Assembly (NCBI GenBank): GCA_947498505.1
Contig: CANMKG010000003.1
Span: 310,001 to 374,000, forward strand
Direction of reading: 5' to 3'
DNA: 64,000 nucleotides
Source of the DNA: an uncultured Maribacter sp.
GTDB lineage: Bacteria > Bacteroidota > Bacteroidia > Flavobacteriales > Flavobacteriaceae
Shown in pieces: positions 1 through 64,000 of the stretch. The notes beneath the pieces were generated by a model. That model had not been told where the DNA came from, did not search any database, and was given only the letters and a program-made list of their open reading frames with translations. Position 1 is the stretch's first letter; each line of letters starts with the position of its first letter. The position numbers and the translations under genes were made by a program.

Positions 1-1
1 G

Positions 2-577
2 GTGACCGAATCTGAAAAGGAACTTTCGGAAGGAATAACATTAAGCTCGTATTGCCAAAAAAGATATGATGGTATGAAATCTGAAATGCATCGAAGAGCT
101 TTTTTGAGCATAAGGCATTTACTTGCGCTGTTGGATTACGTAGATGCGGATTTGCATTATGATGAAAGTGGGAAACCTCATTTAAAAGATGGTAAGTATA
201 TTTCTATATCACATTCTTATAATTTCACAGGAATTATTGTTAGTGATACTATTGATGTTGGTATTGATATTGAGAAACAACGCGATAAAATTATGCGCAT
301 TGCGCATAAGTTTACGCAACTTGATGCATATGAAAATATTAAAATAGAAGAAGAACTAATACGAAAACTTACTGTTGTTTGGGGTTGTAAGGAGTCGCTT
401 TATAAAATATATGCACAAGAGGGTTTAAGTTTTTACAATCATATTTTTATAAATGATTTTATGATTTCAGATAATAAAACAACAGGCGAAATCCATTACA
501 ACGCTGATAAAACCTACTATAATATTAGTTTTATGGAGTTCGAAGGTTTTACATGTGTCTATGCACTAAAAAAATAA
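2..577 (+). CDS. 4'-phosphopantetheinyl transferase superfamily protein (5' end outside window)
   Basis: Transfers the phosphopantetheine arm of CoA onto a serine of carrier proteins. In the visible 191 residues the family hallmarks are VGIDIE (about 86-91) for metal binding and WGCKESLYK (127-135), preceded by the SISHS stretch (68-72). The GTG at base 2 is only the first in-frame start inside the window. Family members usually carry about 25 more N-terminal residues, so the true start is probably upstream. Its stop lies 3 bases before the next gene, so it heads the visible part of a tightly packed operon. Its substrate (fatty acid or secondary-metabolite carrier protein) cannot be told from sequence. 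Family call is firm. Confidence 0.88.
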   Translation: MTESEKELSEGITLSSYCQKRYDGMKSEMHRRAFLSIRHLLALLDYVDADLHYDESGKPHLKDGKYISISHSYNFTGIIVSDTIDVGIDIEKQRDKIMRIAHKFTQLDAYENIKIEEELIRKLTVVWGCKESLYKIYAQEGLSFYNHIFINDFMISDNKTTGEIHYNADKTYYNISFMEFEGFTCVYALKK

Positions 578-580
578 TTA

Positions 581-841
581 ATGAAAATATCGGTAGAGTT
601 AACGTTTTCTCCATTACAAAACGATTTTGAACAGCATATTATTAATTTTATTAAAAAAATAAGAGCATCAGAACTTACTGTTTTAGAAAATCCACTAAGT
701 ACTCAAGTTTATGGGGATTATGATGTTGTTATGCAATTGCTTTTTGTGGAAATTAAAGAGGCTTTTGTCTTGATGGATAAAGGATTGTTATTCATGAAAA
801 TAGTAAAATCTGACCTAAGCGATTATGAGCCACATTTTTGA
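581..841 (+). CDS. YkoF-like thiamine-binding protein
   Basis: A small 86-residue protein with no signal peptide. It resembles the thiamine/hydroxymethylpyrimidine-binding family (YkoF/MTH1187-like ferredoxin fold) that in Bacteroidota often sits beside PnuC-type transporters. The alternating beta/alpha pattern and the VYGDYDVVMQLL stretch in the middle fit that fold. It starts 3 bases after the preceding stop and overlaps the permease gene by 17 bases, so the two are probably translationally coupled. Inferred role: a cytoplasmic thiamine-binding partner of the transporter. The assignment rests on weak family resemblance plus context; an unrelated DUF77-type protein is possible. Confidence 0.65.
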   Translation: MKISVELTFSPLQNDFEQHIINFIKKIRASELTVLENPLSTQVYGDYDVVMQLLFVEIKEAFVLMDKGLLFMKIVKSDLSDYEPHF

Positions 842-1463
842 TTGGATTTTTTCGCAGTATCAAAATGTACCTACTCATCTCGTAGTTTTAGAGTTTGTAG
901 GTGTTTTTTTTGGCTTCCTAAGCGTATTATATTCTAAAAGAGAAAACATACTTGTTTTCCCGACTGGCATAATCAGTACTGCAATTTTTGTTTACATTTT
1001 GTTAGAATACGGACTGTTGGGTGATATGCTCATAAATGCATATTACTTTTCTATGAGTATTTATGGTTGGTATGTATGGACCAGAAAGGTAGATGAATCC
1101 CACTTTATTCCAATAACTAAAACAACTTCTAATGATAAAAAATGGAGTGTTTTAATGTTTATAGCTACTATACTGTTTGTGATTTTGGTTTATAGTTTGT
1201 TTAATAAGTTTGATGGCTGGACAGCTTATGTTGATACCTTTACAACGGCTATATTTTTTGTTGGAATGTGGTTAATGGCCAAAAAAAAGTTAGAAAACTG
1301 GACGTTTTGGATAATAGGTGATATAATTTCAGTACCACTATATTTGTATAAAGGATTGGTTTTTACGGCTATTCAGTATTTTTTATTTACAATTATTGCT
1401 ATCTACGGATATAAAGCATGGAAGAAAAATTTAAACAAGAGCCCTCAAACCTTGTTAAAGTAG
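825..1463 (+). CDS. pnuC: PnuC/PnuT-type vitamin permease
   Basis: Inner-membrane facilitator of the PnuC family, 212 residues with about seven hydrophobic segments. Family features are the early EFVGVFFGFLSVLYS segment, the INAYYFSMSIYGWYVW segment and aromatic-rich helices. PnuC proteins carry nicotinamide riboside, while the PnuT subgroup carries thiamine. The neighbouring thiamine-binding protein, and a TPP-riboswitch-controlled receptor 8 kb away, favour thiamine here. The NadR-type kinase just downstream would fit either substrate, since such kinases trap the imported vitamin by phosphorylation. The start overlaps the previous gene by 17 bases and the end overlaps the next by 46 bases. 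Family is secure; substrate is inferred. Confidence 0.85.
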   Translation: MSHIFDWIFSQYQNVPTHLVVLEFVGVFFGFLSVLYSKRENILVFPTGIISTAIFVYILLEYGLLGDMLINAYYFSMSIYGWYVWTRKVDESHFIPITKTTSNDKKWSVLMFIATILFVILVYSLFNKFDGWTAYVDTFTTAIFFVGMWLMAKKKLENWTFWIIGDIISVPLYLYKGLVFTAIQYFLFTIIAIYGYKAWKKNLNKSPQTLLK

Positions 1464-1981
1464 TTTTGTTTGGACCAGAATCTACTGGAAAAACAACGCT
1501 ATCACAGCAGTTGGCCAAATATTATAATACTGTTTGGGTACCAGAATATGCAAGAGAGTATCTGCAAAACAAGTGGAATAATGAACGTAAAACTTGTGAG
1601 CCTTCAGATTTATTACCCATAGCAGAAGGGCAAATAAAATTGGAGAATGCGCTAGCCAAAAAGGCTTCAAATATTTTAATTTGTGATACCGATTTACTAG
1701 AGACTAAAGTCTATTCTGAAGCATATTATTTGGGACATTGCGACACTACATTAGAAAAATATGCGTTAGAAAACACGTACGAGATGTATTTTCTTACGTA
1801 TGTTGATATTCCCTGGGAAGCAGATGATTTAAGGGATAAGCCTAATGAGCGAGAAAAAATGTTTTTATACTTTAAAGAAACGCTCGAAAAATATGATAGA
1901 AAATTTGTTATCTTGAAGGGTAATAAAAAAGAAAGATTAAATAAAGCAATAAGTTACATTGACCAATTATTAAAAAAATGA
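1418..1981 (+). CDS. NadR-type P-loop kinase (ribosylnicotinamide or thiamine kinase-like)
   Basis: 187-residue AAA-type ATPase matching the kinase half of NadR. Walker A GPESTGKT is at residues 19-26, followed by PEYAREYL (about 42-49) and a CDTDLLETKVY segment typical of the ribosylnicotinamide kinase domain. The adenylyltransferase and helix-turn-helix parts of enterobacterial NadR are absent. It starts inside the permease gene (46-base overlap) and its TGA overlaps the next ATG, so the three products are coupled. Likely role: phosphorylating the vitamin brought in by the permease, giving NMN if the substrate is nicotinamide riboside or a thiamine phosphate if it is thiamine. The gene context leans to thiamine. 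Confidence 0.78.
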   Translation: MEEKFKQEPSNLVKVVLFGPESTGKTTLSQQLAKYYNTVWVPEYAREYLQNKWNNERKTCEPSDLLPIAEGQIKLENALAKKASNILICDTDLLETKVYSEAYYLGHCDTTLEKYALENTYEMYFLTYVDIPWEADDLRDKPNEREKMFLYFKETLEKYDRKFVILKGNKKERLNKAISYIDQLLKK

Positions 1982-3516
1982 GCCAACTAACCGACAAAGA
2001 TTTAGAATACTTTGAAAAAAAAGGGATTGAAAAAAACAAGGTTCGAGGTCAAATACGAACTTTTAAGGAGGGCATTCCTTTTGTTAATCTTGAAAAAGCA
2101 GCTGTAATTGGTGATGGAATTTTAAAGTTTACTGAAGAGGAGGAAACACGATTAATAAAAAATTTCGAGAGACAAGCTTCTACTAAATCGCTTTTAAAAT
2201 TTGTGCCTGCTTCGGGTGCAGCTTCTAGAATGTTTAAAGCGCTTTTTAATTTTTTAGATTCCTATAATCCTGGAGAAGAAACTTTAGATGTTTACTTAAA
2301 CAGGACTAACGATAAAAATGTAAAGTTTTTTGCCGAAAACTTGGAAGAATTACCGTTTTATAAAATGGTATATGATAGAATTGCAGGGAAAGCTTTAAGT
2401 AAAGATGGTGAGGTGTTTTTATTTGTAAAAGAAATGCTTTTTGATACTGCCCTGAATTATGGTTTTTTTCCAAAAGGATTATTACCGTTTCATAACTATA
2501 ACGGAAAAATGGTAACCCCTTTTGAAGAACATTTGAAAGAAGGAGCCAAATACGCAAATCAAAACGGGAAAGCGGATATTCATTTTACCATATCGGAGCA
2601 ACACGAAGATATGTTTAAAAATGAGCTTCAGAGAATTAATAGCACGGTTTCCTTAGAAACAGGAACCAGTTTTACAGTTGATTATTCTTTTCAAAAACCA
2701 TCTACAGATACTATTGCTGTGGATATGAATAATAAGCCTTTTAGAAAGTCTGATGGAAGCATTCTTTTTAGACCCGGAGGGCATGGTGCATTAATTGAAA
2801 ACTTAAATGAACAAGATGCAGATATTATTTTTATTAAGAATATAGATAATGTAGTAGTATCAAAATATGCTGATGAAGTTGCTGATAGCAAAAAGATTTT
2901 AGCCGGAATTTTATTAGAAGTTCAAAAACAAACTTTTGAATATGCAGCATTAATAGAGAGTACGTCTATATCTGAAAAAACAACAGAAGAAATTAAGCAG
3001 TTTTTGGAGAAAAAACTTAACGCTAGATTTTTAGACAAGTTTGCAACGTATAGTTTAGAGGAAAAAATAAGAATTTTAAAAGATAAACTTAATAGGCCTA
3101 TTCGTGTATGTGGTATGGTTAAAAATGAAGGAGAACCCGGTGGAGGACCTTTTTGGGTAGAAGATAAACAAGGTCGCGTCTCTCTTCAAATAATTGAGTC
3201 CGCCCAAATAGATTTAAGTAATAAAAAACAAAAAGAAATTCTTCAAAACTCAACCCATTTTAATCCTGTTGATATAATTTGTGGAATCAAAAACTTCAAA
3301 GGAGAAAAATATAATGTTTTAAATTTTATTGATCCCAAACAAGGGTTTATTACTGAAAAAACCAAAGATGGAAAAGCGTTAAAAGCACTAGAACTTCCAG
3401 GACTTTGGAATGGGGCAATGGCTTTTTGGAATACCATTTTTGTGGAAGTCCCTCTAATAACTTTCAATCCTGTAAAAACGGTAAACGACCTTTTAAAACC
3501 TTCACACCAACAATAG
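1978..3516 (+). CDS. DUF4301 family protein, possible UDPGP-like nucleotidyltransferase
   Basis: 512-residue cytoplasmic protein of the uncharacterised family DUF4301. Three things suggest a GT-A nucleotidyltransferase fold. PASGAASRM (77-85) resembles the nucleotide-binding loop of sugar nucleotidyltransferases. RPGGHGALIENL (from about residue 265) resembles the PGGHG segment of UDP-glucose/UDP-HexNAc pyrophosphorylases. KNIDNVV (from about 287) resembles their NIDN metal/nucleotide site. A C-terminal part (about 375-512) is rich in Gly/Pro loops and may be a separate domain. Its ATG overlaps the kinase stop, so it is the last gene of the coupled vitamin operon and is followed by a terminator. 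The fold inference is mine from motifs; substrate and activity are unknown. Confidence 0.72.
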   Translation: MSQLTDKDLEYFEKKGIEKNKVRGQIRTFKEGIPFVNLEKAAVIGDGILKFTEEEETRLIKNFERQASTKSLLKFVPASGAASRMFKALFNFLDSYNPGEETLDVYLNRTNDKNVKFFAENLEELPFYKMVYDRIAGKALSKDGEVFLFVKEMLFDTALNYGFFPKGLLPFHNYNGKMVTPFEEHLKEGAKYANQNGKADIHFTISEQHEDMFKNELQRINSTVSLETGTSFTVDYSFQKPSTDTIAVDMNNKPFRKSDGSILFRPGGHGALIENLNEQDADIIFIKNIDNVVVSKYADEVADSKKILAGILLEVQKQTFEYAALIESTSISEKTTEEIKQFLEKKLNARFLDKFATYSLEEKIRILKDKLNRPIRVCGMVKNEGEPGGGPFWVEDKQGRVSLQIIESAQIDLSNKKQKEILQNSTHFNPVDIICGIKNFKGEKYNVLNFIDPKQGFITEKTKDGKALKALELPGLWNGAMAFWNTIFVEVPLITFNPVKTVNDLLKPSHQQ

Positions 3517-3538
3517 TATTTTACTTTAAAAAATATAT

Positions 3539-3565
3539 AAAGCTGCTTTTTGCAGCTTTTTTTTT
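3539..3565 (+). terminator. Rho-independent terminator after the vitamin operon
   Basis: An 8-bp perfect stem (AAAGCTGC/GCAGCTTT) with a five-T loop is followed by a run of nine Ts, 22 bases after the DUF4301 stop. This ends the operon that begins with the phosphopantetheinyl transferase. Confidence 0.85.
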
Positions 3566-3623
3566 GCTCAAAAGTGACTTTTTAAAAAACACTGTGTCTT
3601 AACTAATAAGAGAATAAAAAGTA

Positions 3624-3719
3624 ATGATTGCAAAAATATCTATACTCATAGGAATTATAACATTGGTAGTGTCTGTAGGTATTTTAGCGTGGCTTACTTG
3701 GTATGACGATAAAAACTAA
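3624..3719 (+). CDS. Predicted 31-residue single-span membrane peptide
   Basis: Short ORF reading MIAKISILIGIITLVVSV and so on, ending WLTWYDDKN. It has one hydrophobic helix (about 4-24) with an aromatic belt and a charged C-terminal tail, the usual look of a small membrane protein. It lies between the DUF4301 terminator and a small lipoprotein-like ORF that begins 8 bases after its stop, so the two could be co-transcribed. I do not recognise a family. Support is the composition, a plausible start and the position; it could still be a chance ORF. Confidence 0.4.
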   Translation: MIAKISILIGIITLVVSVGILAWLTWYDDKN

Positions 3720-3727
3720 ATGATAAA

Positions 3728-3919
3728 ATGAAACAATTAATGATTTCTTCAATGTTTGGATTAACCATGTTATGCTCATGCTTGTATTACGCATCTGTAA
3801 CTAATAAAGAAAAGCTAGTTGACGAAATAGTTAATGATAAAACTAATAAAGAAAATTTGAACATGACCTTTGTAGAAACACTAACCATTGACTATAGAGG
3901 ATCAACCCTTTACAAGTAA
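3728..3919 (+). CDS. Small hypothetical lipoprotein-like protein
   Basis: 63 residues with a hydrophobic N-terminus (about 3-17) and a lipobox-like LCSC at about 15-18, then a short hydrophilic tail rich in Lys/Asn. It may be an envelope lipoprotein or a secreted peptide. It follows the 31-residue membrane ORF by 8 bases and precedes a terminator about 125 bases downstream, which fits a real small transcription unit. No family is recognised. Confidence is limited by its length. Confidence 0.4.
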   Translation: MKQLMISSMFGLTMLCSCLYYASVTNKEKLVDEIVNDKTNKENLNMTFVETLTIDYRGSTLYK

Positions 3920-4044
3920 ATTGAAGATAAGTTCAAAAAGGGTTTCACTTGTTGATTTCCGTAGAGAACTTAATCCCCCCATATAGCTATGGCTATACAA
4001 TGAAGTTGTAAAGATAAAGGTGTTATTTTTTGGTTGGTTGTAGG

Positions 4045-4072
4045 GGAGCTGCGTAAGTAGCTCCTTTTTTTT
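4045..4072 (+). terminator. Rho-independent terminator
   Basis: Stem GGAGCT/AGCTCC with an eight-base loop, followed by eight Ts. It lies about 125 bases downstream of the small lipoprotein-like ORF and probably ends its transcript. Confidence 0.7.
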
Positions 4073-4080
4073 ATGGGTAA

Positions 4081-4117
4081 AAAACTGTATACAAATGTTC
4101 CCAAGGTATACAGTTTT
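4081..4117. repeat. Perfect 12-bp inverted repeat
   Basis: AAAACTGTATAC (4081-4092) and GTATACAGTTTT (4106-4117) are exact reverse complements separated by 13 bases. Only four Ts end the right arm and no T-run follows, so this is not a standard terminator on the plus strand. It could be a regulator site or a second, bidirectional, transcript end just after the terminator at 4045-4072. Confidence 0.6.
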
Positions 4118-4246
4118 ATGCACACTTATAGAAGAATGATATGACATAAGTCGCTTGTTTTTAGATAGTTATTTAGGATTAGGTTTTTTGGTATTATAAT
4201 TTCTATGTACATATTGTCTTTAAATATGAACTTAAAATAGAATATC

Positions 4247-4543
4247 ATGAAAAAGTTATTGTTAGTTGCGGTATTAGTATCTGGAAGTTTAATCACATTT
4301 GCTCAAGAGGCAAATAAAAATTTAGTAGCTCAGGTGGTTGCCACGCAAGATACTTATAAAGAAATTCCGGCAGAAGAATTGCCACAAGCGGTTGTAGACG
4401 CAATTGCAAAAAACTATCCAACGGCTAAGGTTGAAAAAGCTTATGTAAATGAGGCTAAACAGTATAAGCTAGAACTTTCATTAGAAGATGGTACAACAGG
4501 AACTTTGTACGCTGATGAAAACGGAAATTGGATAGAAAAATAG
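4247..4543 (+). CDS. Secreted PepSY-like/BLIP-fold protein
   Basis: 98 residues. A clear signal peptide (about 1-19, ending TFAQ) is followed by a single small domain with EIPAEELPQAVVDAI and KYKLELSLEDG-type segments. That pattern matches the PepSY-like putative beta-lactamase-inhibitor family of Bacteroidota periplasmic proteins. These domains are thought to bind peptides or modulate enzymes; the exact role is unknown. It is monocistronic with its own terminator just after the stop. It sits directly upstream of a sigma54 response regulator gene, which makes it a possible target of that system, although I find no clear sigma54 promoter before it. Confidence 0.75.
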   Translation: MKKLLLVAVLVSGSLITFAQEANKNLVAQVVATQDTYKEIPAEELPQAVVDAIAKNYPTAKVEKAYVNEAKQYKLELSLEDGTTGTLYADENGNWIEK

Positions 4544-4580
4544 TTAGTAAGTCCATTATTTGTATCAAGTTAGTTTGTTT

Positions 4581-4607
4581 AGGGAAGCATTATGCTTCCC
4601 TTTTTTT
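4581..4607 (+). terminator. Rho-independent terminator after the PepSY-like gene
   Basis: AGGGAAGC/GCTTCCCT stem with an ATTAT loop followed by seven Ts, 38 bases after the stop codon. Confidence 0.85.
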
Positions 4608-4667
4608 ATTTTAAAACAGCTTTTTATCGATTTTTTGCGTAGATATTATACCCTGAATAAAATACCT

Positions 4668-6002
4668 ATGTCTAAAATCTTAATTATAGAAGATGATACT
4701 GCTTTTGCGCAAATGTTGCAGAAGTTTTTGCAAAAAAAAGAATTTCAAGTTTCTGTGTGTTATTCTGCAGACGAAACTAAATCTAGATTTAAAAATTTTG
4801 ATTTTGATTTAGTTCTTACAGATTTACGTCTTCCAGATTATGATGGAATATCCTTGTTAACAGAGATAAAAGCCATTTCTCCAAAAACTTCAATCATTGT
4901 AATGACCGGTTTTGCGGATGTTAGTACAGCAGTTAGAGCTATGAAATTAGGAGCTTCAGATTATATAGCAAAACCATTTCCTCCAGATCAAATTATAAGG
5001 GTTATTCAAAATGTGTTGCAAAATAGAAAAAAGAAATCTCAGGTTATAATCGAAAAAAGAGAAAGTCAAACAGGGCATTTTAATGAAGTAATTGGAAACA
5101 GTGAAGCATCACAAAAGTTAGAAAAGTATGTAAAGTTGGTTGCGCCGACAAATATGTCCGTTTTAATTATAGGAGAAAGTGGTACTGGTAAAGAAGTAAC
5201 CGCAAGAGCAATACATAATAATAGTAGCAGAAGGGATTTTGAATTTGTAGCGGTAGATTGCGGAGCAATTCCAAAGGAATTAGCTGCCAGTGAGTTTTTT
5301 GGACATGTAAAAGGGAGTTTCACAGGAGCAACAGAGCAAAAAGTAGGAAATTTTGAAGCAGCGCATAAAGGCACATTATTTTTAGATGAGGTTGGAAATT
5401 TATCTTATCAAAATCAAATACAATTGCTGAGAGCTTTACAAGAACGAAAAATAAAAAAAGTAGGAAGCACGCAAGAAATTGACGTAGATGTTAGAATTAT
5501 AACCGCAACAAACGAAAATTTAATAAAGGCAGTGGAGAATGGGGCGTTTCGTGAAGATTTGTTTCATAGATTAAATGAGTTTTCATTACAATTACCAACG
5601 CTTAAAGAACGAATAGATGATTTACCATTGTTTGCCAATTTCTTTTTAAAAAAGGCAAATGTTAGATTAAATAAAGAAGTACATAACTTTTCTGCCGAAG
5701 TGTGGAATGTTTTTAACGAATATCATTGGTCTGGAAATTTAAGAGAGTTGCAAAATGTAATTAATAGGGCAGTACTTTTAACCTCTGGAAATACGGTGCA
5801 GGTAGATACTGTTTCAATTGATTTAGAGAATAAATTAGTTGAAAATGTTCCAGAGCATTTTTCAAAAGCCCAATTCGAAAAAGAGCGTATAATAAGGGCA
5901 TTAAAACAGACAAATTATAATAAATCAAAGGCAGCGCAAATACTAAATGTAACTCGAAAAACACTTTATAATAGAATTAAACAGTATAACTTGAATTTGT
6001 AG
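4668..6002 (+). CDS. Sigma54-dependent response regulator (NtrC family)
   Basis: 444 residues in three parts: a receiver domain (1-120, phospho-acceptor Asp about 52 in LTDLRLPD), an AAA+ sigma54-interaction domain with Walker A GESGTGKE (about 169-176) and FLDEVGN, and a C-terminal Fis-type helix-turn-helix ending RKTLYNRIKQYNL. The sigma54-contact loop reads GSFTGA instead of GAFTGA. I chose the ATG at 4668 because MSKILIIEDD starts the receiver domain directly; the reading frame is open further upstream but runs through the preceding terminator. It converges on a hybrid kinase and overlaps it by 26 bases, so the pair is very likely a cognate system. Confidence 0.93.
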   Translation: MSKILIIEDDTAFAQMLQKFLQKKEFQVSVCYSADETKSRFKNFDFDLVLTDLRLPDYDGISLLTEIKAISPKTSIIVMTGFADVSTAVRAMKLGASDYIAKPFPPDQIIRVIQNVLQNRKKKSQVIIEKRESQTGHFNEVIGNSEASQKLEKYVKLVAPTNMSVLIIGESGTGKEVTARAIHNNSSRRDFEFVAVDCGAIPKELAASEFFGHVKGSFTGATEQKVGNFEAAHKGTLFLDEVGNLSYQNQIQLLRALQERKIKKVGSTQEIDVDVRIITATNENLIKAVENGAFREDLFHRLNEFSLQLPTLKERIDDLPLFANFFLKKANVRLNKEVHNFSAEVWNVFNEYHWSGNLRELQNVINRAVLLTSGNTVQVDTVSIDLENKLVENVPEHFSKAQFEKERIIRALKQTNYNKSKAAQILNVTRKTLYNRIKQYNLNL

Positions 6003-8388
6003 TTAGGTCTATAGCAATGGTATTGGTAAGTAATTTAATCTCATTTATTAAATTATCCATGTCTTTTTTTAAAGGTAGCTGATTTGTGATTTCCAGTTTT
6101 TCCAAAGATTCAATGATTAAACTTGAAACTTTTAGTTGTCTTAACATCGGAAGCATTCTGTGAGAAACCTCGTTAATTTTTGAAATTTTAGCTTGTTCAA
6201 AAGCTGTAGTCAATAGTCCAATGTTTTTTGATGTTTCGGTTATAAATGTGTTTAGAACTGAGTCAACATCTTTTTTGTCTAAAAAGGAATTTAAAATTTC
6301 TAAATCATATAGATTAGCGTCTATTTTTTTTGGATAATTTTTTTTCTTTTCGGCATTAATTTTAAAGTTTAGTTTAAGTAAGCACGTAACAAATTGTTGC
6401 TGTGTATAGGGTTTTAGCAAAACTCCCGAAAAACCTTTGTTAAGACAATCTCTAACATTAAAATTGTGGTTACCGGTCATTGCAATAATAGGTTGATTTT
6501 TGTAGTGCTCATAAACACCTGACTTTAGCATATGTAAAACATCAAAACCAGATAATTGTGGCATTTGTATATCGGTTAAAATTGCGTTATACTTCAACTG
6601 AGTATTTGTTTTTTCAATTTCTGAGAAGTTATTGCATAAAATGGGTTGTATACCAATATTTTTTACCATTTCTCCGAACATATTTAATAGCGATTTATCG
6701 TCATCAATAATCAAAATTTTAGATATTGGTTTTTGCCTTGTAACTTTTGTTTTAGCCGGAGTTATTGGTATTTCTATGGTAAATGAACTTCCGTGTCCAA
6801 CGCTACTTTTAACTGAAATTCGCCCGTTTAAAAGCCCCACCAGTTTTTTTGAAATAGCCAGCCCTAACCCATAACCTCCGTAATTTTGTTCCGTTTTATT
6901 ATTCGCTTGGGTAAATTCTTTGAAAACACTTTTTAGTTTTGTTTCAGGAATACCAATGCCTGTATCAATAATAGAAACGACTAATGAGTTTATTATTATT
7001 TTTGCCTCCACAGTTACACTTCCTTTTGGAGTGAATTTATATGCATTTCCAATTAGATTAGTTAAAATTTGTTTAAGCCTAAAAGAATCTCCGTGTACCA
7101 TTTTGTTAGCATTTTCAGCAATTGAAAGTGTTAGAGATACGTTTTTATTCGTAGATAATTTTGCAATGTTCTCTGCGGTTTCTTTTAGTAAATCGTATGG
7201 ATTAAAATCAATTTCATGAATAGTTAATTGACCGGATTTCAGTTTCGAAAAATCAAGCAAATCTGTGACTAAATTTTCCACGTATCCAGATTCAGATTTT
7301 ATATTATTTAGAAATTTATGTTGCTTTTCTGAGAGTGAAGTCTGTTCAAGAAGCTCAGTATAGCCTAAAATAGCATTTAATGGAGACCGCAAATCGTGAC
7401 TCACTGTATGTATGAGCTGTTCTCTACTCTTAAGAAGCGAATCTGAAAATTGTTTTTCTTTTTCTAATTTTTGCCTATATAGCTGTCCTTTCCAGAAATC
7501 TCTTATGATTAAAAAACTAAAAAAACCAACAATTAAGAATCCCACTATAGCTGTTAAACCAGCAAGTCGAATGCTTTTTTTTAGTACACTTTCCTTTAAA
7601 GAATTATTTTTTTTAACGTTGTCTAGACTTTCTTGTTCAAACGATTCAATTATATGTTGCAGTTGTTGCGAAAGCTCTAAGTCGTTTTGTGTAATTTCAA
7701 TTTCTTGTTTTAGGAGAGCATTTTCACTCGCAATATTTTTTTTCTTAACCTCGGTAAGCACTGATTTAGATTTTTGAAGAATTGAATCTATTTTTTCAGA
7801 ACTATTTATCAATGTGTCTTTGGGCACATTTGCATTTAGATAATCCGCCAACTTTATAATGGAGTTTTGTGCTTGTGGGGAAAGTTGATTAAAATTTGGA
7901 GCTAAAGCCTCAGCGGTTATTTTGCCCAGAGAAGCTTCAATTTTTTTAAACTTTTCAAGTGCAGTATTAATAGGGTTATTGGACTTGTTTTGGGCTTTTA
8001 TTTTTAAAAGTTGATTGTAGTTTTCTACTTTTTGAACTAGTAAAAATGAAGCACTGTCTAATAGTTTTTTTTGATGGAGATTTTCTGTTAGTTGTTTTAA
8101 GGTGTCTATTTCTAAGGTAACACTATCAATTTTTTTAGCATAGGTAACAAAATGCTTTTTCGTTTTTTTTTGTAGCGCTATTTTAGACAACCTTTCTGCC
8201 TCATATAATTGTGTTAAAAGAGAATTTGTTTTTAACAGTTTATTGTCTGTTGTATTAACAATACTAGATCCTATATAAGTGCTAATTTCAGAATACATAT
8301 AAAACCCTGAAATTAAAGCAAGAATAGCAAGAACTAAATAGCTTAGTATTATTTTAAGAGCAAACCTTTTTTTGGTTTTCTTTTTCAT
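5977..8388 (-). CDS. Hybrid sensor histidine kinase with receiver and Hpt domains
   Basis: 803-residue inner-membrane sensor. Order: TM1 (about 12-32), a long coiled-coil-rich periplasmic region (about 40-270), TM2 (about 275-297), HisKA with phospho-His in TVSHDLRSPLNAILGY, an HATPase domain with DTGIGIP and YGLGLAISK, a receiver domain with LTDIQMPQ, and a C-terminal helical segment with EVSHRMLPMLRQL that looks like a divergent Hpt domain. This is a full phosphorelay array that could pass phosphate to the convergently encoded sigma54 regulator. The genes overlap tail to tail by 26 bases. The Hpt call is the least certain part because the usual AHxLKG is altered. The signal sensed is unknown. 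Confidence 0.9.
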   Translation of the reverse strand: MKKKTKKRFALKIILSYLVLAILALISGFYMYSEISTYIGSSIVNTTDNKLLKTNSLLTQLYEAERLSKIALQKKTKKHFVTYAKKIDSVTLEIDTLKQLTENLHQKKLLDSASFLLVQKVENYNQLLKIKAQNKSNNPINTALEKFKKIEASLGKITAEALAPNFNQLSPQAQNSIIKLADYLNANVPKDTLINSSEKIDSILQKSKSVLTEVKKKNIASENALLKQEIEITQNDLELSQQLQHIIESFEQESLDNVKKNNSLKESVLKKSIRLAGLTAIVGFLIVGFFSFLIIRDFWKGQLYRQKLEKEKQFSDSLLKSREQLIHTVSHDLRSPLNAILGYTELLEQTSLSEKQHKFLNNIKSESGYVENLVTDLLDFSKLKSGQLTIHEIDFNPYDLLKETAENIAKLSTNKNVSLTLSIAENANKMVHGDSFRLKQILTNLIGNAYKFTPKGSVTVEAKIIINSLVVSIIDTGIGIPETKLKSVFKEFTQANNKTEQNYGGYGLGLAISKKLVGLLNGRISVKSSVGHGSSFTIEIPITPAKTKVTRQKPISKILIIDDDKSLLNMFGEMVKNIGIQPILCNNFSEIEKTNTQLKYNAILTDIQMPQLSGFDVLHMLKSGVYEHYKNQPIIAMTGNHNFNVRDCLNKGFSGVLLKPYTQQQFVTCLLKLNFKINAEKKKNYPKKIDANLYDLEILNSFLDKKDVDSVLNTFITETSKNIGLLTTAFEQAKISKINEVSHRMLPMLRQLKVSSLIIESLEKLEITNQLPLKKDMDNLINEIKLLTNTIAIDLTTNSSYTV

Positions 8389-8446
8389 AGCATTTTTGTA
8401 GAAGGGCTATGATATTTACGGTAATGGTAGTGTTTAGGTTTATGTG

Positions 8447-9166
8447 TTAGCTATTAAAAGTATTTTTTAACATATCAGCAATAATTTTTTGCCCTACTGG
8501 ATTTGGGTGTATGGGATCTTTGTCATAAGCTTCTTCTTTTTTATTCCAAAGCGCTGTATGAATATCTACTTTGAGAATTGTATTTGCATGTTGAATATCT
8601 TCTATTACTTTTTTGAATGCTAAAATAACTTCGTCATTGTAATTAGGATAGGGTTTTTGCCATGTATATGGAGGCTTGTTATTTTTCTGAGAAAAAGCTA
8701 AAGGTGGTGGTGTTAGTAAAATAGCTTTAGCATTGAACTCGGAAAGTGAATCTAAAAAATGTGACACGCCTTTTTCATATAGGGCTAATTTTTCATCATT
8801 TAGAGGTTGATAAATACCGCAATTTACACCATAACAAAAGGTATAAATGTCTGCTTTGGTTTCCTGTAATACCTTTTGAAGTCTATTAAACAGATATGGT
8901 CTTGGAGTAGGGTGGCTATCTTCAGTTAATCCAGTTATGGTTTCACCACTTACTCCTAGGTTTACAAAAGTTAACTTTAATTCTGGGTATTTGGTATCAA
9001 AAAAGTTTTGTAATAGTTCAACATAACCGTTTTTCCCAGCAAAAGTTATACTGTCACCGAGGCAACCAATAACAGTTCCTTTTTTTAGTTTAAAATCGCA
9101 ATTGTATAAAAGACTTAGACTTATAGAGGCTAGAGTTGTCTTTTTAAGAAATTCTAATCTATTCAT
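8447..9166 (-). CDS. SGNH/GDSL hydrolase family protein
   Basis: 239 residues. SGNH blocks are visible: GDSIT (block I Ser), GVSGETI (block II), CYGVN (block III Asn) and DPIHPNPVGQ (block V Asp/His). The hydrophobic N-terminus (about 10-21) followed by Cys could be a signal peptide or an imperfect lipobox (LYNC has Asn at -1). Likely an esterase or lipase acting in the cell envelope; the substrate is unknown. Transcribed divergently from the riboswitch-controlled receptor. It stands 58 bases from the start of the hybrid kinase gene on the same strand, but no link to it is evident. Confidence 0.85.
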   Translation of the reverse strand: MNRLEFLKKTTLASISLSLLYNCDFKLKKGTVIGCLGDSITFAGKNGYVELLQNFFDTKYPELKLTFVNLGVSGETITGLTEDSHPTPRPYLFNRLQKVLQETKADIYTFCYGVNCGIYQPLNDEKLALYEKGVSHFLDSLSEFNAKAILLTPPPLAFSQKNNKPPYTWQKPYPNYNDEVILAFKKVIEDIQHANTILKVDIHTALWNKKEEAYDKDPIHPNPVGQKIIADMLKNTFNS

Positions 9167-9317
9167 TGTTATTATTGTTTGAGCTTAAATTTAATGGAAA
9201 TCTTATAAGAACATTGGAGATTGTGTTTTTTTAACAAAGAAAATGTTAATATGCTGTATATATGTGACTTTCAGGCTTTTTTGTCCTGAAACGTTATGAT
9301 AATAAAAAAGTCCGCAA

Positions 9318-9325
9318 TAAATTTG
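9318..9325 (+). promoter_or_regulatory. -7 box TAAATTTG of the riboswitch/receptor transcript
   Basis: Exact match to the Bacteroidota -7 consensus TAnnTTTG, placed so that transcription would begin just at the 5' edge of the TPP riboswitch (about 9330). No good -33 TTG is seen at the expected distance. Confidence 0.55.
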
Positions 9326-9331
9326 CACCAT

Positions 9332-9414
9332 CTCAAAGGGGTGCTGCTGGTGATTATTATGTGGCTGAGATTATACCCAATGAACCTGAGCAGGTAATGC
9401 TGCTAAGGGATACG
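9332..9414 (+). ncRNA. TPP riboswitch (THI element)
   Basis: The conserved THI-box core is plain. AAAGGGGTGC is followed by a variable arm, then GGCTGAGATTATACCC (9363-9378), GAACCTGA (9382-9389), CAGGTAATGCTG (9391-9402) and AAGGGA (9405-9410). These are the pyrimidine- and pyrophosphate-sensing helices of the TPP aptamer. It lies in the leader of the TonB-dependent receptor about 100 bases before its start, with a hairpin over the start codon that may be the expression platform. TPP riboswitches upstream of outer-membrane receptors are known in Bacteroidota, where they control thiamine uptake. Confidence 0.93.
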
Positions 9415-9496
9415 TTGAACATTATATGGTATATTCCATAGGGTTTATAGTAAATCCAAAAAATCAAATATTAATTTTAGAATAATAGCCCCTTTT

Positions 9497-9519
9497 ATTC
9501 GTAATAAATTTTTACGAAT
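9497..9519 (+). promoter_or_regulatory. Start-codon hairpin, candidate riboswitch expression platform
   Basis: ATTCGTAA (9497-9504) and TTACGAAT (9512-9519) are perfect complements around a seven-base A/T-rich loop. The right arm includes the first two bases of the receptor ATG (9518-9520). Closing this hairpin would hide the start codon, as expected for translational control. No T-run follows, so it is not a terminator. Confidence 0.5.
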
Positions 9520-11740
9520 GAAATCGCTAAATTCATTTTTCAAAACATTGGCATTTTTATGCCTGACGGTGGGCGCAACAGCCCAAGAACAACAAACCGA
9601 TTCTTTAGAGGGAAAAAAGGTGGTACTCGATGAGGTATTTGTATCCGCTATAAGAGTAACTAAAGAATCACCTGTTACATTTTCAAATTTAACTAAGGAA
9701 GATTTACAATCAAGAAATTTAGGGCAAGACATTCCTATTTTAATGAACTTTTTGCCTTCAGTAGTAACTACATCAGATGCTGGCGCGGGAATTGGTTACA
9801 CAGGAATTAGAGTAAGAGGTAGTGATGCAACTAGGGTTAATGTTACAATTAATGGAATACCTTATAATGATCCAGAGTCTCATGGAACTTTTTGGGTTAA
9901 TATGCCTGATTTTTCTTCTTCTACCCAAAGTTTGCAGTTACAACGTGGTGTTGGTACTTCAACAAATGGAGCGGGAGCTTTTGGAGCCAGTTTAAATGTG
10001 TTAACGGATGGTTTTTCTGAGGAAGCATTTGGTCAAATATCTTCTTCAATAGGGAGCTTTAATACACTAAAGAATTCTGTAAAATTTAGTACAGGTTTAT
10101 TGAATGACCATGTGGAAATTGCAGGACGCTTATCAAGAATAACTTCTGATGGGTATATTGATAGGGCTTCCTCTGATTTAGATTCTTATTTTTTACAAGG
10201 AACATATAAAACGGATAAAACTTTAATTAAGGCACTTATTTTTGGAGGTCATGAAGTTACCTATCAAGCATGGTTTGGAACACCACTAGCTAGAATAAAT
10301 AACGATACTCAAGGTATTGAAGATTTTATTGTAGCAAACGGGTATACCGAAGCGCAAGCTGAAAATCTTAGAAATTCGGATAGAAGATATAACTTTTATA
10401 CCTATGAAAATGAAGAAGATAATTATAAGCAAAATCATGCGCAGTTATTGTGGAATCAAAAAGTTAGTAATAATTGGAATACCAATTTGGCTTTTCATTA
10501 CACCAGAGGTCGAGGTTATTTTGAGCAATTTAGGGAAGATGACGATTTTGCAACATATGGAATTACGCCATTAAATATAAATGGAGAAGATGTTAACTCC
10601 ACAGATATTATTAGAAGACGTTGGTTAGACAATCATTTTTATGGCACTACGTTTTCCGCGGATTATAAAAGTGATAAGCTAGATTTAATAGTTGGCGGAG
10701 CCTTAAATAAATATGAAGGAGGCCATTATGGTGAAGTAATATGGGCGAGAATTGCTAACAATTTGAATTATGGAGACCGCTATTATGATGATAACTCTGT
10801 AAAAACTGATTTTAGTTTTTATAGCAAAGCAAATGCAAAAATTAGTGAACAGTGGAGCATTTATGGAGATTTACAATTAAGAAACGTAGCTTATGAGGCT
10901 AATGGAGCTGACACTGGTATTGTTGACGATACCTTCACTTTTTTTAATCCAAAAGCGGGTATTACTTTTGATTTAAATAGGAATAACAATTTCTATCTTT
11001 CTTATGCTATTGCTAATAGAGAACCTAATAGAAACGATTACGAAAATGGAAGCCCTAAGCCAGAACGTTTGGGTGATTTAGAATTAGGATGGCGCTATGT
11101 ATCTCCAAAAGTACAGTTGAATACCAATGTGTATTATATGAAATACAAAGATCAGTTGGTGTTAACGGGTGAATTAAATGATGTAGGAGCACCTTTGCGT
11201 GCAAATGTTGGAGATAGCTATCGCTTGGGCTTGGAGGTTGATGCCAATATTTCCATTTGCGAACAATTTGCGTTTAGACCTAACTTAACGTTAAGCACAA
11301 ATAAAAACAAAGACTTCTTTTTTCAAAGAGATGGAGTATTACAAAACTTAGGAGATACCAATATTTCTTTTTCTCCAAACGTAATTGCAGGAGGAGCATT
11401 TGCTTATCTCCCAACAGATAATATTCAATTAGCAATATTAGGAAAATATGTGGGAGAGCAATATATGGGTAATATTGATGCTGAAAGTTCTAAACTAAAT
11501 AGTTATTCGCAGTTTGATTTTAATGTTCAGTATGAGATTAATATCAATACTTTCATAAAGAATATAGTGTTATCTGGTTTAGTGAATAATATTTTTAATT
11601 CGCTATACGAGTCAAATGGCTATTTTTTTACATTTGATGATACCTGGTCTAACCCTGGCACAACCACAACAATTGAAGGTGCCGGATATTATCCACAGGC
11701 GGGAACAAACTTTTTATTAGGAGCTACAATTACCTTTTAA
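9518..11740 (+). CDS. TonB-dependent outer-membrane receptor, probably for thiamine
   Basis: 740 residues with a signal peptide (about 1-22, ending GATAQ), a plug domain starting LDEVFVSAIRV with VRVRGSDATRVNVTINGIP-type segments, and a 22-strand barrel ending in an aromatic F (ITF). The N-terminal CarboxypepD_reg domain of many Bacteroidota receptors is absent, and there is no SusD partner, which fits a small-molecule rather than a glycan receptor. The TPP riboswitch in its leader makes thiamine or a thiamine precursor the likely ligand. Inner-membrane partners are plausibly the PnuC-type permease cluster at 0.6-3.5 kb. It is monocistronic and followed by a terminator. Confidence 0.92.
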   Translation: MKSLNSFFKTLAFLCLTVGATAQEQQTDSLEGKKVVLDEVFVSAIRVTKESPVTFSNLTKEDLQSRNLGQDIPILMNFLPSVVTTSDAGAGIGYTGIRVRGSDATRVNVTINGIPYNDPESHGTFWVNMPDFSSSTQSLQLQRGVGTSTNGAGAFGASLNVLTDGFSEEAFGQISSSIGSFNTLKNSVKFSTGLLNDHVEIAGRLSRITSDGYIDRASSDLDSYFLQGTYKTDKTLIKALIFGGHEVTYQAWFGTPLARINNDTQGIEDFIVANGYTEAQAENLRNSDRRYNFYTYENEEDNYKQNHAQLLWNQKVSNNWNTNLAFHYTRGRGYFEQFREDDDFATYGITPLNINGEDVNSTDIIRRRWLDNHFYGTTFSADYKSDKLDLIVGGALNKYEGGHYGEVIWARIANNLNYGDRYYDDNSVKTDFSFYSKANAKISEQWSIYGDLQLRNVAYEANGADTGIVDDTFTFFNPKAGITFDLNRNNNFYLSYAIANREPNRNDYENGSPKPERLGDLELGWRYVSPKVQLNTNVYYMKYKDQLVLTGELNDVGAPLRANVGDSYRLGLEVDANISICEQFAFRPNLTLSTNKNKDFFFQRDGVLQNLGDTNISFSPNVIAGGAFAYLPTDNIQLAILGKYVGEQYMGNIDAESSKLNSYSQFDFNVQYEININTFIKNIVLSGLVNNIFNSLYESNGYFFTFDDTWSNPGTTTTIEGAGYYPQAGTNFLLGATITF

Positions 11741-11762
11741 TAAATAATATCATAATATTTAT

Positions 11763-11795
11763 AAGGAACATTCTTTTTAAGAGTGTTCCTTTTTT
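11763..11795 (+). terminator. Rho-independent terminator after the thiamine receptor
   Basis: AAGGAACA/TGTTCCTT stem with a 13-base loop that can pair internally, followed by a T-run; it starts 23 bases after the receptor stop. Confidence 0.8.
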
Positions 11796-11823
11796 ATTTT
11801 TGATGATAATAAATATGCTTAAT

Positions 11824-12798
11824 ATGAAAAAACCTATTCGTTGGGGTATTATTGGATGCGGTGATGTGACCGAAGTAAAAAGTGGCCCACCTTATCAATA
11901 CACGCCAGATTTTGAATTATCTGCGGTAATGCGAAGAAACCATGAAAAAGCCTTAGACTATGCAAAACGTCACGGAGTTCAAAAAGTTTATAGCACTGCT
12001 GAAGAATTAATTGCAGATGAGTCAATTGATGCTGTTTATATTGCAACCCCTCCAGATACTCATAAGTTATATGGACTAAAAGTGGCAGAAGCTGGTAAAC
12101 CTTGTTGTATTGAAAAACCTATGTCACCCAGTTATGCGGATAGTTTAGAAATTTATAATGCCTTTAAAGATAAAAATGTACCGTTGTTTATAGCCTATTA
12201 CAGGCGTTCATTACCTCGATTTTTAAAGGTAAAAGAGTGGTTAGACACTAATAAGATAGGACAGATTCGTCATGTAAGGTGGCACCTTAGCAAACCTGCC
12301 TCCGATTTTGATAAAAGTGGAGAATATAATTGGCGTACTGATTTTGAAGTTGCTCCAGGAGGTTATTTTGATGATGTTGGTAGTCACGGATTAGATTTGT
12401 TTGCCTATTTGTTTGGGGATTATAAAAGTGTACATGGGATTGCTAAAAATCAACAAGGTTTGTATACATCTATGGATGCTATAACTGGGTGTTGGGAACA
12501 TGAAAGTGGTGTTACCGGAGAAGGTAGTTGGATTTTTGGAGGATTCCAAAGAGAAGATAAAGTAGAGATTATCGGGAGTTTAGGTAAAATAGTTTTCTCA
12601 GTTTTTGAGGAGGTAAACTTGGAGCTGCATACGAATGAAGGGGTAGAAAGTTTATTTATAGAAAACCCGAAAAATGTACAAAAATACCACGTAGCTAATA
12701 TCAAAAAACATTTATTAGAAGAAGGTAAACACCCTTCATTAGGTTCTTCAGGATTACACACTAGTTGGGCAATGGATAAAATTTTAGGAAGTATCTAG
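11824..12798 (+). CDS. Gfo/Idh/MocA family oxidoreductase
   Basis: 324-residue NAD(P)-dependent oxidoreductase of the Gfo/Idh/MocA family, acting on sugars, polyols or related compounds. The Rossmann start WGIIGCGDV, the IATPPDTH segment and the CCIEKPMSP motif (EKP lysine) are present, followed by the C-terminal alpha/beta domain with GGYFDDVGSHGLDLFAYLFG. I chose ATG 11824 (MKKPIRWG) because upstream in-frame ATGs at 11800, 11803 and 11815 would add residues before the nucleotide-binding strand and lie close to the preceding terminator. It sits 11 bases before a Crp/Fnr regulator. The substrate cannot be told. Confidence 0.88.
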   Translation: MKKPIRWGIIGCGDVTEVKSGPPYQYTPDFELSAVMRRNHEKALDYAKRHGVQKVYSTAEELIADESIDAVYIATPPDTHKLYGLKVAEAGKPCCIEKPMSPSYADSLEIYNAFKDKNVPLFIAYYRRSLPRFLKVKEWLDTNKIGQIRHVRWHLSKPASDFDKSGEYNWRTDFEVAPGGYFDDVGSHGLDLFAYLFGDYKSVHGIAKNQQGLYTSMDAITGCWEHESGVTGEGSWIFGGFQREDKVEIIGSLGKIVFSVFEEVNLELHTNEGVESLFIENPKNVQKYHVANIKKHLLEEGKHPSLGSSGLHTSWAMDKILGSI

Positions 12799-12809
12799 GT
12801 AATCCGGGT

Positions 12810-13388
12810 ATGAGCTATTTTGTAAACTATATAAAAACTTTAGTTGAACTTCCTGTAGATCAGGAACGTAAATTGTTGAAAATTATCTCTAAAAGAAAAA
12901 TAAAAGAGAACGATAATTTTATTGCTGCAGGCCAACATCCAAAAACTATTGCATTTGTTTGTAAAGGATTATTTAGATATTATTATTCAAATGACAAGGG
13001 AGAAGAATTTACAAAAGCTTTTTTCACAGAAAATTCGGTGTTGATTTCCTATAGCGCAATTATACAAAATAGAGGCTCTTATTTTACTGCGCAAGCCATA
13101 GAAGATTCAGAAATAGAAGTTGTTAACTATGACAGGCTTTTAGATTTGTTTTCGGAGTGGGAAGGATGGAACAAATTTTTAGTTGCGATGTTGCAAAAAG
13201 TATTTTTTGTGAAAGAAGAAAGAGAACGACAATTTTTGTTGTTTGATGCTGAAAAAAGATACCGCTCCTTCCTTGAGCAATTTCCCAACTTAGATAAACG
13301 CATAAGTCAACATTTAATAGCATCGTATTTACGAATAACACCAGAATCTCTGAGCAGATTACGAAGAAAAATGGGTCTCTTATCATAG
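12810..13388 (+). CDS. Crp/Fnr family transcriptional regulator
   Basis: 192 residues: an N-terminal cyclic-nucleotide-binding beta-roll (about 20-130; no classical cAMP phosphate-binding RESA motif, and no Fnr-type cysteine cluster) and a C-terminal winged helix with recognition helix ITPESLSRLRRKMGL. Many Bacteroidota members of this type answer to unknown ligands. It starts 11 bases after the oxidoreductase stop and 51 bases before an SDR gene, so the three may form one unit and it may regulate its neighbours. Confidence 0.88.
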   Translation: MSYFVNYIKTLVELPVDQERKLLKIISKRKIKENDNFIAAGQHPKTIAFVCKGLFRYYYSNDKGEEFTKAFFTENSVLISYSAIIQNRGSYFTAQAIEDSEIEVVNYDRLLDLFSEWEGWNKFLVAMLQKVFFVKEERERQFLLFDAEKRYRSFLEQFPNLDKRISQHLIASYLRITPESLSRLRRKMGLLS

Positions 13389-13439
13389 GTCAATGCAAGT
13401 TTTGTAGGTTAGGTTTTACTTTGCGGTAAAACAGATATT

Positions 13440-14186
13440 ATGAGACTTGAAAATAACACGGTGTTAATTACTGGAGGTAGTTCCGGACTAGGGCTAGAGC
13501 TTGCAAAAAGATTAGTACAACAAAATAAAGTTCTAATATGCGGACGCTCATTGGTAAAGCTAGAGCAAACCAAAAAAGAAATTCCAGAAATCGGTTTTTT
13601 TCAATGCGATGTTTCGGTAAAAAAGGAATGTCAAAATTTAGTGGAGTGGATATCTATTAATCACCCTGAATGTAATATACTGGTGAATAATGCCGCCATT
13701 ACTCATGTAGCTAATTTCTATGAAGATGATAAAATTTTAGATAAGGCAGTGATGGAGCTCAACATTAATTTGTTAGCTCCAATAACGCTTTCCAAATTAT
13801 TAATTCCAATTCTTACGAAGAATAGTAACGCATCAATTATAAATATTACTTCAGGTTTGGTATTTGTGCCACGAGTGGATTATCCGTTTTATAATGCAAC
13901 AAAGGCAGCGTTACATTCGTTTACCCAAGTGTTAAGAATACAATTACGTAAACTCCCAGTTTCGGTTGTTGAGGTAATGTTTCCAGCTGTAGATACGCCA
14001 TGGCATAATGGGAACCCTCCTAAAATAGCAATATCTCCAGAAAAAGCAATTGATGAAATGTTGATTAAACTAAAAAAAGGAGAATTAGAAATTAAGATTG
14101 GTAAGGTAAAAATATTACGTATGTTAACCCGTTTAGCACCATCTTTTGCTTTTAAAAAGCTAAATCAGTTAACAAGTACTAATTAG
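13440..14186 (+). CDS. Short-chain dehydrogenase/reductase (SDR) family oxidoreductase
   Basis: 248 residues. NAD(P) loop TGGSSGLGLELA (about 11-22), NNAA (about 84-87) and the catalytic Ser (NITSGLVF) with YNATK are all in place, so the enzyme should be active. It resembles the DltE-like subgroup; the substrate is unknown. The leader holds a 7-bp inverted repeat, GTTTTAC (13413-13419) and GTAAAAC (13426-13432), next to a near-consensus -7 box, so the gene may have its own promoter. Its end overlaps the convergent lipoprotein gene by 8 bases. Confidence 0.88.
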   Translation: MRLENNTVLITGGSSGLGLELAKRLVQQNKVLICGRSLVKLEQTKKEIPEIGFFQCDVSVKKECQNLVEWISINHPECNILVNNAAITHVANFYEDDKILDKAVMELNINLLAPITLSKLLIPILTKNSNASIINITSGLVFVPRVDYPFYNATKAALHSFTQVLRIQLRKLPVSVVEVMFPAVDTPWHNGNPPKIAISPEKAIDEMLIKLKKGELEIKIGKVKILRMLTRLAPSFAFKKLNQLTSTN

Positions 14187-14616
14187 TAATTGTTACTACA
14201 TTTCCGTTTAGTCGAGCATTATATTCAAGCATGTCATAATACCGTCCATCATCATCAGGTCTGTTAAGTTGTTGTCCTGTAAATAAACTGTATTCATAAT
14301 CCTCACAATTGCAACGTACGTTTTGTCCTTCTAAAACCATTACAGAGCAATTGTTGGGGGTGTGATTAGGGCAGCTAGCTTCAAACACTCTAAACTGTTC
14401 AAATCCAGAATTTATTACAAAAACGCCCTTATTACCAACACTTTCATTACCTATGAAAACTGCACTTCCTATATTGATTAATGGACTGTACAGTGGTAAA
14501 TTTAAATTAATGTCAAAACGAAAACCAATCTCTTGAAGAAAAGGATTTCGGTCCGCTCTATCGCTTTCACAAGCCAATAAAATTATGGTAATTAACAAAA
14601 TCGAAATCTTTTTCAT
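14179..14616 (-). CDS. Lipoprotein with degenerate Rieske-like domain
   Basis: 145 residues: a signal peptide with lipobox LLAC (Cys about 16), then a beta-rich domain. CPNH in the middle and CNCEDYEYSLFTGQ about 20 residues later are laid out like the two metal-binding boxes of Rieske proteins (CxH...CxxH). However, the second histidine is Glu/Asp here and the spacing in the first box is changed, so a 2Fe-2S cluster is unlikely. Probably a Rieske-fold envelope lipoprotein that has lost its cluster. It is divergent from greA and overlaps the convergent SDR gene by 8 bases. The Rieske relation is inferred from motif layout only. Confidence 0.6.
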   Translation of the reverse strand: MKKISILLITIILLACESDRADRNPFLQEIGFRFDINLNLPLYSPLINIGSAVFIGNESVGNKGVFVINSGFEQFRVFEASCPNHTPNNCSVMVLEGQNVRCNCEDYEYSLFTGQQLNRPDDDGRYYDMLEYNARLNGNVVTITN

Positions 14617-14665
14617 AGTTTAAATAGGTTTCAAAAAGTACAACGCAAAATTGCGTAATTTTTAG

Positions 14666-14673
14666 TATATTTG
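14666..14673 (+). promoter_or_regulatory. -7 box TATATTTG, greA promoter
   Basis: Exact TAnnTTTG match 73 bases before the greA start. A small inverted repeat (ACGCAA-AA-TTGCGT, 14642-14655) lies just upstream in the -33 area, where a TTG element would be expected. Confidence 0.45.
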
Positions 14674-14746
14674 TGTTAAATCCTCTCTAAAATGTGTGAT
14701 AACACTTAAATAGTTGAGGGTTTTTTATTTCTTAAACATTCATGAT

Positions 14747-15223
14747 ATGAGCAACGTATCTTATTATACAGCAGAAGGGTTAAAAAAACTTAAAGACGAA
14801 TTAAATCATCTTAGAGATGTTGAGCGCCCAAAAGCTTCACAAGCCATTGCTGAAGCAAGAGACAAAGGTGACCTATCGGAAAATGCAGAATATGATGCAG
14901 CCAAAGAGGCTCAAGGACTTCTGGAAATGAAAATTTCTAAAATGGAAGCTGTTGTTGCAAATGCAAGATTAATAGATGAATCTCAACTAGATACTTCAAA
15001 GGTATTAGTATTGTCAACAGTAAAGCTTAAAAACCAGACTAATGGTATGGAAATGAAGTATACCTTAGTTGCAGAAAGTGAAGCGGATTTAAAATCTGGT
15101 AAAATTTCAGTAAGCTCTCCAATAGGTAAAGGTTTATTGGGCAAATCTGTCGGCGAAGTCGCAGAAATTTCGGTTCCTAATGGAACTCTTAAATTTGATA
15201 TTTTAGAAATTACCAGAGCGTAA
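14747..15223 (+). CDS. greA: Transcription elongation factor GreA
   Basis: 158 residues, the normal length. The N-terminal coiled coil carries the conserved tip RDKGDLSENAEYDAAKEAQG that reaches into the RNA polymerase secondary channel to stimulate cleavage of backtracked RNA. The C-terminal FKBP-like domain ends NGTLKFDILEI. I chose ATG 14747 (MSNVSYYT) since this matches the family N-terminus; the frame is open 33 bases further upstream. It is followed by a terminator and then a HIT gene, an arrangement common in Flavobacteriaceae. Confidence 0.96.
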   Translation: MSNVSYYTAEGLKKLKDELNHLRDVERPKASQAIAEARDKGDLSENAEYDAAKEAQGLLEMKISKMEAVVANARLIDESQLDTSKVLVLSTVKLKNQTNGMEMKYTLVAESEADLKSGKISVSSPIGKGLLGKSVGEVAEISVPNGTLKFDILEITRA

Positions 15224-15245
15224 ACACATATAAATTTTTATATTT

Positions 15246-15275
15246 AATCCTGTTAATCTATTTAGCAGGATTTTT
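15246..15275 (+). terminator. Rho-independent terminator after greA
   Basis: AATCCTG/CAGGATT stem with a 13-base loop and a short T-run, 23 bases after the greA stop. Confidence 0.65.
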
Positions 15276-15301
15276 AATTTATACTTAGAAACAATCTTAC
15301 C

Positions 15302-15694
15302 ATGCCAAGCATTTTTACCAAAATTATTAAGGGAGAAATTCCTTGTTACAAAATAGCGGAAGACGATAATTTTTTTGCTTTTTTAGATATTAACCCTAAT
15401 GCTAAAGGGCATACCTTATGTATACCTAAAAAGGAGGTGGATAAAATTATGGATCTTGATGAAGATACTTATATGGGGTTAATGGCTTTTTCAAGAAAAG
15501 TTGGAAAAGCAATAGAAACTGCTTTGGATTGTAAACGGGTTGGTATTACTGTAATTGGCTTAGAAGTACCTCATGCGCACGTTCATCTTATTCCTCTAAA
15601 TGAAATGAAAGAAGCCACTTTTCAACATAAGGTAAAGCTAACTACTGAAGAATTTGAAACGATTGCGCATCAAATTCGTTCTAAAATTGAATAA
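15302..15694 (+). CDS. HIT family nucleotide hydrolase
   Basis: 130 residues with the histidine triad HAHVHLIPL (HxHxHxx) near residue 100 and the N-terminal IFTKIIKGEIPCYKI segment of the HINT branch. It likely hydrolyses nucleoside phosphoramidates or adenylated by-products in the cytoplasm. It follows greA and overlaps the convergent zinc-ribbon gene by 14 bases. Confidence 0.93.
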   Translation: MPSIFTKIIKGEIPCYKIAEDDNFFAFLDINPNAKGHTLCIPKKEVDKIMDLDEDTYMGLMAFSRKVGKAIETALDCKRVGITVIGLEVPHAHVHLIPLNEMKEATFQHKVKLTTEEFETIAHQIRSKIE

Positions 15695-16037
15695 AACCTT
15701 CTAAATATAGGTAAATACTTCCTCCAATTAGCGCGACTAAACTCAGCAGTAAAATATAGAATAATGGTGTATATTTTACAGATTTTTTCTCTGGAATAGC
15801 CATTTTTTGATAGTACTCAAAAATACGTTCAATATCATCCGTCCAATTAACAGGATATATATCAGAATTACAGGTGTTGCAAGTAATTTTGTGTGTTACC
15901 TCGTTGGTGATTTTATGCACAAACTTTCCGTAACTGTGTTTTTGATAGAATGAAAGTGATAAATCTTGATTAAAACACTCGGGGCAATTATTGGTAATAT
16001 TTGCCTGTTTAATAACTACTAACTTCTCCTCTGCCAT
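15681..16037 (-). CDS. Zinc-ribbon membrane protein of unknown function
   Basis: 118 residues. Two CxxC pairs (CPEC about 18-21 and CNTC about 53-56) should form a zinc ribbon, followed by a C-terminal transmembrane helix (about 92-112). The N-terminus has no signal, so the ribbon is probably cytoplasmic. It lies 2 bases after the histidine kinase stop on the same strand, so the two are likely co-transcribed and could act together. I do not recognise a named family. Confidence 0.75.
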   Translation of the reverse strand: MAEEKLVVIKQANITNNCPECFNQDLSLSFYQKHSYGKFVHKITNEVTHKITCNTCNSDIYPVNWTDDIERIFEYYQKMAIPEKKSVKYTPLFYILLLSLVALIGGSIYLYLEGFIQF

Positions 16038-16039
16038 AA

Positions 16040-17188
16040 TTAAGCGTATACTTTTAACGATATTTGCATAATAGTGCCCTCCTTACCTGACGAAAGTACT
16101 TTAATTTTTCCTTGATGATACTCTTCAATAATTCTTTTTACCAATGAAAGCCCTAATCCCCAGCCTCTTTTTTTGGTTGTAACCCCTGGATTAAAAACAT
16201 TTTTTTGGTCTTTTTTAGGAATACCATGTCCTGTATCGGCTACTAAAATAGTAACAAATTTTCCATTTGGTTTTATTTCAATAGCTATACTACCTTTTCC
16301 TTTCATGGCATCAATACCATTTTTAACCAAATTTTCAATGGTCCAATTATATAAAGCGCTATTCAATAATACGGGAATATGCTCTGCGTTAGAGGTAAAA
16401 GAAAAGTGTATGAGTTTTGAGCTTCTACGTTTAAGATATTCAAAAGCATTTTTGGTTTCAGAAACAATATTGCTTTGATCTAATTTTGGTAGCGATCCAA
16501 TTTTAGAAAAACGTTCAGTAATAGTTTCAAGTCTAGTAATATCTTTTGCTATTTCTTTGGTTATTTCGGGGTTTATTTTTTCAGCTTTAAGCAGTTCATT
16601 CCAACCTAAAAGAGAAGATAATGGTGTTCCTATTTGATGTGCAGTTTCTTTAGCCATTCCTGCCCATAACTTATTTTGTTCCGCGGCTTTATTAGTTTTA
16701 AAAAAAAAGAAAATAACAGTGCCAAACAAAAATATGATTAACAATAAGGCAATAGGATAGTATTTTAACTTGTTTAAAACTTCTGAATTACCATAATATA
16801 ATGTTGCTAAATGTTCTCCCTGCTGATCTATAGAAATTGGAGTGTTTTCGTTTTTAAATCGTGCAATTTGCTTCTGAATATATAGGGAGTCGGTAGCCTT
16901 ATTTTCAGGCATATTATTAATACGGGTGGACCCATCTTTATTTACTAAAATCATTGGAGTAGAAGTGTTGTTTTGTAACACTTTAATAGTAAGCTCTCCA
17001 AGATCCATGTTTTCTGAAAATTGAAGCAATTCTGACTGTGCAGTTGCCCAAATTTCCATTTTAAAACGTTCTTCTTCTTTAAATTTTTTGAAAAAACTAT
17101 TGGTATTCCATAAGATGAGGCTAACAATTGCAAATGCCGCAACTAATAAAATAATGTTAGAGGTTTTGTTTTTAGGATTAAAATTCAT
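16040..17188 (-). CDS. Membrane sensor histidine kinase
   Basis: 382 residues: TM1 (about 11-31), a periplasmic sensor of about 110 residues, TM2 (about 150-170), then a phospho-acceptor helix with ETAHQIGTPLSSLLGW and an HATPase domain with NGIDAM, DTGHGIP and GWGLGLSLVKR. I chose ATG 17188 (MNFNPKNK); a more upstream in-frame codon at 17206 would add six residues. No response regulator is adjacent, so it is an orphan kinase. It is divergent from the flavin reductase gene. Confidence 0.88.
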   Translation of the reverse strand: MNFNPKNKTSNIILLVAAFAIVSLILWNTNSFFKKFKEEERFKMEIWATAQSELLQFSENMDLGELTIKVLQNNTSTPMILVNKDGSTRINNMPENKATDSLYIQKQIARFKNENTPISIDQQGEHLATLYYGNSEVLNKLKYYPIALLLIIFLFGTVIFFFFKTNKAAEQNKLWAGMAKETAHQIGTPLSSLLGWNELLKAEKINPEITKEIAKDITRLETITERFSKIGSLPKLDQSNIVSETKNAFEYLKRRSSKLIHFSFTSNAEHIPVLLNSALYNWTIENLVKNGIDAMKGKGSIAIEIKPNGKFVTILVADTGHGIPKKDQKNVFNPGVTTKKRGWGLGLSLVKRIIEEYHQGKIKVLSSGKEGTIMQISLKVYA

Positions 17189-17280
17189 CCAGATGGTTTC
17201 TTGCAATAAAGATAACGTAAAAAGCGCAAAATTAGTGGACGCGTTGTTTGTATTAGGTTTTAAATGGCAAACAAATTAAC

Positions 17281-17288
17281 TACTTTTG
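17281..17288 (+). promoter_or_regulatory. -7 box TACTTTTG, predicted leaderless promoter
   Basis: Exact TAnnTTTG match whose last base is only 6 bases before the ATG at 17295. Transcription starting 4-7 bases downstream would place the first base at or beside the start codon. Confidence 0.45.
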
Positions 17289-17294
17289 CCTTTA

Positions 17295-18164
17295 ATGTCT
17301 AACACCGTTTCCATATCACCTTCTGAGGTTTCTACTGCAAAAATACATGGGTATTTATTAGGTGCTATTGGCCCTAGACCTATTGCATTTGCTAGCACCT
17401 TAGACAGTGGTGGTAGACCAAATTTATCTCCCTTTAGTTTTTTTAATGTTTTTAGTGCTAATCCTCCAATATTAATTTTTTCCTCATCTCGTAGGGTTCG
17501 TGATAATACTACAAAACATACTTTAGAAAATGTATTGACAACCAAAGAAGTAGTTGTTAATATTGTAAATTATGATATTGTTCAACAGATGTCTTTGTCG
17601 AGTACCGAATATGCAAAAGGAGAAAATGAGTTTGTTAAATCGGGACTTACAATGTTAGATTCTGAGATTGTAAAACCGTATAGAGTTGCGGAATCACCAG
17701 TTCAATTTGAGTGTAAAGTAACTAAAGTTGAGGCATTAGGAAATGAAGGTGGAGCGGGGAACTTAATATTTTCTGAGGTAGTAAAAATTCATTTGAATAA
17801 AGCTATATTGGATGAAAATGGAAATATAAATCAATATAAAATTGACCAAGTTGCTAGAATGGGTGGTAATTGGTATTCTAGAGCTAATATGGGTATGTTT
17901 GAAGTTCCTAAACCGATAGCTACTTTAGGTATTGGAGTTGATAATATTCCAGAAGAAATTAGATTGAGTAACGTTTTAACAGGAAACAATTTGGGAATGT
18001 TAGGTAATATTGAAAAATTGCCTTCGCGAGATGAAATTGATGCATTTTTGCTTTCTAAAGGGATTCGTAAAAGCACTAATATTGAAGAATTACATAAAAA
18101 AGCACAACACTATTTAAATAAAAATGATATACTTTCTGCATGGAAAGTATTATTAGCTAACTAA
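17295..18164 (+). CDS. Flavin reductase family protein
   Basis: 289 residues of the DIM6/NTAB-type FMN-binding split-barrel family. IGPRPIAFASTLD and NLSPFSFFNVFSANPP are the FMN-binding signature, and VNIVNYDI and AESPVQFECKV follow. The C-terminal 90 residues extend beyond the core barrel, as in the longer Bacteroidota members. I chose ATG 17295 (MSNTVSIS); a TTG at 17286 is in frame but lies inside the predicted -7 box. Likely an NAD(P)H-dependent flavin reductase or a related FMN enzyme. It precedes the DUF3127 and aat genes with small gaps. Confidence 0.88.
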   Translation: MSNTVSISPSEVSTAKIHGYLLGAIGPRPIAFASTLDSGGRPNLSPFSFFNVFSANPPILIFSSSRRVRDNTTKHTLENVLTTKEVVVNIVNYDIVQQMSLSSTEYAKGENEFVKSGLTMLDSEIVKPYRVAESPVQFECKVTKVEALGNEGGAGNLIFSEVVKIHLNKAILDENGNINQYKIDQVARMGGNWYSRANMGMFEVPKPIATLGIGVDNIPEEIRLSNVLTGNNLGMLGNIEKLPSRDEIDAFLLSKGIRKSTNIEELHKKAQHYLNKNDILSAWKVLLAN

Positions 18165-18173
18165 GATTAAAAA

Positions 18174-18551
18174 ATGGAAGTACAAGGTAAAATTAAGCTT
18201 ATTGACGAAACTAAAACTTTTGGTAACAACGGATTTAGAAAAAGAGAAATGGTTGTTACTACTGATGAGCAGTATCCACAACATATTATGATTGAGTTTG
18301 TTCAGGATAAATGCGATTTGTTGAATAGCTATGCTGCCGGACAGGATGTTAAAGTAAGTATTAATTTAAGAGGTAGAGAGTGGACAAATCCACAAGGTGA
18401 AGTAAAGTATTTTAACTCTATTCAAGGATGGAGAATTGAGAGTCTTCAAGCTGAACAACCAAATCAAAATATTCCTCCAGTACCTCCAATGGATGCATTT
18501 GAGCCAGCTGATGATTTAAATGAAGAAGATCACGACGATTTACCGTTTTAA
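18174..18551 (+). CDS. DUF3127 protein, single-strand-DNA-binding-like
   Basis: 125 residues. DUF3127 has an OB-fold-like pattern (GKIKLIDETKTFGNNGFRKRE, then VSINLRGREWTNPQGEVKY) followed by an acidic tail ending DDLNEEDHDDLPF. A conserved acidic DDLPF tail is also typical of single-stranded DNA-binding proteins, where it binds partners. The family is restricted largely to Bacteroidota and its function is not established. It starts 9 bases after the flavin reductase stop. Confidence 0.82.
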   Translation: MEVQGKIKLIDETKTFGNNGFRKREMVVTTDEQYPQHIMIEFVQDKCDLLNSYAAGQDVKVSINLRGREWTNPQGEVKYFNSIQGWRIESLQAEQPNQNIPPVPPMDAFEPADDLNEEDHDDLPF

Positions 18552-18574
18552 TCTAAAATTGCAATTCGGCAGTT

Positions 18575-19240
18575 TTGAGTAACAATGAATCTGATAACGA
18601 ATTAATTTTTTTGACGGAGGAATTGGTTTTTCCTCCGTTAGAAAAAGCCGATGAAGATGGGCTACTAGCCGTTGGAGGTGATTTAAGCGTGGAGCGTTTA
18701 TTATTAGCTTACAAAAAAGGAATATTTCCTTGGTACGATAGTCAACAACCCATTATATGGTGGAGTCCAAATCCTAGAATGGTTTTATTTCCTTCGGAAC
18801 TTAAAATTTCTAAAAGTATGAAAACGGTGCTAAATAGTAACCGTTTTTTATTGACCAAAAATGAGTGTTTTGACGATGTGGTTACTAACTGCGCCAACGT
18901 TAAACGACAAGGACAGCAAAGCACATGGATAACATCAGAAATGAAAGTTGCTTATAGTGAACTTCATAAAATAGGAGTTGCAAAATCATATGAAGTTTGG
19001 GAGAATAACAAGTTGATTGGGGGTTTATATGGAATAGATTTAGGGCATGTTTTCTGTGGAGAGAGCATGTTTAGCACTACAAGTAATGCTTCTAAATTTG
19101 CATTTATTAAAATGGTACAAGAACTGCAATCTAAAAATTACGAAATAATAGATTGCCAAGTATATACAGACCATTTGGCTAGTTTAGGGGCTAGAGAAAT
19201 ACCCAGAAACCAATTTGTAAAAATTTTGCAAAAAAATTAA
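18575..19240 (+). CDS. aat: Leucyl/phenylalanyl-tRNA-protein transferase
   Basis: 221 residues. It adds Leu or Phe from tRNA onto N-terminal Arg/Lys of proteins, marking them for ClpAP in the N-degron pathway. Family motifs are FPPLEKADEDGLLAVGGDL, GIFPWY, WWSPNPRMVLFP, WITSEM, GGLYGIDLG and FCGESMFS. The only suitable start is a TTG at 18575, since the next in-frame ATG is deep inside the conserved region. Its end overlaps the convergent tag gene by 4 bases. Confidence 0.95.
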   Translation: MSNNESDNELIFLTEELVFPPLEKADEDGLLAVGGDLSVERLLLAYKKGIFPWYDSQQPIIWWSPNPRMVLFPSELKISKSMKTVLNSNRFLLTKNECFDDVVTNCANVKRQGQQSTWITSEMKVAYSELHKIGVAKSYEVWENNKLIGGLYGIDLGHVFCGESMFSTTSNASKFAFIKMVQELQSKNYEIIDCQVYTDHLASLGAREIPRNQFVKILQKN

Positions 19241-19800
19241 ACCTCATTATACCTAAAGCAACCAACTTCATGGTCATTTACCATACCAGTAGCTTGCATA
19301 TGAGCATATATAACCGTACTACCTACAAATTTAAAACCTCTTTTTTTTAAATCTTTACTAATAGCGTCAGATATTGGTGTATTGGCAGGAGCGTCTTTAT
19401 AGTGGGTAAGTTTGTTTTTAATGGGCTTTCCATCAACAAAATCCCATATATACTTGCTAAAACTGCCAAATTCTTCTTGAACCTTAATATACGCTTGGGC
19501 ATTAGTGACAGTTGCTCTAACTTTAAGTTTGTTTCTAATAATACCGCTATTTTCTAGTAAGCTAGTAATTTTACTTTCATTATAAGATGCAATTTTTTTG
19601 TAATCAAAATTGTCAAAAGCTTTTCTAAAATTTTCGCGCTTTTTTAAAACGGTTATCCAGCTTAGTCCAGCTTGAAAAGTTTCTAAGATTAAAAACTCAA
19701 ACAGCGTATCATCGTCCTTTACAGGAACACCCCATTCTAGGTCGTGATAAGCTTCATATAAATCGTCTCCAACGCACCAGCCGCATTTGTGTTTTGTCAT
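19237..19800 (-). CDS. tag: DNA-3-methyladenine glycosylase I
   Basis: 187 residues of the Tag family, which removes 3-methyladenine from DNA. Visible are CGWCVGDDLYEAYHDLEWG with the zinc-binding Cys/His, the FQAGLSWITVLKKRENFRKAF segment and the C-terminal zinc ligands in ATGMVNDHEVGCF. It ends against aat with a 4-base tail-to-tail overlap. Confidence 0.95.
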   Translation of the reverse strand: MTKHKCGWCVGDDLYEAYHDLEWGVPVKDDDTLFEFLILETFQAGLSWITVLKKRENFRKAFDNFDYKKIASYNESKITSLLENSGIIRNKLKVRATVTNAQAYIKVQEEFGSFSKYIWDFVDGKPIKNKLTHYKDAPANTPISDAISKDLKKRGFKFVGSTVIYAHMQATGMVNDHEVGCFRYNEV

Positions 19801-20002
19801 TATAGTGTAGATTTTTAAAATTCCAAAAATTCATTTTACGCCGTATAACAAAACCTAATTTTTAATATAAGTTTATGGCTTTAAAATTTGTTTCCAGAAC
19901 ATGAAGATAAGGCGTTTTACAACCATTAACAATAATAGCATTTGTAAGTTTTTTGTACTATTTACTACCAAAGCTACTCAATAATTATTTTGTTTTATAA
20001 CT

Positions 20003-20623
20003 ATGAAAACTACAGTGGAATTAAATATAGCACAGATAATCTCAGAAAGCTTGACTAAAACCATGTCGTATGAAGATTATAGGGTTTTTGTTACACAATT
20101 AGCAAAAGAAGGAAAGGCTTCTGGACCAAACCAAACCGAAGCATTGAGTAATTATACGCAGTTGAATGATAGACGTATGAAGCGTTGGGATAAAACACTT
20201 AAGATTGATGCTGATGCAATGGACAAAATAGCAAGTGTGGACGAAAAAATTACGTTTTTGGTGATTTCTGAAAGTTGGTGTGGAGATGCAGCGCCAAGTT
20301 TACCGGTAATGAATAGAATTTCTGAAGCCAATCCAAATATTGAGTTAAAAATTGTTTTGCGTGATGAGAATGTGGCATTGATGAATGCATTTTTGACCAA
20401 CGGAGCAATGTCTATTCCTAAATTAATAGTTCTTAATAGTGAGAATAAGGTTATAGCGGACTGGGGACCTAGACCAAGTACTGCAACAAAAATGGTGAAT
20501 GATTTTAAAGAAAAGTACGGCAAGTTAACTCCTGAATTTAAGGAAGAGCTTCAAGTTTGGTATAATAAAGATAAAGGACAAACTACCTTAAAAGACTTAC
20601 TGGATTTACTTCCTTTGAAATAA
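20003..20623 (+). CDS. Thioredoxin-like protein with single-Cys WCGDA site
   Basis: 206 residues. A thioredoxin fold is indicated by SESWCGDAAPSLPVM (about 90-104) and MSIPKLIVL with the cis-Pro. The usual CxxC is WCGDA, so only the first cysteine remains and classical disulfide exchange is not expected. No signal peptide, so it is cytoplasmic. Members of this type are common in Flavobacteriaceae, but the function is unknown. The end overlaps the convergent TonB-like gene by 18 bases. Confidence 0.8.
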   Translation: MKTTVELNIAQIISESLTKTMSYEDYRVFVTQLAKEGKASGPNQTEALSNYTQLNDRRMKRWDKTLKIDADAMDKIASVDEKITFLVISESWCGDAAPSLPVMNRISEANPNIELKIVLRDENVALMNAFLTNGAMSIPKLIVLNSENKVIADWGPRPSTATKMVNDFKEKYGKLTPEFKEELQVWYNKDKGQTTLKDLLDLLPLK

Positions 20624-21334
20624 ATAAGTAATTGTTCCTTTTTGGACCTGTTTGGTTGACGAATTAAATTTTGCTTTTAAAGCGTAGGTTATTGCATTAT
20701 CAACCAAGCACCCATTTGATGTTCCAGAACTTTTAGCATTAAAAGTAGCATTTGTTACATTACCAACAGCGTTGACTTCAATATTAATAACAACTTTACC
20801 ACCTTCGATACAAGTGTAAATTGGAGGTGGAAGTTTATAACTATTTCGATCCACTAAAGAGTAGGAAACCGATGTTTTACGTTCTGCTAAATTATTAGTG
20901 AAAGTCTCTTTTTGTGCTTCACGTTCACCTAATAGTTGCTTTTTCTCTTCTCTTTTTTTAGCAAGTTCTTTAACGCGTTCTGCATATCCAGAATCTTCTC
21001 CTAAATCCAATGGGTCTTGGCTTTCTCCTTGCGCTTCACGTTCAGCTCTAATCTCTTCTAAGGTTTTTAGTGGCTCAGGATTGCCATAACTTGGTTTAGC
21101 CGTTTCATTAAATGCTAAGTGACTTTTTACGGGATCAGATTTGGTAAGTTCCTCAAGTGCTTTTTCTTCTTCTTTAATAATTTCCTCTAAATCTTCTTCA
21201 GATAGTACCATTTCAACAACATACTCTTCTTCTTCACCTTGTCCTCCTAAATGTATATTGTAAAGGGTGAGCACCATAATAGCCATGGTAAACACCGTAA
21301 TTAATAATGATAATGTTTGACGATTTAAAGTCAT
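20606..21334 (-). CDS. Energy transducer TonB-like protein
   Basis: 242 residues: an N-terminal membrane anchor (about 8-27), a long acidic/charged middle section rich in Glu and Lys (about 34-150) in place of the usual Pro-rich spacer, and a C-terminal TonB-like domain (about 165-242) with GGKVVINIEVNAVGNV and GCLVDNAITYALKAKF. It probably belongs to the TonB complex or a related periplasm-spanning role. It lies upstream of no ExbB/ExbD gene here. Next gene on the same strand is truB, about 80 bases away. Confidence 0.78.
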   Translation of the reverse strand: MTLNRQTLSLLITVFTMAIMVLTLYNIHLGGQGEEEEYVVEMVLSEEDLEEIIKEEEKALEELTKSDPVKSHLAFNETAKPSYGNPEPLKTLEEIRAEREAQGESQDPLDLGEDSGYAERVKELAKKREEKKQLLGEREAQKETFTNNLAERKTSVSYSLVDRNSYKLPPPIYTCIEGGKVVINIEVNAVGNVTNATFNAKSSGTSNGCLVDNAITYALKAKFNSSTKQVQKGTITYLFQRK

Positions 21335-21413
21335 AATAATACAATAACCCTTTTTTTCTAAAATTATTTCAAATAAACGGTCAAAACTAAAGTCTTGTCA
21401 AAAGTTTAAGATT

Positions 21414-22112
21414 TTAACTTTCTTCGTTAAGTGTTTGCTCAAAATCTTGAGGGTCTATAGCATTATTTACGGAGTAATCACCTATTTTGGTTCTTCGGAG
21501 TTTTGTTAAATGACCACCAGAATTAAGAGCTTTTCCAAAATCGTGAGCTAAAGAACGTATATATGTTCCTTTACTGCACACAACTCTAAAATTAATATCA
21601 AGGTTTTTTATTGAGGTGATTTCAAATTCTAGAATATTTACTTGCCTAGATTTTACCTCTACAGTTTTACCCTCTCGAGCGTATTCATACAAACGTTTTC
21701 CATCCTTTTTTAAGGCAGAAAACACAGGTGGAATTTGTTCAATGATGCCAATAAATTTTTTAGTGGTGTCGAGGATAAGTTTATCGGTAATATGTTTGGT
21801 TGTAAAGGTTTGGTCAATCTCAGTTTCTAAATCATAAGAAGGAGTTGTAGCTCCCAAAGTAATAGTGCCAGTATATTCTTTGACTTGTCCTTGTAGCTCT
21901 GTAATTTTTTTAGTGAATTTACCCGTACATATAAGTAAAAGTCCTGTTGCCAGAGGGTCAAGGGTGCCAGCATGACCAATTTTTATTTTTTTAAGCTTAT
22001 ATTTTTTTCGAATATTCCATTTAAGCTTATTAACCACCTGAAATGAAGTCCAATTCAGAGGTTTGTCTAACAAAAGAAGTTGACCTTCTAAAAAATCTTC
22101 TTTGGTTTTCAA
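21414..22112 (-). CDS. truB: tRNA pseudouridine(55) synthase
   Basis: About 232 residues. Makes pseudouridine 55 in the tRNA T-loop. GHAGTLDPLATGLLLICTGKFTK carries the catalytic Asp, with RLYEYAREGK and CSKGTYIRSLAHDFG following. There is no ATG. I chose the TTG at 22112 because residues from there (KTKEDFLEGQLLLLDKPLNW) match the family N-terminus. The TTG at 22151 would add 13 residues and overlap uppP. With the chosen start, the gene begins 10 bases after the uppP stop. Confidence 0.92.
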   Translation of the reverse strand: MKTKEDFLEGQLLLLDKPLNWTSFQVVNKLKWNIRKKYKLKKIKIGHAGTLDPLATGLLLICTGKFTKKITELQGQVKEYTGTITLGATTPSYDLETEIDQTFTTKHITDKLILDTTKKFIGIIEQIPPVFSALKKDGKRLYEYAREGKTVEVKSRQVNILEFEITSIKNLDINFRVVCSKGTYIRSLAHDFGKALNSGGHLTKLRRTKIGDYSVNNAIDPQDFEQTLNEES

Positions 22113-22122
22113 TGTATACGTT

Positions 22123-22917
22123 TTATGCCCAAATACTATACCCCAGCGCAATGCAACCTACAATTAAGCAATAGATAGCAAAGTACGTAAGTTTACTTTT
22201 TTTCACCAATTGAATCATCCATGTACAGGCGGCTAAACCAGCTATAAAGGCGGCAATAAAACCTGCGCCCATGGCAATGTTGTTTTCCCCAGAAAAAGTT
22301 AAATCTCCACTAAAAACATCTTTAGCTATTTTTCCAAAAATAAGTGGTACTACCATTAAAAAAGAAAAACGCGCTGCTTTGGTTTTATCTACACCTAATA
22401 AAACTGATGTAGAAATTGTTGCACCACTACGCGATATACCTGGTAGCATGGCTATTGCTTGAGAAATGCCAACAACAAAGGCATTACTCAAGCTCACTTT
22501 TTTATCTGTGTCCTTTGCTTTATCAGCAAAATATAATAAAACTGCGGTTACAATAAGCATTGCTCCTACAAGCTTTATATTCCCTCCAAAAAAACTTTCT
22601 AATTGTTCTTCAAAAAATAAACCAACTATAACTGCAGGAATCATAGACAGTATAATTTTTAAAGAAAATTGCATTTCATCATTCCATTTAAACTGAAACA
22701 ATCCACTTAAAATCTCCCAAATATCTTTTCTAAAAACAACAATAGTACTTAATGCAGTAGCAAAATGAAGGACAACTGTAAATAATAAACTTTCCTCAGG
22801 GACGGAGTTGTCACCTAAAATAGCTTTGCCTAATTCTAAATGACCACTGGATGAAACAGGTAAAAATTCAGTTAACCCTTGAATAATACCAAGGATAATA
22901 GCGTCTAAAGTTTCCAA
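22123..22917 (-). CDS. uppP: Undecaprenyl-diphosphate phosphatase
   Basis: 264 residues, integral membrane, BacA/UppP family. It dephosphorylates undecaprenyl diphosphate to recycle the peptidoglycan lipid carrier. The signature segments LTEFLPVSSSGHLELG (about 16-31) and MLPGISRSGATISTS (about 155-170) are complete. It is in a same-strand run ftsX - DUF3098 - uppP - truB with gaps of 10 bases or less, a set that is conserved in Flavobacteriaceae and links division and wall synthesis genes. Confidence 0.95.
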   Translation of the reverse strand: METLDAIILGIIQGLTEFLPVSSSGHLELGKAILGDNSVPEESLLFTVVLHFATALSTIVVFRKDIWEILSGLFQFKWNDEMQFSLKIILSMIPAVIVGLFFEEQLESFFGGNIKLVGAMLIVTAVLLYFADKAKDTDKKVSLSNAFVVGISQAIAMLPGISRSGATISTSVLLGVDKTKAARFSFLMVVPLIFGKIAKDVFSGDLTFSGENNIAMGAGFIAAFIAGLAACTWMIQLVKKSKLTYFAIYCLIVGCIALGYSIWA

Positions 22918-22920
22918 TTG

Positions 22921-23187
22921 TTATTTCTTTTTGTGAGGATTTAGTAAAATGGCATAAACTTCTATGCCCAGTCCAATAAGTACAAGCGTTGGAGCTAATC
23001 GAATTCTTCTAAAATTATAAATATCTGGACTAAAAACATTGGGGTCATCACTTCCTCCGCCGCTCATTAAAATAAAGCCCAGCGATATAAAAGCAATACC
23101 AATAAACATAAATAGGTAATTTTTCTTTTGAAAAATAAACTCCTGCTTTGCTGAACCTTCCAAGTTATTTTTTTCTTTTTTGCTCAT
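22921..23187 (-). CDS. DUF3098 membrane protein
   Basis: 88 residues with two hydrophobic helices (about 26-44 and 62-82) and charged ends, matching DUF3098. SLGFILMSGGGSDDPNVFSPDIYNFRRI between the helices is the conserved loop. The function is not established. It sits between ftsX and uppP with gaps of 10 and 3 bases, which suggests a role in the envelope. Confidence 0.85.
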   Translation of the reverse strand: MSKKEKNNLEGSAKQEFIFQKKNYLFMFIGIAFISLGFILMSGGGSDDPNVFSPDIYNFRRIRLAPTLVLIGLGIEVYAILLNPHKKK

Positions 23188-23197
23188 GAACGCAAAG

Positions 23198-24076
23198 TTA
23201 ATAATATAATTCGTCTGTTCTTAAATTTAAAAAGCGTTGTGTAGCAAAATAAGTGCTTATGAATGAAATAAATACACCAAGTGCAAAAACAGCAACTAAA
23301 AGTACACTTAATTGTGTGGGGTCGTCAAATAAGCCCAGTTCTGGAAAATTTCCGTTTAAATAGTATAATACTCCAGAAAGTACTACTATGGCTAATAAAG
23401 CCCCCAGCATTCCTAATTTTATATTATTCCAGATGAAAGGCCAACGGATAAACGTTTTTGTTGCACCAACCATTTGCATGGTTTTAATAATAAATCGTTT
23501 GGAATAAATAGAAAGGCGTATGGAACTATTGATTAATAGTACTGCAATGAAGGTAAAAATTGCACATGCTACTAAAATCCAAAAACTAATTCGTTTTACA
23601 TTTTCTGTTAAAAGACCAACTAGTGGTTTATCATAACTAACCTCATCAACATACGTTTTAGCGGTTATCTCATTAGCAATTTCTTCGATTTGTTCAGGAG
23701 AAACAAAATCTGCATTAAGGTTTACATCAATGGAGTTTTTTAATGGATTATAACCTAAAAAATCTGTAAAGTTTTCGCCAATTTCTTCAGCATGTTTTTT
23801 CGCAGCTTCTTCTTTAGATACGTATGTTGCTGTTTTGGTATAGTCTGCCATTGCCAAGCTTTTTTGTAGTTGGTCAACTTCAACTTCTTTGGCACTTTCC
23901 TTTAGGAATACCGAAATAGTAATTTGCTCCTTGAAATGATTCGCCATTTTGTTGGTATTTAATACCAATAACCCAAGAATGCCAAGCAAAAACAGTACTA
24001 ATGCAATACTTAATACCACAGAAAAGTAAGAAGAAATTAATTTTCTTTTTTGATAACGTTCAAATGACTTGCTCAT
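23198..24076 (-). CDS. ftsX: Cell division protein FtsX
   Basis: 292 residues, an FtsX-type permease of the ABC transporter-like FtsEX complex that links the divisome to wall hydrolases. TM1 (about 17-37), an extracytoplasmic domain (about 50-160) and three C-terminal helices (about 168-190, 215-240 and 255-280) are visible, with ISYFATQRFLNLRT at the end. ftsE is not adjacent. First gene of the run to truB. A 16-bp hairpin lies between it and the acyl-CoA dehydrogenase gene upstream. Confidence 0.9.
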   Translation of the reverse strand: MSKSFERYQKRKLISSYFSVVLSIALVLFLLGILGLLVLNTNKMANHFKEQITISVFLKESAKEVEVDQLQKSLAMADYTKTATYVSKEEAAKKHAEEIGENFTDFLGYNPLKNSIDVNLNADFVSPEQIEEIANEITAKTYVDEVSYDKPLVGLLTENVKRISFWILVACAIFTFIAVLLINSSIRLSIYSKRFIIKTMQMVGATKTFIRWPFIWNNIKLGMLGALLAIVVLSGVLYYLNGNFPELGLFDDPTQLSVLLVAVFALGVFISFISTYFATQRFLNLRTDELYY

Positions 24077-24094
24077 ATAAGGGATAAAGTTAGG

Positions 24095-24130
24095 AAAGAT
24101 AAGTCAATACCCAAGTATTGACTTATCTTT
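24095..24130 (-). terminator. 16-bp perfect hairpin ending the acyl-CoA dehydrogenase transcript
   Basis: AAAGATAAGTCAATAC (24095-24110) pairs exactly with 24115-24130 around a four-base loop. On the minus strand it follows the acyl-CoA dehydrogenase stop (24159) by 29 bases and precedes ftsX by 19. The T-run after it is weak, so it may act as a terminator or transcript stabiliser. Confidence 0.6.
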
Positions 24131-24158
24131 TTAAGCATAAAAAAACCTTAATATTAAT

Positions 24159-25283
24159 CTAGTTAGATAATAATTTATCTGCTGTAAAAGCAAATTGATT
24201 CCATTTAGGCAGTGGATGAAAACTAGCAGCTTGTACATCTCTAAATAACCGCTCTAATTCGTTTTTTGCGTAGAAACTTTGTCCACCTATAATTTCCATG
24301 GCATCACTAACAGTTTGTTTACAAGCTTCAACTACATTAGTTTTTAAACTTAAAATGGTTGCTGAGTTATCATGATTTATATCGAAATCTAAATCGTTTG
24401 CAGTCATGTACATGGTTTTCCATTGAGACTGTGCTGCGATTAAGCTGTTATGTAATTTTCCAAGGCAAAAATTTAAGTGCGGAGCATTAATTTTACCTTC
24501 CTTGGCTTTAAAAAGTACAATTTCCATTGCCCGCTCTGCAATTCCTGTGTATACAGACATTATTAAGGGCATGGCAACTGTTAAGACAACATTCCATACA
24601 GGATGGAATTCATCTTGTTTTCGTTCTAAAGCTATTGCATTTTCAGGAATGAAAACTGAGTCAAACGCAATGCCGCAAGAACCAGTTCCTCGCATTCCTA
24701 AAACATCCCAATTTTCTATAATAGAAACACCTTGTTGTTTTATGGGAGCTGAAAAATGTAAAACTTTCCATTCTTTGTTTTCATTTAAATAGGGAGCACT
24801 TGTTATGGCAACATCGCCAACAACAGATTGACTAGCAAAGTGTTTTTCAGCAGAAAAAAGGTAGCCATCTTTGGTTTTTTTAAGATTGCCATTAGAACCT
24901 AACCAATCTCTAGCTCCAGTACTTACTAATATTAACTGGTTTTCTGCTATTTTTCTTAAAGTGGCCTCACCAATATTTTTGTGTTTATATTTCCAAACTG
25001 CAGCGGCTATTAAATGTTGATGCATGGAGAAAGCTAAAGCTGTTGACCCACAACGTTTACCCATTTCTTTTAGTAAGTTACACATTGCGGTGTATTTCAT
25101 TCCCATTCCACCAAGTTCCTCAGGAATTAAAGCAGAAAACAATTTATGGCTTTTTAAAAGCTCGTAGTTTTCTTTTACGAAGCTGCTATCAGTATCATGT
25201 TTTTTAGCATTTTTTTGAAGTGTGGAAAAAATGGATTCATAGGTGTCCTGCGATATTTGCTTGCTTGTATTTATAGTTTTCAT
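24159..25283 (-). CDS. Acyl-CoA dehydrogenase family protein
   Basis: 374 residues with the three-domain acyl-CoA dehydrogenase layout: N-terminal helices with IPEELGGMG, the middle beta domain with FSAEKHFASQS and WDVLGMRGTGS, and a C-terminal helical bundle with EIIGGQSFYAKNELERLFRDVQAASFHP. It resembles the broader FAD family that also holds flavin monooxygenases of the DszC type, so the chemistry is not fixed. It starts 25 bases after the OsmC-like gene on the same strand, suggesting one transcript. Confidence 0.82.
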   Translation of the reverse strand: MKTINTSKQISQDTYESIFSTLQKNAKKHDTDSSFVKENYELLKSHKLFSALIPEELGGMGMKYTAMCNLLKEMGKRCGSTALAFSMHQHLIAAAVWKYKHKNIGEATLRKIAENQLILVSTGARDWLGSNGNLKKTKDGYLFSAEKHFASQSVVGDVAITSAPYLNENKEWKVLHFSAPIKQQGVSIIENWDVLGMRGTGSCGIAFDSVFIPENAIALERKQDEFHPVWNVVLTVAMPLIMSVYTGIAERAMEIVLFKAKEGKINAPHLNFCLGKLHNSLIAAQSQWKTMYMTANDLDFDINHDNSATILSLKTNVVEACKQTVSDAMEIIGGQSFYAKNELERLFRDVQAASFHPLPKWNQFAFTADKLLSN

Positions 25284-25307
25284 CGTTGTTTAAATTTAGG
25301 TGTTGTT

Positions 25308-25883
25308 TTAAATAATATTAATGGTAATTGGTGTTCCCTTTTTTAGGGTTTGATAGATAATACAACTGCGTTTTGTGCCTTGAATTAAGGTGTTTAGTGT
25401 TTTCTTGTTTATTCCTTTAGCAATAACTTCAAGATCTACGTGCATGGATTGAAATTCAACAGGTGTGGTAATATTCATCCGTAAAGTGCCTCTGACATCT
25501 ACTTTTGCCGAAACAAGCACTCTGGTTTTTGTTAGTGTAATATTGTGCCTGTTTGCAACCATTCGTAAAGTGCTTTCTAAGCATGATGCTAGTGTTGCGC
25601 AGAGCATATCTCCAGGGTTAGGAAAATCGTGATCTCCACCAACAGCTCTATGTACACCTATTTTAAAAGGCACATGCAATTCTCTATTTATTGAAACTGT
25701 TGTTCTAAAAGGGTCGTGTAAATTTTTTCCAATCACTTCAGCGCTATCTGTTATTAAAGCAGATGAAGGATTTTCTTCGTACTTTTTTTGAAGTCTCATA
25801 TGCCTCATAAAAACTGGAGACGGATTTTTAAGAAGATTAGCGTTTCTTAAAATGGTTTTGGTAATAAAGAGTGTATTAAACAT
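25308..25883 (-). CDS. OsmC family protein
   Basis: 191 residues. OsmC/Ohr-type fold, which reduces organic hydroperoxides. The first conserved Cys is in CATLASCLESTLRMVA (about residue 90) and the second in KRSCIIYQTL near the C-terminus, so both redox cysteines seem present. It is upstream of the acyl-CoA dehydrogenase on the same strand and downstream of an AraC regulator, which together look like a small stress or lipid-peroxide unit. Confidence 0.82.
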   Translation of the reverse strand: MFNTLFITKTILRNANLLKNPSPVFMRHMRLQKKYEENPSSALITDSAEVIGKNLHDPFRTTVSINRELHVPFKIGVHRAVGGDHDFPNPGDMLCATLASCLESTLRMVANRHNITLTKTRVLVSAKVDVRGTLRMNITTPVEFQSMHVDLEVIAKGINKKTLNTLIQGTKRSCIIYQTLKKGTPITINII

Positions 25884-25992
25884 ATTGCCTGTTTTTTTGG
25901 TTACAATGCAAATATCCTACGCCTTTATACGATAAGGTGTTCTATTTAGCCCAATGAATGTGCTCTAAAGTTCAAGTATGTAAAAAAGCTTT

Positions 25993-26856
25993 TTATGCTA
26001 TGCTTTTATTGGCTTTAAATTGATTTGGGGTGCAGTTAAACTGAGATTTGAAGGACTTAATAAAATGTGAGGCATTTTTAAAACCACTTTCAAAACATAC
26101 TTCATTTATATTCATTTCTGAGCTGGTTAGCAACATTTTACTGTATTGTAATCGTTTATCCATCAACCATTTTGATGGAGTTGTTTTAAAGTATCTTTTA
26201 AAATCTCTCTTAAAGGTAGAAAGGCTCCTTCCCGAAAGTTTTGCAAAGCCTTCAAGAGAAAGGTCATATTGAAAATTCGTATTCATAATATGCTCAATGT
26301 TCGCCTTAGATGATTTCGATATTTCGCAAAGCATACTTTTAAAATGAGAATTTTTTTTGTTTAGTAAAATATTAAAAATTAGCTCTTTAAATTTTAGTTC
26401 CACCAAATTTTGAGGAATAGCTTGTCCTTTAGTTAAATATTGAAATATACTTTCTACTAAGGTGTTAAAAGAGTTGTCAGCTGTTATAGGTAAAACCGAA
26501 TCTTCTGTTTTAGAATCAGTGTTGTTTTGAATGTTATTTTCATTAATAAAATCTTTTATAAAGTCATCATTCATAAAAAACAACATAGCGCAATAGTCTT
26601 CTTCAAAATATTGCTTCGTAGTATAAACCCCTTTTTTTACAAATAAAATATCACCACCCTTAAGACAGAATGTTTTGTTTGGTGTATGCCAATCTTTTTT
26701 CCCGTTAATCACATAGAGTATCATGTGAGATTTGGTCCATAACGTAAATTCATCAACGTTAAGTGGGCATTGATATTCCGCCAAAATAAAATTGTTACCA
26801 ATTCGGGTATTAAGTCTAGGGTTATTTTTAAAGTATTCGTAAATATCAACAATCAT
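25993..26856 (-). CDS. AraC family transcriptional regulator
   Basis: 287 residues: an N-terminal cupin-like sensor (about 20-130) and a C-terminal double helix-turn-helix with LEGFAKLSGRSLSTFKRDF and NINEVCFESGFKNASHFIKSF. It lies 110 bases upstream of the OsmC-like gene on the same strand and divergent from leuS. It probably regulates the OsmC/acyl-CoA dehydrogenase pair; the ligand is unknown. Confidence 0.9.
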   Translation of the reverse strand: MIVDIYEYFKNNPRLNTRIGNNFILAEYQCPLNVDEFTLWTKSHMILYVINGKKDWHTPNKTFCLKGGDILFVKKGVYTTKQYFEEDYCAMLFFMNDDFIKDFINENNIQNNTDSKTEDSVLPITADNSFNTLVESIFQYLTKGQAIPQNLVELKFKELIFNILLNKKNSHFKSMLCEISKSSKANIEHIMNTNFQYDLSLEGFAKLSGRSLSTFKRDFKRYFKTTPSKWLMDKRLQYSKMLLTSSEMNINEVCFESGFKNASHFIKSFKSQFNCTPNQFKANKSIA

Positions 26857-26988
26857 AGTGGTGGTTTATAATTGCATTATACAAGATAGCAAAATATTGT
26901 AAATTCTCCATTGTAATGCGTATTCGTAGCTAATTTGAGTTACGTAAACATGCTAAAACTTTAGCTTTCGCCTTTGGGTTATTAAACT

Positions 26989-26996
26989 TATTTTTG
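26989..26996 (+). promoter_or_regulatory. -7 box TATTTTTG, leuS promoter
   Basis: Exact TAnnTTTG match 24 bases before the leuS ATG, the same spacing seen at several other genes in the window. It rules out the TTG at 26994 as a start, since that codon lies inside the box. Confidence 0.5.
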
Positions 26997-27020
26997 CCTG
27001 AAATTCAAAGTAAACGAATC

Positions 27021-30000
27021 ATGCAGTACAATTTCAATGAAATTGAAGCCAAATGGCAGAAATATTGGGCAGAAAACCAAACGTTTAAAGCAGAGAATAA
27101 TTCTGATAAAGAAAAATTTTATGTTTTAGATATGTTTCCTTATCCTTCTGGAGCAGGTTTACATGTTGGACATCCGCTAGGTTATATTGCTAGTGATATT
27201 TATGCGAGATATAAAAGGCACAAAGGTTTTAACGTATTGCATCCTCAAGGGTATGATTCTTTTGGGTTGCCAGCAGAACAGTATGCCATTCAAACAGGAT
27301 TACATCCAGCAATAACTACTTCCATAAATGTGGATGGATGCTTAGATATTAATGGAAATGTTTTACCAGAATATGTAGGTGAAAATGGTGCTATTAAGAA
27401 TATGGCGTTAATTGATAAAACTATATCAACTTCAATTAATGATGTTAATTATCAAGAAAATATAATTAAAGGATATAGAAAGCAATTAGATAAAATTGGC
27501 TTTTCTTTTGATTGGAATCGAGAGGTAAGAACATCTGACCCTAAATATTATAAATGGACGCAGTGGATTTTTATTCAGTTATTCAACTCATGGTATAGTA
27601 TTGATTCTGACAAGGCGGAGGACATTGATACATTGATTTCAATTTTTGAAAATGAAGGAAATTCAAATGTAAAGGCGGTATGCGATGAAGATGTACTGTT
27701 GTTTTCGGCTACCGAATGGAATAACTTCTCGGAAAAGCAAAAACAAGAAATTTTATTACAATATAGACTAACATATTTGGCTGAAACAGAGGTTAACTGG
27801 TGCCCTGCATTAGGTACTGTTTTAGCGAATGATGAAATTATTAATGGTGTTTCGGAGCGTGGTGGACATCCTGTGGTTCGTAAAAAAATGACACAGTGGA
27901 GTATGCGAATTTCAGCATACGCGCAACGTTTGTTAGACGGATTAGATAAAATTGATTGGCCACAACCTTTAAAAGACTCTCAAACCAACTGGATTGGTCG
28001 TTCTGAAGGAGCATCTGCAATTTTCAAAGTAATACCTCCATCTTCTTCTTCGAGCGAAGCCGAGAAGATAGAAGTTTTCACAACCCGTCCCGATACTATA
28101 TTTGGTGTAAGTTTTATGACTTTAGCTCCGGAACATGAGTTGGTTGCTAAAATAACTACACCAGAACAAAAAGCAGAAGTAGAAGCATATATTGAGGCTA
28201 CAGCAAAACGTTCTGAACGTGATCGTATGGCTGATGTAAAAACCATTTCTGGGGCATTTACAGGAGCTTATGCGGAACACCCTTTTTCTAAAGAGCCTAT
28301 TCCCATTTGGATTGGAGATTATGTTTTGGCAGGATATGGAACAGGTGCTGTAATGTCCGTTCCTTGTGGTGATCAACGTGATTACGATTTTGCAAAACAT
28401 TTTAATATTCCTATCCCAAATATTTTTGAAGGAATTGATATTTCTGAAGAAGCGTTTGCAGATAAAAGTAAAACTGTAATTGCGAATTCCGATTTTTTAA
28501 ATGGACTACCTTATAAAAAAGCAGTAAAAAGGGCCATTTTTGAGCTTGAGCAATTAGGGCAAGGTAAAGGAAAGATTAACTATCGTTTACGAGATGCCGT
28601 GTTTAGTAGACAACGTTACTGGGGAGAACCATTTCCTGTGTATTATGTTGACGGAATGCCGCAAATGATAGCTCCAGAACATTTGCCTATTGAGTTGCCA
28701 GAAGTGGAAAAATATTTACCAACTGAAACTGGTGAACCACCATTGGGTAATGCTACAGTTTGGGCTTGGGATACTAATACTAATAAAGTAGTTAGCAACG
28801 ATTTAATAGAAGGTTCACCAAGTGGAGTTAATGGAGTGTATCCTTTGGAGTTAAACACCATGCCAGGTTGGGCAGGGAGTTCGCAATACTTTAATAGGTA
28901 TATGGATCCTAATAATCAAGACGCCATTTTCTCTCCAGAAGCCATGAATTACTGGCAAGATGTAGATTTATATATAGGTGGTAGCGAGCATGCCACGGGT
29001 CATTTATTGTATGCTCGTTTTTGGCAAAAATTTATGTTTGATAGAGGTTTTGTTCCTAAAGACGAGTTTGCTAAAAAACTGATTAACCAAGGAATGATTA
29101 CTGGGACGAGTGCTTTTGTGAATAAATTAATTTTTGACATTTCATACAATGGGAAAGGACCTTCTGGTTTTATGTATGAAAGTATTAAAAAAGTTAAATT
29201 TCAAAATGTATTTGTTTCAGAAAGTTATTTTGATGCTCCAATTGGAATAATGTCTTTGATAGAGCAAGTAAAAGAGAAATATCTCCACCTTTTTGAAGAA
29301 GAGGATTTGAAGTATTTTGATGAGGATAAATATTTAATTGGTTTTGTAAATGAAGAAGGAATTCATGTTGATGTTTCTCTTGTTAATTCTTCTGATGAAA
29401 TTGAAATTAATGAATTGAAAGGGTGGCGAGATGATTTTAACAATGTAGTTTTTATCAAAGATAGTTTTGGAAAATTTACAGTTAAACGCGAAGTCGAAAA
29501 AATGTCCAAATCCAAATACAATGTAGTAAACCCTGATGAAATTTGCGATGAGTATGGGGCAGATAGTTTACGCTTGTATGAGATGTTTTTAGGACCGTTA
29601 GAACAATCTAAACCTTGGAATACTGCAGGTATTACAGGTACACATGGTTTCCTAAAAAAACTATGGCGTTTATACACTCCTTATTTTGATTCCTCACCGA
29701 GCACTAACTCACCGAGCGGAGTCGAGGTGAGTGAGCCAACAAAAGACAACCTTAAAACTCTACACAAAACCATTAAAAAAGTAGAAAAAGATATTGAGAA
29801 TTTCTCTTTCAATACCTCAGTCTCTACATTTATGATATGCGTTAATGAGTTATCTGCTCAAAAATGTACAAGTAAGTCTGTTTTAGAAGCTTTGGCCATT
29901 TTGGTTTCACCATATGCGCCGCATATTGCGGAAGAACTTTGGGAAAAATTAGGTCACAATGAATCTATTTCAACAGCACCATTCCCTGCTTTTGATGCTT

Positions 30001-30203
30001 CGCATTTGGTAGAAAGTAGCAAAGAGTACCCTGTATCCTTTAATGGTAAAATGCGTTTTAAAATAGAATTGCCTTTGGATATGAGTAAAGAAGACATAGA
30101 ATCTACCGTAATGGCACTTGAAAAAACACAACAACAATTACAAGGACGTACACCCAAAAAGATAATTGTGGTTCCAGGCAAAATTGTAAATATTGTCGGA
30201 TAG
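27021..30203 (+). CDS. leuS: Leucyl-tRNA synthetase, long form with insertions
   Basis: 1060 residues, over 100 longer than most bacterial LeuRS. HVGHPLGY (the HIGH motif), the CP1 editing domain with TTRPDTIFGVSFM, and KMSKSKYNVVNPDEI are intact, so it should be active. Extra pieces are: about 45 residues after HPAITT (bases 27321-27473), about 60 residues after the GMITGTSAFV segment (29125-29335), and two short insertions (28041-28070 and 29693-29731) that share a palindromic core. I chose ATG 27021; the frame runs upstream only to a TTG inside the -7 box. It is monocistronic and ends near a terminator. Confidence 0.96.
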   Translation: MQYNFNEIEAKWQKYWAENQTFKAENNSDKEKFYVLDMFPYPSGAGLHVGHPLGYIASDIYARYKRHKGFNVLHPQGYDSFGLPAEQYAIQTGLHPAITTSINVDGCLDINGNVLPEYVGENGAIKNMALIDKTISTSINDVNYQENIIKGYRKQLDKIGFSFDWNREVRTSDPKYYKWTQWIFIQLFNSWYSIDSDKAEDIDTLISIFENEGNSNVKAVCDEDVLLFSATEWNNFSEKQKQEILLQYRLTYLAETEVNWCPALGTVLANDEIINGVSERGGHPVVRKKMTQWSMRISAYAQRLLDGLDKIDWPQPLKDSQTNWIGRSEGASAIFKVIPPSSSSSEAEKIEVFTTRPDTIFGVSFMTLAPEHELVAKITTPEQKAEVEAYIEATAKRSERDRMADVKTISGAFTGAYAEHPFSKEPIPIWIGDYVLAGYGTGAVMSVPCGDQRDYDFAKHFNIPIPNIFEGIDISEEAFADKSKTVIANSDFLNGLPYKKAVKRAIFELEQLGQGKGKINYRLRDAVFSRQRYWGEPFPVYYVDGMPQMIAPEHLPIELPEVEKYLPTETGEPPLGNATVWAWDTNTNKVVSNDLIEGSPSGVNGVYPLELNTMPGWAGSSQYFNRYMDPNNQDAIFSPEAMNYWQDVDLYIGGSEHATGHLLYARFWQKFMFDRGFVPKDEFAKKLINQGMITGTSAFVNKLIFDISYNGKGPSGFMYESIKKVKFQNVFVSESYFDAPIGIMSLIEQVKEKYLHLFEEEDLKYFDEDKYLIGFVNEEGIHVDVSLVNSSDEIEINELKGWRDDFNNVVFIKDSFGKFTVKREVEKMSKSKYNVVNPDEICDEYGADSLRLYEMFLGPLEQSKPWNTAGITGTHGFLKKLWRLYTPYFDSSPSTNSPSGVEVSEPTKDNLKTLHKTIKKVEKDIENFSFNTSVSTFMICVNELSAQKCTSKSVLEALAILVSPYAPHIAEELWEKLGHNESISTAPFPAFDASHLVESSKEYPVSFNGKMRFKIELPLDMSKEDIESTVMALEKTQQQLQGRTPKKIIVVPGKIVNIVG
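28041..28070. repeat. Palindromic element copy 1 inside leuS
   Basis: Core CGAGCGAAGCCGAG (28051-28064) flanked by partly complementary arms (TCTTC on the left, GAAGA on the right). In frame it encodes a Ser-run and SEAEK just before the editing-domain TTRPDT motif. It shares its core with the copy at 29708-29731. Confidence 0.6.
29693..29731. repeat. Palindromic element copy 2 inside leuS
   Basis: CTCAC, core CGAGCGGAGTCGAG (29713-29726) and GTGAG form an imperfect palindrome at 29708-29731. CTCACCGAGC also occurs 15 bases earlier (29693-29702), a partial direct duplicate. In frame it encodes a Ser/Pro-rich stretch and GVEVSE in a variable linker between the catalytic core and the anticodon-binding domain. 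Confidence 0.6.
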
Positions 30204-30356
30204 TTGTTTTGTTGCTATGAAAAAGTGATTAGCACCTACAATATTTGGCATTTTTTTAGCTGATTGTTATAAAACTGCATTTATTCTATATTCTCAATAT
30301 TTTAAATGTATGCCCATTAAAAACATCTTTTTTTAAGTAAAAAATGAAAATTTTTC

Positions 30357-30394
30357 AAACAAACCCCTAAATTTTTAGGGGTTTGTTTTTTTAT
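30357..30394 (+). terminator. Rho-independent terminator downstream of leuS
   Basis: AAACAAACCCCTA pairs with TAGGGGTTTGTTT around a short A/T loop and is followed by a T-run. A second weaker hairpin (GGGGT, TTTG, ACCCC at 30407-30420) with T-rich sequence after it follows, in the leader region of ald. Confidence 0.8.
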
Positions 30395-30496
30395 TATTGA
30401 ATTTGTGGGGTTTTGACCCCTTTATTTTTGTTTTTCAATTTTTTTATGTCACAGATTTATCACAAATTTGCCCTTATATCATTAAAATCATAACAA

Positions 30497-31582
30497 ATGA
30501 TAATTGGTGTACCTAAAGAAATTAAGAATAACGAGAGTCGTGTTGGAATGACTCCTGCTGGGGTTTTTGAATTAATTAAAAGCGGTCATACCGTTTATGT
30601 TCAATCTGGTGCTGGAGATGGTAGTGGATTTTTAAATGAAGACTATCAGCAGGTTGGTGCTATTATTCTTGATACTATTGGTCAGGTATATGCTATGAGC
30701 GAGATGATTGTTAAGGTAAAAGAGCCAATAGAGGAAGAATATAGTTTGGTTCAAGAAGGGCAAGTTGTTTTTACCTACTTCCATTTTGCGTCTAGTGAAG
30801 CTTTAACAGCAGCAATGCTAAAAAGCAAAGCAATATGTATTGCTTATGAAACAGTAGAGGATGAGGACGGTACCTTGCCGTTATTAACACCAATGTCTGA
30901 AGTAGCTGGTAGAATGGCAATTCAGCAGGGGGCAAAATATTTAGAGAAACCAGTTAAAGGTAAAGGAGTGCTTTTAGGTGGAGTTCCTGGAGTTGCTCCT
31001 GGTAAGGTTTTAGTACTTGGTGCAGGAGTAGTTGGCATTCAAGCTGCAAAAATGGCAGCTGGTTTAGGGGCGCATGTCACTATTTTGGATGTTGACATGA
31101 AAAGGCTTCGTTATGTAAATGATGTAATGCCTCCTCATGTTGTTACCGAGTTTTCAAACGAATTCAACATCAGAAAACATATAAAAACGCATGACCTAAT
31201 TGTGGGCGGAGTTTTATTAAAAGGAGCAAAAGCACCAAAGCTTATTACTAAAGATATGCTTAAAGATATGCACCCTGGAACTGTAATAGTAGACGTTGCA
31301 GTAGATCAAGGTGGATGTGTGGAAACTACAAAGCCAACAACTCATGAAGACCCTATTTATATTATAGATGACGTGGTTCACTACTCCGTTGCAAACATGC
31401 CAGGAGCAGTTCCATATACCTCAACAATGGCATTAACAAATGTAACCCTACCATATGTGTTAAAGCTTGCAAATTTAGGCTGGGAAGCTGCTTGCAGTGA
31501 AAATCAATCATTAAATAAAGGATTAAATATTATTGAAGGAGAAGTGGTTTACAAAGAAATTGTTGAAACGTTTAGATGGTAA
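30497..31582 (+). CDS. ald: Alanine dehydrogenase
   Basis: 361 residues. NAD-dependent interconversion of alanine with pyruvate and ammonium. MIIGVPKEIKNNESRVGMTP is the family N-terminus, GAGVVGIQAAKMAAGLGA is the NAD loop, and TYFHFASS with the substrate-binding region follows. The C-terminal MPGAVPYTSTMALTNVTLPY is conserved. The 293-base gap before it holds the leuS terminator and a second hairpin. Ends before its own terminator. Confidence 0.95.
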   Translation: MIIGVPKEIKNNESRVGMTPAGVFELIKSGHTVYVQSGAGDGSGFLNEDYQQVGAIILDTIGQVYAMSEMIVKVKEPIEEEYSLVQEGQVVFTYFHFASSEALTAAMLKSKAICIAYETVEDEDGTLPLLTPMSEVAGRMAIQQGAKYLEKPVKGKGVLLGGVPGVAPGKVLVLGAGVVGIQAAKMAAGLGAHVTILDVDMKRLRYVNDVMPPHVVTEFSNEFNIRKHIKTHDLIVGGVLLKGAKAPKLITKDMLKDMHPGTVIVDVAVDQGGCVETTKPTTHEDPIYIIDDVVHYSVANMPGAVPYTSTMALTNVTLPYVLKLANLGWEAACSENQSLNKGLNIIEGEVVYKEIVETFRW

Positions 31583-31624
31583 GCCTCCTTACAGTTTCGT
31601 AAACTAGTTAATTCTTCTATATAG

Positions 31625-31680
31625 AACCTCGCTACTATCTGTTGACTAATTCAGTTAGATTGGCGGGGTTTTTGCTTTTT
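31625..31680 (+). terminator. Rho-independent terminator after ald
   Basis: AACCTCGC and GCGGGGTT pair (one G-T wobble) around a long inner region that can itself fold, followed by T-rich sequence; it starts 43 bases after the stop. Confidence 0.7.
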
Positions 31681-31748
31681 AATAATCTGAAGATTTTTTC
31701 AAAAGAAAGATTCTTTAGTATCTTTAATTAAAAATAAAATAGAAAATT

Positions 31749-32447
31749 ATGTTTGGATTTGATATAGGATATATAATAATAGCAGGTGTTTTTGGGCTGT
31801 TTAGTATGTTTGTGAGTAATCGTCTTAAAAGTAAGTTTAAAAAATATTCAAAAGTACATTTACGTAATGGAATGAGTGGAGCCGAAATTGCGGAGAAAAT
31901 GTTGGCAGACCATGGTATTAGAGATGTAAAGGTAATTTCTACTCCAGGAATGTTAACAGACCACTATAATCCTGCGAATAAAACCGTGAATTTGAGCGAA
32001 GGCGTATATAGTCAGCGAAACGCTGCTGCTGCTGCCGTTGCAGCTCATGAATGCGGGCATGCAGTACAACATGCTACAGCATACAGTTGGCTACAAATGC
32101 GTTCAAAGTTAGTGCCGATTTTAAATGTTACTTCTCGTTTTTCGATGTGGGTAATTTTTGGTGGATTAGCATTAATGGGGACAACAGCAATTGGTGGAAC
32201 TATAGCTTGGGCAGGAGTTGCTTTATACGGAATTGGAACATTATTTAGTTTTATAACATTACCTGTAGAATATGATGCTAGTAATAGAGCTTTAGCATGG
32301 CTAAAGAATAAAAACATGGTAAGTCAGCAAGAATATGCTGGTGCCGAAGATGCATTAAAATGGGCTGCAAGGACATATTTGGTTGCAGCAATTGGTGCTT
32401 TAGCAACCTTATTATATTTTGCAATGCGAGTTGCTAGCAGAGATTAA
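31749..32447 (+). CDS. Zinc metallopeptidase, YugP-like
   Basis: 232 residues. N-terminal TM (about 3-20), the HEXXH zinc site in AAHECGHAVQH, and two further TM segments (about 125-170) with a final helix (about 205-225). This matches the DUF2268/YugP-like membrane zinc protease family. Likely an envelope protease or quality-control enzyme; substrates unknown. A shared bidirectional terminator separates it from ferritin. Confidence 0.88.
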   Translation: MFGFDIGYIIIAGVFGLFSMFVSNRLKSKFKKYSKVHLRNGMSGAEIAEKMLADHGIRDVKVISTPGMLTDHYNPANKTVNLSEGVYSQRNAAAAAVAAHECGHAVQHATAYSWLQMRSKLVPILNVTSRFSMWVIFGGLALMGTTAIGGTIAWAGVALYGIGTLFSFITLPVEYDASNRALAWLKNKNMVSQQEYAGAEDALKWAARTYLVAAIGALATLLYFAMRVASRD

Positions 32448-32470
32448 ATACGTTTTAAAACATGAAGATA

Positions 32471-32506
32471 AAAAAAGGAACTATTTTACTAAATAGTTCC
32501 TTTTTT
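32471..32506. terminator. Bidirectional Rho-independent terminator
   Basis: A 16-bp stem (AAAAAAGGAACTATTT and its complement) around a four-base TACT loop. Poly-A on the left and poly-T on the right let it end both the metallopeptidase (+) and ferritin (-) transcripts. Confidence 0.88.
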
Positions 32507-32527
32507 ATATTATTAAGACGGATGATA

Positions 32528-33061
32528 TTATTCTGTTTCTCCTTCGCCTTCAGAGATTGTAACTCTTTCATCAATCATTTTTAGCGCAATACCATCTCTT
32601 CCTATTAAATCAAACATATCAAGAATATCACGCATTGTTTTTTCTTCTTCAAGTTGCTCCACAATAAACCATTGTAAGAAGTTCTCAACGTTATAGTCGT
32701 TATTCTTTTTACATTCGTTTACAATATTGTGGATAGACTTTGTAACCTGAATTTCCTGTTCTAATGCAGTTTCAAACACTTCTTCTAATGAAGAAAAATC
32801 ATGATTTGTTTCTCCAACAGCAGGTGACATAGCACTACCTCCACAATCATTAACAAACTGAAATATTTTCATCATATGTGATCTTTCTTCAACAGATTGG
32901 TTGTAGAAAAAAGCAGCACTTTGGGTAAACGCATTTTGGTCACACCAAGATGCCATTGCTAAATATGATGCAGAAGCATGGGCTTCCATTTTTATTTGAT
33001 TATTAAGTAAATCCATTGTTTCAACAGAAATACTCATTCTTTGTCTAGCAATATCTTTCAT
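32528..33061 (-). CDS. Ferritin
   Basis: 177 residues of the bacterial non-haem ferritin (FtnA-type) family, storing iron as ferric mineral. The four-helix bundle has ferroxidase ligands in NQIKMEAHASASYLAMASW, SVEERSHMMKIF and VEQLEEEKTM. The C-terminal tail EGEGETE is acidic and hydrophilic. The gene has a -7 box 20 bases before its start. Confidence 0.95.
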   Translation of the reverse strand: MKDIARQRMSISVETMDLLNNQIKMEAHASASYLAMASWCDQNAFTQSAAFFYNQSVEERSHMMKIFQFVNDCGGSAMSPAVGETNHDFSSLEEVFETALEQEIQVTKSIHNIVNECKKNNDYNVENFLQWFIVEQLEEEKTMRDILDMFDLIGRDGIALKMIDERVTISEGEGETE

Positions 33062-33081
33062 AAGCTCTAGTTTGTTTTACT

Positions 33082-33089
33082 CAAATATA
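33082..33089 (-). promoter_or_regulatory. -7 box TATATTTG, ferritin promoter
   Basis: Exact TAnnTTTG match on the minus strand, 20 bases before the ferritin ATG. Confidence 0.5.
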
Positions 33090-33160
33090 ATTAAAGTATA
33101 CAACGAAAATAAGTTGATAAACTTATTTATAAACGGTCTTAATTTACTTAAAGTTACAAA

Positions 33161-33487
33161 TTAATAAACGCATGCAACAGCATTGTGCGGAATAGAGATG
33201 CCAACGGCCAATAAACTTTGTTGGATTAATTGATTTAAATCCAGTATTTCTAAAGTATTAAAGACAAATAAGTGTGACTTATTGCACAAGGTAAGCACTT
33301 CAAAACCATGTTTGTTCATAGAGGCATCAAAATGGCTGGTAATTGAAATGGAATTTATTTTATGGCGTAAAGCTAGTAACTGACAAAATGAAAACTTTAC
33401 TGTTTTATGACCAAAATCTAAATAATAGCAACGCTCTGCATCATTTTGATACAGGGCATAAAATTGCGATTTATAGACTAAAACCAT
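33161..33487 (-). CDS. Hypothetical protein, small cytoplasmic
   Basis: 108 residues with no signal peptide or membrane segment and a mixed alpha/beta make-up. Cysteines at several points (YYLDFGHKTVKFSFCQ, TLCNKSH and ACVY) have no metal-binding spacing. I do not recognise a named family. It lies on the same strand as and 38 bases after the Lrp regulator, and about 100 bases before ferritin's promoter. Confidence 0.65.
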   Translation of the reverse strand: MVLVYKSQFYALYQNDAERCYYLDFGHKTVKFSFCQLLALRHKINSISITSHFDASMNKHGFEVLTLCNKSHLFVFNTLEILDLNQLIQQSLLAVGISIPHNAVACVY

Positions 33488-33525
33488 GATACAAATCTAA
33501 AGTTTATTTAGATTGAATCCAAATA

Positions 33526-33996
33526 TTAAATCTGTATTTGTCTTTCTATTTGTTGGTTAAGTGAGATAAATGTTTCCGTTCTAGATACCCCTTCAATTTG
33601 TTGAATATCTCTGTTAAGGACATTCATAAGATGCTCATTATCTGTGCAAAGTACTTTTATTAAAATAGACCAATTACCTGTGGTGTAGTGGCATTCCAAA
33701 ACTTCAGGAATTTTTTTAAGTTCTTTTACAGCAATTGGATTACTCATGGCTTTATCTAAAAAAATACCAATATAAGCCATGGTGGTATACCCTAAAACTT
33801 TTGGATTTAATACTAATATAGAACCTGCTATTAACCCAGAACTTTCTAGTTTTCGAAGCCTTTGATGTATTGCCGCTCCAGAGATGCCTATTTGCCTGGC
33901 AATTTCAAGAATAGGTTTTCGGGCATCTTCAATTAAAAACCTTAATATTTTTTTGTCAATACCGTCTATTTTAACGTTTTTGTAAGTAGATTTCAT
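33526..33996 (-). CDS. Lrp/AsnC family transcriptional regulator
   Basis: 156 residues with an N-terminal helix-turn-helix (IDKKILRFLIEDARKPILEIARQIGISGAAIHQRLRKLE) and a C-terminal RAM domain (about 80-150). I chose ATG 33996 (MKSTYKNV) over an upstream TTG. It lies 36 bases after the saccharopine dehydrogenase-like gene on the same strand, so the two are probably co-transcribed and the regulator may respond to lysine or a related amino acid. Confidence 0.92.
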   Translation of the reverse strand: MKSTYKNVKIDGIDKKILRFLIEDARKPILEIARQIGISGAAIHQRLRKLESSGLIAGSILVLNPKVLGYTTMAYIGIFLDKAMSNPIAVKELKKIPEVLECHYTTGNWSILIKVLCTDNEHLMNVLNRDIQQIEGVSRTETFISLNQQIERQIQI

Positions 33997-34032
33997 GTTT
34001 AATACTTTCAATTTATCATTAAAAGTACAATT

Positions 34033-35406
34033 TTACATTACAATAGAGTCTGGATTATACCCCAAATAAGGAACTTCTTTTTCTGTGAATACAATTCCGT
34101 AATTTTTTAATTCCTCTAAAATAGGTTCGTAAACTTCTTTTTGAATTGGGATTTGTACACCGGGAGTGGTAATCTTTTTATTTAGTATTAGTATTGTAGC
34201 AATAGCAACTGGAAGACCAACTGTTTTTGCCATAGCAGTATGTGTTTGGCTTTCGCCCACAACTACTGTGTGAGAATCTATTTGTTTATTTTCTCCGTTT
34301 TTTTCGTAACCAAATTTATGATACATCACAATCATATCTTTTTCATTGGAGTTCAGTGTCCAACTTTCTTCAAGAATAATTTGAAGAATTTGCGCAGGAG
34401 TAGCGTTTTTCTTTTTAATAATTCGGGTATTATCAAAAATATTCAGCGAAACAAGCTTATCCCAGATATAATCGTCTTGATCTATTTTTAAGTAATGTTT
34501 GAGCTTTAATTCAACAGAGTCGGTTGGAGAATATGGTAAAAACAAATTTATAAACTCTCTGTAAGTCATTCCTTCAGAGTTTTCAATGATGTAATTATCA
34601 TCAGTCATTCCTAATTGCACAAAAATATTCCATGCTTTGGAAAAACCAACTCGCCTAATAGTGCCCCTATAAAGAGTCAATACATCTTGAAGACCGTAAG
34701 CTTCTCTGTAGTTTAGGGAGTCTCTATTGGCATAACCTTCAAACCTTCCATAACCTTCGATATTGAAGAATTCGGTACGCCTAAATAATTTGTGGTATGG
34801 AATATATTTATATGATCCTTCTTGAATAAATTTTGCAGCTCCACCTTGACCAGCGGTAACTACATTTTTTGGATTCCAAGTAAATTTGTAATTCCATATT
34901 CCATTATCACTTTCAGGGGCAAGTAGACCTCCAGTAAATGACTCAAACAATAACATTTTACCTCCGTCAGCACGAATGTCATTTATTATTTGCATAGCGC
35001 TCATATGATCTATACCTGGATCGAGCCCTATTTCATTCATAAAAACTAGTCCCTTTTTTTTAACCTGTTCGTCCAAAGCCTTAATCTCATCACTTACATA
35101 TGAAGCGGTGACTAGGTTTTTATCGAAAGCTACACAATCTTTGGCAATTTTGATATGATAACTTGGTGGTAGCATAGATACCACGATGTCGCTATTCTTG
35201 ATTTCTTTTTTACGCTGAGTTTCATCAAAAATATCGAGTTTAATTACCTCACAAGCCTTATGGTTTTTAATGGTATTGGAGATATTTTCTGGATATAAAT
35301 CGCCAATAATTAATTGAAGTTTTTCTTCAATAGACTTTTCTAAAAAATAATCTAATAAATATGAGGTGGATTTTCCAGCACCTAAAACAAGTATTTTTCG
35401 CAACAT
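34033..35406 (-). CDS. Saccharopine dehydrogenase-like protein
   Basis: 457 residues: an N-terminal Rossmann domain with VLGAGKSTSYLLDYFL, a middle substrate-binding domain with GLDPGIDHMSAM, and a C-terminal part. It belongs to the saccharopine dehydrogenase/Lys9 family of lysine metabolism. Reaction direction and substrate are inferred. Upstream of an Lrp regulator on the same strand and divergent from the DUF423 gene. Confidence 0.9.
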   Translation of the reverse strand: MLRKILVLGAGKSTSYLLDYFLEKSIEEKLQLIIGDLYPENISNTIKNHKACEVIKLDIFDETQRKKEIKNSDIVVSMLPPSYHIKIAKDCVAFDKNLVTASYVSDEIKALDEQVKKKGLVFMNEIGLDPGIDHMSAMQIINDIRADGGKMLLFESFTGGLLAPESDNGIWNYKFTWNPKNVVTAGQGGAAKFIQEGSYKYIPYHKLFRRTEFFNIEGYGRFEGYANRDSLNYREAYGLQDVLTLYRGTIRRVGFSKAWNIFVQLGMTDDNYIIENSEGMTYREFINLFLPYSPTDSVELKLKHYLKIDQDDYIWDKLVSLNIFDNTRIIKKKNATPAQILQIILEESWTLNSNEKDMIVMYHKFGYEKNGENKQIDSHTVVVGESQTHTAMAKTVGLPVAIATILILNKKITTPGVQIPIQKEVYEPILEELKNYGIVFTEKEVPYLGYNPDSIVM

Positions 35407-35459
35407 AGGTTTTCAGTAGCTTTGTAAAGATAAAACGAACTGCTAAGTTATTCAAATGT

Positions 35460-35467
35460 TATATTTG
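35460..35467 (+). promoter_or_regulatory. -7 box TATATTTG, DUF423 gene promoter
   Basis: Exact TAnnTTTG match 23 bases before the ATG at 35491. Confidence 0.5.
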
Positions 35468-35490
35468 TAAAAATAAGGGATAAAAAAGTT

Positions 35491-35877
35491 ATGAACAAAA
35501 CAATTTTAATTACTGGAATTTTGTTAGGCGCGTTGAGTGTAATTTTTGGAGCGTTTGGAGCACACGGATTGGAAAAGTTGGTTGATGCCGATGCCGTTTC
35601 TACTTTTGAAACAGGTGTTAGGTACCAAATGTATCATGCCTTGTTTTTGATGATTTTGGGTGGATTAAACGGACTGTCTGAACGTAGTAAAAAATCTATT
35701 TATTATCTTGTTTTAAGCGGAGTGGTTTTATTTTCTTTCTCCATATATGCCTTAGCAACGAACACCCTTACAAGCTTTGACTTTAAAGTAATTGGTTTTA
35801 TTACGCCAATTGGAGGTTTACTTCTTATACTTGGTTGGACACTTTTAGGTTATCGATGCATTAAACACTTTAACTAA
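35491..35877 (+). CDS. DUF423 membrane protein (YgdD-like)
   Basis: 128 residues with four hydrophobic helices. FGAFGAHGLEKLVDADAVSTFETGVRYQMYHAL is the family core. Found widely in bacteria; function is not established. It precedes pckA by 75 bases on the same strand but probably has its own promoter, as does pckA. Confidence 0.88.
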   Translation: MNKTILITGILLGALSVIFGAFGAHGLEKLVDADAVSTFETGVRYQMYHALFLMILGGLNGLSERSKKSIYYLVLSGVVLFSFSIYALATNTLTSFDFKVIGFITPIGGLLLILGWTLLGYRCIKHFN

Positions 35878-35952
35878 TAAATTCGTAAAATTCATACGTT
35901 AAAAGTATTTAATCATTAATTTTACAGCCTAAAAACAACTAATTATTACACT

Positions 35953-37563
35953 ATGTTTAAACAGGGAGTAAAAACGGTTTCATTAAGAGGCTATGGAATT
36001 ACGCATGATAATTTACATTATCAGCTGTCTCCAGAAAAGCTTCATGAGATTAGTATTGAGAGAGGAATGGGGAAGGAGGCGTCTAATGGTGCGTTGGCGA
36101 TTAACACTGGAGAGTTTACAGGAAGATCACCAATGGACAGGTTTATTGTTAAAGACAATATTACCGAAGACAAAGTATGGTGGGGAAACATCAATATACC
36201 TTTTGCACCCGATGCTTTTGATAAGCTATATGATAAGGTAATAGCTTATTTAAATGAGAAAGAACTTTTTGTTCGTGATTGCTATGCTTGTGCTGATGCA
36301 AATTATAGAATGAATATTCGTGTAATTAACGAATATCCATGGTCTAATATGTTTGCTTATAACATGTTTATACGACCTACAGATGAGGAATTAAAAAACT
36401 TTGATGCGGAATGGACGGTTGTCAATGCTCCTGGTTTTATGGCAGTAGCAAAAGAAGATGGTACAAGACAACATAATTTTGCAATTTTAAATTTTAAAAA
36501 GAAAATTGCTTTAATAGGGGGAACTGGATATACTGGTGAAATTAAAAAAGGAATTTTCTCAGCATTGAATTTTATTTTACCTGTGCAGAAAAATACTTTG
36601 CCTATGCATTGCTCTGCTAATGTTGGTAAAAAAGGTGATACTGCAATATTTTTTGGTCTTTCGGGAACAGGTAAAACTACATTGTCTACAGACTCTACTA
36701 GAAAATTAATAGGAGATGATGAACATGGTTGGAACAATGAAAATGCAGTTTTTAATTTTGAAGGAGGATGCTATGCTAAGGTTATAAACCTTTCTAAGGA
36801 TAATGAGCCGGAAATATATGGTGCAATTAAAAAGGGTGCAATTTTAGAAAATGTGATAATGGATGCGTCTGGTGAAATTGATTTTGCAGATACTTCTATA
36901 ACGCAAAACACCAGAGTTAGTTACCCAATTTATCATATTGATAATATTAAGCAACCTTCGATGGGTAAAAACCCAAAGAATATATTCTTTTTAACAGCAG
37001 ACGCATTTGGTGTATTGCCTCCTATTTCAAAATTGACACCAAGTCAAGCAGCATATCACTTTATTTCAGGGTATACAGCAAAAGTGGCAGGAACTGAAGC
37101 TGGTGTTGTTGAGCCTGTGCCATCTTTTTCGGCATGTTTTGGAGCGCCTTTTATGCCGTTACACCCTACAGCATATGCTGAAATGTTAAGTAAAAAAATG
37201 TTAGAAGCAGGAGTAAATGTATGGCTTGTAAATACGGGTTGGACAGGAGGTCCTTATGGTATAGGTACACGTATGAAATTAAAATATACTAGAGCAATGA
37301 TTCATGCAGCCTTAAATGGTGATTTAGGTATGTATTCTTATGATACCTATCATATACATTCAGTTTTTGGTGTTGCTCAACCCAGAAGTTGCCCTGGAGT
37401 GCCAACGGAAGTGTTGAGTCCCAGAGCCACATGGAACAATGACGAAAAGTACTATAAAACTGCGTTTAAACTATCTAATGCTTTTAGAGAGAATTTCAAA
37501 AAATTTGAATCTTACGCAAGTGAAGAAATAAGAAGAGGCGGACCGCAACGATACGCTCATTAA
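35953..37563 (+). CDS. pckA: Phosphoenolpyruvate carboxykinase (ATP)
   Basis: 536 residues. Converts oxaloacetate and ATP to phosphoenolpyruvate in gluconeogenesis. The P-loop GLSGTGKTTLS, NFEGGCYAKVI and the C-terminal GWTGGPYGIG segments are intact. Typical length for the ATP-dependent form, so it should be active. Ends in a strong bidirectional terminator. Confidence 0.96.
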   Translation: MFKQGVKTVSLRGYGITHDNLHYQLSPEKLHEISIERGMGKEASNGALAINTGEFTGRSPMDRFIVKDNITEDKVWWGNINIPFAPDAFDKLYDKVIAYLNEKELFVRDCYACADANYRMNIRVINEYPWSNMFAYNMFIRPTDEELKNFDAEWTVVNAPGFMAVAKEDGTRQHNFAILNFKKKIALIGGTGYTGEIKKGIFSALNFILPVQKNTLPMHCSANVGKKGDTAIFFGLSGTGKTTLSTDSTRKLIGDDEHGWNNENAVFNFEGGCYAKVINLSKDNEPEIYGAIKKGAILENVIMDASGEIDFADTSITQNTRVSYPIYHIDNIKQPSMGKNPKNIFFLTADAFGVLPPISKLTPSQAAYHFISGYTAKVAGTEAGVVEPVPSFSACFGAPFMPLHPTAYAEMLSKKMLEAGVNVWLVNTGWTGGPYGIGTRMKLKYTRAMIHAALNGDLGMYSYDTYHIHSVFGVAQPRSCPGVPTEVLSPRATWNNDEKYYKTAFKLSNAFRENFKKFESYASEEIRRGGPQRYAH

Positions 37564-37570
37564 AAATAAA

Positions 37571-37599
37571 AAACCCGAAGGTTTAACCTTCGGGTTTTT
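37571..37599. terminator. Bidirectional terminator between pckA and hemD
   Basis: AAACCCGAAGG/CCTTCGGGTTT, an 11-bp perfect stem with a five-base loop, flanked by A-rich and T-rich runs. It can end pckA (+) and hemD (-) transcripts. Confidence 0.9.
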
Positions 37600-37619
37600 A
37601 TTTGTCATTAACGCTTCTA

Positions 37620-38366
37620 TTATTTTTTATTAGCGTCCTTAATATATTTTTGTAACGCCATTGTCATTGATGGTGTTTCAGGTGTTGGTGCTTTTATATC
37701 TATGCGTAAACTAGCAGCTGTGGCGGCTTTTACTGTAGAATTTCCGAATACTGCTATTCTGGTATCGTTTTGCTCAAAATCAGGAAAATTCTTCAACAGA
37801 GATTCAATCCCTGAAGGGCTAAAGAAAACCAAAACATCGTAATAAACATCTCGTAAATCAGATAAATCACTTATAACAGTTTTGTAAAAAATTCCTCTTG
37901 TCCAGTTTATTCCAAGTTTATCTAATGTTTCAGGAACAATAGGTTTTAAAACATCTGAAGACGGAAGTAAAAAAGTTTCGTCTTTATATTTTTTGAATAG
38001 TGTAACTAAGTCAGCAAAATTCATTTTACCAACATAAATCTTACGCTTACGATACACAACATATTTTTGAAGGTAATACGCAACAGCTTCTGATTGACAA
38101 AAATATTTCATTGAATCAGGAACTTTAAATCGCATTTCCTCAGCTATTCTAAAGAAATGGTCAACAGCATTTCTACTAGTAAGTATTATCGCTGTATACT
38201 TTGAAAGATCTATTTTTTGTTGACGTACGCTTTTTGCATCTACTCCTTCAACATGAATAAAGGGTCTAAAATCAACTTTCACCTTTTCCTTATCAATTAG
38301 TCTTGAATAAGGAGAATTTTCCATTTTAGGTTCTGGTTGAGAGACTAAAATCGTCTTTATTTTCAT
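37620..38366 (-). CDS. hemD: Uroporphyrinogen-III synthase
   Basis: 248 residues of the HemD two-domain fold, which closes and inverts ring D of hydroxymethylbilane on the way to haem and related tetrapyrroles. Family hallmarks are weak as usual: SQPEPKMENSPYSRL, ILTSRNAVDHFF, LPSSDVLKPIVPETL and VVFFSPSGIESLL-like segments, here VLVFFSPSGIESLLKNF. It starts 8 bases after the DUF4271 stop on the same strand. Confidence 0.88.
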   Translation of the reverse strand: MKIKTILVSQPEPKMENSPYSRLIDKEKVKVDFRPFIHVEGVDAKSVRQQKIDLSKYTAIILTSRNAVDHFFRIAEEMRFKVPDSMKYFCQSEAVAYYLQKYVVYRKRKIYVGKMNFADLVTLFKKYKDETFLLPSSDVLKPIVPETLDKLGINWTRGIFYKTVISDLSDLRDVYYDVLVFFSPSGIESLLKNFPDFEQNDTRIAVFGNSTVKAATAASLRIDIKAPTPETPSMTMALQKYIKDANKK

Positions 38367-38374
38367 ATAATGAA

Positions 38375-39028
38375 CTATTTAAGAAGGCTTCGCACTATTA
38401 AGATAGGGCCAATTTCGAGTGCGCAAAGGTACAAAATAAAATAGAAAAAATTATTAGCTAGAAATTTTTGATGATTCTTTAACAAGTCTATCAGCCCAAT
38501 ACTGTTTTCTAAAATTACCAGGCCAATTGTAACATAAACCACAATAATAGAGTCTTTTGCAATATAGGTGAGTATAACGTTGGCTATAAACATTAGTATA
38601 CTACTATGGTTTAAGTAAGACATTTTTTTAAAAATAATCTCTGTGATTATTTTGTTATTGTTAAAGACAAAACCATTGCTAAGTTGTAATAAAATTTTCA
38701 GCGTTAAAAAAAGAATCAAACCACCAAGAATAACAAAGTATATTACGGGTTTAGAGTAGTTTACATCAGAAACTAAAATCTGGTAACTTAAAAAAAGAAA
38801 CAACGAAAAGTTTATGATTTGAAAAATGGTAAAGAAAACATGAAACCAGTTGCCTAATTTTTCTTTTTTATTGTACATAAAAATGTACTTGTTATTAAAT
38901 GGTAATATTATAAAATTTAAGAAACGTGCATGGAAAAGTTTTTTGGCAACAATTACAAAAATAAGACTGCCAAAAATTAATAAGGTTATCCAGCTGTTAT
39001 CGGCACTGTTTCTTAGTATAGATTCCAT
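38375..39028 (-). CDS. DUF4271 membrane protein
   Basis: 217 residues with about six hydrophobic helices, matching DUF4271. It is located just before hemD in many Flavobacteriaceae, as here, and starts 2 bases after the stop of the glycosyltransferase gene upstream. Function unknown; a membrane role tied to haem precursor or lipid-linked glycosylation is only a guess. Confidence 0.82.
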   Translation of the reverse strand: MESILRNSADNSWITLLIFGSLIFVIVAKKLFHARFLNFIILPFNNKYIFMYNKKEKLGNWFHVFFTIFQIINFSLFLFLSYQILVSDVNYSKPVIYFVILGGLILFLTLKILLQLSNGFVFNNNKIITEIIFKKMSYLNHSSILMFIANVILTYIAKDSIIVVYVTIGLVILENSIGLIDLLKNHQKFLANNFFYFILYLCALEIGPILIVRSLLK

Positions 39029-39030
39029 TT

Positions 39031-40698
39031 TTACTTAATTAATTTAATACTAGAGCCGTTTAAGCCGTGGAGTTGGTTGTTTTCGGAAATTACAATTCTC
39101 AAATAATCTACGTTTTCTTTCGTAGGTTTTTTAAAGGTGAAAACATATTCTAAAGAGTCTTTGGCTTTAATTTCTTTTACAGCACCGTTTTTAAGTGTAG
39201 GTACAATGTTAATAATCTCCTGTGTTTTTTTAAACTTATTCATATAAGCTATGCCAAATTTCAACTTTTTTAAAGCTATGGGTTTATTATAGGGATTGTA
39301 TAAATGAAAGTTGAGTTCTTTGGTTGTGTTTAAACCTACCTCTTTTTGGTCAAGTATACATCTTAGTTTTCTAAATGTTTCAAAATTATCTATCCATCTA
39401 CCGTAATAAGGAGATTTGTTAATGTTTTCAACTTCAAAAACAGTATTTGCTCTTTTATACCTTGAAATATGCAGAACTTTTTTGTGTTGAACTTTAGATT
39501 CTGAATCATCGATAGAATATTGGTTTTGCCGGTAATAAGAATTGTTTAATGAATATGAATCTTTACCGGAATAAAATGCATACATCGGGGCGTTTCTATA
39601 TGAATTTTCAAAAACTACAGGGTTGTCTCCCGCAAATTCTAAAACTTTTTGTACCCATTCTTTATTTCCTTGATTCTCATATTTTATTGGCAGTAACGGA
39701 GAGTACGCCAAACCTAATCTTAAAAACAAAATTATTGCAATGTTTAATACCCCCATTCGTATAATCCATTTTGCGTCATTTTGATTATCAAGCATATGGT
39801 TAAATGCCAGTATTGCTAAAGGAATAGAAATTACAACAACCCACTGCGCCTGTATTTGTCGATTAAAACTTGAAACAAAAAAGAAGACCAAAACTCCATA
39901 AATTAAATAAAGGAGCGCTTTAGTAAATTTGTTGTTTGCGTTTGTTTTATAAAGCGCTTTATAAACCCATGGAAAAGTGAAACCTAATATGGCAATAAGG
40001 TTTACAAAATAACCAAGGGTGTTTTTGTGAAAGGCATAGGTACTGTTTGATCTTTCAAACAAATGATATTGTATAGAAATAAAATCACGCTCGTAAAGCC
40101 AATATAAATGAGGGGCAAAACAAGCTAACGAAACAAATACAGCTAACCAAGCATATTTGTTTTTCACCAGATTTAGATTGGATAACAATACAAAAAATAT
40201 TACCAATACTGCGTGATATTTACTGTACATTAAAGCTGCCATAAACACCCCAAGTACAATACTTGTAAGGATAGATTGGTTGCTCAAAAACTTTTTATAA
40301 GTCAGTAAAAAACAACTTGTAAAAAACAACAGTGGAGTATCCGGAAGTATGTAAAAACCGTAAGCATTTAAAAGTGTCATTGAAAATAACAACACAAAAA
40401 AAGGGATAATATGCTTGTTTTTTTTAGGATGATCAATCATTAACCAAATTGCAATAAAAATTCCTAAAGAAGAAAGGCAACTTATAAATCTAATGCCAAG
40501 TTCTCCGTTAAAAAAAATACTACCTAAACGAGCCCAATACGCCATCATAGGTGGGTGATCAAAATATCCCCAATCAAGATTTTGAGAAAAATGCCAATAA
40601 TAGGCTTCGTCAAAAATTAATTGGGTAAAATAAGATTGTAGTACATTAATAATTAAAAGAGCACCTAATAGATAAATAAATAATCTTGGAAGTTTCAA
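39031..40698 (-). CDS. ArnT-like (GT39/GT83-type) membrane glycosyltransferase
   Basis: 555 residues with about 11-12 TM helices over the first 340 residues and a soluble C-terminal domain (about 345-555). DEAYYWHFSQNLDWGYFDHPPM (about 30-50) is the acidic catalytic loop of lipid-linked-sugar transferases of the PMT/ArnT type. It transfers a sugar from a polyprenyl-phosphate donor to an envelope acceptor. The GT2 dolichyl-phosphate-mannose synthase-like gene divergent to it could make that donor. First gene of the run to hemD. Confidence 0.88.
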   Translation of the reverse strand: MKLPRLFIYLLGALLIINVLQSYFTQLIFDEAYYWHFSQNLDWGYFDHPPMMAYWARLGSIFFNGELGIRFISCLSSLGIFIAIWLMIDHPKKNKHIIPFFVLLFSMTLLNAYGFYILPDTPLLFFTSCFLLTYKKFLSNQSILTSIVLGVFMAALMYSKYHAVLVIFFVLLSNLNLVKNKYAWLAVFVSLACFAPHLYWLYERDFISIQYHLFERSNSTYAFHKNTLGYFVNLIAILGFTFPWVYKALYKTNANNKFTKALLYLIYGVLVFFFVSSFNRQIQAQWVVVISIPLAILAFNHMLDNQNDAKWIIRMGVLNIAIILFLRLGLAYSPLLPIKYENQGNKEWVQKVLEFAGDNPVVFENSYRNAPMYAFYSGKDSYSLNNSYYRQNQYSIDDSESKVQHKKVLHISRYKRANTVFEVENINKSPYYGRWIDNFETFRKLRCILDQKEVGLNTTKELNFHLYNPYNKPIALKKLKFGIAYMNKFKKTQEIINIVPTLKNGAVKEIKAKDSLEYVFTFKKPTKENVDYLRIVISENNQLHGLNGSSIKLIK

Positions 40699-40724
40699 TT
40701 GTATACTATTTGATTATTGAAATT

Positions 40725-40732
40725 CAAAATTA
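40725..40732 (-). promoter_or_regulatory. -7 box TAATTTTG, promoter of the ArnT-like gene
   Basis: Exact TAnnTTTG match on the minus strand, 26 bases before the start. Confidence 0.45.
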
Positions 40733-40809
40733 CAAATAATACCCTATAACAAATAGTTTAAAAAAATGATAAAATAGATGATGACATTTTCCTAGAGTAA
40801 TTAAAACAC

Positions 40810-40817
40810 TATTTTTG
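40810..40817 (+). promoter_or_regulatory. -7 box TATTTTTG, promoter of the GT2 gene
   Basis: Exact TAnnTTTG match 19 bases before the ATG at 40837. Confidence 0.5.
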
Positions 40818-40836
40818 CTCAAATACAACAAATTCA

Positions 40837-41559
40837 ATGTCAAAAAGCCTTGTCATAATTCCTACATACAATGAAATTGAAAATATTGAGTCAATTGTAA
40901 AGGCGGTTTTCAAGCTTAGAAAAAAATTTAATGTACTTATTGTTGATGATAACTCTCCAGACGGCACTGCGGCTAAAGTACAAGAAATGCAAGGCGATTT
41001 TCCAGAGCAGCTTTTTCTAGAGGTTAGAAAAGAAAAGTCTGGTTTAGGAACAGCATATATACATGGTTTTAAATGGGCAATTCAAAAAGAATATGACTAT
41101 GTATTTGAGATGGATGCCGACTTTTCTCATGACCCTACGGATTTACCCAGGTTGTTTAATGCGTTAAAAAATAATGCAGATGTAGTTGTGGGCTCTCGCT
41201 ATAAAAAGGGTGTAAATGTTGTAGACTGGCCTTTACATAGAGTACTCCTGTCATACGGAGCATCATTTTATGTAAAGATAATTACTGGTATGCGGGTACA
41301 TGATCCAACGGCAGGTTTTGTAGGTTATAAAAGAAAGGTTTTAGAAACCATTGATTTGGATTCTGTTAGATTTGTTGGATATGCTTTTCAAATTGAGATG
41401 AAGTTTAAAGCGTATTTAAAAGGGTTTAAAATAGAAGAAGTGTCTATAATTTTCAGAGATAGGGTAAAAGGAAAATCAAAAATGAGTGGTTCAATTGTAA
41501 AGGAGGCTATTTTTGGTGTTTTTATGATGAAAATTAGAAGTTTATTTCGAAAAAAGTAA
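40837..41559 (+). CDS. Polyprenol-phosphate mannosyltransferase-like GT2 enzyme
   Basis: 240 residues, GT-A fold of the DPM1 class, no C-terminal membrane region. IIPTYNE, IVDDNSPDGT and EMDADFSHDP are the nucleotide-sugar and metal motifs. It makes a polyprenyl-phosphate sugar (mannose in the family's best-known members). Divergent from the ArnT-like transferase that could use the product. The pyrC gene follows 8 bases downstream, so the two are probably one transcript. Confidence 0.9.
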   Translation: MSKSLVIIPTYNEIENIESIVKAVFKLRKKFNVLIVDDNSPDGTAAKVQEMQGDFPEQLFLEVRKEKSGLGTAYIHGFKWAIQKEYDYVFEMDADFSHDPTDLPRLFNALKNNADVVVGSRYKKGVNVVDWPLHRVLLSYGASFYVKIITGMRVHDPTAGFVGYKRKVLETIDLDSVRFVGYAFQIEMKFKAYLKGFKIEEVSIIFRDRVKGKSKMSGSIVKEAIFGVFMMKIRSLFRKK

Positions 41560-41567
41560 CAATAATT

Positions 41568-42902
41568 ATGAGTAAGGTTCTGATAAAAAATGCCAAAATC
41601 GTTAATGAAAATACGATTTTTGAAAGTGATATTTTGATAGAGGGAGAGGTGATTTCCAGAATCGATTTTGATATTACCGATGCCGATGCGGAAATAATAA
41701 ATGCAAACGGGAAATACGTATTACCTGGGATTATTGATGATCAAGTTCATTTCAGAGAGCCAGGGTTAACTCATAAAGGTAATATAGAAAGTGAAAGTAG
41801 AGCGGCGGTTGCTGGAGGAATAACAACCTTTATGGAACAGCCAAATACAACTCCGCAAACCACGACTATTGAAAAACTTGAGGAAAAATTTGCCATGGGG
41901 AAAGAGAGCTCTTTTGCAAATTATTCCTTTTTATTTGGTGGAACTAACGATAATTTAGAAGAGCTAAAAAAGTTAGATAAAAACGCTTGTTCTGGGGTAA
42001 AGCTTTTTTTAGGGTCTTCTACCGGAAATATGCTAGTTGATAATGAGGAGGTTATTGAAAAAATATTTAGTAACACCGAAATGGTAATTTCGGCACACTG
42101 TGAAGATGAGGGGACCATTAAAGCAAATCTTGCGAAATATAAAGAAGAATTTGGAGATGATATTCCTGTAAAATATCACCCAATAATTAGAAGTACAGAG
42201 GCTTGTTACCTGTCTTCGTCAAAGGCTATTAATCTAGCAAAAAAAACAGGAGCCAGACTACATGTGTTTCATTTATCTACAGGTAAGGAAACAGATTTGT
42301 TTAGAAATGATATTCCATTGGAGCAAAAGAAAATAACTGCCGAAGTTTGTATTCACCATCTTTGGTTCTCTGATGCAGATTATGAAACCAAGGGAACTCT
42401 AATAAAATGGAACCCTGCGGTGAAAACTGCGGAAGATAGAGACCAATTGTGGAAAGCCTTGTTAGATGATCGCATTGATGTTATCGCAACAGATCATGCA
42501 CCGCATCAATTAGAAGAAAAAAGTAATGTATACACGAGTGCACCTTCAGGAGGGCCATTGGTACAACATGCTTTACCCGCTATGCTTGAGAAATATCACG
42601 AAGGATATATTTCTCTCGAAAAAATAGTAGAGAAAATGTGTCACAATCCAGCAAAGTTATTTCAAATTAAACAACGTGGATTTGTAAAAGAAGGATATTA
42701 CGCAGATTTGGTAATAGCAGATTTAAATAATAAATGGCAGGTTTCAAAAAATAATATTGCGTACAAGTGTGGCTGGTCTCCTTTTGAAGGCACTTCTTTT
42801 AAATCTAGTATTACTCATACCTTTGTAAATGGGCATTTGGCATATGAGAATGGTAATTTTTCAAAGAAAAAAAATGCAAAACGTTTAACGTTTAATAGGT
42901 AA
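41568..42902 (+). CDS. pyrC: Dihydroorotase
   Basis: 444 residues, amidohydrolase fold. Closes the pyrimidine ring of carbamoyl aspartate. Metal ligands and motifs visible: DDQVHFREPG, KLFLGSSTGNMLV, HCEDEGTI, HVFHLSTG and ATDHAPH. Class I type (AllB/PyrC-like). It begins 8 bases after the GT2 gene and ends 2 bases before the DUF4296 gene, and the three may form an operon although their products are unrelated. Confidence 0.94.
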   Translation: MSKVLIKNAKIVNENTIFESDILIEGEVISRIDFDITDADAEIINANGKYVLPGIIDDQVHFREPGLTHKGNIESESRAAVAGGITTFMEQPNTTPQTTTIEKLEEKFAMGKESSFANYSFLFGGTNDNLEELKKLDKNACSGVKLFLGSSTGNMLVDNEEVIEKIFSNTEMVISAHCEDEGTIKANLAKYKEEFGDDIPVKYHPIIRSTEACYLSSSKAINLAKKTGARLHVFHLSTGKETDLFRNDIPLEQKKITAEVCIHHLWFSDADYETKGTLIKWNPAVKTAEDRDQLWKALLDDRIDVIATDHAPHQLEEKSNVYTSAPSGGPLVQHALPAMLEKYHEGYISLEKIVEKMCHNPAKLFQIKQRGFVKEGYYADLVIADLNNKWQVSKNNIAYKCGWSPFEGTSFKSSITHTFVNGHLAYENGNFSKKKNAKRLTFNR

Positions 42903-42904
42903 TT

Positions 42905-43318
42905 ATGAAAAGAGTAGTAATTTTAATTGTTCTATTAATTTTTTCATCCTGCGGTGAAAAATTAATTGAAAAACCAGAGCATCTTATTCCTAAAGATAAA
43001 ATGGTTGAGATTATTACTGAAGTGGCTATATTAAAAGCAGCAAGGGGTAGTAATAAACATTTGATGGAAGAAATGGGAGTTACTCAAACCGAATACATTT
43101 TTAAAAAGTTTGCCATAGATAGTGCCCAGTTTGCCGAGAGTGATGCATATTATGTTTCAATACCCGCACAATATGAAGAAATTTATACAAAGGTGGAAGC
43201 GTTACTTACAGAGAAGGGTGAGCGTACAGAAAAACTAAGGAGAACTCAAGACAGTTTACGTTTGTTACTTAGTGGAGAAGAAAAAATGGAAAGACCTTCT
43301 AAATTACCTCAGAAGTAA
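42905..43318 (+). CDS. DUF4296 lipoprotein
   Basis: 137 residues. Signal peptide with lipobox FSSCG (Cys about 17), then a helical domain, DUF4296, with PEHLIPKDKMVEIITEVAILKAARG. The C-terminal half is a charged coil. A periplasmic or outer-membrane lipoprotein of unknown role. Its end overlaps the convergent epimerase gene by 20 bases. Confidence 0.85.
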   Translation: MKRVVILIVLLIFSSCGEKLIEKPEHLIPKDKMVEIITEVAILKAARGSNKHLMEEMGVTQTEYIFKKFAIDSAQFAESDAYYVSIPAQYEEIYTKVEALLTEKGERTEKLRRTQDSLRLLLSGEEKMERPSKLPQK

Positions 43319-44306
43319 ATTTTGTACAACAAAAGGCTATAGTTTCTTTTATAGGTTCAAAAGGCAAATTGTAACTAGCTTTTAACTTATCGGCATTGTA
43401 TATTTCAATATGATTAATGGATTTAACCGTATTTCGGGTTAAAATTCTTTCTTTACCTGTTAGTATGCTTTTCAACCAATCTAAAGAAGCTCCAATATGT
43501 AATTGCCATTTTTTTAGTTGATGCTTTGGTCTTCTTTTTCCTAACCCATCGGCTATAAGGTCTAAAATTTCTTTATATGTTTTGTTTTCTGAGATTGCAA
43601 TAAATCGTTCATTTTCTATTGGCGAGAGCATTAGAAATTCCATTACGGAAACCAAATCTTTAACCGAGATAAATCCTGTTCCTCCAGGAGGGTAGTAATT
43701 TCTGTTTTTATTTCCATTTGTGAAAAAGGAGCCACTTCCGCTATTCCAAAAACCTGGGCCAATAATTATTCCAGGATTAACGATAACTACTTTTAAGCCC
43801 TCTTGCGTGCCTCTCCAAACTTCCATTTCTGCACTATACTTTGTTCGCGCATATACATTTATATTTTGGCCTATCCATTCATTTTCCTCAGTAGCTTGCT
43901 TATTGCCAATACTTTTATCAATCGCGCCAATTGTACTTACATGGCATAACTTTTTTACTTTATGGGCAATACATAGATTTACAATGTTTGCAGTTCCTTC
44001 AACATTAGTTTTTTCAAGAATTTCAAAATCCCTTTCATTAAAAGAAATAAAAGCGGCAGCGTGATAAACAAAATCTATTCCTTTAAATGCATTTTCTAAA
44101 TTTGGAAGATTATTTAAATCGGCATTTACCCATTCAATTTTAGAAAACAGCTCTAGAGCGTTATTACTGTAATACGAAAAAATTTTTTCGACTTTTTTTA
44201 AGCTTTTTTCCGTTCTGTAAATTGCACGTATAGGAATACTCTTTTGCGTTAAATGCAATAATAAATGTGCTCCAACTAAACCTGTACCTCCTGTAACAAG
44301 AATCAT
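43299..44306 (-). CDS. NAD-dependent epimerase/dehydratase family protein
   Basis: 335 residues of the extended SDR fold. VTGGTGLVGAHLL is the NAD loop, DFVYHAAAFIS follows, and the catalytic tyrosine/lysine site is in VYARTKYSAE (YxxxK). It resembles the dihydroflavonol-4-reductase-like subgroup. Substrate unknown. A -7 box ends only 4 bases before the start codon. Confidence 0.88.
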   Translation of the reverse strand: MILVTGGTGLVGAHLLLHLTQKSIPIRAIYRTEKSLKKVEKIFSYYSNNALELFSKIEWVNADLNNLPNLENAFKGIDFVYHAAAFISFNERDFEILEKTNVEGTANIVNLCIAHKVKKLCHVSTIGAIDKSIGNKQATEENEWIGQNINVYARTKYSAEMEVWRGTQEGLKVVIVNPGIIIGPGFWNSGSGSFFTNGNKNRNYYPPGGTGFISVKDLVSVMEFLMLSPIENERFIAISENKTYKEILDLIADGLGKRRPKHQLKKWQLHIGASLDWLKSILTGKERILTRNTVKSINHIEIYNADKLKASYNLPFEPIKETIAFCCTKFTSEVI

Positions 44307-44310
44307 ATTT

Positions 44311-44318
44311 CAAATTTA
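44311..44318 (-). promoter_or_regulatory. -7 box TAAATTTG, predicted leaderless promoter of the epimerase gene
   Basis: Exact TAnnTTTG match on the minus strand ending 4 bases before the ATG (44304-44306). If used, the transcript would start at or beside the start codon. Confidence 0.4.
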
Positions 44319-44376
44319 GGAATTGTAAGGGAATAAATTCCTTATAATTTGAGTTAGAAAGGCGTATTTTTCCTTT

Positions 44377-44384
44377 TATATTTG
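44377..44384 (+). promoter_or_regulatory. -7 box TATATTTG, tyrS promoter
   Basis: Exact TAnnTTTG match 27 bases before the tyrS ATG at 44412. Confidence 0.5.
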
Positions 44385-44411
44385 CAACTTATTACTGAAA
44401 ATAAAACTAGA

Positions 44412-45707
44412 ATGACTTCAAATTTTGTAGAAGAATTAAAATGGCGTGGAATGTTGCATGATGCAATGCCAGGAACGGAAGAACATCTATTATCTGGTAT
44501 GCAATCAGCGTACGTAGGTATTGACCCCACTGCAGACTCTTTACATATTGGGCATTTAGTTGGAGTAATGATGTTAAAACACTTTCAGTTAGCAGGGCAT
44601 AAACCTTATGCTTTAATAGGTGGTGCTACTGGTATGATTGGTGATCCGTCTGGAAAATCGCAAGAGCGTAATTTATTGGATGAAAAAACTTTACGTCATA
44701 ATCAAGAAGCTTTAAAGGAACAATTATCTCGTTTTTTAGATTTTAAAAGTGATGCTGATAATGCGGCTGTATTGGTAAATAATTATGATTGGATGAAAGA
44801 TTTTTCATTCCTTGATTTTATTAGAGATGTTGGTAAACATATTACTGTAAATTATATGATGGCGAAAGATTCAGTTAAAAAACGTCTTTCGTCTGAATCA
44901 AAAGAAGGTATGTCGTTCACAGAATTTACATATCAAATGGTTCAGGGATATGATTATTTGTATTTGTACCAAAATCATAACTGTACACTTCAAATGGGAG
45001 GTAGTGATCAATGGGGTAATATTACTACAGGAACAGAGCTTATAAGAAGAATTGGAGGAGGAAAAGGTTATGCATTAACTTGCCCATTAATTACTAAAGC
45101 AGATGGTACCAAATTTGGAAAAACCGAAGGAGGCAATGTTTGGTTAGATGCTAATAGAACTTCACCATATAAGTTTTACCAGTACTGGTTAAATACTTCT
45201 GATACAGATGCAGAGAAGTACGTAAAAATATTTACGTTTATTTCTAAAGAAGAAATAGAGGCGCTAATAAAAGAACACCAAGAAGCTCCTCATATGCGTT
45301 TGTTGCAAAAGCGATTGGCGGAGGAAATTACCATTGCAGTGCACTCAAAAGAAGATTTAGATAATGCTATTAAAGCAACAAATATTCTTTTTGGAAAATC
45401 AACTTCTGAAGATTTGAAAAAGTTAGATGAAAAAACGTTTTTAGATGTTTTTGAAGGAGTTCCTCAGGCAGAGGTTTTAAGAGAAGACATCGCCAATGGG
45501 TTAGACATGATTGGAGCTTTGGCAGCTAAAACGAGATTTTTGGGATCCAATGGGGAAGCACGTAGAGAGCTAAAACAAAACTCGATATCAGTAAATAAAG
45601 AAAAGGTAAAAGAAGACTATTTTATTACTGAGACTGATTTGATTAATAACAAGTTTGTTTTATTGCAACGTGGTAAGAAGAATTACTTTGTTTTAGTGGT
45701 TAAGTAG
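44412..45707 (+). CDS. tyrS: Tyrosyl-tRNA synthetase
   Basis: 431 residues, bacterial TyrRS with catalytic core and C-terminal S4-like tRNA-binding domain (about 360-431). [11 protein letters not shown] is the HIGH motif, [12 protein letters not shown] lies in the tyrosine pocket, and KFGKTEGG is the KMSKS equivalent. I chose ATG 44412 (MTSNFVEEL), which lies downstream of the -7 box at the usual distance. Confidence 0.96.
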
Positions 45708-45721
45708 AAAATACTATTTTT

Positions 45722-46699
45722 TTAAAGTACCATTAAATTACATCCGCGAATATCGGAATGATCAAAACGACCTAAAATTTCGAAACTGTCATCTTGATGT
45801 ATTTTACCCAAATCTTGAGTGGCAATAAATGAGCATGAATATATGTTGGCCAAATCAATAACATTTATTCCTCCTGTTTTTCCAGTGGAATGATAACTTA
45901 ATGGGTCTTCAGGGTCTCTAACCAATACTTTCATCCATGGTGGGGTATTAAAAATTCCGTTTCCTTTAGAATATGCCTGAGATAAAAGTTCCGTCATACC
46001 ATACTCAGAATGAATATTTACTACTCCAAATCCTTTTTTAAGTGTGTAATGCAGTTCTTCCCTAATCATTTCTTTACGGCGGCCTTTCATGCCCCCCGTT
46101 TCCATGATTATTACATTTTTTAGGTCAAGATTATATTCTTCAACAAAGTCTAAAAGTGCAAAAGATACTCCAATGAGTAATGTTTTAATATTACCTTTTT
46201 TAAGGGTTTCAAGTGTTTCCTTTAAATCGGATAGATCATTTAAATAAAAGCCACTTTCTTTGTGCTTGCTTTGAGCAATAAAATCGTTTGCCATATAAAT
46301 CAGTGAGGATCCTTTTCTTTCCAAATATGATGGTAAAAGGGCTAGAACACAAAAGTCTTTTATAGGGCCATAAAAGGTTTCAAAACCTTTTAGATAACTT
46401 TTTTCGTACAATTCAATATTTTCAACATAATGTTTACTGACAATGCTACCCGTTGTTCCGCTACTGGTGAATATTGTTTGCGGTATTTCTGTGGTAGAAA
46501 CAACTTTTTTGCTTTTATAAAAATCAATAGGAAGAAAGGGAATATCATGAACACCATTTATGTTTGAAGGTGTTTTTTTGAGGTGATTGCAAAATTCGCG
46601 ATAAACAGTATTGTTTTTGTATTGAAAATTAAATGTTTCAAATACTTTGGACTCAAACTGAGCATTAGTTTTTATATTAAAAATACTATCTGTGTCCAT
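45722..46699 (-). CDS. LuxE-like acyl-protein synthetase/acyltransferase
   Basis: 325 residues with the acyl-protein synthetase (LuxE) fold of the ANL superfamily. FTSSGTTGSIVSKHYV is the nucleotide loop and IHSEYGMTELLSQAYS a second conserved segment. In luciferase systems LuxE activates fatty acids as AMP esters. Here there are no lux genes nearby, so it probably makes an acyl-AMP for some other acyl transfer. Start at ATG 46699; an adjacent in-frame TTG is possible. It stands alone between tyrS (convergent) and a T9SS gene. Confidence 0.8.
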   Translation of the reverse strand: MDTDSIFNIKTNAQFESKVFETFNFQYKNNTVYREFCNHLKKTPSNINGVHDIPFLPIDFYKSKKVVSTTEIPQTIFTSSGTTGSIVSKHYVENIELYEKSYLKGFETFYGPIKDFCVLALLPSYLERKGSSLIYMANDFIAQSKHKESGFYLNDLSDLKETLETLKKGNIKTLLIGVSFALLDFVEEYNLDLKNVIIMETGGMKGRRKEMIREELHYTLKKGFGVVNIHSEYGMTELLSQAYSKGNGIFNTPPWMKVLVRDPEDPLSYHSTGKTGGINVIDLANIYSCSFIATQDLGKIHQDDSFEILGRFDHSDIRGCNLMVL

Positions 46700-46750
46700 C
46701 AATTGTCATATTGGGACAAAGGTAGCAATATGGAGGTAAAAGAGGAAAGG

Positions 46751-47074
46751 TTACTTTACAACTAATTTACGAGTGATGGATTTATTGTTTTCAATTACTT
46801 TAACTAGGTATACTCCTGGAACAAGTCTTGAAATATTTAACGCTTTCGCATAAATACGATCAGTGAGTACAATTTCTCCGAAAACATCATATACTGTAAT
46901 ATCTCTTGTAGAAGGGTTTTGCGAAGAAATATAAACAATACCATTAGCGACCGGATTTGGGTATAATTTAAACCCAGCAATATCATTGGTACCTAAAACA
47001 GAATCGTTTGTTGTTTCTTGAGCGGAAACAGCAATAGAAACTACCATAAGTAGGATTAAGTAGATTTGTTTCAT
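46751..47074 (-). CDS. Stand-alone T9SS sorting-domain protein 1
   Basis: 107 residues: signal peptide (about 1-18, ending AVSAQ), an 18-residue spacer, then a full type A T9SS C-terminal domain (GFKLYPNPVANGIVYIS, DITVYDVFGEIV, GVYLVKVIENNKSITRKLVVK). There is almost no cargo domain before the sorting domain. The domain would send the protein through the Por secretion system to the cell surface. A paralogue lies just upstream (47218-47526), so the two look like a tandem duplicate. Confidence 0.85.
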   Translation of the reverse strand: MKQIYLILLMVVSIAVSAQETTNDSVLGTNDIAGFKLYPNPVANGIVYISSQNPSTRDITVYDVFGEIVLTDRIYAKALNISRLVPGVYLVKVIENNKSITRKLVVK

Positions 47075-47217
47075 TTAGTATTGATTTGGGATCAACAATA
47101 TAAAAGTATAAAAACAAGTAATAGTAAGTCTAGAAATGTTGTGAAATTCGACAAAATGTAGGTTAACATTTTGATAGCGTGTCGTTTATCGATTTATTGA
47201 AGAAAAAAATCTAAACA

Positions 47218-47526
47218 CTACTTAACAATAAGCTTTCTGGTGGCAACTTTGTCTTTTTCAAAAACGCGTAAAACATACACCCCAGAATCAAACTCTCTAA
47301 GATTTAATTCTTTGCCAATAATAGTTGTTTTTAAAACAGGAGTTCCTAATACATCGTAGATAATAATTTTCTTAGGAGCGTTATCTTTGGTTTGTATAAA
47401 AACTTTGTTATTGGTTACAGGGTTAGGATAGAGTTTAAACCCTACAATTTCTCCTTTTTTGGGAGTAGTTTGTCCAAAACTAAAAGAGAAAACCAATAAA
47501 CATACTATTATGTAAAAGTGCTTCAT
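47218..47526 (-). CDS. Stand-alone T9SS sorting-domain protein 2
   Basis: 102 residues: signal peptide (about 1-18, ending FSFGQ), a 10-residue spacer, then a type A T9SS C-terminal domain (GFKLYPNPVTNNKVFIQ, KKIIIYDVLGTPVLK, GVYVLRVFEKDKVATRKLIVK). Clear paralogue of the next gene downstream on the same strand. A 14-bp direct repeat lies 85-117 bases upstream of its start. No cargo beyond the sorting domain, so a role as a small surface protein or secretion-system modulator is possible. Confidence 0.85.
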   Translation of the reverse strand: MKHFYIIVCLLVFSFSFGQTTPKKGEIVGFKLYPNPVTNNKVFIQTKDNAPKKIIIYDVLGTPVLKTTIIGKELNLREFDSGVYVLRVFEKDKVATRKLIVK

Positions 47527-47610
47527 ACAGTTTGGTTAGCAAATTGCGTACCATAAAGATATTAAATCTGTGCTTTGAAAGGTTTTTCTCCATTGATATA
47601 TTGTGAAAAG

Positions 47611-47643
47611 ATCGATGAAATGCATAAAAATCGATGAAATGCA
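47611..47643. repeat. 14-bp direct repeat upstream of the T9SS gene
   Basis: ATCGATGAAATGCA occurs at 47611-47624 and again at 47630-47643, a period of 19 bases, close to two helical turns. It lies upstream of the minus-strand T9SS gene starting at 47526 and may be a regulator site. Confidence 0.6.
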
Positions 47644-47730
47644 CTTTTCAAGGGTGAAATTGCAATTTTATAAAATGCAGCACCTAACGGAAAGGATATT
47701 GTTCTATAGATAGAATTAGTTTTTTGTAAA

Positions 47731-47766
47731 CAAAAATGCCCCGCAGTTGCGAGGCATTTTTTAATA
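47731..47766 (-). terminator. Terminator of the beta-helix lipoprotein gene
   Basis: AAAAATGCC and GGCATTTTT with an inner CGC/GCG helix, read on the minus strand 14 bases after the lipoprotein stop; T-rich sequence follows in that direction. Confidence 0.8.
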
Positions 47767-47779
47767 AATGTTTTTAATA

Positions 47780-50074
47780 TTATTTTGTCACAACAAAAGA
47801 AGGGTTAGCCCAATCAAATGCAGATAAATCTGCACCAACACCAGCTTTAGTTTCAACAGTGTTATCTGAAGGAATTGTAATTCCATCAGTAATATCAGTT
47901 ACTGTACCTGTAATAGTGCTACCATCTTTGTCATCACCAACATTACCTTGAGCAGTAGCATTAGTAATTGTTAAAGAACCATCTCCTTTATCATCTTTAG
48001 TATCAATTCTGTTTCCAAAAGAAGCACTACCATAAGCAGCAAAAAGAATGTTGTTGATAGTTGCTTGAGTACCTCTTCTTATTTCAGCACCAGCTTTTAA
48101 CTCAACATCAGGGTTAAGGTTTAATATGGTTACATCATTTAATGTTGGAGTAGATATTGGAGCAGCAGTTGCATCACTAGAGTTACTATCACCTTCAATA
48201 CCTCTTGGGTCATCAGTAGCAGCATCAAAACCGTCATTACGAACACCAAAAGCATTAGTTATTGTTCCAGTATATCCACCAGTCCAGTCAAACATATCAT
48301 CAGCTATGTTAGCACAGTAAACATTAGTTACATTAACAGAACCACCAAAGAACTCAATACCATCATCGTTACCATTGCTAACCACAATGTTGTTAACTAC
48401 AGTACCGCTACCAACACCAAAGAAAGAAATTCCATTGAATTCTTGCTCACCGTTAATTTTAGCACCAGTATATTCAGCAATTACATAAGATAATTCACCA
48501 GAGTTATCGTTGTCTTCATTTCCACCGTAAAGTAAACCAGCAACCTCAGTTTGTACGTCAGTTCCTTTGTTAGAAGAAGCTTTACCAGCTAAAACAATAC
48601 CACCCCAGTCACCAGCAGCAGGTGAAGAAGCGTCAGAAGTAAATTTAATAGGCATATCAGCAGTACCTTTAGCAATTAACTTAGCTCCTCTTTCAACAGC
48701 TAAGAAAACATCAGTTCTTCCACTTTTTGCTTTAACTACAGTACCTGGCTCTATTGTTAAAGTAACACCTTCTTTTACAGTTAAAGATCCAGTTAAGTTG
48801 TATTCAACAGAAGCTAATAAAATGCTGTTTTCAGTAATTTCACCAGATAGGTCAGCATCAGTAATTGACTTTGCAATTGATTTAGTCACAACAAAAGAAG
48901 GGTTAGCCCAATCAAATGCAGATAAATCTGCACCAACACCAGCTTTAGCTTCAACAGTGTTGTCAGCAGATACAGTGATACCATCAGTTACAATTTCTAC
49001 GGTTCCGCTGATAGTGCTACCATCTTTGTCATCACCAACATTACCTTGAGCGAAAGCATTAGTAATTGTTAAAGAACCATCTCCTTTATCATCCTTAGTA
49101 TCAATTCTGTTTCCAAAAGAAGCATCACCGTAAGCAGCGAAAAGAATGTTGTTAATAGTTGCTTGAGTACCTCTTCTTATTTCAGCACCAGCTTTTAACT
49201 CAACAGATGGATTAAGGTTTAATATGGTTACGTTGTTTAATGTTGGAGTAGATATTGGAGCAGCAGTTGCATCACTAGAGTTACTATCACCTTCAATACC
49301 TCTTGGGTCATCAGTAGCAGCATCAAAACCGTTATTACGAACACCAAAAGCATTAGTTATTGTTCCAGTATATCCACCAGTCCAGTCAAACATATCATCA
49401 GCTATGTTAGCACAGTAAACATTAGTTACATTAACAGAACCACCAAAGAATTCAATACCATCATCGTTACCATTGCTAACCACAATGTTGTTAACTACAG
49501 TACCGCTACCAACACCAAAGAAAGAAATTCCATTGAATTCTTGCTCACCGTTAATTTTAGCACCAGTATATTCAGCAATTACATAAGATAATTCACCAGA
49601 GTTATCGTTGTCTTCATTTCCACCGTAAAGTAAACCAGCAACCTCAGTTTGTACGTCAGTTCCTTTGTTAGAAGAAGCTTTACCAGCTAAAACAATACCA
49701 CCCCAGTCACCCGCAGCAGGTGAAGAAGCGTCAGAAGTAAATTTAATAGGCATATCAGCAGTACCTTTAGCAATTAACTTAGCTCCTCTTTCAACAGCTA
49801 AGAAAACATCAGTTCTTCCACTTTTTGCTTTAATTACAGTACCTGGCTCTATTGTTAAAGTAACACCTTCTTTTACAGTTAAAGATCCAGTAAGGGTATA
49901 TTCAGTTGCAGCTAATAATTTAGTATCTGTTGTTATATCTCCTTCTAAATCTTCAGCAGTATTATTACCAGGATTTGGCGGAGTAATTGTTCTATTGTCA
50001 TCATCAGAAGAACATGACGCAACAACTATTGCTAATGCTAGTAATATAAATCCTTTAAGCTTTTTCATTTTCAT
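47780..50074 (-). CDS. Surface beta-helix lipoprotein with two 366-residue repeats
   Basis: 764 residues. Signal peptide with lipobox VASC, then CSSDDDN, an acidic run after the lipid cysteine like the surface-export signal of Flavobacteriia. The rest is two tandem copies of a 366-residue unit (period 1098 bases), each beginning LLA(A/S)xEYxLTGSLTVKEGVTLTIEPGTV and ending GVGADLSAFDWANPSFVVTK. The Asn/Gly/Val ladders look like a right-handed parallel beta-helix. A T9SS domain is absent. I chose ATG 50074 (MKMKKLKGF) over one 24 bases upstream. It lies downstream of the large TonB receptor on the same strand and may be its surface partner. Function unknown. Confidence 0.88.
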   Translation of the reverse strand: MKMKKLKGFILLALAIVVASCSSDDDNRTITPPNPGNNTAEDLEGDITTDTKLLAATEYTLTGSLTVKEGVTLTIEPGTVIKAKSGRTDVFLAVERGAKLIAKGTADMPIKFTSDASSPAAGDWGGIVLAGKASSNKGTDVQTEVAGLLYGGNEDNDNSGELSYVIAEYTGAKINGEQEFNGISFFGVGSGTVVNNIVVSNGNDDGIEFFGGSVNVTNVYCANIADDMFDWTGGYTGTITNAFGVRNNGFDAATDDPRGIEGDSNSSDATAAPISTPTLNNVTILNLNPSVELKAGAEIRRGTQATINNILFAAYGDASFGNRIDTKDDKGDGSLTITNAFAQGNVGDDKDGSTISGTVEIVTDGITVSADNTVEAKAGVGADLSAFDWANPSFVVTKSIAKSITDADLSGEITENSILLASVEYNLTGSLTVKEGVTLTIEPGTVVKAKSGRTDVFLAVERGAKLIAKGTADMPIKFTSDASSPAAGDWGGIVLAGKASSNKGTDVQTEVAGLLYGGNEDNDNSGELSYVIAEYTGAKINGEQEFNGISFFGVGSGTVVNNIVVSNGNDDGIEFFGGSVNVTNVYCANIADDMFDWTGGYTGTITNAFGVRNDGFDAATDDPRGIEGDSNSSDATAAPISTPTLNDVTILNLNPDVELKAGAEIRRGTQATINNILFAAYGSASFGNRIDTKDDKGDGSLTITNATAQGNVGDDKDGSTITGTVTDITDGITIPSDNTVETKAGVGADLSAFDWANPSFVVTK
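48142..48798. repeat. Near-identical core of repeat unit 2 in the beta-helix gene
   Basis: This about 657-base stretch matches 49240-49896 with only about four differences by eye (for example at 48233, 48379, 48622 and 48755), while sequence on both sides of it has many more. The minus-strand gene encodes the C-terminal repeat here. Confidence 0.8.
49240..49896. repeat. Near-identical core of repeat unit 1 in the beta-helix gene
   Basis: Partner of 48142-48798 at a constant offset of 1098 bases. Encodes the N-terminal repeat. Confidence 0.8.
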
Positions 50075-50145
50075 TTTAAATTTGTTTAGTTTCTGCAAAT
50101 TAAAGGCGCATGCCTTAACTTTTTTTTACCTGTATATTAGTATTA

Positions 50146-50173
50146 TGTTAAGTATTTTAAGTAATGTTAAGTA
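50146..50173. promoter_or_regulatory. Tandem TGTTAAGTA repeats upstream of the lipoprotein gene
   Basis: TGTTAAGTA (50146-50154), TTTTAAGTA (50155-50163) and TGTTAAGTA (50165-50173) lie about 72-99 bases before the lipoprotein start. The TGTTA element resembles the Pho-box-like half-sites upstream of the adjacent response regulator, although the spacing is 9-10 rather than 11. Confidence 0.4.
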
Positions 50174-50240
50174 ATTGTATAATTGCTTTAATTGTAATAG
50201 ATAGTGACTAAAAGTTGTACAATTAGAACTCCCTTAAATT

Positions 50241-50270
50241 AAAAAATCCCCCATATTTCAGGAGGATTTG
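50241..50270 (-). terminator. Terminator of the large TonB receptor gene
   Basis: Minus-strand hairpin with arms AAATCCTCC and GGGGGATTT (one wobble pair) ending in a T-run, 3 bases after the receptor stop. The lipoprotein gene downstream therefore probably has its own promoter. Confidence 0.7.
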
Positions 50271-50272
50271 TT

Positions 50273-53035
50273 TTATAAGTTAATTGATACACCAGCGGAT
50301 AATGAAATTCCTTTTTTATAAGAATTCATTACAAGTTTCTCTGGAATATCTCTATATCTGTCAAAACTTGGATCCAATAGGTTCTTAGCATTAAATTTAA
50401 AAGATATTGTTTTGTTGAATTTATGACTGAAAACAAAATCTAAAGAAGGCGCAGCTTTTTCTATTATGTTTTCTTTAAAATTGGTTCCGATACTATAAAC
50501 TTTGTCGCTTTGATAGTTAAAAACTAAAGAAGAAATTGTTTCTTTTTCTTCTTTATTAAATTTATAAGAAATATTTGCATTTACAGTAAATGGAGACGCT
50601 CCTTCTAGTTGTGAATTACTTCCAGTATAATTAAACAAAGTATTCTCAGTATTGAACTTTAACTCTGTTTTCATTATAGTTGCGTTTGCTCCGAAACTTA
50701 GATTTTTTCTATTTAAATCTTCATCTTCTGTATTTATAAGATCTAGTTTAGTCTCAACCTCTAATCCAAATACAGTAGCGTCTCCGGAGTTATCATAGGT
50801 GAAATCTCTTTCAATAGCAGAGTTACGTTCTAAACGGTTAATAGAGTTTTCAATAAGTTTTCCAAAGGCTCCCACAGCAAATACTTCGTTTGACTTTGGA
50901 AAAAACTCAAACTTAATTTCCGCATTATAATTGTCAGAAGGCAAAAGAGCAGGGTTTCCTGATTCCTGAAAGTTGATACCTTCATACGTGAAAGGAGCTA
51001 TTTCTTTAAACTGTGGGTAGGTATATGTTAAACTACCAGAAGCTCTTAGGTTAACTTTTTCGTTAAGTTCATATTTTAAGTTTAAAGTGGGTAAAACGTA
51101 ATCCTTATCTAAATCAATACTACTATTGCTTGAAAACCCTGGGAAACTAATATTGGTATCCCATGTTACGTTCATTTTAATATTCTCAGCTCTTAATCCC
51201 AAGTTGGCGGTAAATTTTTCTCCAAATTTGTAAACCGCATCTACGTATGCAGCATGGACAGTTTTTTCGGCATCGTATAGTTGAGGTAAAAAGGTTTCTG
51301 CATCGTCATTATTTCTTCCTCTTGAAGTTTCGACTCTAAAAACCCCATTGTCCAGGTTATTTTGGTTAAATAATTGGCTAGGATCGTTTACATCTACAAA
51401 TGTAGTTCTTGGACTAGAAAAGTTATGGTCAAAGTAAATACCATCAAATTTTCTATCACTTATTATACCGTTATAACCCAAAGTTACTTTTCCTTTATTT
51501 TCGTATCTATCACCAAAGTATTTTATACCTACTAAATTTCCGGCGATATCCGTTTGAAAAAGGTTTCCGTAAAATCTGCTATTATCTCTTACTGCGTTTT
51601 GTGATATTCGAGTTGTATTGTTATCATTATTTATGATCAAAGTATTTTTTCTTCTATCTGGTTCGTCATTATAAATTGCGTTATAAGCTAGGGCAGCATT
51701 AACATCAATTGATTCACCAAATTTATTAGTGGAGTGCAGCTGATTAACAAACAATCTATTTTGTATTTCAGTCTGGAGTGTTAAGTTAACAAGTCTGTTG
51801 TCATCAGAATCTCTTCCTACATCATTTGTGGTTCCAAGAAAATCTTGAATTTTCTGATTGTTAGAATGAATAAATAAGTGGTTAAAACTTATTTTATGGT
51901 TGTTGTTAATTTTATATGCTATGTTAGCCATAGCCATTTTTGTTGCCTCGTAATCAAAAGTTTTTGTGCTAAACTGTGATCCAACATTTCCAACATCAAC
52001 AATATTTTCTGAAATACCGTCTCTGTAACCATATTTATTATCAAACGACCCTGCTAAGAATATCCCTAGTGTACTTTCTTCAGAAAGCTGATATTTTTTT
52101 CCAAGATTGATAGACACTCCTAGGTTTGGATTTGCTGTGGTGCTTTCTGGAGTATAACTATTGTCAAAATTATAGATAGTTAAATCACGAATATTATGTT
52201 TAGTTTCATTGTTAACACCAATCCAATTTGCGCCATCAATTTCTTTAAAATCTTTAAATGTAGTTTGTGTATTTCCACCTGAGGATAAACCTATTTTTAT
52301 TAATGATGATGAACCAGCTTCTTTGCTTACAATATTAATGTTGGCACCAGCAACATCTGAAGAGATGTCAGAAGTGAAAGCTTTTGTTATTTCAACGTTT
52401 TCTATGATATCTGTACCAAACAATGATAAAGCAATGTTTTTATCTCTAGGGTCGTTAGAAGGTAGAGGTAAGCCATTAAGTGTCGTGCTATTGTATCGAT
52501 CACCTAGTCCTCTAACATATATTTTATTAGAACCTTCTTTTTTGTTAACTCCAGTAACCTTAGTAGTAGCTTCTGCAGCATTTGAAACAGCTTTTTTAGC
52601 CAATTCTTGAGCTCCAATAGCGGTTTTGATGGAAATTGCCTTTTTTTGATCTAACAATAATGCGGCTTCGGAATCTTTTCTTGTTGTAGTTGTGACTACA
52701 ACTTCGTCCAAGGATACTCCTTGCGAAGCGCTTAGAGGAACATTTACAGAAGTCACTTTTCCAGATTCTACAGTTACATTAGGTATTTCTACCGTTTCGT
52801 AACCTAAATAACTATATACTACCGTATATACTCCTGGTTCTAGGTTTGCAATTTCATACAAACCATCAAAATCTGAGGTGGTACCTTTTGTAGTACCTTT
52901 AATTAAAACATTGGCAAAAGCTAAGGGCTCGTCATTGACCTCCTTATCTGTTAATTTACCAGCTATACTTCCTACTTCTTGCGCTTGCGTTACTATTGTC
53001 ATTAATGTAAACAAGCAAACTAAAACTTTTTTCAT
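50273..53035 (-). CDS. TonB-dependent receptor with CarboxypepD_reg-like N-terminus
   Basis: 920 residues: signal peptide (about 1-19, ending VTQAQ), CarboxypepD_reg-like beta domain with FDGLYEIANLEPGVYTV (about 25-100), plug with IGAQELAKKAVSNAAEATTKV and IYVRGLGDRYNSTTLNGLPLPS, and a large barrel ending GVSINL. I chose ATG 53035 (MKKVLVC) because it begins the signal peptide; in-frame codons further upstream add 20 hydrophilic residues. No SusD neighbour, so not a glycan system of the usual type. Divergent from the PhoB-like regulator with Pho-box-like repeats in between, which suggests control by that regulator. Confidence 0.9.
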   Translation of the reverse strand: MKKVLVCLFTLMTIVTQAQEVGSIAGKLTDKEVNDEPLAFANVLIKGTTKGTTSDFDGLYEIANLEPGVYTVVYSYLGYETVEIPNVTVESGKVTSVNVPLSASQGVSLDEVVVTTTTRKDSEAALLLDQKKAISIKTAIGAQELAKKAVSNAAEATTKVTGVNKKEGSNKIYVRGLGDRYNSTTLNGLPLPSNDPRDKNIALSLFGTDIIENVEITKAFTSDISSDVAGANINIVSKEAGSSSLIKIGLSSGGNTQTTFKDFKEIDGANWIGVNNETKHNIRDLTIYNFDNSYTPESTTANPNLGVSINLGKKYQLSEESTLGIFLAGSFDNKYGYRDGISENIVDVGNVGSQFSTKTFDYEATKMAMANIAYKINNNHKISFNHLFIHSNNQKIQDFLGTTNDVGRDSDDNRLVNLTLQTEIQNRLFVNQLHSTNKFGESIDVNAALAYNAIYNDEPDRRKNTLIINNDNNTTRISQNAVRDNSRFYGNLFQTDIAGNLVGIKYFGDRYENKGKVTLGYNGIISDRKFDGIYFDHNFSSPRTTFVDVNDPSQLFNQNNLDNGVFRVETSRGRNNDDAETFLPQLYDAEKTVHAAYVDAVYKFGEKFTANLGLRAENIKMNVTWDTNISFPGFSSNSSIDLDKDYVLPTLNLKYELNEKVNLRASGSLTYTYPQFKEIAPFTYEGINFQESGNPALLPSDNYNAEIKFEFFPKSNEVFAVGAFGKLIENSINRLERNSAIERDFTYDNSGDATVFGLEVETKLDLINTEDEDLNRKNLSFGANATIMKTELKFNTENTLFNYTGSNSQLEGASPFTVNANISYKFNKEEKETISSLVFNYQSDKVYSIGTNFKENIIEKAAPSLDFVFSHKFNKTISFKFNAKNLLDPSFDRYRDIPEKLVMNSYKKGISLSAGVSINL

Positions 53036-53117
53036 CGACTTACTTTGTATTAAGCCGCAAAGAACGTTAGGGGTTGTAAAAGTCGAGTTACCCAAGTGTT
53101 AAACATTTATTGGTTTA

Positions 53118-53154
53118 ATGTTACCTTATTGTTACTATATTAAATGAATGTTAA
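53118..53154. promoter_or_regulatory. Pho-box-like direct repeats between receptor and response regulator
   Basis: ATGTTAC (53118-53124), CTTA, TTGTTAC (53129-53135) is a 7-4-7 arrangement with an 11-base period like the PhoB binding box (CTGTCAT-type half-sites). A third half-site, ATGTTAA, is at 53148-53154. It lies about 28-64 bases upstream of the response regulator's -7 box and about 83-119 bases before the receptor start. Confidence 0.5.
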
Positions 53155-53181
53155 GCGCATCTGGTGTATAAGTATTATCTT

Positions 53182-53189
53182 TACATTTG
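53182..53189 (+). promoter_or_regulatory. -7 box TACATTTG, response regulator promoter
   Basis: Exact TAnnTTTG match 24 bases before the response regulator ATG. The repeats upstream stand where a -33 element would be, as in activator-dependent promoters. Confidence 0.5.
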
Positions 53190-53213
53190 GCTCAATTAAA
53201 CTATATTAAATCC

Positions 53214-53900
53214 ATGAAAAAGAAGGATATTAAAATACTATTAGTAGACGATGAGCAAGATATTTTAGAAATTATTAGTTACAACCTATCTTCTGAAGGA
53301 TATCAAGTTTTTACAGCAAATAATGGAGTTGAGGGTGTTGCAAAGGCTAAAAAAAAGCAACCGCATTTAATAATTTTAGATGTAATGATGCCAGAAATGG
53401 ATGGAATTGAAGCCTGTGAAATTATTAGAAAAACACCAGAATTAGAAAATTCTATAATTACCTTTTTAACTGCCCGTGGAGAAGATTATTCACAAGTTGC
53501 AGGTTTTGAGGCTGGAGCAGACGATTATATTACTAAACCAATAAAGCCAAAGGTTTTAGTTAGTAAAGTAAAAGCGCTTTTGAGACGTTTAAAAGAAGAA
53601 GATGGTTCTACCGAGGACATTGTTAAAGTAGGAGATATTGAAATTAATAGAGAGGAGTATAAAATTGTGAATAACGGTAAAGAAATTATATTACCGCGAA
53701 AAGAATTTGAGCTTTTAGCGTTACTTACTTCAAAACCTAGTAAAGTTTTTAAAAGAGAGGTTATTTTAGATAAGGTTTGGGGTAATGAGGTTGTTGTTGG
53801 AGGGCGTACAATTGATGTTCATATTAGAAAACTACGTGAAAAAATTGGTGATGACCATTTTAAAACTGTCAAAGGCGTAGGTTACAAGTTTGTTTTATAA
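53214..53900 (+). CDS. OmpR/PhoB-type response regulator
   Basis: 228 residues: receiver domain (1-120) with DDEQDILE and phospho-Asp in IILDVMMPEMDG, then a winged-helix domain (about 130-228) with GGRTIDVHIRKLREKIG and VKGVGYKF. The PhoB/OmpR family. I chose ATG 53214 (MKKKDIKILLVDD); the frame opens 27 bases further but there the -7 box intrudes. Its TAA overlaps the kinase ATG by one base, so the two are translationally coupled. Pho-box-like repeats upstream and the kinase layout suggest phosphate control, not proven. Confidence 0.93.
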   Translation: MKKKDIKILLVDDEQDILEIISYNLSSEGYQVFTANNGVEGVAKAKKKQPHLIILDVMMPEMDGIEACEIIRKTPELENSIITFLTARGEDYSQVAGFEAGADDYITKPIKPKVLVSKVKALLRRLKEEDGSTEDIVKVGDIEINREEYKIVNNGKEIILPRKEFELLALLTSKPSKVFKREVILDKVWGNEVVVGGRTIDVHIRKLREKIGDDHFKTVKGVGYKFVL

Positions 53901-54958
53901 TGGCAATTAGGTTAAAAAGGTCTTATCGTTTTGCACTTCGTTCTTCAGTTTTAGTAACCTTTTTTTCCATTGTTTTATTAATTTGTCTTTTCCAGCTTTT
54001 CGGTATTGTCAACTGGCTTTTAATTGTAGTTTTTGCAATTTTAATTTTTGCAATTACCTTCACTATTATTCAGGTTAGAATAGAGCAGTTTATTTACCGA
54101 AGGATTAAAAAGATTTATGATGATGTTGCCCTTTTAGAGTCCACATCACTAACATCTGATCCTATTACTACTGATATGCGAACACTTACTACAGAGATAG
54201 AAAAGTTCGCAAAGGATAAAAAGATAGAGATTGATACGCTAAAAATTAGAGAAGAGTATCGAAAGGATTTTTTAGGAAACGTTTCTCACGAGCTTAAAAC
54301 ACCCCTTTTTACAGTTCAAGGATATATTTTAACACTGCTTGACGGTGCTTTGAAAGATCCAAACGTTAATAAAAAGTACCTTGAAAGAGCTGCAAAAGGT
54401 GTAGAGCGACTTATATATATCATTAAAGACCTAGATTTAATTACAAAGTTAGAGGTGGGAGACTTAAACCTTGAGATGGGTACTTTTGATATTATAGAGC
54501 TTATTCAAAATGTTTTTGATTTGCTAGAAATGAAAGCTAGTAAGAAAAAAATTGCTCTTACGTTTGATATGGATTATAAGGAACCCATTTATGTAAAGGG
54601 TGACGAAGAAAAGATACAGCAAGTACTTACCAATCTTATTGTAAACTCTATAAAATACGGTCATTCTAATGGAACAACAGAGGTGAGCGTGGAAAATTTA
54701 ATTCAGAATAAAGTTATAGTGCGTGTGACAGATAATGGAGAAGGAATACAAAACGACCATATTCCTAGGTTGTTTGAACGTTTTTATAGAGTAGAAAAAA
54801 GTAGGAATAGACAAGTTGGAGGCTCGGGTCTAGGACTTTCTATTGTAAAACATATTATTGAGGCTCACGGAGAAAAAATATATGTAGAAAGTGTGGAACA
54901 GGTAGGTTCTGAGTTTTCTTTTACATTAGAAAAGAGTACTACTGAAATAGATATGTAA
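53900..54958 (+). CDS. PhoR-like sensor histidine kinase
   Basis: 352 residues with two N-terminal TM helices (about 15-35 and 37-57) joined by a minimal loop, a short linker, HisKA with GNVSHELKTPLFTVQGY and HATPase with NSIKYG, DNGEGI and GSGLGLSIVKH. The absence of a periplasmic sensor fits kinases that sense via a partner transporter, as PhoR does with Pst, though no pst genes are in the window. It starts within the regulator stop codon. Confidence 0.92.
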   Translation: MAIRLKRSYRFALRSSVLVTFFSIVLLICLFQLFGIVNWLLIVVFAILIFAITFTIIQVRIEQFIYRRIKKIYDDVALLESTSLTSDPITTDMRTLTTEIEKFAKDKKIEIDTLKIREEYRKDFLGNVSHELKTPLFTVQGYILTLLDGALKDPNVNKKYLERAAKGVERLIYIIKDLDLITKLEVGDLNLEMGTFDIIELIQNVFDLLEMKASKKKIALTFDMDYKEPIYVKGDEEKIQQVLTNLIVNSIKYGHSNGTTEVSVENLIQNKVIVRVTDNGEGIQNDHIPRLFERFYRVEKSRNRQVGGSGLGLSIVKHIIEAHGEKIYVESVEQVGSEFSFTLEKSTTEIDM

Positions 54959-54974
54959 ACAACTTTCATTTTCT

Positions 54975-54982
54975 TAGCTTTG
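54975..54982 (+). promoter_or_regulatory. -7 box TAGCTTTG, trmB promoter
   Basis: Exact TAnnTTTG match 23 bases before the GTG start of trmB. Confidence 0.5.
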
Positions 54983-55005
54983 CCTATTGAAAAATAACGA
55001 TTTCG

Positions 55006-55677
55006 GTGGGAAGCAAGAACAAACTAAAACGATTTAAAGAGAACGATACATTTGCAAATGTAATTCAACCAACCAGAGAAGAAATTTGCGATAAAGTATT
55101 CCCTCATAAAGGTAATTGGCGCAAACATTTTGGAAATAATAACCCTATTGTTTTAGAACTAGGTTGTGGTAAGGGGGAATATACTGTAGGGTTGGCCAGA
55201 CGTGATAAAAACAAAAATTATATTGGAATTGATATCAAAGGAGCACGTTTTTGGCGAGGAGCCAAAACAGCCTTAGAAGAAAATTTATCCAACGTTCTTT
55301 TTATTCGCACGCAAATAGAACTTATAGATTTGCTATTTGCAGAAAAGGAAGTTTCTGAAATTTGGATTACATTTCCTGACCCTCAAATAAAATATAAGCG
55401 TACAAAACATAGAATGACAAATGCTTTGTTTCTGGATAAGTATAAAAAAATTCTGCAATCAGACGGAACGGTAAATTTAAAAACCGACTCTGAATTTATG
55501 CATGGTTATACCCTTGGACTTTTACATGGTTTAGGAATGGAAGTGGTGTATGCCAATCATGATGTTTATAAAAATGAAGGGAGTCCAGAGGAAGTTCTTG
55601 AAATACATACTTTTTACGAAAATCAGTATCTTGAAAAAGAAAAACCAATTACCTACATCAAATTTAGACTAACCTAA
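55006..55677 (+). CDS. trmB: tRNA (guanine-N7-)-methyltransferase
   Basis: 223 residues. Methylates G46 of tRNA using S-adenosylmethionine. SAM motif ELGCGKGEYTVGLAR and the WITFPDPQIKYKRTKHRMTN segment with the catalytic region are complete. Start is a GTG at 55006 (MGSKNKLKRFKEN), which fits the family N-terminus and lies at the usual distance from the -7 box. Confidence 0.95.
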   Translation: MGSKNKLKRFKENDTFANVIQPTREEICDKVFPHKGNWRKHFGNNNPIVLELGCGKGEYTVGLARRDKNKNYIGIDIKGARFWRGAKTALEENLSNVLFIRTQIELIDLLFAEKEVSEIWITFPDPQIKYKRTKHRMTNALFLDKYKKILQSDGTVNLKTDSEFMHGYTLGLLHGLGMEVVYANHDVYKNEGSPEEVLEIHTFYENQYLEKEKPITYIKFRLT

Positions 55678-55681
55678 GTTA

Positions 55682-56311
55682 ATGGAACATTTGCTTATCC
55701 TTTTTTTTGCGACGTTTGCGGCTGCTTTTACTGCAAGTGCTTTTCCAGGTTTGCTGAACATGAATGCGGCCAAAACAAGCGTAGAAAAGGGTAAAACTAA
55801 TGGGGTTATTTTTGGTTTTGGAGTGGCTACAATGGTTATGCTACAGGCATATATTGCTGTTTTAATTTCAAAATTCTTAGACAAAAACGCCGAGGTGGTT
55901 GATATGCTGTTAAAAATTGCCTTAGCCGTATTTGCTTTTTTTGCTATCTATTTTTTTTTCGCCGCAAGAAAGGGCAGACATAATGCTATTAAAAAAGTAA
56001 AAACTAGTAAAAAAAATAGCTTTTTTAAAGGAGCTTTGTTAGCTGCTTTAAATGTGCTGACCATACCATTTTATAGTGGACTTAATATAATGTGGAAAGC
56101 CTCTGGATGGATTAAGTTTGAAGCATCAGATATTGTTACGTTTATCTTTGGTGCGGGTTCAGGGACTTTTGCAATTATGTATATGTATGCTATTTATTTT
56201 AACAAGTTAGAAAAGAAAAACAATAGCTTTTCCTCTAATGCAAACTACATTATGTGCGGGCTAATGGTAGTACTTTTTATGATTACACTTTTCAGACTTT
56301 ATTTTAAGTAA
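55682..56311 (+). CDS. LysE family transporter
   Basis: 209 residues with six predicted TM helices and the early AFPGLLNMNAAKTSVEKGKTNG segment of the LysE/RhtB exporter superfamily, which export amino acids or related metabolites. Substrate unknown. Starts 4 bases after trmB, in the same transcript; the alkyltransferase-like gene follows 1 base later. Confidence 0.85.
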   Translation: MEHLLILFFATFAAAFTASAFPGLLNMNAAKTSVEKGKTNGVIFGFGVATMVMLQAYIAVLISKFLDKNAEVVDMLLKIALAVFAFFAIYFFFAARKGRHNAIKKVKTSKKNSFFKGALLAALNVLTIPFYSGLNIMWKASGWIKFEASDIVTFIFGAGSGTFAIMYMYAIYFNKLEKKNNSFSSNANYIMCGLMVVLFMITLFRLYFK

Positions 56312-56312
56312 T

Positions 56313-56648
56313 ATGAAACCTGAAAACCAAAACTTTTTTGAAAAAGTATATGATGTTGCTCGTTTAATTCCATACGGAAGAGTAACTTCATATGGCGCTA
56401 TAGCGAAATACTTAGGAGCTGCACGCAGTGCTCGAATGGTGGGTTGGGCAATGAATGGTTCTGGTTTAAAAGAAGATGTACCAGCGCATAGAGTAGTAAA
56501 TAAAGCAGGAATTTTAACTGGGAAACATCATTTTGACGGAACCAACCTTATGCAGCAATTGTTAGAGAGCGAAGGTATTTTAGTCGTTGATAACCAAATT
56601 CAAAATTTAGAAAAACACTTTTGGGATCCTTTTAAAGAATTACAGTAG
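56313..56648 (+). CDS. Alkyltransferase-like DNA repair protein (MGMT family, Cys replaced by Ala)
   Basis: 111 residues, the DNA-binding domain of the O6-alkylguanine-DNA alkyltransferase family. The active-site PCHRVV is VPAHRVV here (about residues 64-70), so the alkyl-accepting Cys is gone. This is the hallmark of alkyltransferase-like (ATL) proteins, which bind O6-alkylguanine and flag it for nucleotide excision repair. RSARMVGWAMNGS before it is conserved. Third gene of the trmB run. Overlapping the convergent kinase gene end is avoided by zero bases. Confidence 0.9.
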   Translation: MKPENQNFFEKVYDVARLIPYGRVTSYGAIAKYLGAARSARMVGWAMNGSGLKEDVPAHRVVNKAGILTGKHHFDGTNLMQQLLESEGILVVDNQIQNLEKHFWDPFKELQ

Positions 56649-57986
56649 TTAAAAAATAAGTGTAAAAACAGTTTCTTCTCCAGAGATTACGTTTATTGTT
56701 CCTCCGTGCAGTCGCATAATGTGTTTAGATAAACTTAAACCAATACCAGTTCCATCATTTTTAGTAGTAAAGAATGGAATAAAAATTTCATTTAAAATTT
56801 CAGGAGGTATTCCTGAACCGTTATCTATAACCTGAATAATTTTTTTATTATCATTTGTAATACTGGCTATTAATTTAACACTGCCTGATTCCTTATTTTC
56901 AATAGATTGGAAAGCATTTTTAACCAGATTTATAAGAACCTGATTTATGAGTTTTTCGTCAACAAAAAGTTCTAAATCATTAGGTTCAACGGTTACCTCA
57001 AAATTTATTTTAGCGTTGGTAATGTCTAATAAACTTTTAACTTTTTTAAAAAGATGTTGCACAGAAACAGGCTCTTTATCTGGGGTTGGAACACTTAAAA
57101 AAGTACGATACGACTGTACAAAATCCATAAGATTTTCGCCCTGTTCTTTAATAACGTCTAAACCTTTTATGGTACTTTTTACTTGACCTTCAGTTAATTC
57201 TTCAATTTGTCTGGTACTACCGCCCACCTTAAAGAATTTGAGTATAGATTCTGATATTGAAGTTATGGGAGTAATTGTATTCATTATTTCATGAGTTAGT
57301 ACCCGAATTAAACGAATCCATGAATCTGTTTCTTTTTTGTCTAACTCTTTGTGAATATCTTGAGCAACAACCAATAAAAGCTCTTCTTTGTCTAATACAA
57401 TGGCTGTGGATTTAATGCTTAACTGAATTTTTTCACGCTCATTGGAAAACTGAAAAAGTTTGGTTTCAAAAGGTTGAATTTTAACAAACAATTCATGTAG
57501 TTCTGTGTTTACCTGAGAGAGTTGATTTATATGATTTAAGGGCTTGTAATTCAGTAATTTTTCCATCATTGGATTGGCAAACAAAATGTGACCTTTAGCG
57601 TTTAGCGTTAAAATTCCAATATTTGCTTGTTTAATAATTTCTTGATAGTATTTTTCCTGCGCTTCATTCTTTAAATGCACGTTTTGCATAATACTATTTA
57701 GCATATTAAGACTTACATGCAGCTCATTTAAAGTTTTTATATTTCCATGTTCAGGGAATCGTAATGTAAAATCTTCATTTTTTATCGATTTAAAAAAGTA
57801 CGCTATTTTTTCATTGGTTTGATTTAAGTATTTGATTAACGCCCAAGTTTGAAAGCCAATAAATAGTAATGAAAATAAAGCAAAAACTATTTTATCTTGA
57901 GCATAAAATAACGCCATTATCGCAGCTGTTATGGTAATAACTATAACTTTTAAGACAAGCTTATAATAAAGATTTTTACTTATCAT
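56649..57986 (-). CDS. NtrB/NtrY-like sensor histidine kinase
   Basis: 445 residues: two N-terminal TM helices (about 10-30 and 33-50), a HAMP-like helix, a PAS-like region (about 110-200), a phospho-acceptor helix with VLTHEIMNTITPITSI and HATPase with DNGSGIP and GTGIGLSLSKHIM. Cognate kinase of the sigma54 regulator encoded just upstream on the same strand; the genes overlap by 11 bases. Signal unknown. It ends directly against the ATL gene. Confidence 0.92.
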   Translation of the reverse strand: MISKNLYYKLVLKVIVITITAAIMALFYAQDKIVFALFSLLFIGFQTWALIKYLNQTNEKIAYFFKSIKNEDFTLRFPEHGNIKTLNELHVSLNMLNSIMQNVHLKNEAQEKYYQEIIKQANIGILTLNAKGHILFANPMMEKLLNYKPLNHINQLSQVNTELHELFVKIQPFETKLFQFSNEREKIQLSIKSTAIVLDKEELLLVVAQDIHKELDKKETDSWIRLIRVLTHEIMNTITPITSISESILKFFKVGGSTRQIEELTEGQVKSTIKGLDVIKEQGENLMDFVQSYRTFLSVPTPDKEPVSVQHLFKKVKSLLDITNAKINFEVTVEPNDLELFVDEKLINQVLINLVKNAFQSIENKESGSVKLIASITNDNKKIIQVIDNGSGIPPEILNEIFIPFFTTKNDGTGIGLSLSKHIMRLHGGTINVISGEETVFTLIF

Positions 57987-59340
57987 TCTTCTTTATTTTA
58001 TTGTATAAAGTTTGTCTAGAAATCCCTAATTGATTCGCAGCAGCACTATAATTACCGTTGTGGTTGTCTAGTGCGTTGTTTATCATTAGGATTTCCATTT
58101 CTTCGAGAGTTTTTACCGAACTATTTGCGGATGTTGTTTGCACGGTATTTAAAAGAAAATCAGTTGGTTTTAATACGTTGTCTTCACATAAAATCACAGC
58201 CCTCTCAATAGTATGTTGTAGTTCTCGAATATTCCCTGGCCAATGGTATTCACCAAGTTTTTCAAGTGCCGAAGCATTAATTTTTAGCCCTTGCTTTCCA
58301 TATTTATAACTAAATTTTTTAAGAAAAAAATCGGTTAAAACAACAACGTCATTTTCTCTTTCTTTCAGTGCTGGTACGTTAATATGTATAGTATTAATAC
58401 GGTATAACAAATCTTCTCTAAAAAGCCCGTCAGCAACCATTTCTTCTAAGTTGCAATTTGTAGCACATACCAAGCGAATATCAACCGAAATGGGAGTGTT
58501 AGACCCTACTCTTACAATTGTTTTTTGCTGAATAGCAGAAAGTAATTTTGCCTGAGTTTGTAGAGATAAATTACCAATTTCATCTAAAAAAAGAGTACCA
58601 CCATGAGCGGCCTCAAACTTTCCTGCTCGATCTTCTTTAGCATCGGTAAATGCGCCTTTGGTATGACCAAAAAGCTCGCTTTCAAAAAGATTTTCAGAAA
58701 TTGCTCCCATATCTACTCCAATAAAAACTTCATTTTTTCGAGAAGAGACTCTATGAAGTTCACGAGCTATCAATTCTTTTCCAGTGCCATTTTCTCCTGT
58801 AATTAAGACATTAACATTGGTTTTTGCTACTTTGTGTGTAAGATTTAAAACCGTATTTATTGCCTTAGAGTTACCAATAATGTAATTTTTGTCTTGATTA
58901 ATATGCTGTTTTAAATGCGTTTCTTTTTCTCTTAACAGCTGTATTTCTTGTTTTGATTTTTTTAATTGATACGCAGATTTTACAGTGGCTAGTAATTTTT
59001 CGTTATTCCATGGTTTTAAAATAAAGTCAGCAGCACCTTCTTTTAAAGCTTGTACAGCAAGTTCTACAGCTCCGTAAGCCGTCATCATAATTACAGAAAC
59101 GTCTGGACTTTTTTTCATGATTTCCTTTAGCCAAAACAATCCTTCGTTACCAGAATTTATACCAGCAGAAAAATTCATGTCTAAAAGAATAATATCTATG
59201 TCCTTTAAATTTGGGTATGATGATATTTGGTTGGGGTTGGAAATGGAATCAACATTGTCATATTCAGAATGCAGAAGAATTTCAAGAGCACTTAGTACAC
59301 TTTTGTTATCATCAATAATCAAAATTTTAGCAGCGGTCAT
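57976..59340 (-). CDS. Sigma54-dependent response regulator (second NtrC-type)
   Basis: 454 residues: receiver domain with phospho-Asp in IILLDMNFSAG, AAA+ domain with GENGTGKE and FLDEIGN, and a C-terminal Fis-type helix-turn-helix (NYSAAANQLGISRQTLYNKIKK). The sigma54-contact loop reads GAFTDA (G to D), a form often seen in Bacteroidota. First gene of the regulator-kinase pair and divergent from the export operon, whose promoter region holds an inverted-repeat site, so that operon is its likely target. Confidence 0.93.
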   Translation of the reverse strand: MTAAKILIIDDNKSVLSALEILLHSEYDNVDSISNPNQISSYPNLKDIDIILLDMNFSAGINSGNEGLFWLKEIMKKSPDVSVIMMTAYGAVELAVQALKEGAADFILKPWNNEKLLATVKSAYQLKKSKQEIQLLREKETHLKQHINQDKNYIIGNSKAINTVLNLTHKVAKTNVNVLITGENGTGKELIARELHRVSSRKNEVFIGVDMGAISENLFESELFGHTKGAFTDAKEDRAGKFEAAHGGTLFLDEIGNLSLQTQAKLLSAIQQKTIVRVGSNTPISVDIRLVCATNCNLEEMVADGLFREDLLYRINTIHINVPALKERENDVVVLTDFFLKKFSYKYGKQGLKINASALEKLGEYHWPGNIRELQHTIERAVILCEDNVLKPTDFLLNTVQTTSANSSVKTLEEMEILMINNALDNHNGNYSAAANQLGISRQTLYNKIKKNDK

Positions 59341-59422
59341 AAAATATAAATTACGATTACTAAAACTACAAATTCAAGCAATACGGATATGTAAAATGTA
59401 AAAATATTAGACACTTATTGTA

Positions 59423-59501
59423 CAACAATTTTACACTACGGTATGTGTATTATTACATGATTAATTGTAACACTCTGATTTTGAGCAATGTAAAATTGTG
59501 G
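59423..59501. promoter_or_regulatory. Inverted-repeat operator in the regulator/export intergenic region
   Basis: CAACAATTTTACA (59423-59435) and TGTAAAATTGTGG (59489-59501) are inverted copies (12 of 13 bases complementary, one mismatch), separated by 53 bases. They lie between the two divergent units, at -59 to -137 from the tolC-like start, where an enhancer-binding sigma54 regulator would be expected to sit. Confidence 0.5.
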
Positions 59502-59514
59502 CATGAAGGTAGTA
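59499..59514 (+). promoter_or_regulatory. Candidate sigma54 promoter of the export operon
   Basis: TGGCATGAAGGTAGTA fits the -24 TGGCAY half of the sigma54 consensus, but the -12 half reads TAGTA instead of TTGCA (GT in place of GC). No TAnnTTTG box is found before this operon. The left half of the box overlaps the inverted repeat. Confidence 0.35.
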
Positions 59515-59559
59515 AGTATTGTTGCAAATGAATATGAATTTTAAGGTTTTGAGGAAACT

Positions 59560-60918
59560 ATGAATTTAAAAAATAAAGTACTTCTACTCTTATCGCTTTT
59601 TATGTTTGGAAGTATTTTTTCGCAAAAACGTTGGACTTTGGAAGATTGTGTTTCATATGCAATTACAAATAATTTAAACCTTAAGGATTTTGAGTTAACA
59701 ACGGCTTCGGGTAAGGAAACATACAAACAATCATTTCGAGAAATGCTTCCCAGTGTATCTGGATTTTCTGATTACAATCTAACATTTGGTAGGTCAGAAG
59801 ATCCTAATACAGGTGTTTTTGTAAACTCAGATTTTTTCTCTAACAACTACTCATTAAACGCGTCTTTAGATTTGTTTCAAGGGTTTCAAAAATTAAACAG
59901 TATAAAAGCGTCAAAATATTTGTACAAAGCAAATATGGAAGATGTAAAACGGCAAAAATTTTTATTGGCTTTTAGGGTAATGTCAGCGTTTTACGATATT
60001 CAATATTATGAAGGACTTTTGGCTATATCAAATAACAAGGTTGAAGTATCTAAAACCAATTTAGCACTTGTGAAAAAACAAATAGAATTGGGGATTAAGG
60101 CGGGAGCGGACATACATGAAGCAAAATCTACTTTACTTACTGATGAGCTTGAGGTAACCCAGAACAAAAATCTTTTACAAGAAGCAAAACTAAGGCTTAT
60201 ACAAGAGATTAATTTAGAAGGAGAAAGTACTATTGAAATTTATACGGAACTTTTAGGAGAGTATAAAAATGAGAATACGCCTAAGCAAAATACCGATTCA
60301 ATTTTCACCTATGCAAAAGCGTTTTTACCAACTATTAAAGCACAAGAACATAGGGTAAAGGCTGCTAAAAAAGAAATGAAAGTGGCAAAAGGAGCACTAT
60401 ATCCATCGCTTAGATTATTTGCAGGAATTGGAACTGGATATTTTGAAACAAATACAAGTGAAGATACAAACGAGGTAATTCCTTTTAAAACGCAGATAGA
60501 GGATAATATGTCTAAGAGAGTTGGTGTATCGCTTAATGTACCAATAAGTGACAAATGGTCAAGACGTTCACGGGTAAAACAGCAAAAAATTGCTTATATG
60601 AGAGCAAATAATAATTTAAAAATACAGGAACAACAATTGTATCAAACCATACAGCAGTTGATACAAAGTAAAAATGCTTTAGCTGTTGAATATGAGCAAA
60701 GTTTTCAGCAAATGAATGCAGGTGAACAGACTTTTAAAATTGCCCAAAAAAAATATCAAAAAGGACTAATTAGTGCTTTAGATTTAAATCAGGCTAAAAA
60801 TTTATTTGCAACCTCTCAAAACAAAAATTTGCAGGTAGGTTTATTGTTAAAAGTAAACAGTAGTACACTGGATTTTTATAGAGGGTTACCTGTGTTTAAT
60901 ATAAATATGAATAATTAA
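59560..60918 (+). CDS. TolC family outer-membrane efflux protein
   Basis: 452 residues: signal peptide (about 1-20, ending SIFSQ), then two long coiled-coil repeats (about 120-220 and 330-430) with the WTLEDCVSYAITNNLNL start typical of TolC-type OEPs in Bacteroidota. Forms the outer-membrane channel of a tripartite exporter. The HlyD-type adaptor starts 1 base after it. First gene of the export operon. Confidence 0.93.
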   Translation: MNLKNKVLLLLSLFMFGSIFSQKRWTLEDCVSYAITNNLNLKDFELTTASGKETYKQSFREMLPSVSGFSDYNLTFGRSEDPNTGVFVNSDFFSNNYSLNASLDLFQGFQKLNSIKASKYLYKANMEDVKRQKFLLAFRVMSAFYDIQYYEGLLAISNNKVEVSKTNLALVKKQIELGIKAGADIHEAKSTLLTDELEVTQNKNLLQEAKLRLIQEINLEGESTIEIYTELLGEYKNENTPKQNTDSIFTYAKAFLPTIKAQEHRVKAAKKEMKVAKGALYPSLRLFAGIGTGYFETNTSEDTNEVIPFKTQIEDNMSKRVGVSLNVPISDKWSRRSRVKQQKIAYMRANNNLKIQEQQLYQTIQQLIQSKNALAVEYEQSFQQMNAGEQTFKIAQKKYQKGLISALDLNQAKNLFATSQNKNLQVGLLLKVNSSTLDFYRGLPVFNINMNN

Positions 60919-60919
60919 A

Positions 60920-62170
60920 ATGGATATACAACTAGAAAAAAAGAAAGGATTAAAACCAAAGCATTACGGTTACATTGCAGTAGGGGTTTTGTTACTTTTT
61001 GTGTCATGGAAATTACTGTTTAATACCGCAGGAAATACCTTTAGAACGGAAAAAGATAAACTATCCATTGCAGCTGTAAGTGCCGGTAAATTTGATGATT
61101 ATATAACCATAAATGGTTCTGTAGCTCCTATCTCAACTATTTACATGGATGCCTACGAAGGTGGTCGTGTTACAGAAAAGCTAATTGAGGAAGGTGCAAT
61201 GGTAAAAAAAGGAGATATTATTTTAAAACTAGAGAATAGAAATTTATATGAACAAATATTAGCTAGTGAAAGTAATCTTGCTTTAAAACAAAATGACCTA
61301 AGATCTACCAAATTAACTTTTGACTCAAGACAGGTTGAAGGTAAAAAATCGCTTGCCAATACGGAGTATGACATGAATAGATTAAAGCGAAATTTTGAAC
61401 AAAATGAGTCGCTTTATAAAGACGAACTAATTTCTAAAGAGGAGTATTTAATTACTAAAGAAGATTACGAATTGTCAAAAAAACAACTTCAAATTGTACG
61501 GGTACAAACTAGTCAAGATAATGCTTTACGAGAAACCTCTTTAAAAGAATTAGATGCAGATTTAGCACGTATGCAAAAAACACTTTCAATGGTTTACGAG
61601 CGTATTGACCATTTAAATGTTCGGGCTCCAGCAGACGGACAATTAGGGTTTTTAGATGCGGAAATAGGACAAAATATTGCACAAGGACAGCGTATTGGAC
61701 AAATTAATGTTCTAACAGATTATAAAATTGAGGCTGATATTGACGAACATTATATTGATCGGGTTAAGAGAGATTTAAGTGCTACGCTAGAGCGCAATGG
61801 CAAAGAGTATAAGCTTAGATTACGAAAAGTATATCCAGAAGTTAGAAATGGTAAATTTAAGGTGGATCTTGTTTTTACAGAAAACAAACCAGAAACCATT
61901 AGGGCGGGTCAGACCTACAATATTAAATTACAATTAGGAGAATCTAATGATGCATTATTGTTACCAAAAGGAGGGTTTTTTCAAAGTACTGGTGGTCAAT
62001 GGATTTTTGTAGTTGATGTTAATGGCGAAACAGCTATTAAACGGAATATCCGAATTGGAAAACAAAACTCAAGATATTATGAAATTTTGGAAGGCCTAGA
62101 TAATGGAGAACAGGTAATAACATCTAATTACGATAGTTTCGGAGATGCAGACCGAATAGTGTTGAAGTAA
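60920..62170 (+). CDS. HlyD-family periplasmic adaptor of an ABC exporter
   Basis: 416 residues: one TM (about 16-33), a lipoyl-type beta barrel split by a long coiled-coil hairpin (about 100-220), and a C-terminal barrel and membrane-proximal domain. VRAPADGQLGFLDAEIGQNI is the second lipoyl half. It links the TolC channel to the inner-membrane ABC components. Gap of 1 base from tolC; the ATPase gene follows 54 bases later. Confidence 0.93.
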   Translation: MDIQLEKKKGLKPKHYGYIAVGVLLLFVSWKLLFNTAGNTFRTEKDKLSIAAVSAGKFDDYITINGSVAPISTIYMDAYEGGRVTEKLIEEGAMVKKGDIILKLENRNLYEQILASESNLALKQNDLRSTKLTFDSRQVEGKKSLANTEYDMNRLKRNFEQNESLYKDELISKEEYLITKEDYELSKKQLQIVRVQTSQDNALRETSLKELDADLARMQKTLSMVYERIDHLNVRAPADGQLGFLDAEIGQNIAQGQRIGQINVLTDYKIEADIDEHYIDRVKRDLSATLERNGKEYKLRLRKVYPEVRNGKFKVDLVFTENKPETIRAGQTYNIKLQLGESNDALLLPKGGFFQSTGGQWIFVVDVNGETAIKRNIRIGKQNSRYYEILEGLDNGEQVITSNYDSFGDADRIVLK

Positions 62171-62224
62171 CTGTCACAAGTAAACATAAAAGATATCTTT
62201 TAATATATAAAATCAATCTAAAAA

Positions 62225-62920
62225 ATGATACAGATACAAAATCTTAAAAAAAGTTTTAGAACCGAGGAGGTGGAAACTTTGGCTTTAAATGGAGTAAATC
62301 TGAAGGTCGAAAAAGGTGAGTTTGTTGCCATTATGGGACCATCTGGTTGTGGAAAATCTACCCTTTTAAATATTGTTGGAATGTTAGACAATCCAACTGA
62401 TGGGTCATACAATTTTGCAGGCCATGAGGTTGGTCATCTTAAAGAAAATCAAAGAACCCAATTGCGAAAAGGGAATTTAGGTTTTGTTTTTCAAAGTTTT
62501 AATTTGATTGATGAGCTTACGGTTTATGAAAATGTGGAGCTACCACTTATTTATTTAAAAATGAATAAAAGCGAGCGTAAACAAAAAGTAATGGCGGTTT
62601 TAGAGCGTATGAAAATTGCGCATAGAGAAAAACATTTTCCACAACAACTTTCTGGGGGACAACAACAGCGTGTAGCAATTGCTAGAGCTGTAGTAACTAA
62701 TCCAAAACTCATATTAGCAGATGAGCCTACAGGTAACTTAGATTCTAAAAACGGAATTGAGGTAATGAACCTTTTAACAGAGCTAAATCAAGAAGGAGCA
62801 ACTATTGTTATGGTTACCCATTCCGATAGAGATTCACATTACGCGCATAGAGTAATTAATTTGTTTGATGGGCAAATTGTAACAGAAAGCAAAAATAGAG
62901 CAATTGGAGCAATGGTATAG
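62225..62920 (+). CDS. ABC transporter ATPase (MacB/LolD type)
   Basis: 231 residues. Walker A GPSGCGKST (about 38-46), signature LSGGQQQR, Walker B ILADEPTGNLDS and the H-loop VTHSDRD are complete. The MacB/LolD branch drives efflux of peptides, lipoproteins or drugs via an FtsX-type permease, and the next gene is such a permease. Confidence 0.95.
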   Translation: MIQIQNLKKSFRTEEVETLALNGVNLKVEKGEFVAIMGPSGCGKSTLLNIVGMLDNPTDGSYNFAGHEVGHLKENQRTQLRKGNLGFVFQSFNLIDELTVYENVELPLIYLKMNKSERKQKVMAVLERMKIAHREKHFPQQLSGGQQQRVAIARAVVTNPKLILADEPTGNLDSKNGIEVMNLLTELNQEGATIVMVTHSDRDSHYAHRVINLFDGQIVTESKNRAIGAMV

Positions 62921-62969
62921 GGCGCAGTTTATTTATCAATCTTAATCATTAATCAGGAAACGGACAATC

Positions 62970-64000
62970 ATGATTAAAAATTATTTAAAAATCGCTTGGC
63001 GAAACATTATAAAAAGAAAATTGTTTGCTACCATAAATGTACTAGGGTTGGCACTAGGTTTTGGAAGTAGCATTTTAATTTACATGTTTTTAAACTACAA
63101 TTTGTCTTTTGATAATTTTCATAATAATGAAGACCGTATTTATAGGATAAACACGGAAGAGCATAGAGGGGGAGATGTGCAGTATATGCCAAGTGTACCT
63201 CCAGGGTTGGCTAAAGTTTTTAGAGAAGATTATAACTATGCCGAAAAAGTTGCAAAAATTTGTGATAGGGAGGAAATGATTATTGATTTTGAGCAGAAAG
63301 GAGTTGTTAAGAAGTTTAAAGAAGATGTTTATTTTGTAGAAGAAGATTTTTTCCAAATTTTTACTTTTCCACTTCTTCATGGTGGAGACAAAGTTTCGTT
63401 GTCAGCTCCAAATACGGCAGTTGTTACTGAGGACCAAGCTATAAAAATGTTTGGCAAAACAGATGTTGTGGGCAAGACCTTTGTTCTTGAAAACGATAAA
63501 ATTATTAAGATTACGGGAGTATTGCAAAACATACCTAAAGCTTCGTTCTTAGAACATGAGCTTTTTATATCGTTTGTTAATTTAGAAGATTTCTTTGAAT
63601 TTGCAGCTCGTGAAACTTGGAACGGAATGACAAGTAATTTAAAGACTTATGGTCTTTTGCACCCAAACCAAGATATATCCGCTATAGAAACAGCAATAGG
63701 GAAACTACCTAAAAAGCACAGGCCAACTAGTAAAAACAAACATGAATATAAGCTACAGCCATTATCTGACATTCATTTTAACTCAGATTATGGCGGACTT
63801 AATCCTGTTTTACCAGTAATCTTTGGTATAGTGGGACTTTTTTTAATTGTAATAGCAAGTATTAATTTTATTAATATTTCTACAGCTCAAGCCTTTTACC
63901 GTTCTAAAGAAATTGGAATTAGAAAAGTGTTAGGTAGCTTTAAACAGCACCTTTTTTGGCAGTTTATGTCCGAAACTTTTATTATTAGTCTCTTTGCCTT
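62970..64000 (+). CDS. ABC transporter permease, FtsX/MacB type (3' end outside window)
   Basis: Open to the window edge, about 343 residues visible. It starts MIKNYLKIAWRNIIKRKLF, has TM1 (about 18-40), a MacB-like periplasmic core domain with YRINTEEHRGG and TTFPLLHGG-type segments, and by residue 283 enters the second TM (VFGIVGLFLIVIASINFIN-like) with FYRSKEIGIRKVLGS. These are the marks of the about 800-residue permeases of Bacteroidota. It is 49 bases after the ATPase stop. Together with it and the TolC/HlyD genes it forms an exporter; more permease copies may follow beyond the window. Confidence 0.92.
   Translation, partial: MIKNYLKIAWRNIIKRKLFATINVLGLALGFGSSILIYMFLNYNLSFDNFHNNEDRIYRINTEEHRGGDVQYMPSVPPGLAKVFREDYNYAEKVAKICDREEMIIDFEQKGVVKKFKEDVYFVEEDFFQIFTFPLLHGGDKVSLSAPNTAVVTEDQAIKMFGKTDVVGKTFVLENDKIIKITGVLQNIPKASFLEHELFISFVNLEDFFEFAARETWNGMTSNLKTYGLLHPNQDISAIETAIGKLPKKHRPTSKNKHEYKLQPLSDIHFNSDYGGLNPVLPVIFGIVGLFLIVIASINFINISTAQAFYRSKEIGIRKVLGSFKQHLFWQFMSETFIISLFA

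Follow-up and report, generated by a model that had tools for sequence, protein, structure and literature searches.

DUF4301, a predicted UDP-sugar pyrophosphorylase-like nucleotidyltransferase in a probable thiamine locus of Flavobacteriaceae

Enzymes of the UDPGP type usually carry a GG nucleotide loop and a PKG form of the lysine segment, and UGP and UAP1 have a C-terminal domain after the catalytic domain. Residue roles in UAP1, including sugar recognition, are taken here from the available part of PMC3888555, which places Arg141 and Lys148 of AfUAP1 7 residues apart. For thiamine, OMthi-pnuT-tnr3 transport operons have been described in Bacteroides (PMC5613172, available part), and a thiamine diphosphate adenylyl transferase is treated in a review (PMC8615392) whose available part names no gene for the activity and states that AThDP synthesis has not yet been demonstrated in vitro.

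We analyzed 64,000 nucleotides of an uncultured Maribacter sp. (the window), in which a gene of the DUF4301 family follows genes for a permease and a kinase. Of 296 genomes sampled from the phylum, 51 carry DUF4301, and our searches of the open-access literature found it mentioned in a single paper, as a line of a table. The features of the locus are as follows.

2–577, forward strand: 4′-phosphopantetheinyl transferase, likely an unrelated neighbour, in an open reading frame starting at the window edge (PF01648, E = 4.5e-7)
581–841, forward strand: MTH1187/YkoF-type thiamine-binding-like protein (PF01910 in relatives; Foldseek)
825–1463, forward strand: PnuC-family permease, proposed PnuT (thiamine) (PF04973, E = 2.8e-54)
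1418–1981, forward strand: NadR-like P-loop kinase, proposed thiamine kinase, overlapping DUF4301 by ATGA (AAA_28, E = 5.5e-43)
1978–3516, forward strand: DUF4301 protein, 512 aa, UDPGP-type GT-A nucleotidyltransferase-like (PF14134, E = 1.4e-219)
9327–9427, forward strand: TPP-riboswitch-like element, 5.8 kb downstream of DUF4301 (RF00059, 43.5 bits, E = 5e-7)
9518–11740, forward strand: TonB-dependent receptor behind the riboswitch-like element, proposed thiamine receptor (PF00593, E = 6.7e-21; PF07715, E = 4.8e-10)

A first-pass annotation, made from the letters of the window, had placed DUF4301 at 1978–3516 in a four-base overlap with a NadR-type kinase devoid of the adenylyltransferase part, behind a PnuC-type permease and a thiamine-binding protein. 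Profile searches bore out most of these gene calls. PF14134 covers the whole DUF4301 protein (730.6 bits vs a cut-off of 27), which starts at 1978 where the kinase frame ends at 1981; the permease scores 184 bits with PF04973 (cut-off 27.3) and 105 bits with TIGR01528 (cut-off 42); and the kinase aligns with TIGR01526 over its kinase portion alone, at positions 164–320 of 325 (105 bits vs a cut-off of 341, under which six full-length NadR of the phylum, matching the whole profile at 165–235 bits, also fall). No CTP_transf_like-type adenylyltransferase domain was matched in DUF4301 at E ≤ 1 in Pfam or NCBIfam. The call of a thiamine-binding protein stood as to its fold (Foldseek matches to 2ibo, TM 0.82, and 1vk8, TM 0.79) but not as a profile match, its PF01910 score of 19.8 bits lying under the cut-off of 24.9; PF01910 (Thiamine_BP) matched 52 of 52 sequences at E ≤ 0.1, the best at 7.4e-9.

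Genomic context of DUF4301

The element at 9327–9427 aligns over the whole of RF00059 with a short deletion, its score lying below the gathering score of 54.3, and reaches 66.8 bits with model R1, whose members include the element itself. Of 80 loci, 67 have such an element downstream of DUF4301, on the same strand and at a median distance of 488 bases. A whole-genome search with stricter filters, which lose weak matches, placed one within 7 kb of DUF4301 in 25 of 27 DUF4301-bearing genomes of the window's family (code f1, identified as Flavobacteriaceae, like g2 as Flavobacterium, from named relatives). In 61 of 80 relatives, the region downstream of DUF4301 contains a homologue of the window receptor (at least 47.5% identity), and 63 of the 67 riboswitch-bearing loci have a receptor homologue or thiC in that flank; in the remaining four the element sits within 0.5 kb of the locus end. 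Behind the riboswitch, locus L039 carries thiS-thiC-thiE-thiD and L064 carries thiC and thiD, although in L064 permease and kinase are not adjacent to DUF4301; thiC is also found in L061. These observations point to DUF4301 belonging, in Flavobacteriaceae, to a thiamine (vitamin B1) locus. The riboswitch stands behind DUF4301 rather than ahead of it, so nothing indicates that it controls this gene.

In an unrooted permease tree with long branches, the window permease groups with those of two TPK-linked loci that carry TPP riboswitches (L168 and L169; support 96/96), whereas five of six full-NadR-linked permeases fall in a clade apart from it and the sixth (L173) stands alone on a long branch. 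Counting the other way, the kinase-linked permeases from families f3 and f5 lie outside the window permease's group. We propose that the permease is a PnuT, with thiamine as its probable substrate.

The recurrent link of DUF4301 to PnuC and kinase genes expected from the first-pass annotation was found within the family and failed outside it, where neither gene neighbours DUF4301 in any of 24 loci. Among relatives, kinase and DUF4301 are fused in 20 of 95 adjacent pairs, with at least six gains or losses on a quick tree and with the motif sets of both partners intact; three other neighbouring gene pairs showed no fusion (0/66, 0/92, and 0/31). Both parts of the pair also occur singly. DUF4301 lacks an adjacent kinase at seven loci and both kinase and permease at three (L064 among them), and three genomes of the family keep permease and kinase with DUF4301 absent. 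NadR-like kinases also stand near TPP riboswitches where a genome has no DUF4301 (e.g. G064, G158, G080, and G138), in line with a thiamine locus. In the 24 loci of other families no partner is common to all, and the neighbours form small groups (c13–c15, at L114–L116) or include a CDF transporter (L123 and L127).

In six of eight genomes of family f4, a NadR-like kinase lies within 9 kb of thiL. The window's own genome encodes ThiL and gave no match for thiamine pyrophosphokinase. TIGR01378, the profile for this enzyme, is missing in 35 of 35 genomes outside g2 in which PnuC adjoins a kinase-only gene and present in 14 of 14 of g2, in a tabulation that leaves out one genome whose open frame of 498 aa is unclear; because 147 of 296 genomes lack it overall, this absence counts only as consistent with the reading we propose, in which the NadR-like kinase is a thiamine kinase. 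The kinase tree, which leaves out two sequences in which no P-loop pattern was found and one fragment, has its NadR rows on very long branches and does not separate substrates, and absence calls from the PF13521 scan, which scored at most 11 candidates per genome, are unreliable.

Predicted fold and putative active site

The first-pass annotation had read DUF4301 as a UDPGP-like nucleotidyltransferase from three motifs, all of which we found at the residues given (77, 265, and 287), and structure prediction upheld this reading. The AlphaFold model (pLDDT 91.4) was searched with Foldseek, and the best 50 of 525 PDB matches (E ≤ 10) are all UAP1 or UGP, the top one with E = 2.7e-11, TM 0.53, and ∼12% identity. 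PF01704 (UDPGP) matches 32 of 57 DUF4301 sequences at E ≤ 0.1 (best 1.1e-5); the window protein, at E = 3.6e-4 and 19.8 bits, is below the curated cut-off of 22, and its match spans residues 402–507, a stretch on which the first-pass annotation had not drawn. Judged from these profile matches, the resemblance to UDPGP is beyond chance, and the predicted UDPGP/UAP1-type GT-A fold is well supported by the model. As UDPGP proteins are rare in the phylum (4 of 99 genomes above the cut-off), the comparison relied on hmmscan, phmmer alignments, and Foldseek rather than on profile-profile alignment.

Both the 57 aligned flavobacterial sequences and 24 sequences from other families keep the motif residues. 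Over 25 phylum-wide sequences, 66 columns are invariant, including the counterparts of catalytic residues; those of the phosphate, metal, and sugar sites are all invariant save one position that is Ser or Thr. The segments concerned, with invariance given over these 25 sequences, are:

2206–2232, forward strand: PASGAASRM, residues 77–85, nucleotide loop; G80, R84, and M85 invariant, position 83 Ser/Thr
2470–2478, forward strand: P165-K166-G167, PK(G/A) segment; P165 and K166 invariant
2770–2787, forward strand: RP(G/A/S)GHG, residues 265–270; R265, P266, and G268–G270 invariant
2836–2850, forward strand: KN(I/V)DN, residues 287–291; K287, N288, D290, and N291 invariant
3196–3264, forward strand: E407 to N429 (LQI.E.AQ and FNP); E407, F428, and N429 invariant
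3469–3495, forward strand: PVKTVNDLL, residues 498–506; K500 invariant

By motif order, R84 would correspond to the phosphate-binding Arg, and K166 is likely the phosphate-binding Lys. In the window protein K166 lies 82 residues past R84, about 75 residues more than in UAP1/UGP, and the model places helices within 103–154. In the main alignment with yeast UGP1 (2i5k), the E407–N429 region pairs with LLEVAQV and FNTNN, and E407 and N429 appear to be counterparts of the sugar-contact Glu and Asn; PVKTVNDLL aligns with PVKTCSDLL, and K500 is presumably the counterpart of the PVK Lys. A weak side alignment (score −3.3) pairs RP(G/A/S)GHG with PPGHG and KN(I/V)DN with GDN, and we take D290 to be the counterpart of the metal-site Asp. 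The conserved S/T83, R84, K166, D290, and K500 would thus, by motif order and alignments, make up the phosphate/metal/PVK set of UDPGP-type GT-A enzymes. Where a GG loop would be usual, DUF4301 has ASGAA[ST]R, and the chain ends 6 residues past PVKTVNDLL, without a C-terminal domain. By these features DUF4301 resembles enzymes that link a nucleotide to a phosphate-bearing compound, and we propose that it is a catalytically complete UDPGP/UAP1-type nucleotidyltransferase.

Proposed role and competing readings

In the proposed reaction, an NTP would be bound by the loop around G80–R84 together with K166, a metal would be held by D290, and the nucleotidyl group would pass to a phosphorylated acceptor held by E407, N429, H269, and K500, with release of pyrophosphate. 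Within the locus, the TonB receptor and PnuT-like permease would import thiamine, the NadR-like kinase would convert it to thiamine monophosphate, and ThiL would carry this on to the cofactor; the acceptor for DUF4301 would be the product of the kinase or a different thiamine phosphate, and the compound formed a nucleotidyl-thiamine. That a UDPGP-type DUF4301 makes nucleotidyl-thiamine in a thiamine locus is our best explanation, but a tentative and still doubtful one, above all as to the acceptor. That DUF4301 and the fused kinase together turn thiamine into a compound such as adenosine or uridine thiamine diphosphate seems rather unlikely.

A serious possibility, if short of probable, is that DUF4301 acts as a pyrophosphorylase on a sugar-1-phosphate, probably with UTP, to make some UDP-sugar, and that it is placed in the thiamine locus by shared transcription and fused by chance. 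Its closest fold matches, the best 50 of 525, are all UDP-sugar pyrophosphorylases, and it keeps the hexosamine-recognition counterparts (E407, N429, H269, and G388/G389); the invariance of the residues corresponding to sugar recognition in UAP1 speaks for a sugar-phosphate acceptor. On the genomic side, none of 22 searched genomes of other families has a TPP riboswitch within 10 kb of DUF4301, the gene is retained where kinase or permease is not adjacent, and relatives' operons also contain phosphopantetheinyl transferase, GGGP synthase, and ArfB, which have no role in thiamine metabolism. A chance association accords poorly, however, with a recurrent fusion that was limited, among the pairs examined, to kinase and DUF4301, and with L064, where thiamine genes adjoin DUF4301 even without the adjacent permease and kinase.

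It is improbable that DUF4301, with fold and site preserved, serves the kinase chiefly as a ligand sensor or scaffold. The fusions and the departure of PASGAA[ST]R from the usual GG loop would suit such a role, but the 66 invariant columns, with the catalytic counterparts among them, are unlike a site that has lost catalysis, and DUF4301 also occurs with no kinase nearby.

Very improbable, finally, is the nicotinamide riboside/NMN route that the first-pass annotation had also entertained, in which the kinase would make NMN and DUF4301 would adenylate it to NAD, a GT-A enzyme replacing NMN adenylyltransferase: the NadR-type kinase, the TIGR01528 score of the permease, and family f8, where DUF4301 occurs in the four genomes whose PnuC adjoins a kinase-only gene and is missing from the three in which PnuC adjoins a full-length NadR, agree with it, but we rejected it as the leading reading on the grouping of the window permease, the TPP riboswitches and thi genes around the locus, two genomes with a DUF4301 locus that have a separate PnuC beside full-length NadR (G182 and G202), another with both full NadR and DUF4301 (G190), and the many kinase-only genomes, including those examined in f3 and f4, that lack DUF4301.

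Relation to known systems

For the preferred reading, nucleotidyl transfer to a thiamine phosphate, DUF4301 would be the first gene for nucleotidyl-thiamines, and the UDP-sugar pyrophosphorylase fold would be used in vitamin metabolism; we know of no link made so far between thiamine diphosphate adenylyl transferase activity and DUF4301. Fold, likely active site, and locus together turn a family of unknown function into a short list of assays. The NadR-like kinase is in turn a candidate thiamine kinase for those Bacteroidota that have a thiamine-type permease and no thiamine pyrophosphokinase.

With UAP1/AGX and UGP (PF01704), DUF4301 shares the fold, the motif order, and counterparts of the phosphate-site Arg and Lys, GHG, N.DN, Glu, FN, and PVK; unlike them, it has the ASGAA[ST]R loop, no C-terminal domain after PVK, and a score below the PF01704 cut-off. 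It resembles NadR in that a NadR-type kinase is joined to a nucleotidyltransferase, as a separate or fused polypeptide, but here the nucleotidyltransferase is of the GT-A type and not a Rossmann-like NMNAT domain, the order is reversed (kinase first), and the context is that of thiamine. The Bacteroides OMthi-pnuT-tnr3 operons, as presented in the available part of PMC5613172, likewise combine a TPP-riboswitch-linked TonB receptor with a PnuT-type permease, whereas the flavobacterial locus has the NadR-like kinase and DUF4301 instead of the tnr3 enzyme. If the acceptor is a thiamine phosphate, DUF4301 would catalyze the same class of reaction as the thiamine diphosphate adenylyl transferase described in the available part of PMC8615392.

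The DUF4301 gene and its neighbours

The DUF4301 gene stands behind genes for a small thiamine-binding-type protein, a PnuC permease and a NadR-like kinase without the adenylyltransferase part, all present as the first-pass annotation had described them, and is the only DUF4301 match in its own genome (G000). The kinase stop and DUF4301 start do share the ATGA at 1978-1981, and the motifs PASGAASRM, RPGGHGALIENL and KNIDNVV begin at residues 77, 265 and 287, where they had been placed.

Features of the window around DUF4301
581-841, +, small thiamine-binding-type protein
825-1463, +, PnuC permease
1418-1981, +, NadR-like kinase
1978-3516, +, DUF4301 protein, 512 aa (PF14134, E 1.4e-219)
4560-6002, +, sigma-54-type response regulator, by reading
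5977-8388, -, hybrid sensor kinase, by reading
8447-9166, -, SGNH-type hydrolase, by reading
9327-9427, TPP-riboswitch-like element (43.5 bits, E 5e-7, below cut-off)
9518-11740, TonB receptor behind this element

Of 296 genomes sampled across the phylum, 51 carry DUF4301; 27 of these belong to the window's family (f1) and 24 to other families. Among 80 related loci, the kinase adjoins DUF4301 in 73; ORF calls place PnuC upstream in 75, and tblastn adds L035; L025 is too short to judge for PnuC, L020, L064 and L075 have neither gene near DUF4301, and L067, L072, L077 and L081 have PnuC with no adjoining kinase. A second set of 25 loci from the window's family has the kinase in 22 and PnuC in 23, plus L098 and L103 by tblastn. 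Neither gene was found at the 24 DUF4301 loci outside the family, searched over flanks of about 8 kb, or as far as the contig extends. The recurrent link to PnuC and kinase genes anticipated earlier thus holds within the window's family but not at these 24 loci.

At L141 (G289:C54:1491357-1492843), an in-frame stop splits DUF4301, and the same genome also lacks an adjoining kinase. In one other family (L114-L116), a three-gene group (c13-c15) directly precedes DUF4301 or is close to it; by reading only, it resembles the 5-oxoprolinase type, with no clear link to function.

Thiamine signals at the locus

The first-pass annotation was undecided between NMN and thiamine; riboswitches, thi genes and the permease tree favour thiamine, and it is well supported and probable that the DUF4301 locus of the window's family is a thiamine locus. 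A covariance model from seven TPP riboswitches, run on 81 sources, gave 69 matches, each on the same strand as DUF4301: one lies in the window, and the other 68 are spread over 67 of the 80 loci; the model incorporates the elements of the window, L039 and L064, which match by construction. The nearest element in each of the 67 loci is downstream of DUF4301, a median of 488 bases past the end of the gene. Among the 13 loci with no match, five (L003, L008, L015, L021, and L063) have ≤ 3.1 kb downstream. Several of the loci with no match carry ORFs similar in size to those between DUF4301 and the TonB receptor in the window, so their flanks may end before the riboswitch. Whole-genome searches with the Rfam model located a TPP riboswitch on the DUF4301 strand, ≤ 7 kb downstream of the gene, in 25 of the family's 27 DUF4301 genomes, these nearby elements scoring below the gathering score; none was found in that range in G057 and G103, and scanning the window at the gathering threshold reported nothing.

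Homologues of the TonB receptor seen in the window are downstream of DUF4301 in 61 of 80 loci, and 63 of the 67 loci with a riboswitch-like element have either such a homologue or thiC. At L039 the riboswitch precedes genes for ThiS, ThiC, a ThiE-like protein, and ThiD, and at L064 those for ThiC and ThiD (ThiE at L064:11830); at L061 ThiC follows the receptor. The receptor in the window is probably a thiamine receptor of its own genome.

For the small upstream protein, all 52 sequences matched Thiamine_BP at E ≤ 0.1 and 41 of them matched YkoF, and its model resembles SP2199 and TM0486, the latter titled putative thiamine biosynthesis/salvage protein. The window's PnuC groups with permeases adjoining thiamine pyrophosphokinase (96/96) and is separate from five of the six permeases adjoining full-length NadR. 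L173, the remaining one, branches by itself, and a further group holds the kinase-linked permeases of families f3 and f5. Two genomes with a DUF4301 locus also hold a second PnuC adjoining full-length NadR (L172, G182:C13:92000-101000; L173, G202:C32:19000-28000), which is a separate nicotinamide riboside route.

Kinases of the same type are near TPP riboswitches in genomes without DUF4301 as well (about 110 bases in two):

G064:C22:531439-531888, NadR-like kinase near TPP riboswitch
G158:C32:121003-121455, NadR-like kinase near TPP riboswitch

In six of eight f4 genomes, PnuC-kinase pairs share a strand with thiL and are ≤ 9 kb away from it, with the caution that a full-length NadR locus in G190 is likewise 3.5 kb from thiL, on the opposite strand. 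NadR-like kinases without adenylyltransferase, such as that of the window, occur near TPP riboswitches or near thiL in several families; they are candidates for the thiamine kinase in Bacteroidota without thiamine pyrophosphokinase. The window's own genome has ThiL and gave no TIGR01378 match. In the open-access literature searched, no paper was found to combine the terms for a NadR-type thiamine kinase, and "NadR-like kinase" and "COG3172" were absent from open-access papers among the matches listed; PMC5613172 describes OMthi, pnuT, and tnr3 of Bacteroides.

Predicted fold, kinase fusion and acceptor

In a phmmer search of the PDB, the sole match was a weak one to 2i5k, the UDP-glucose pyrophosphorylase of yeast (E 0.76, residues 403-506 aligned), and a profile from 57 sequences found it again, no more strongly (E 0.83); the GHG and DN segments lined up with 2i5k in a side alignment only (score -3.3). 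Pfam UDPGP was matched by 32 of the 57 DUF4301 sequences at E ≤ 0.1 (best 1.1e-5). An AlphaFold2 model made from these 57 (mean pLDDT 91.4, pTM 0.90) gave 525 Foldseek matches in the PDB at E ≤ 10, 52 of them at E ≤ 0.001; the best 50 of the 525 were all UAP1/AGX or UGP (top 1vm8, E 2.7e-11, TM 0.53), in agreement with the relationship suggested by the first-pass annotation. The UDPGP and Foldseek matches give good support for homology with UDP-sugar pyrophosphorylases (identity about 12%), and the modelled protein very probably has their fold. Given this fold and site, nucleotidyl transfer to a phosphate is the predicted reaction class. Partial UDPGP matches above the cut-off also occur in rare open frames of Bacteroidota (L177-L180), about 1110-1130 aa long.

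Across 106 loci examined for fusion, 20 of 95 adjacent kinase-DUF4301 pairs form one open frame, and control pairs never do (thiamine-binding-PnuC, 0/66; PnuC-kinase, 0/92; DUF4301-ArfB, 0/31); as PnuC is a membrane protein, DUF4301-ArfB is the fairest control, though small. On a quick tree with 130 DUF4301 rows, the fused state requires eight changes, at least six forced by well supported branches, and every fused protein (22 rows from 20 genomes) retains the P-loop, RP.GHG, KN.DN, and PVK motifs. Such recurrent fusion suggests that DUF4301 acts on the kinase's substrate or product.

The locus most likely serves thiamine import, with the NadR-like kinase and ThiL: imported thiamine would be phosphorylated by the kinase, and ThiL would complete the route. 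If DUF4301 took thiamine phosphate as acceptor, one possible product would be adenosine thiamine diphosphate, according to PMC8615392 a natural compound with synthesis undemonstrated in vitro. Compared with such an acceptor, we give slightly more weight to a sugar-phosphate enzyme, a sugar-1-phosphate pyrophosphorylase, because several facts suit it as well or better: no TPP riboswitch, the one thiamine marker searched for there, lies ≤ 10 kb from DUF4301 in 22 (of 24) non-family genomes searched, DUF4301 is found without an adjoining kinase, three genomes of the window's family (G029, G088, and G107) keep permease and kinase with DUF4301 missing, and DUF4301 residues matching UAP1 sugar contacts are invariant. 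Within the part of the open-access literature covered, DUF4301 was found in a single paper, in a table of rumen proteins, and PF14134 was not found in the open-access literature searched.

Active site compared with UAP1

When the window's DUF4301 is compared with 24 homologous DUF4301 proteins of other families, 66 columns are invariant, including G80, R84, P165, K166, Q239, R265, P266, G268-G270, K287, N288, D290, N291, G388, G389, E407, F428, N429, K500, and D504. According to PMC3888555, AfUAP1 Thr140, Arg141, and Lys148 are among the phosphate-coordinating residues and essential by mutagenesis, and a Glu, Asn, Gly, and Asn of an Arabidopsis UAP are modelled as hexosamine-recognising. By motif order, S/T83, R84, and K166 of DUF4301 would be counterparts of the former, and E407, N429, G388 or G389, and H269 of the latter. 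The Arg-Lys spacing is 7 residues in AfUAP1 but 82 (R84 to K166) in DUF4301, where the extra stretch is mostly helical in the model (helices between 103 and 154). UGP and UAP1 carry a C-terminal domain, which is absent from DUF4301, since the protein stops six residues after PVKTVNDLL.
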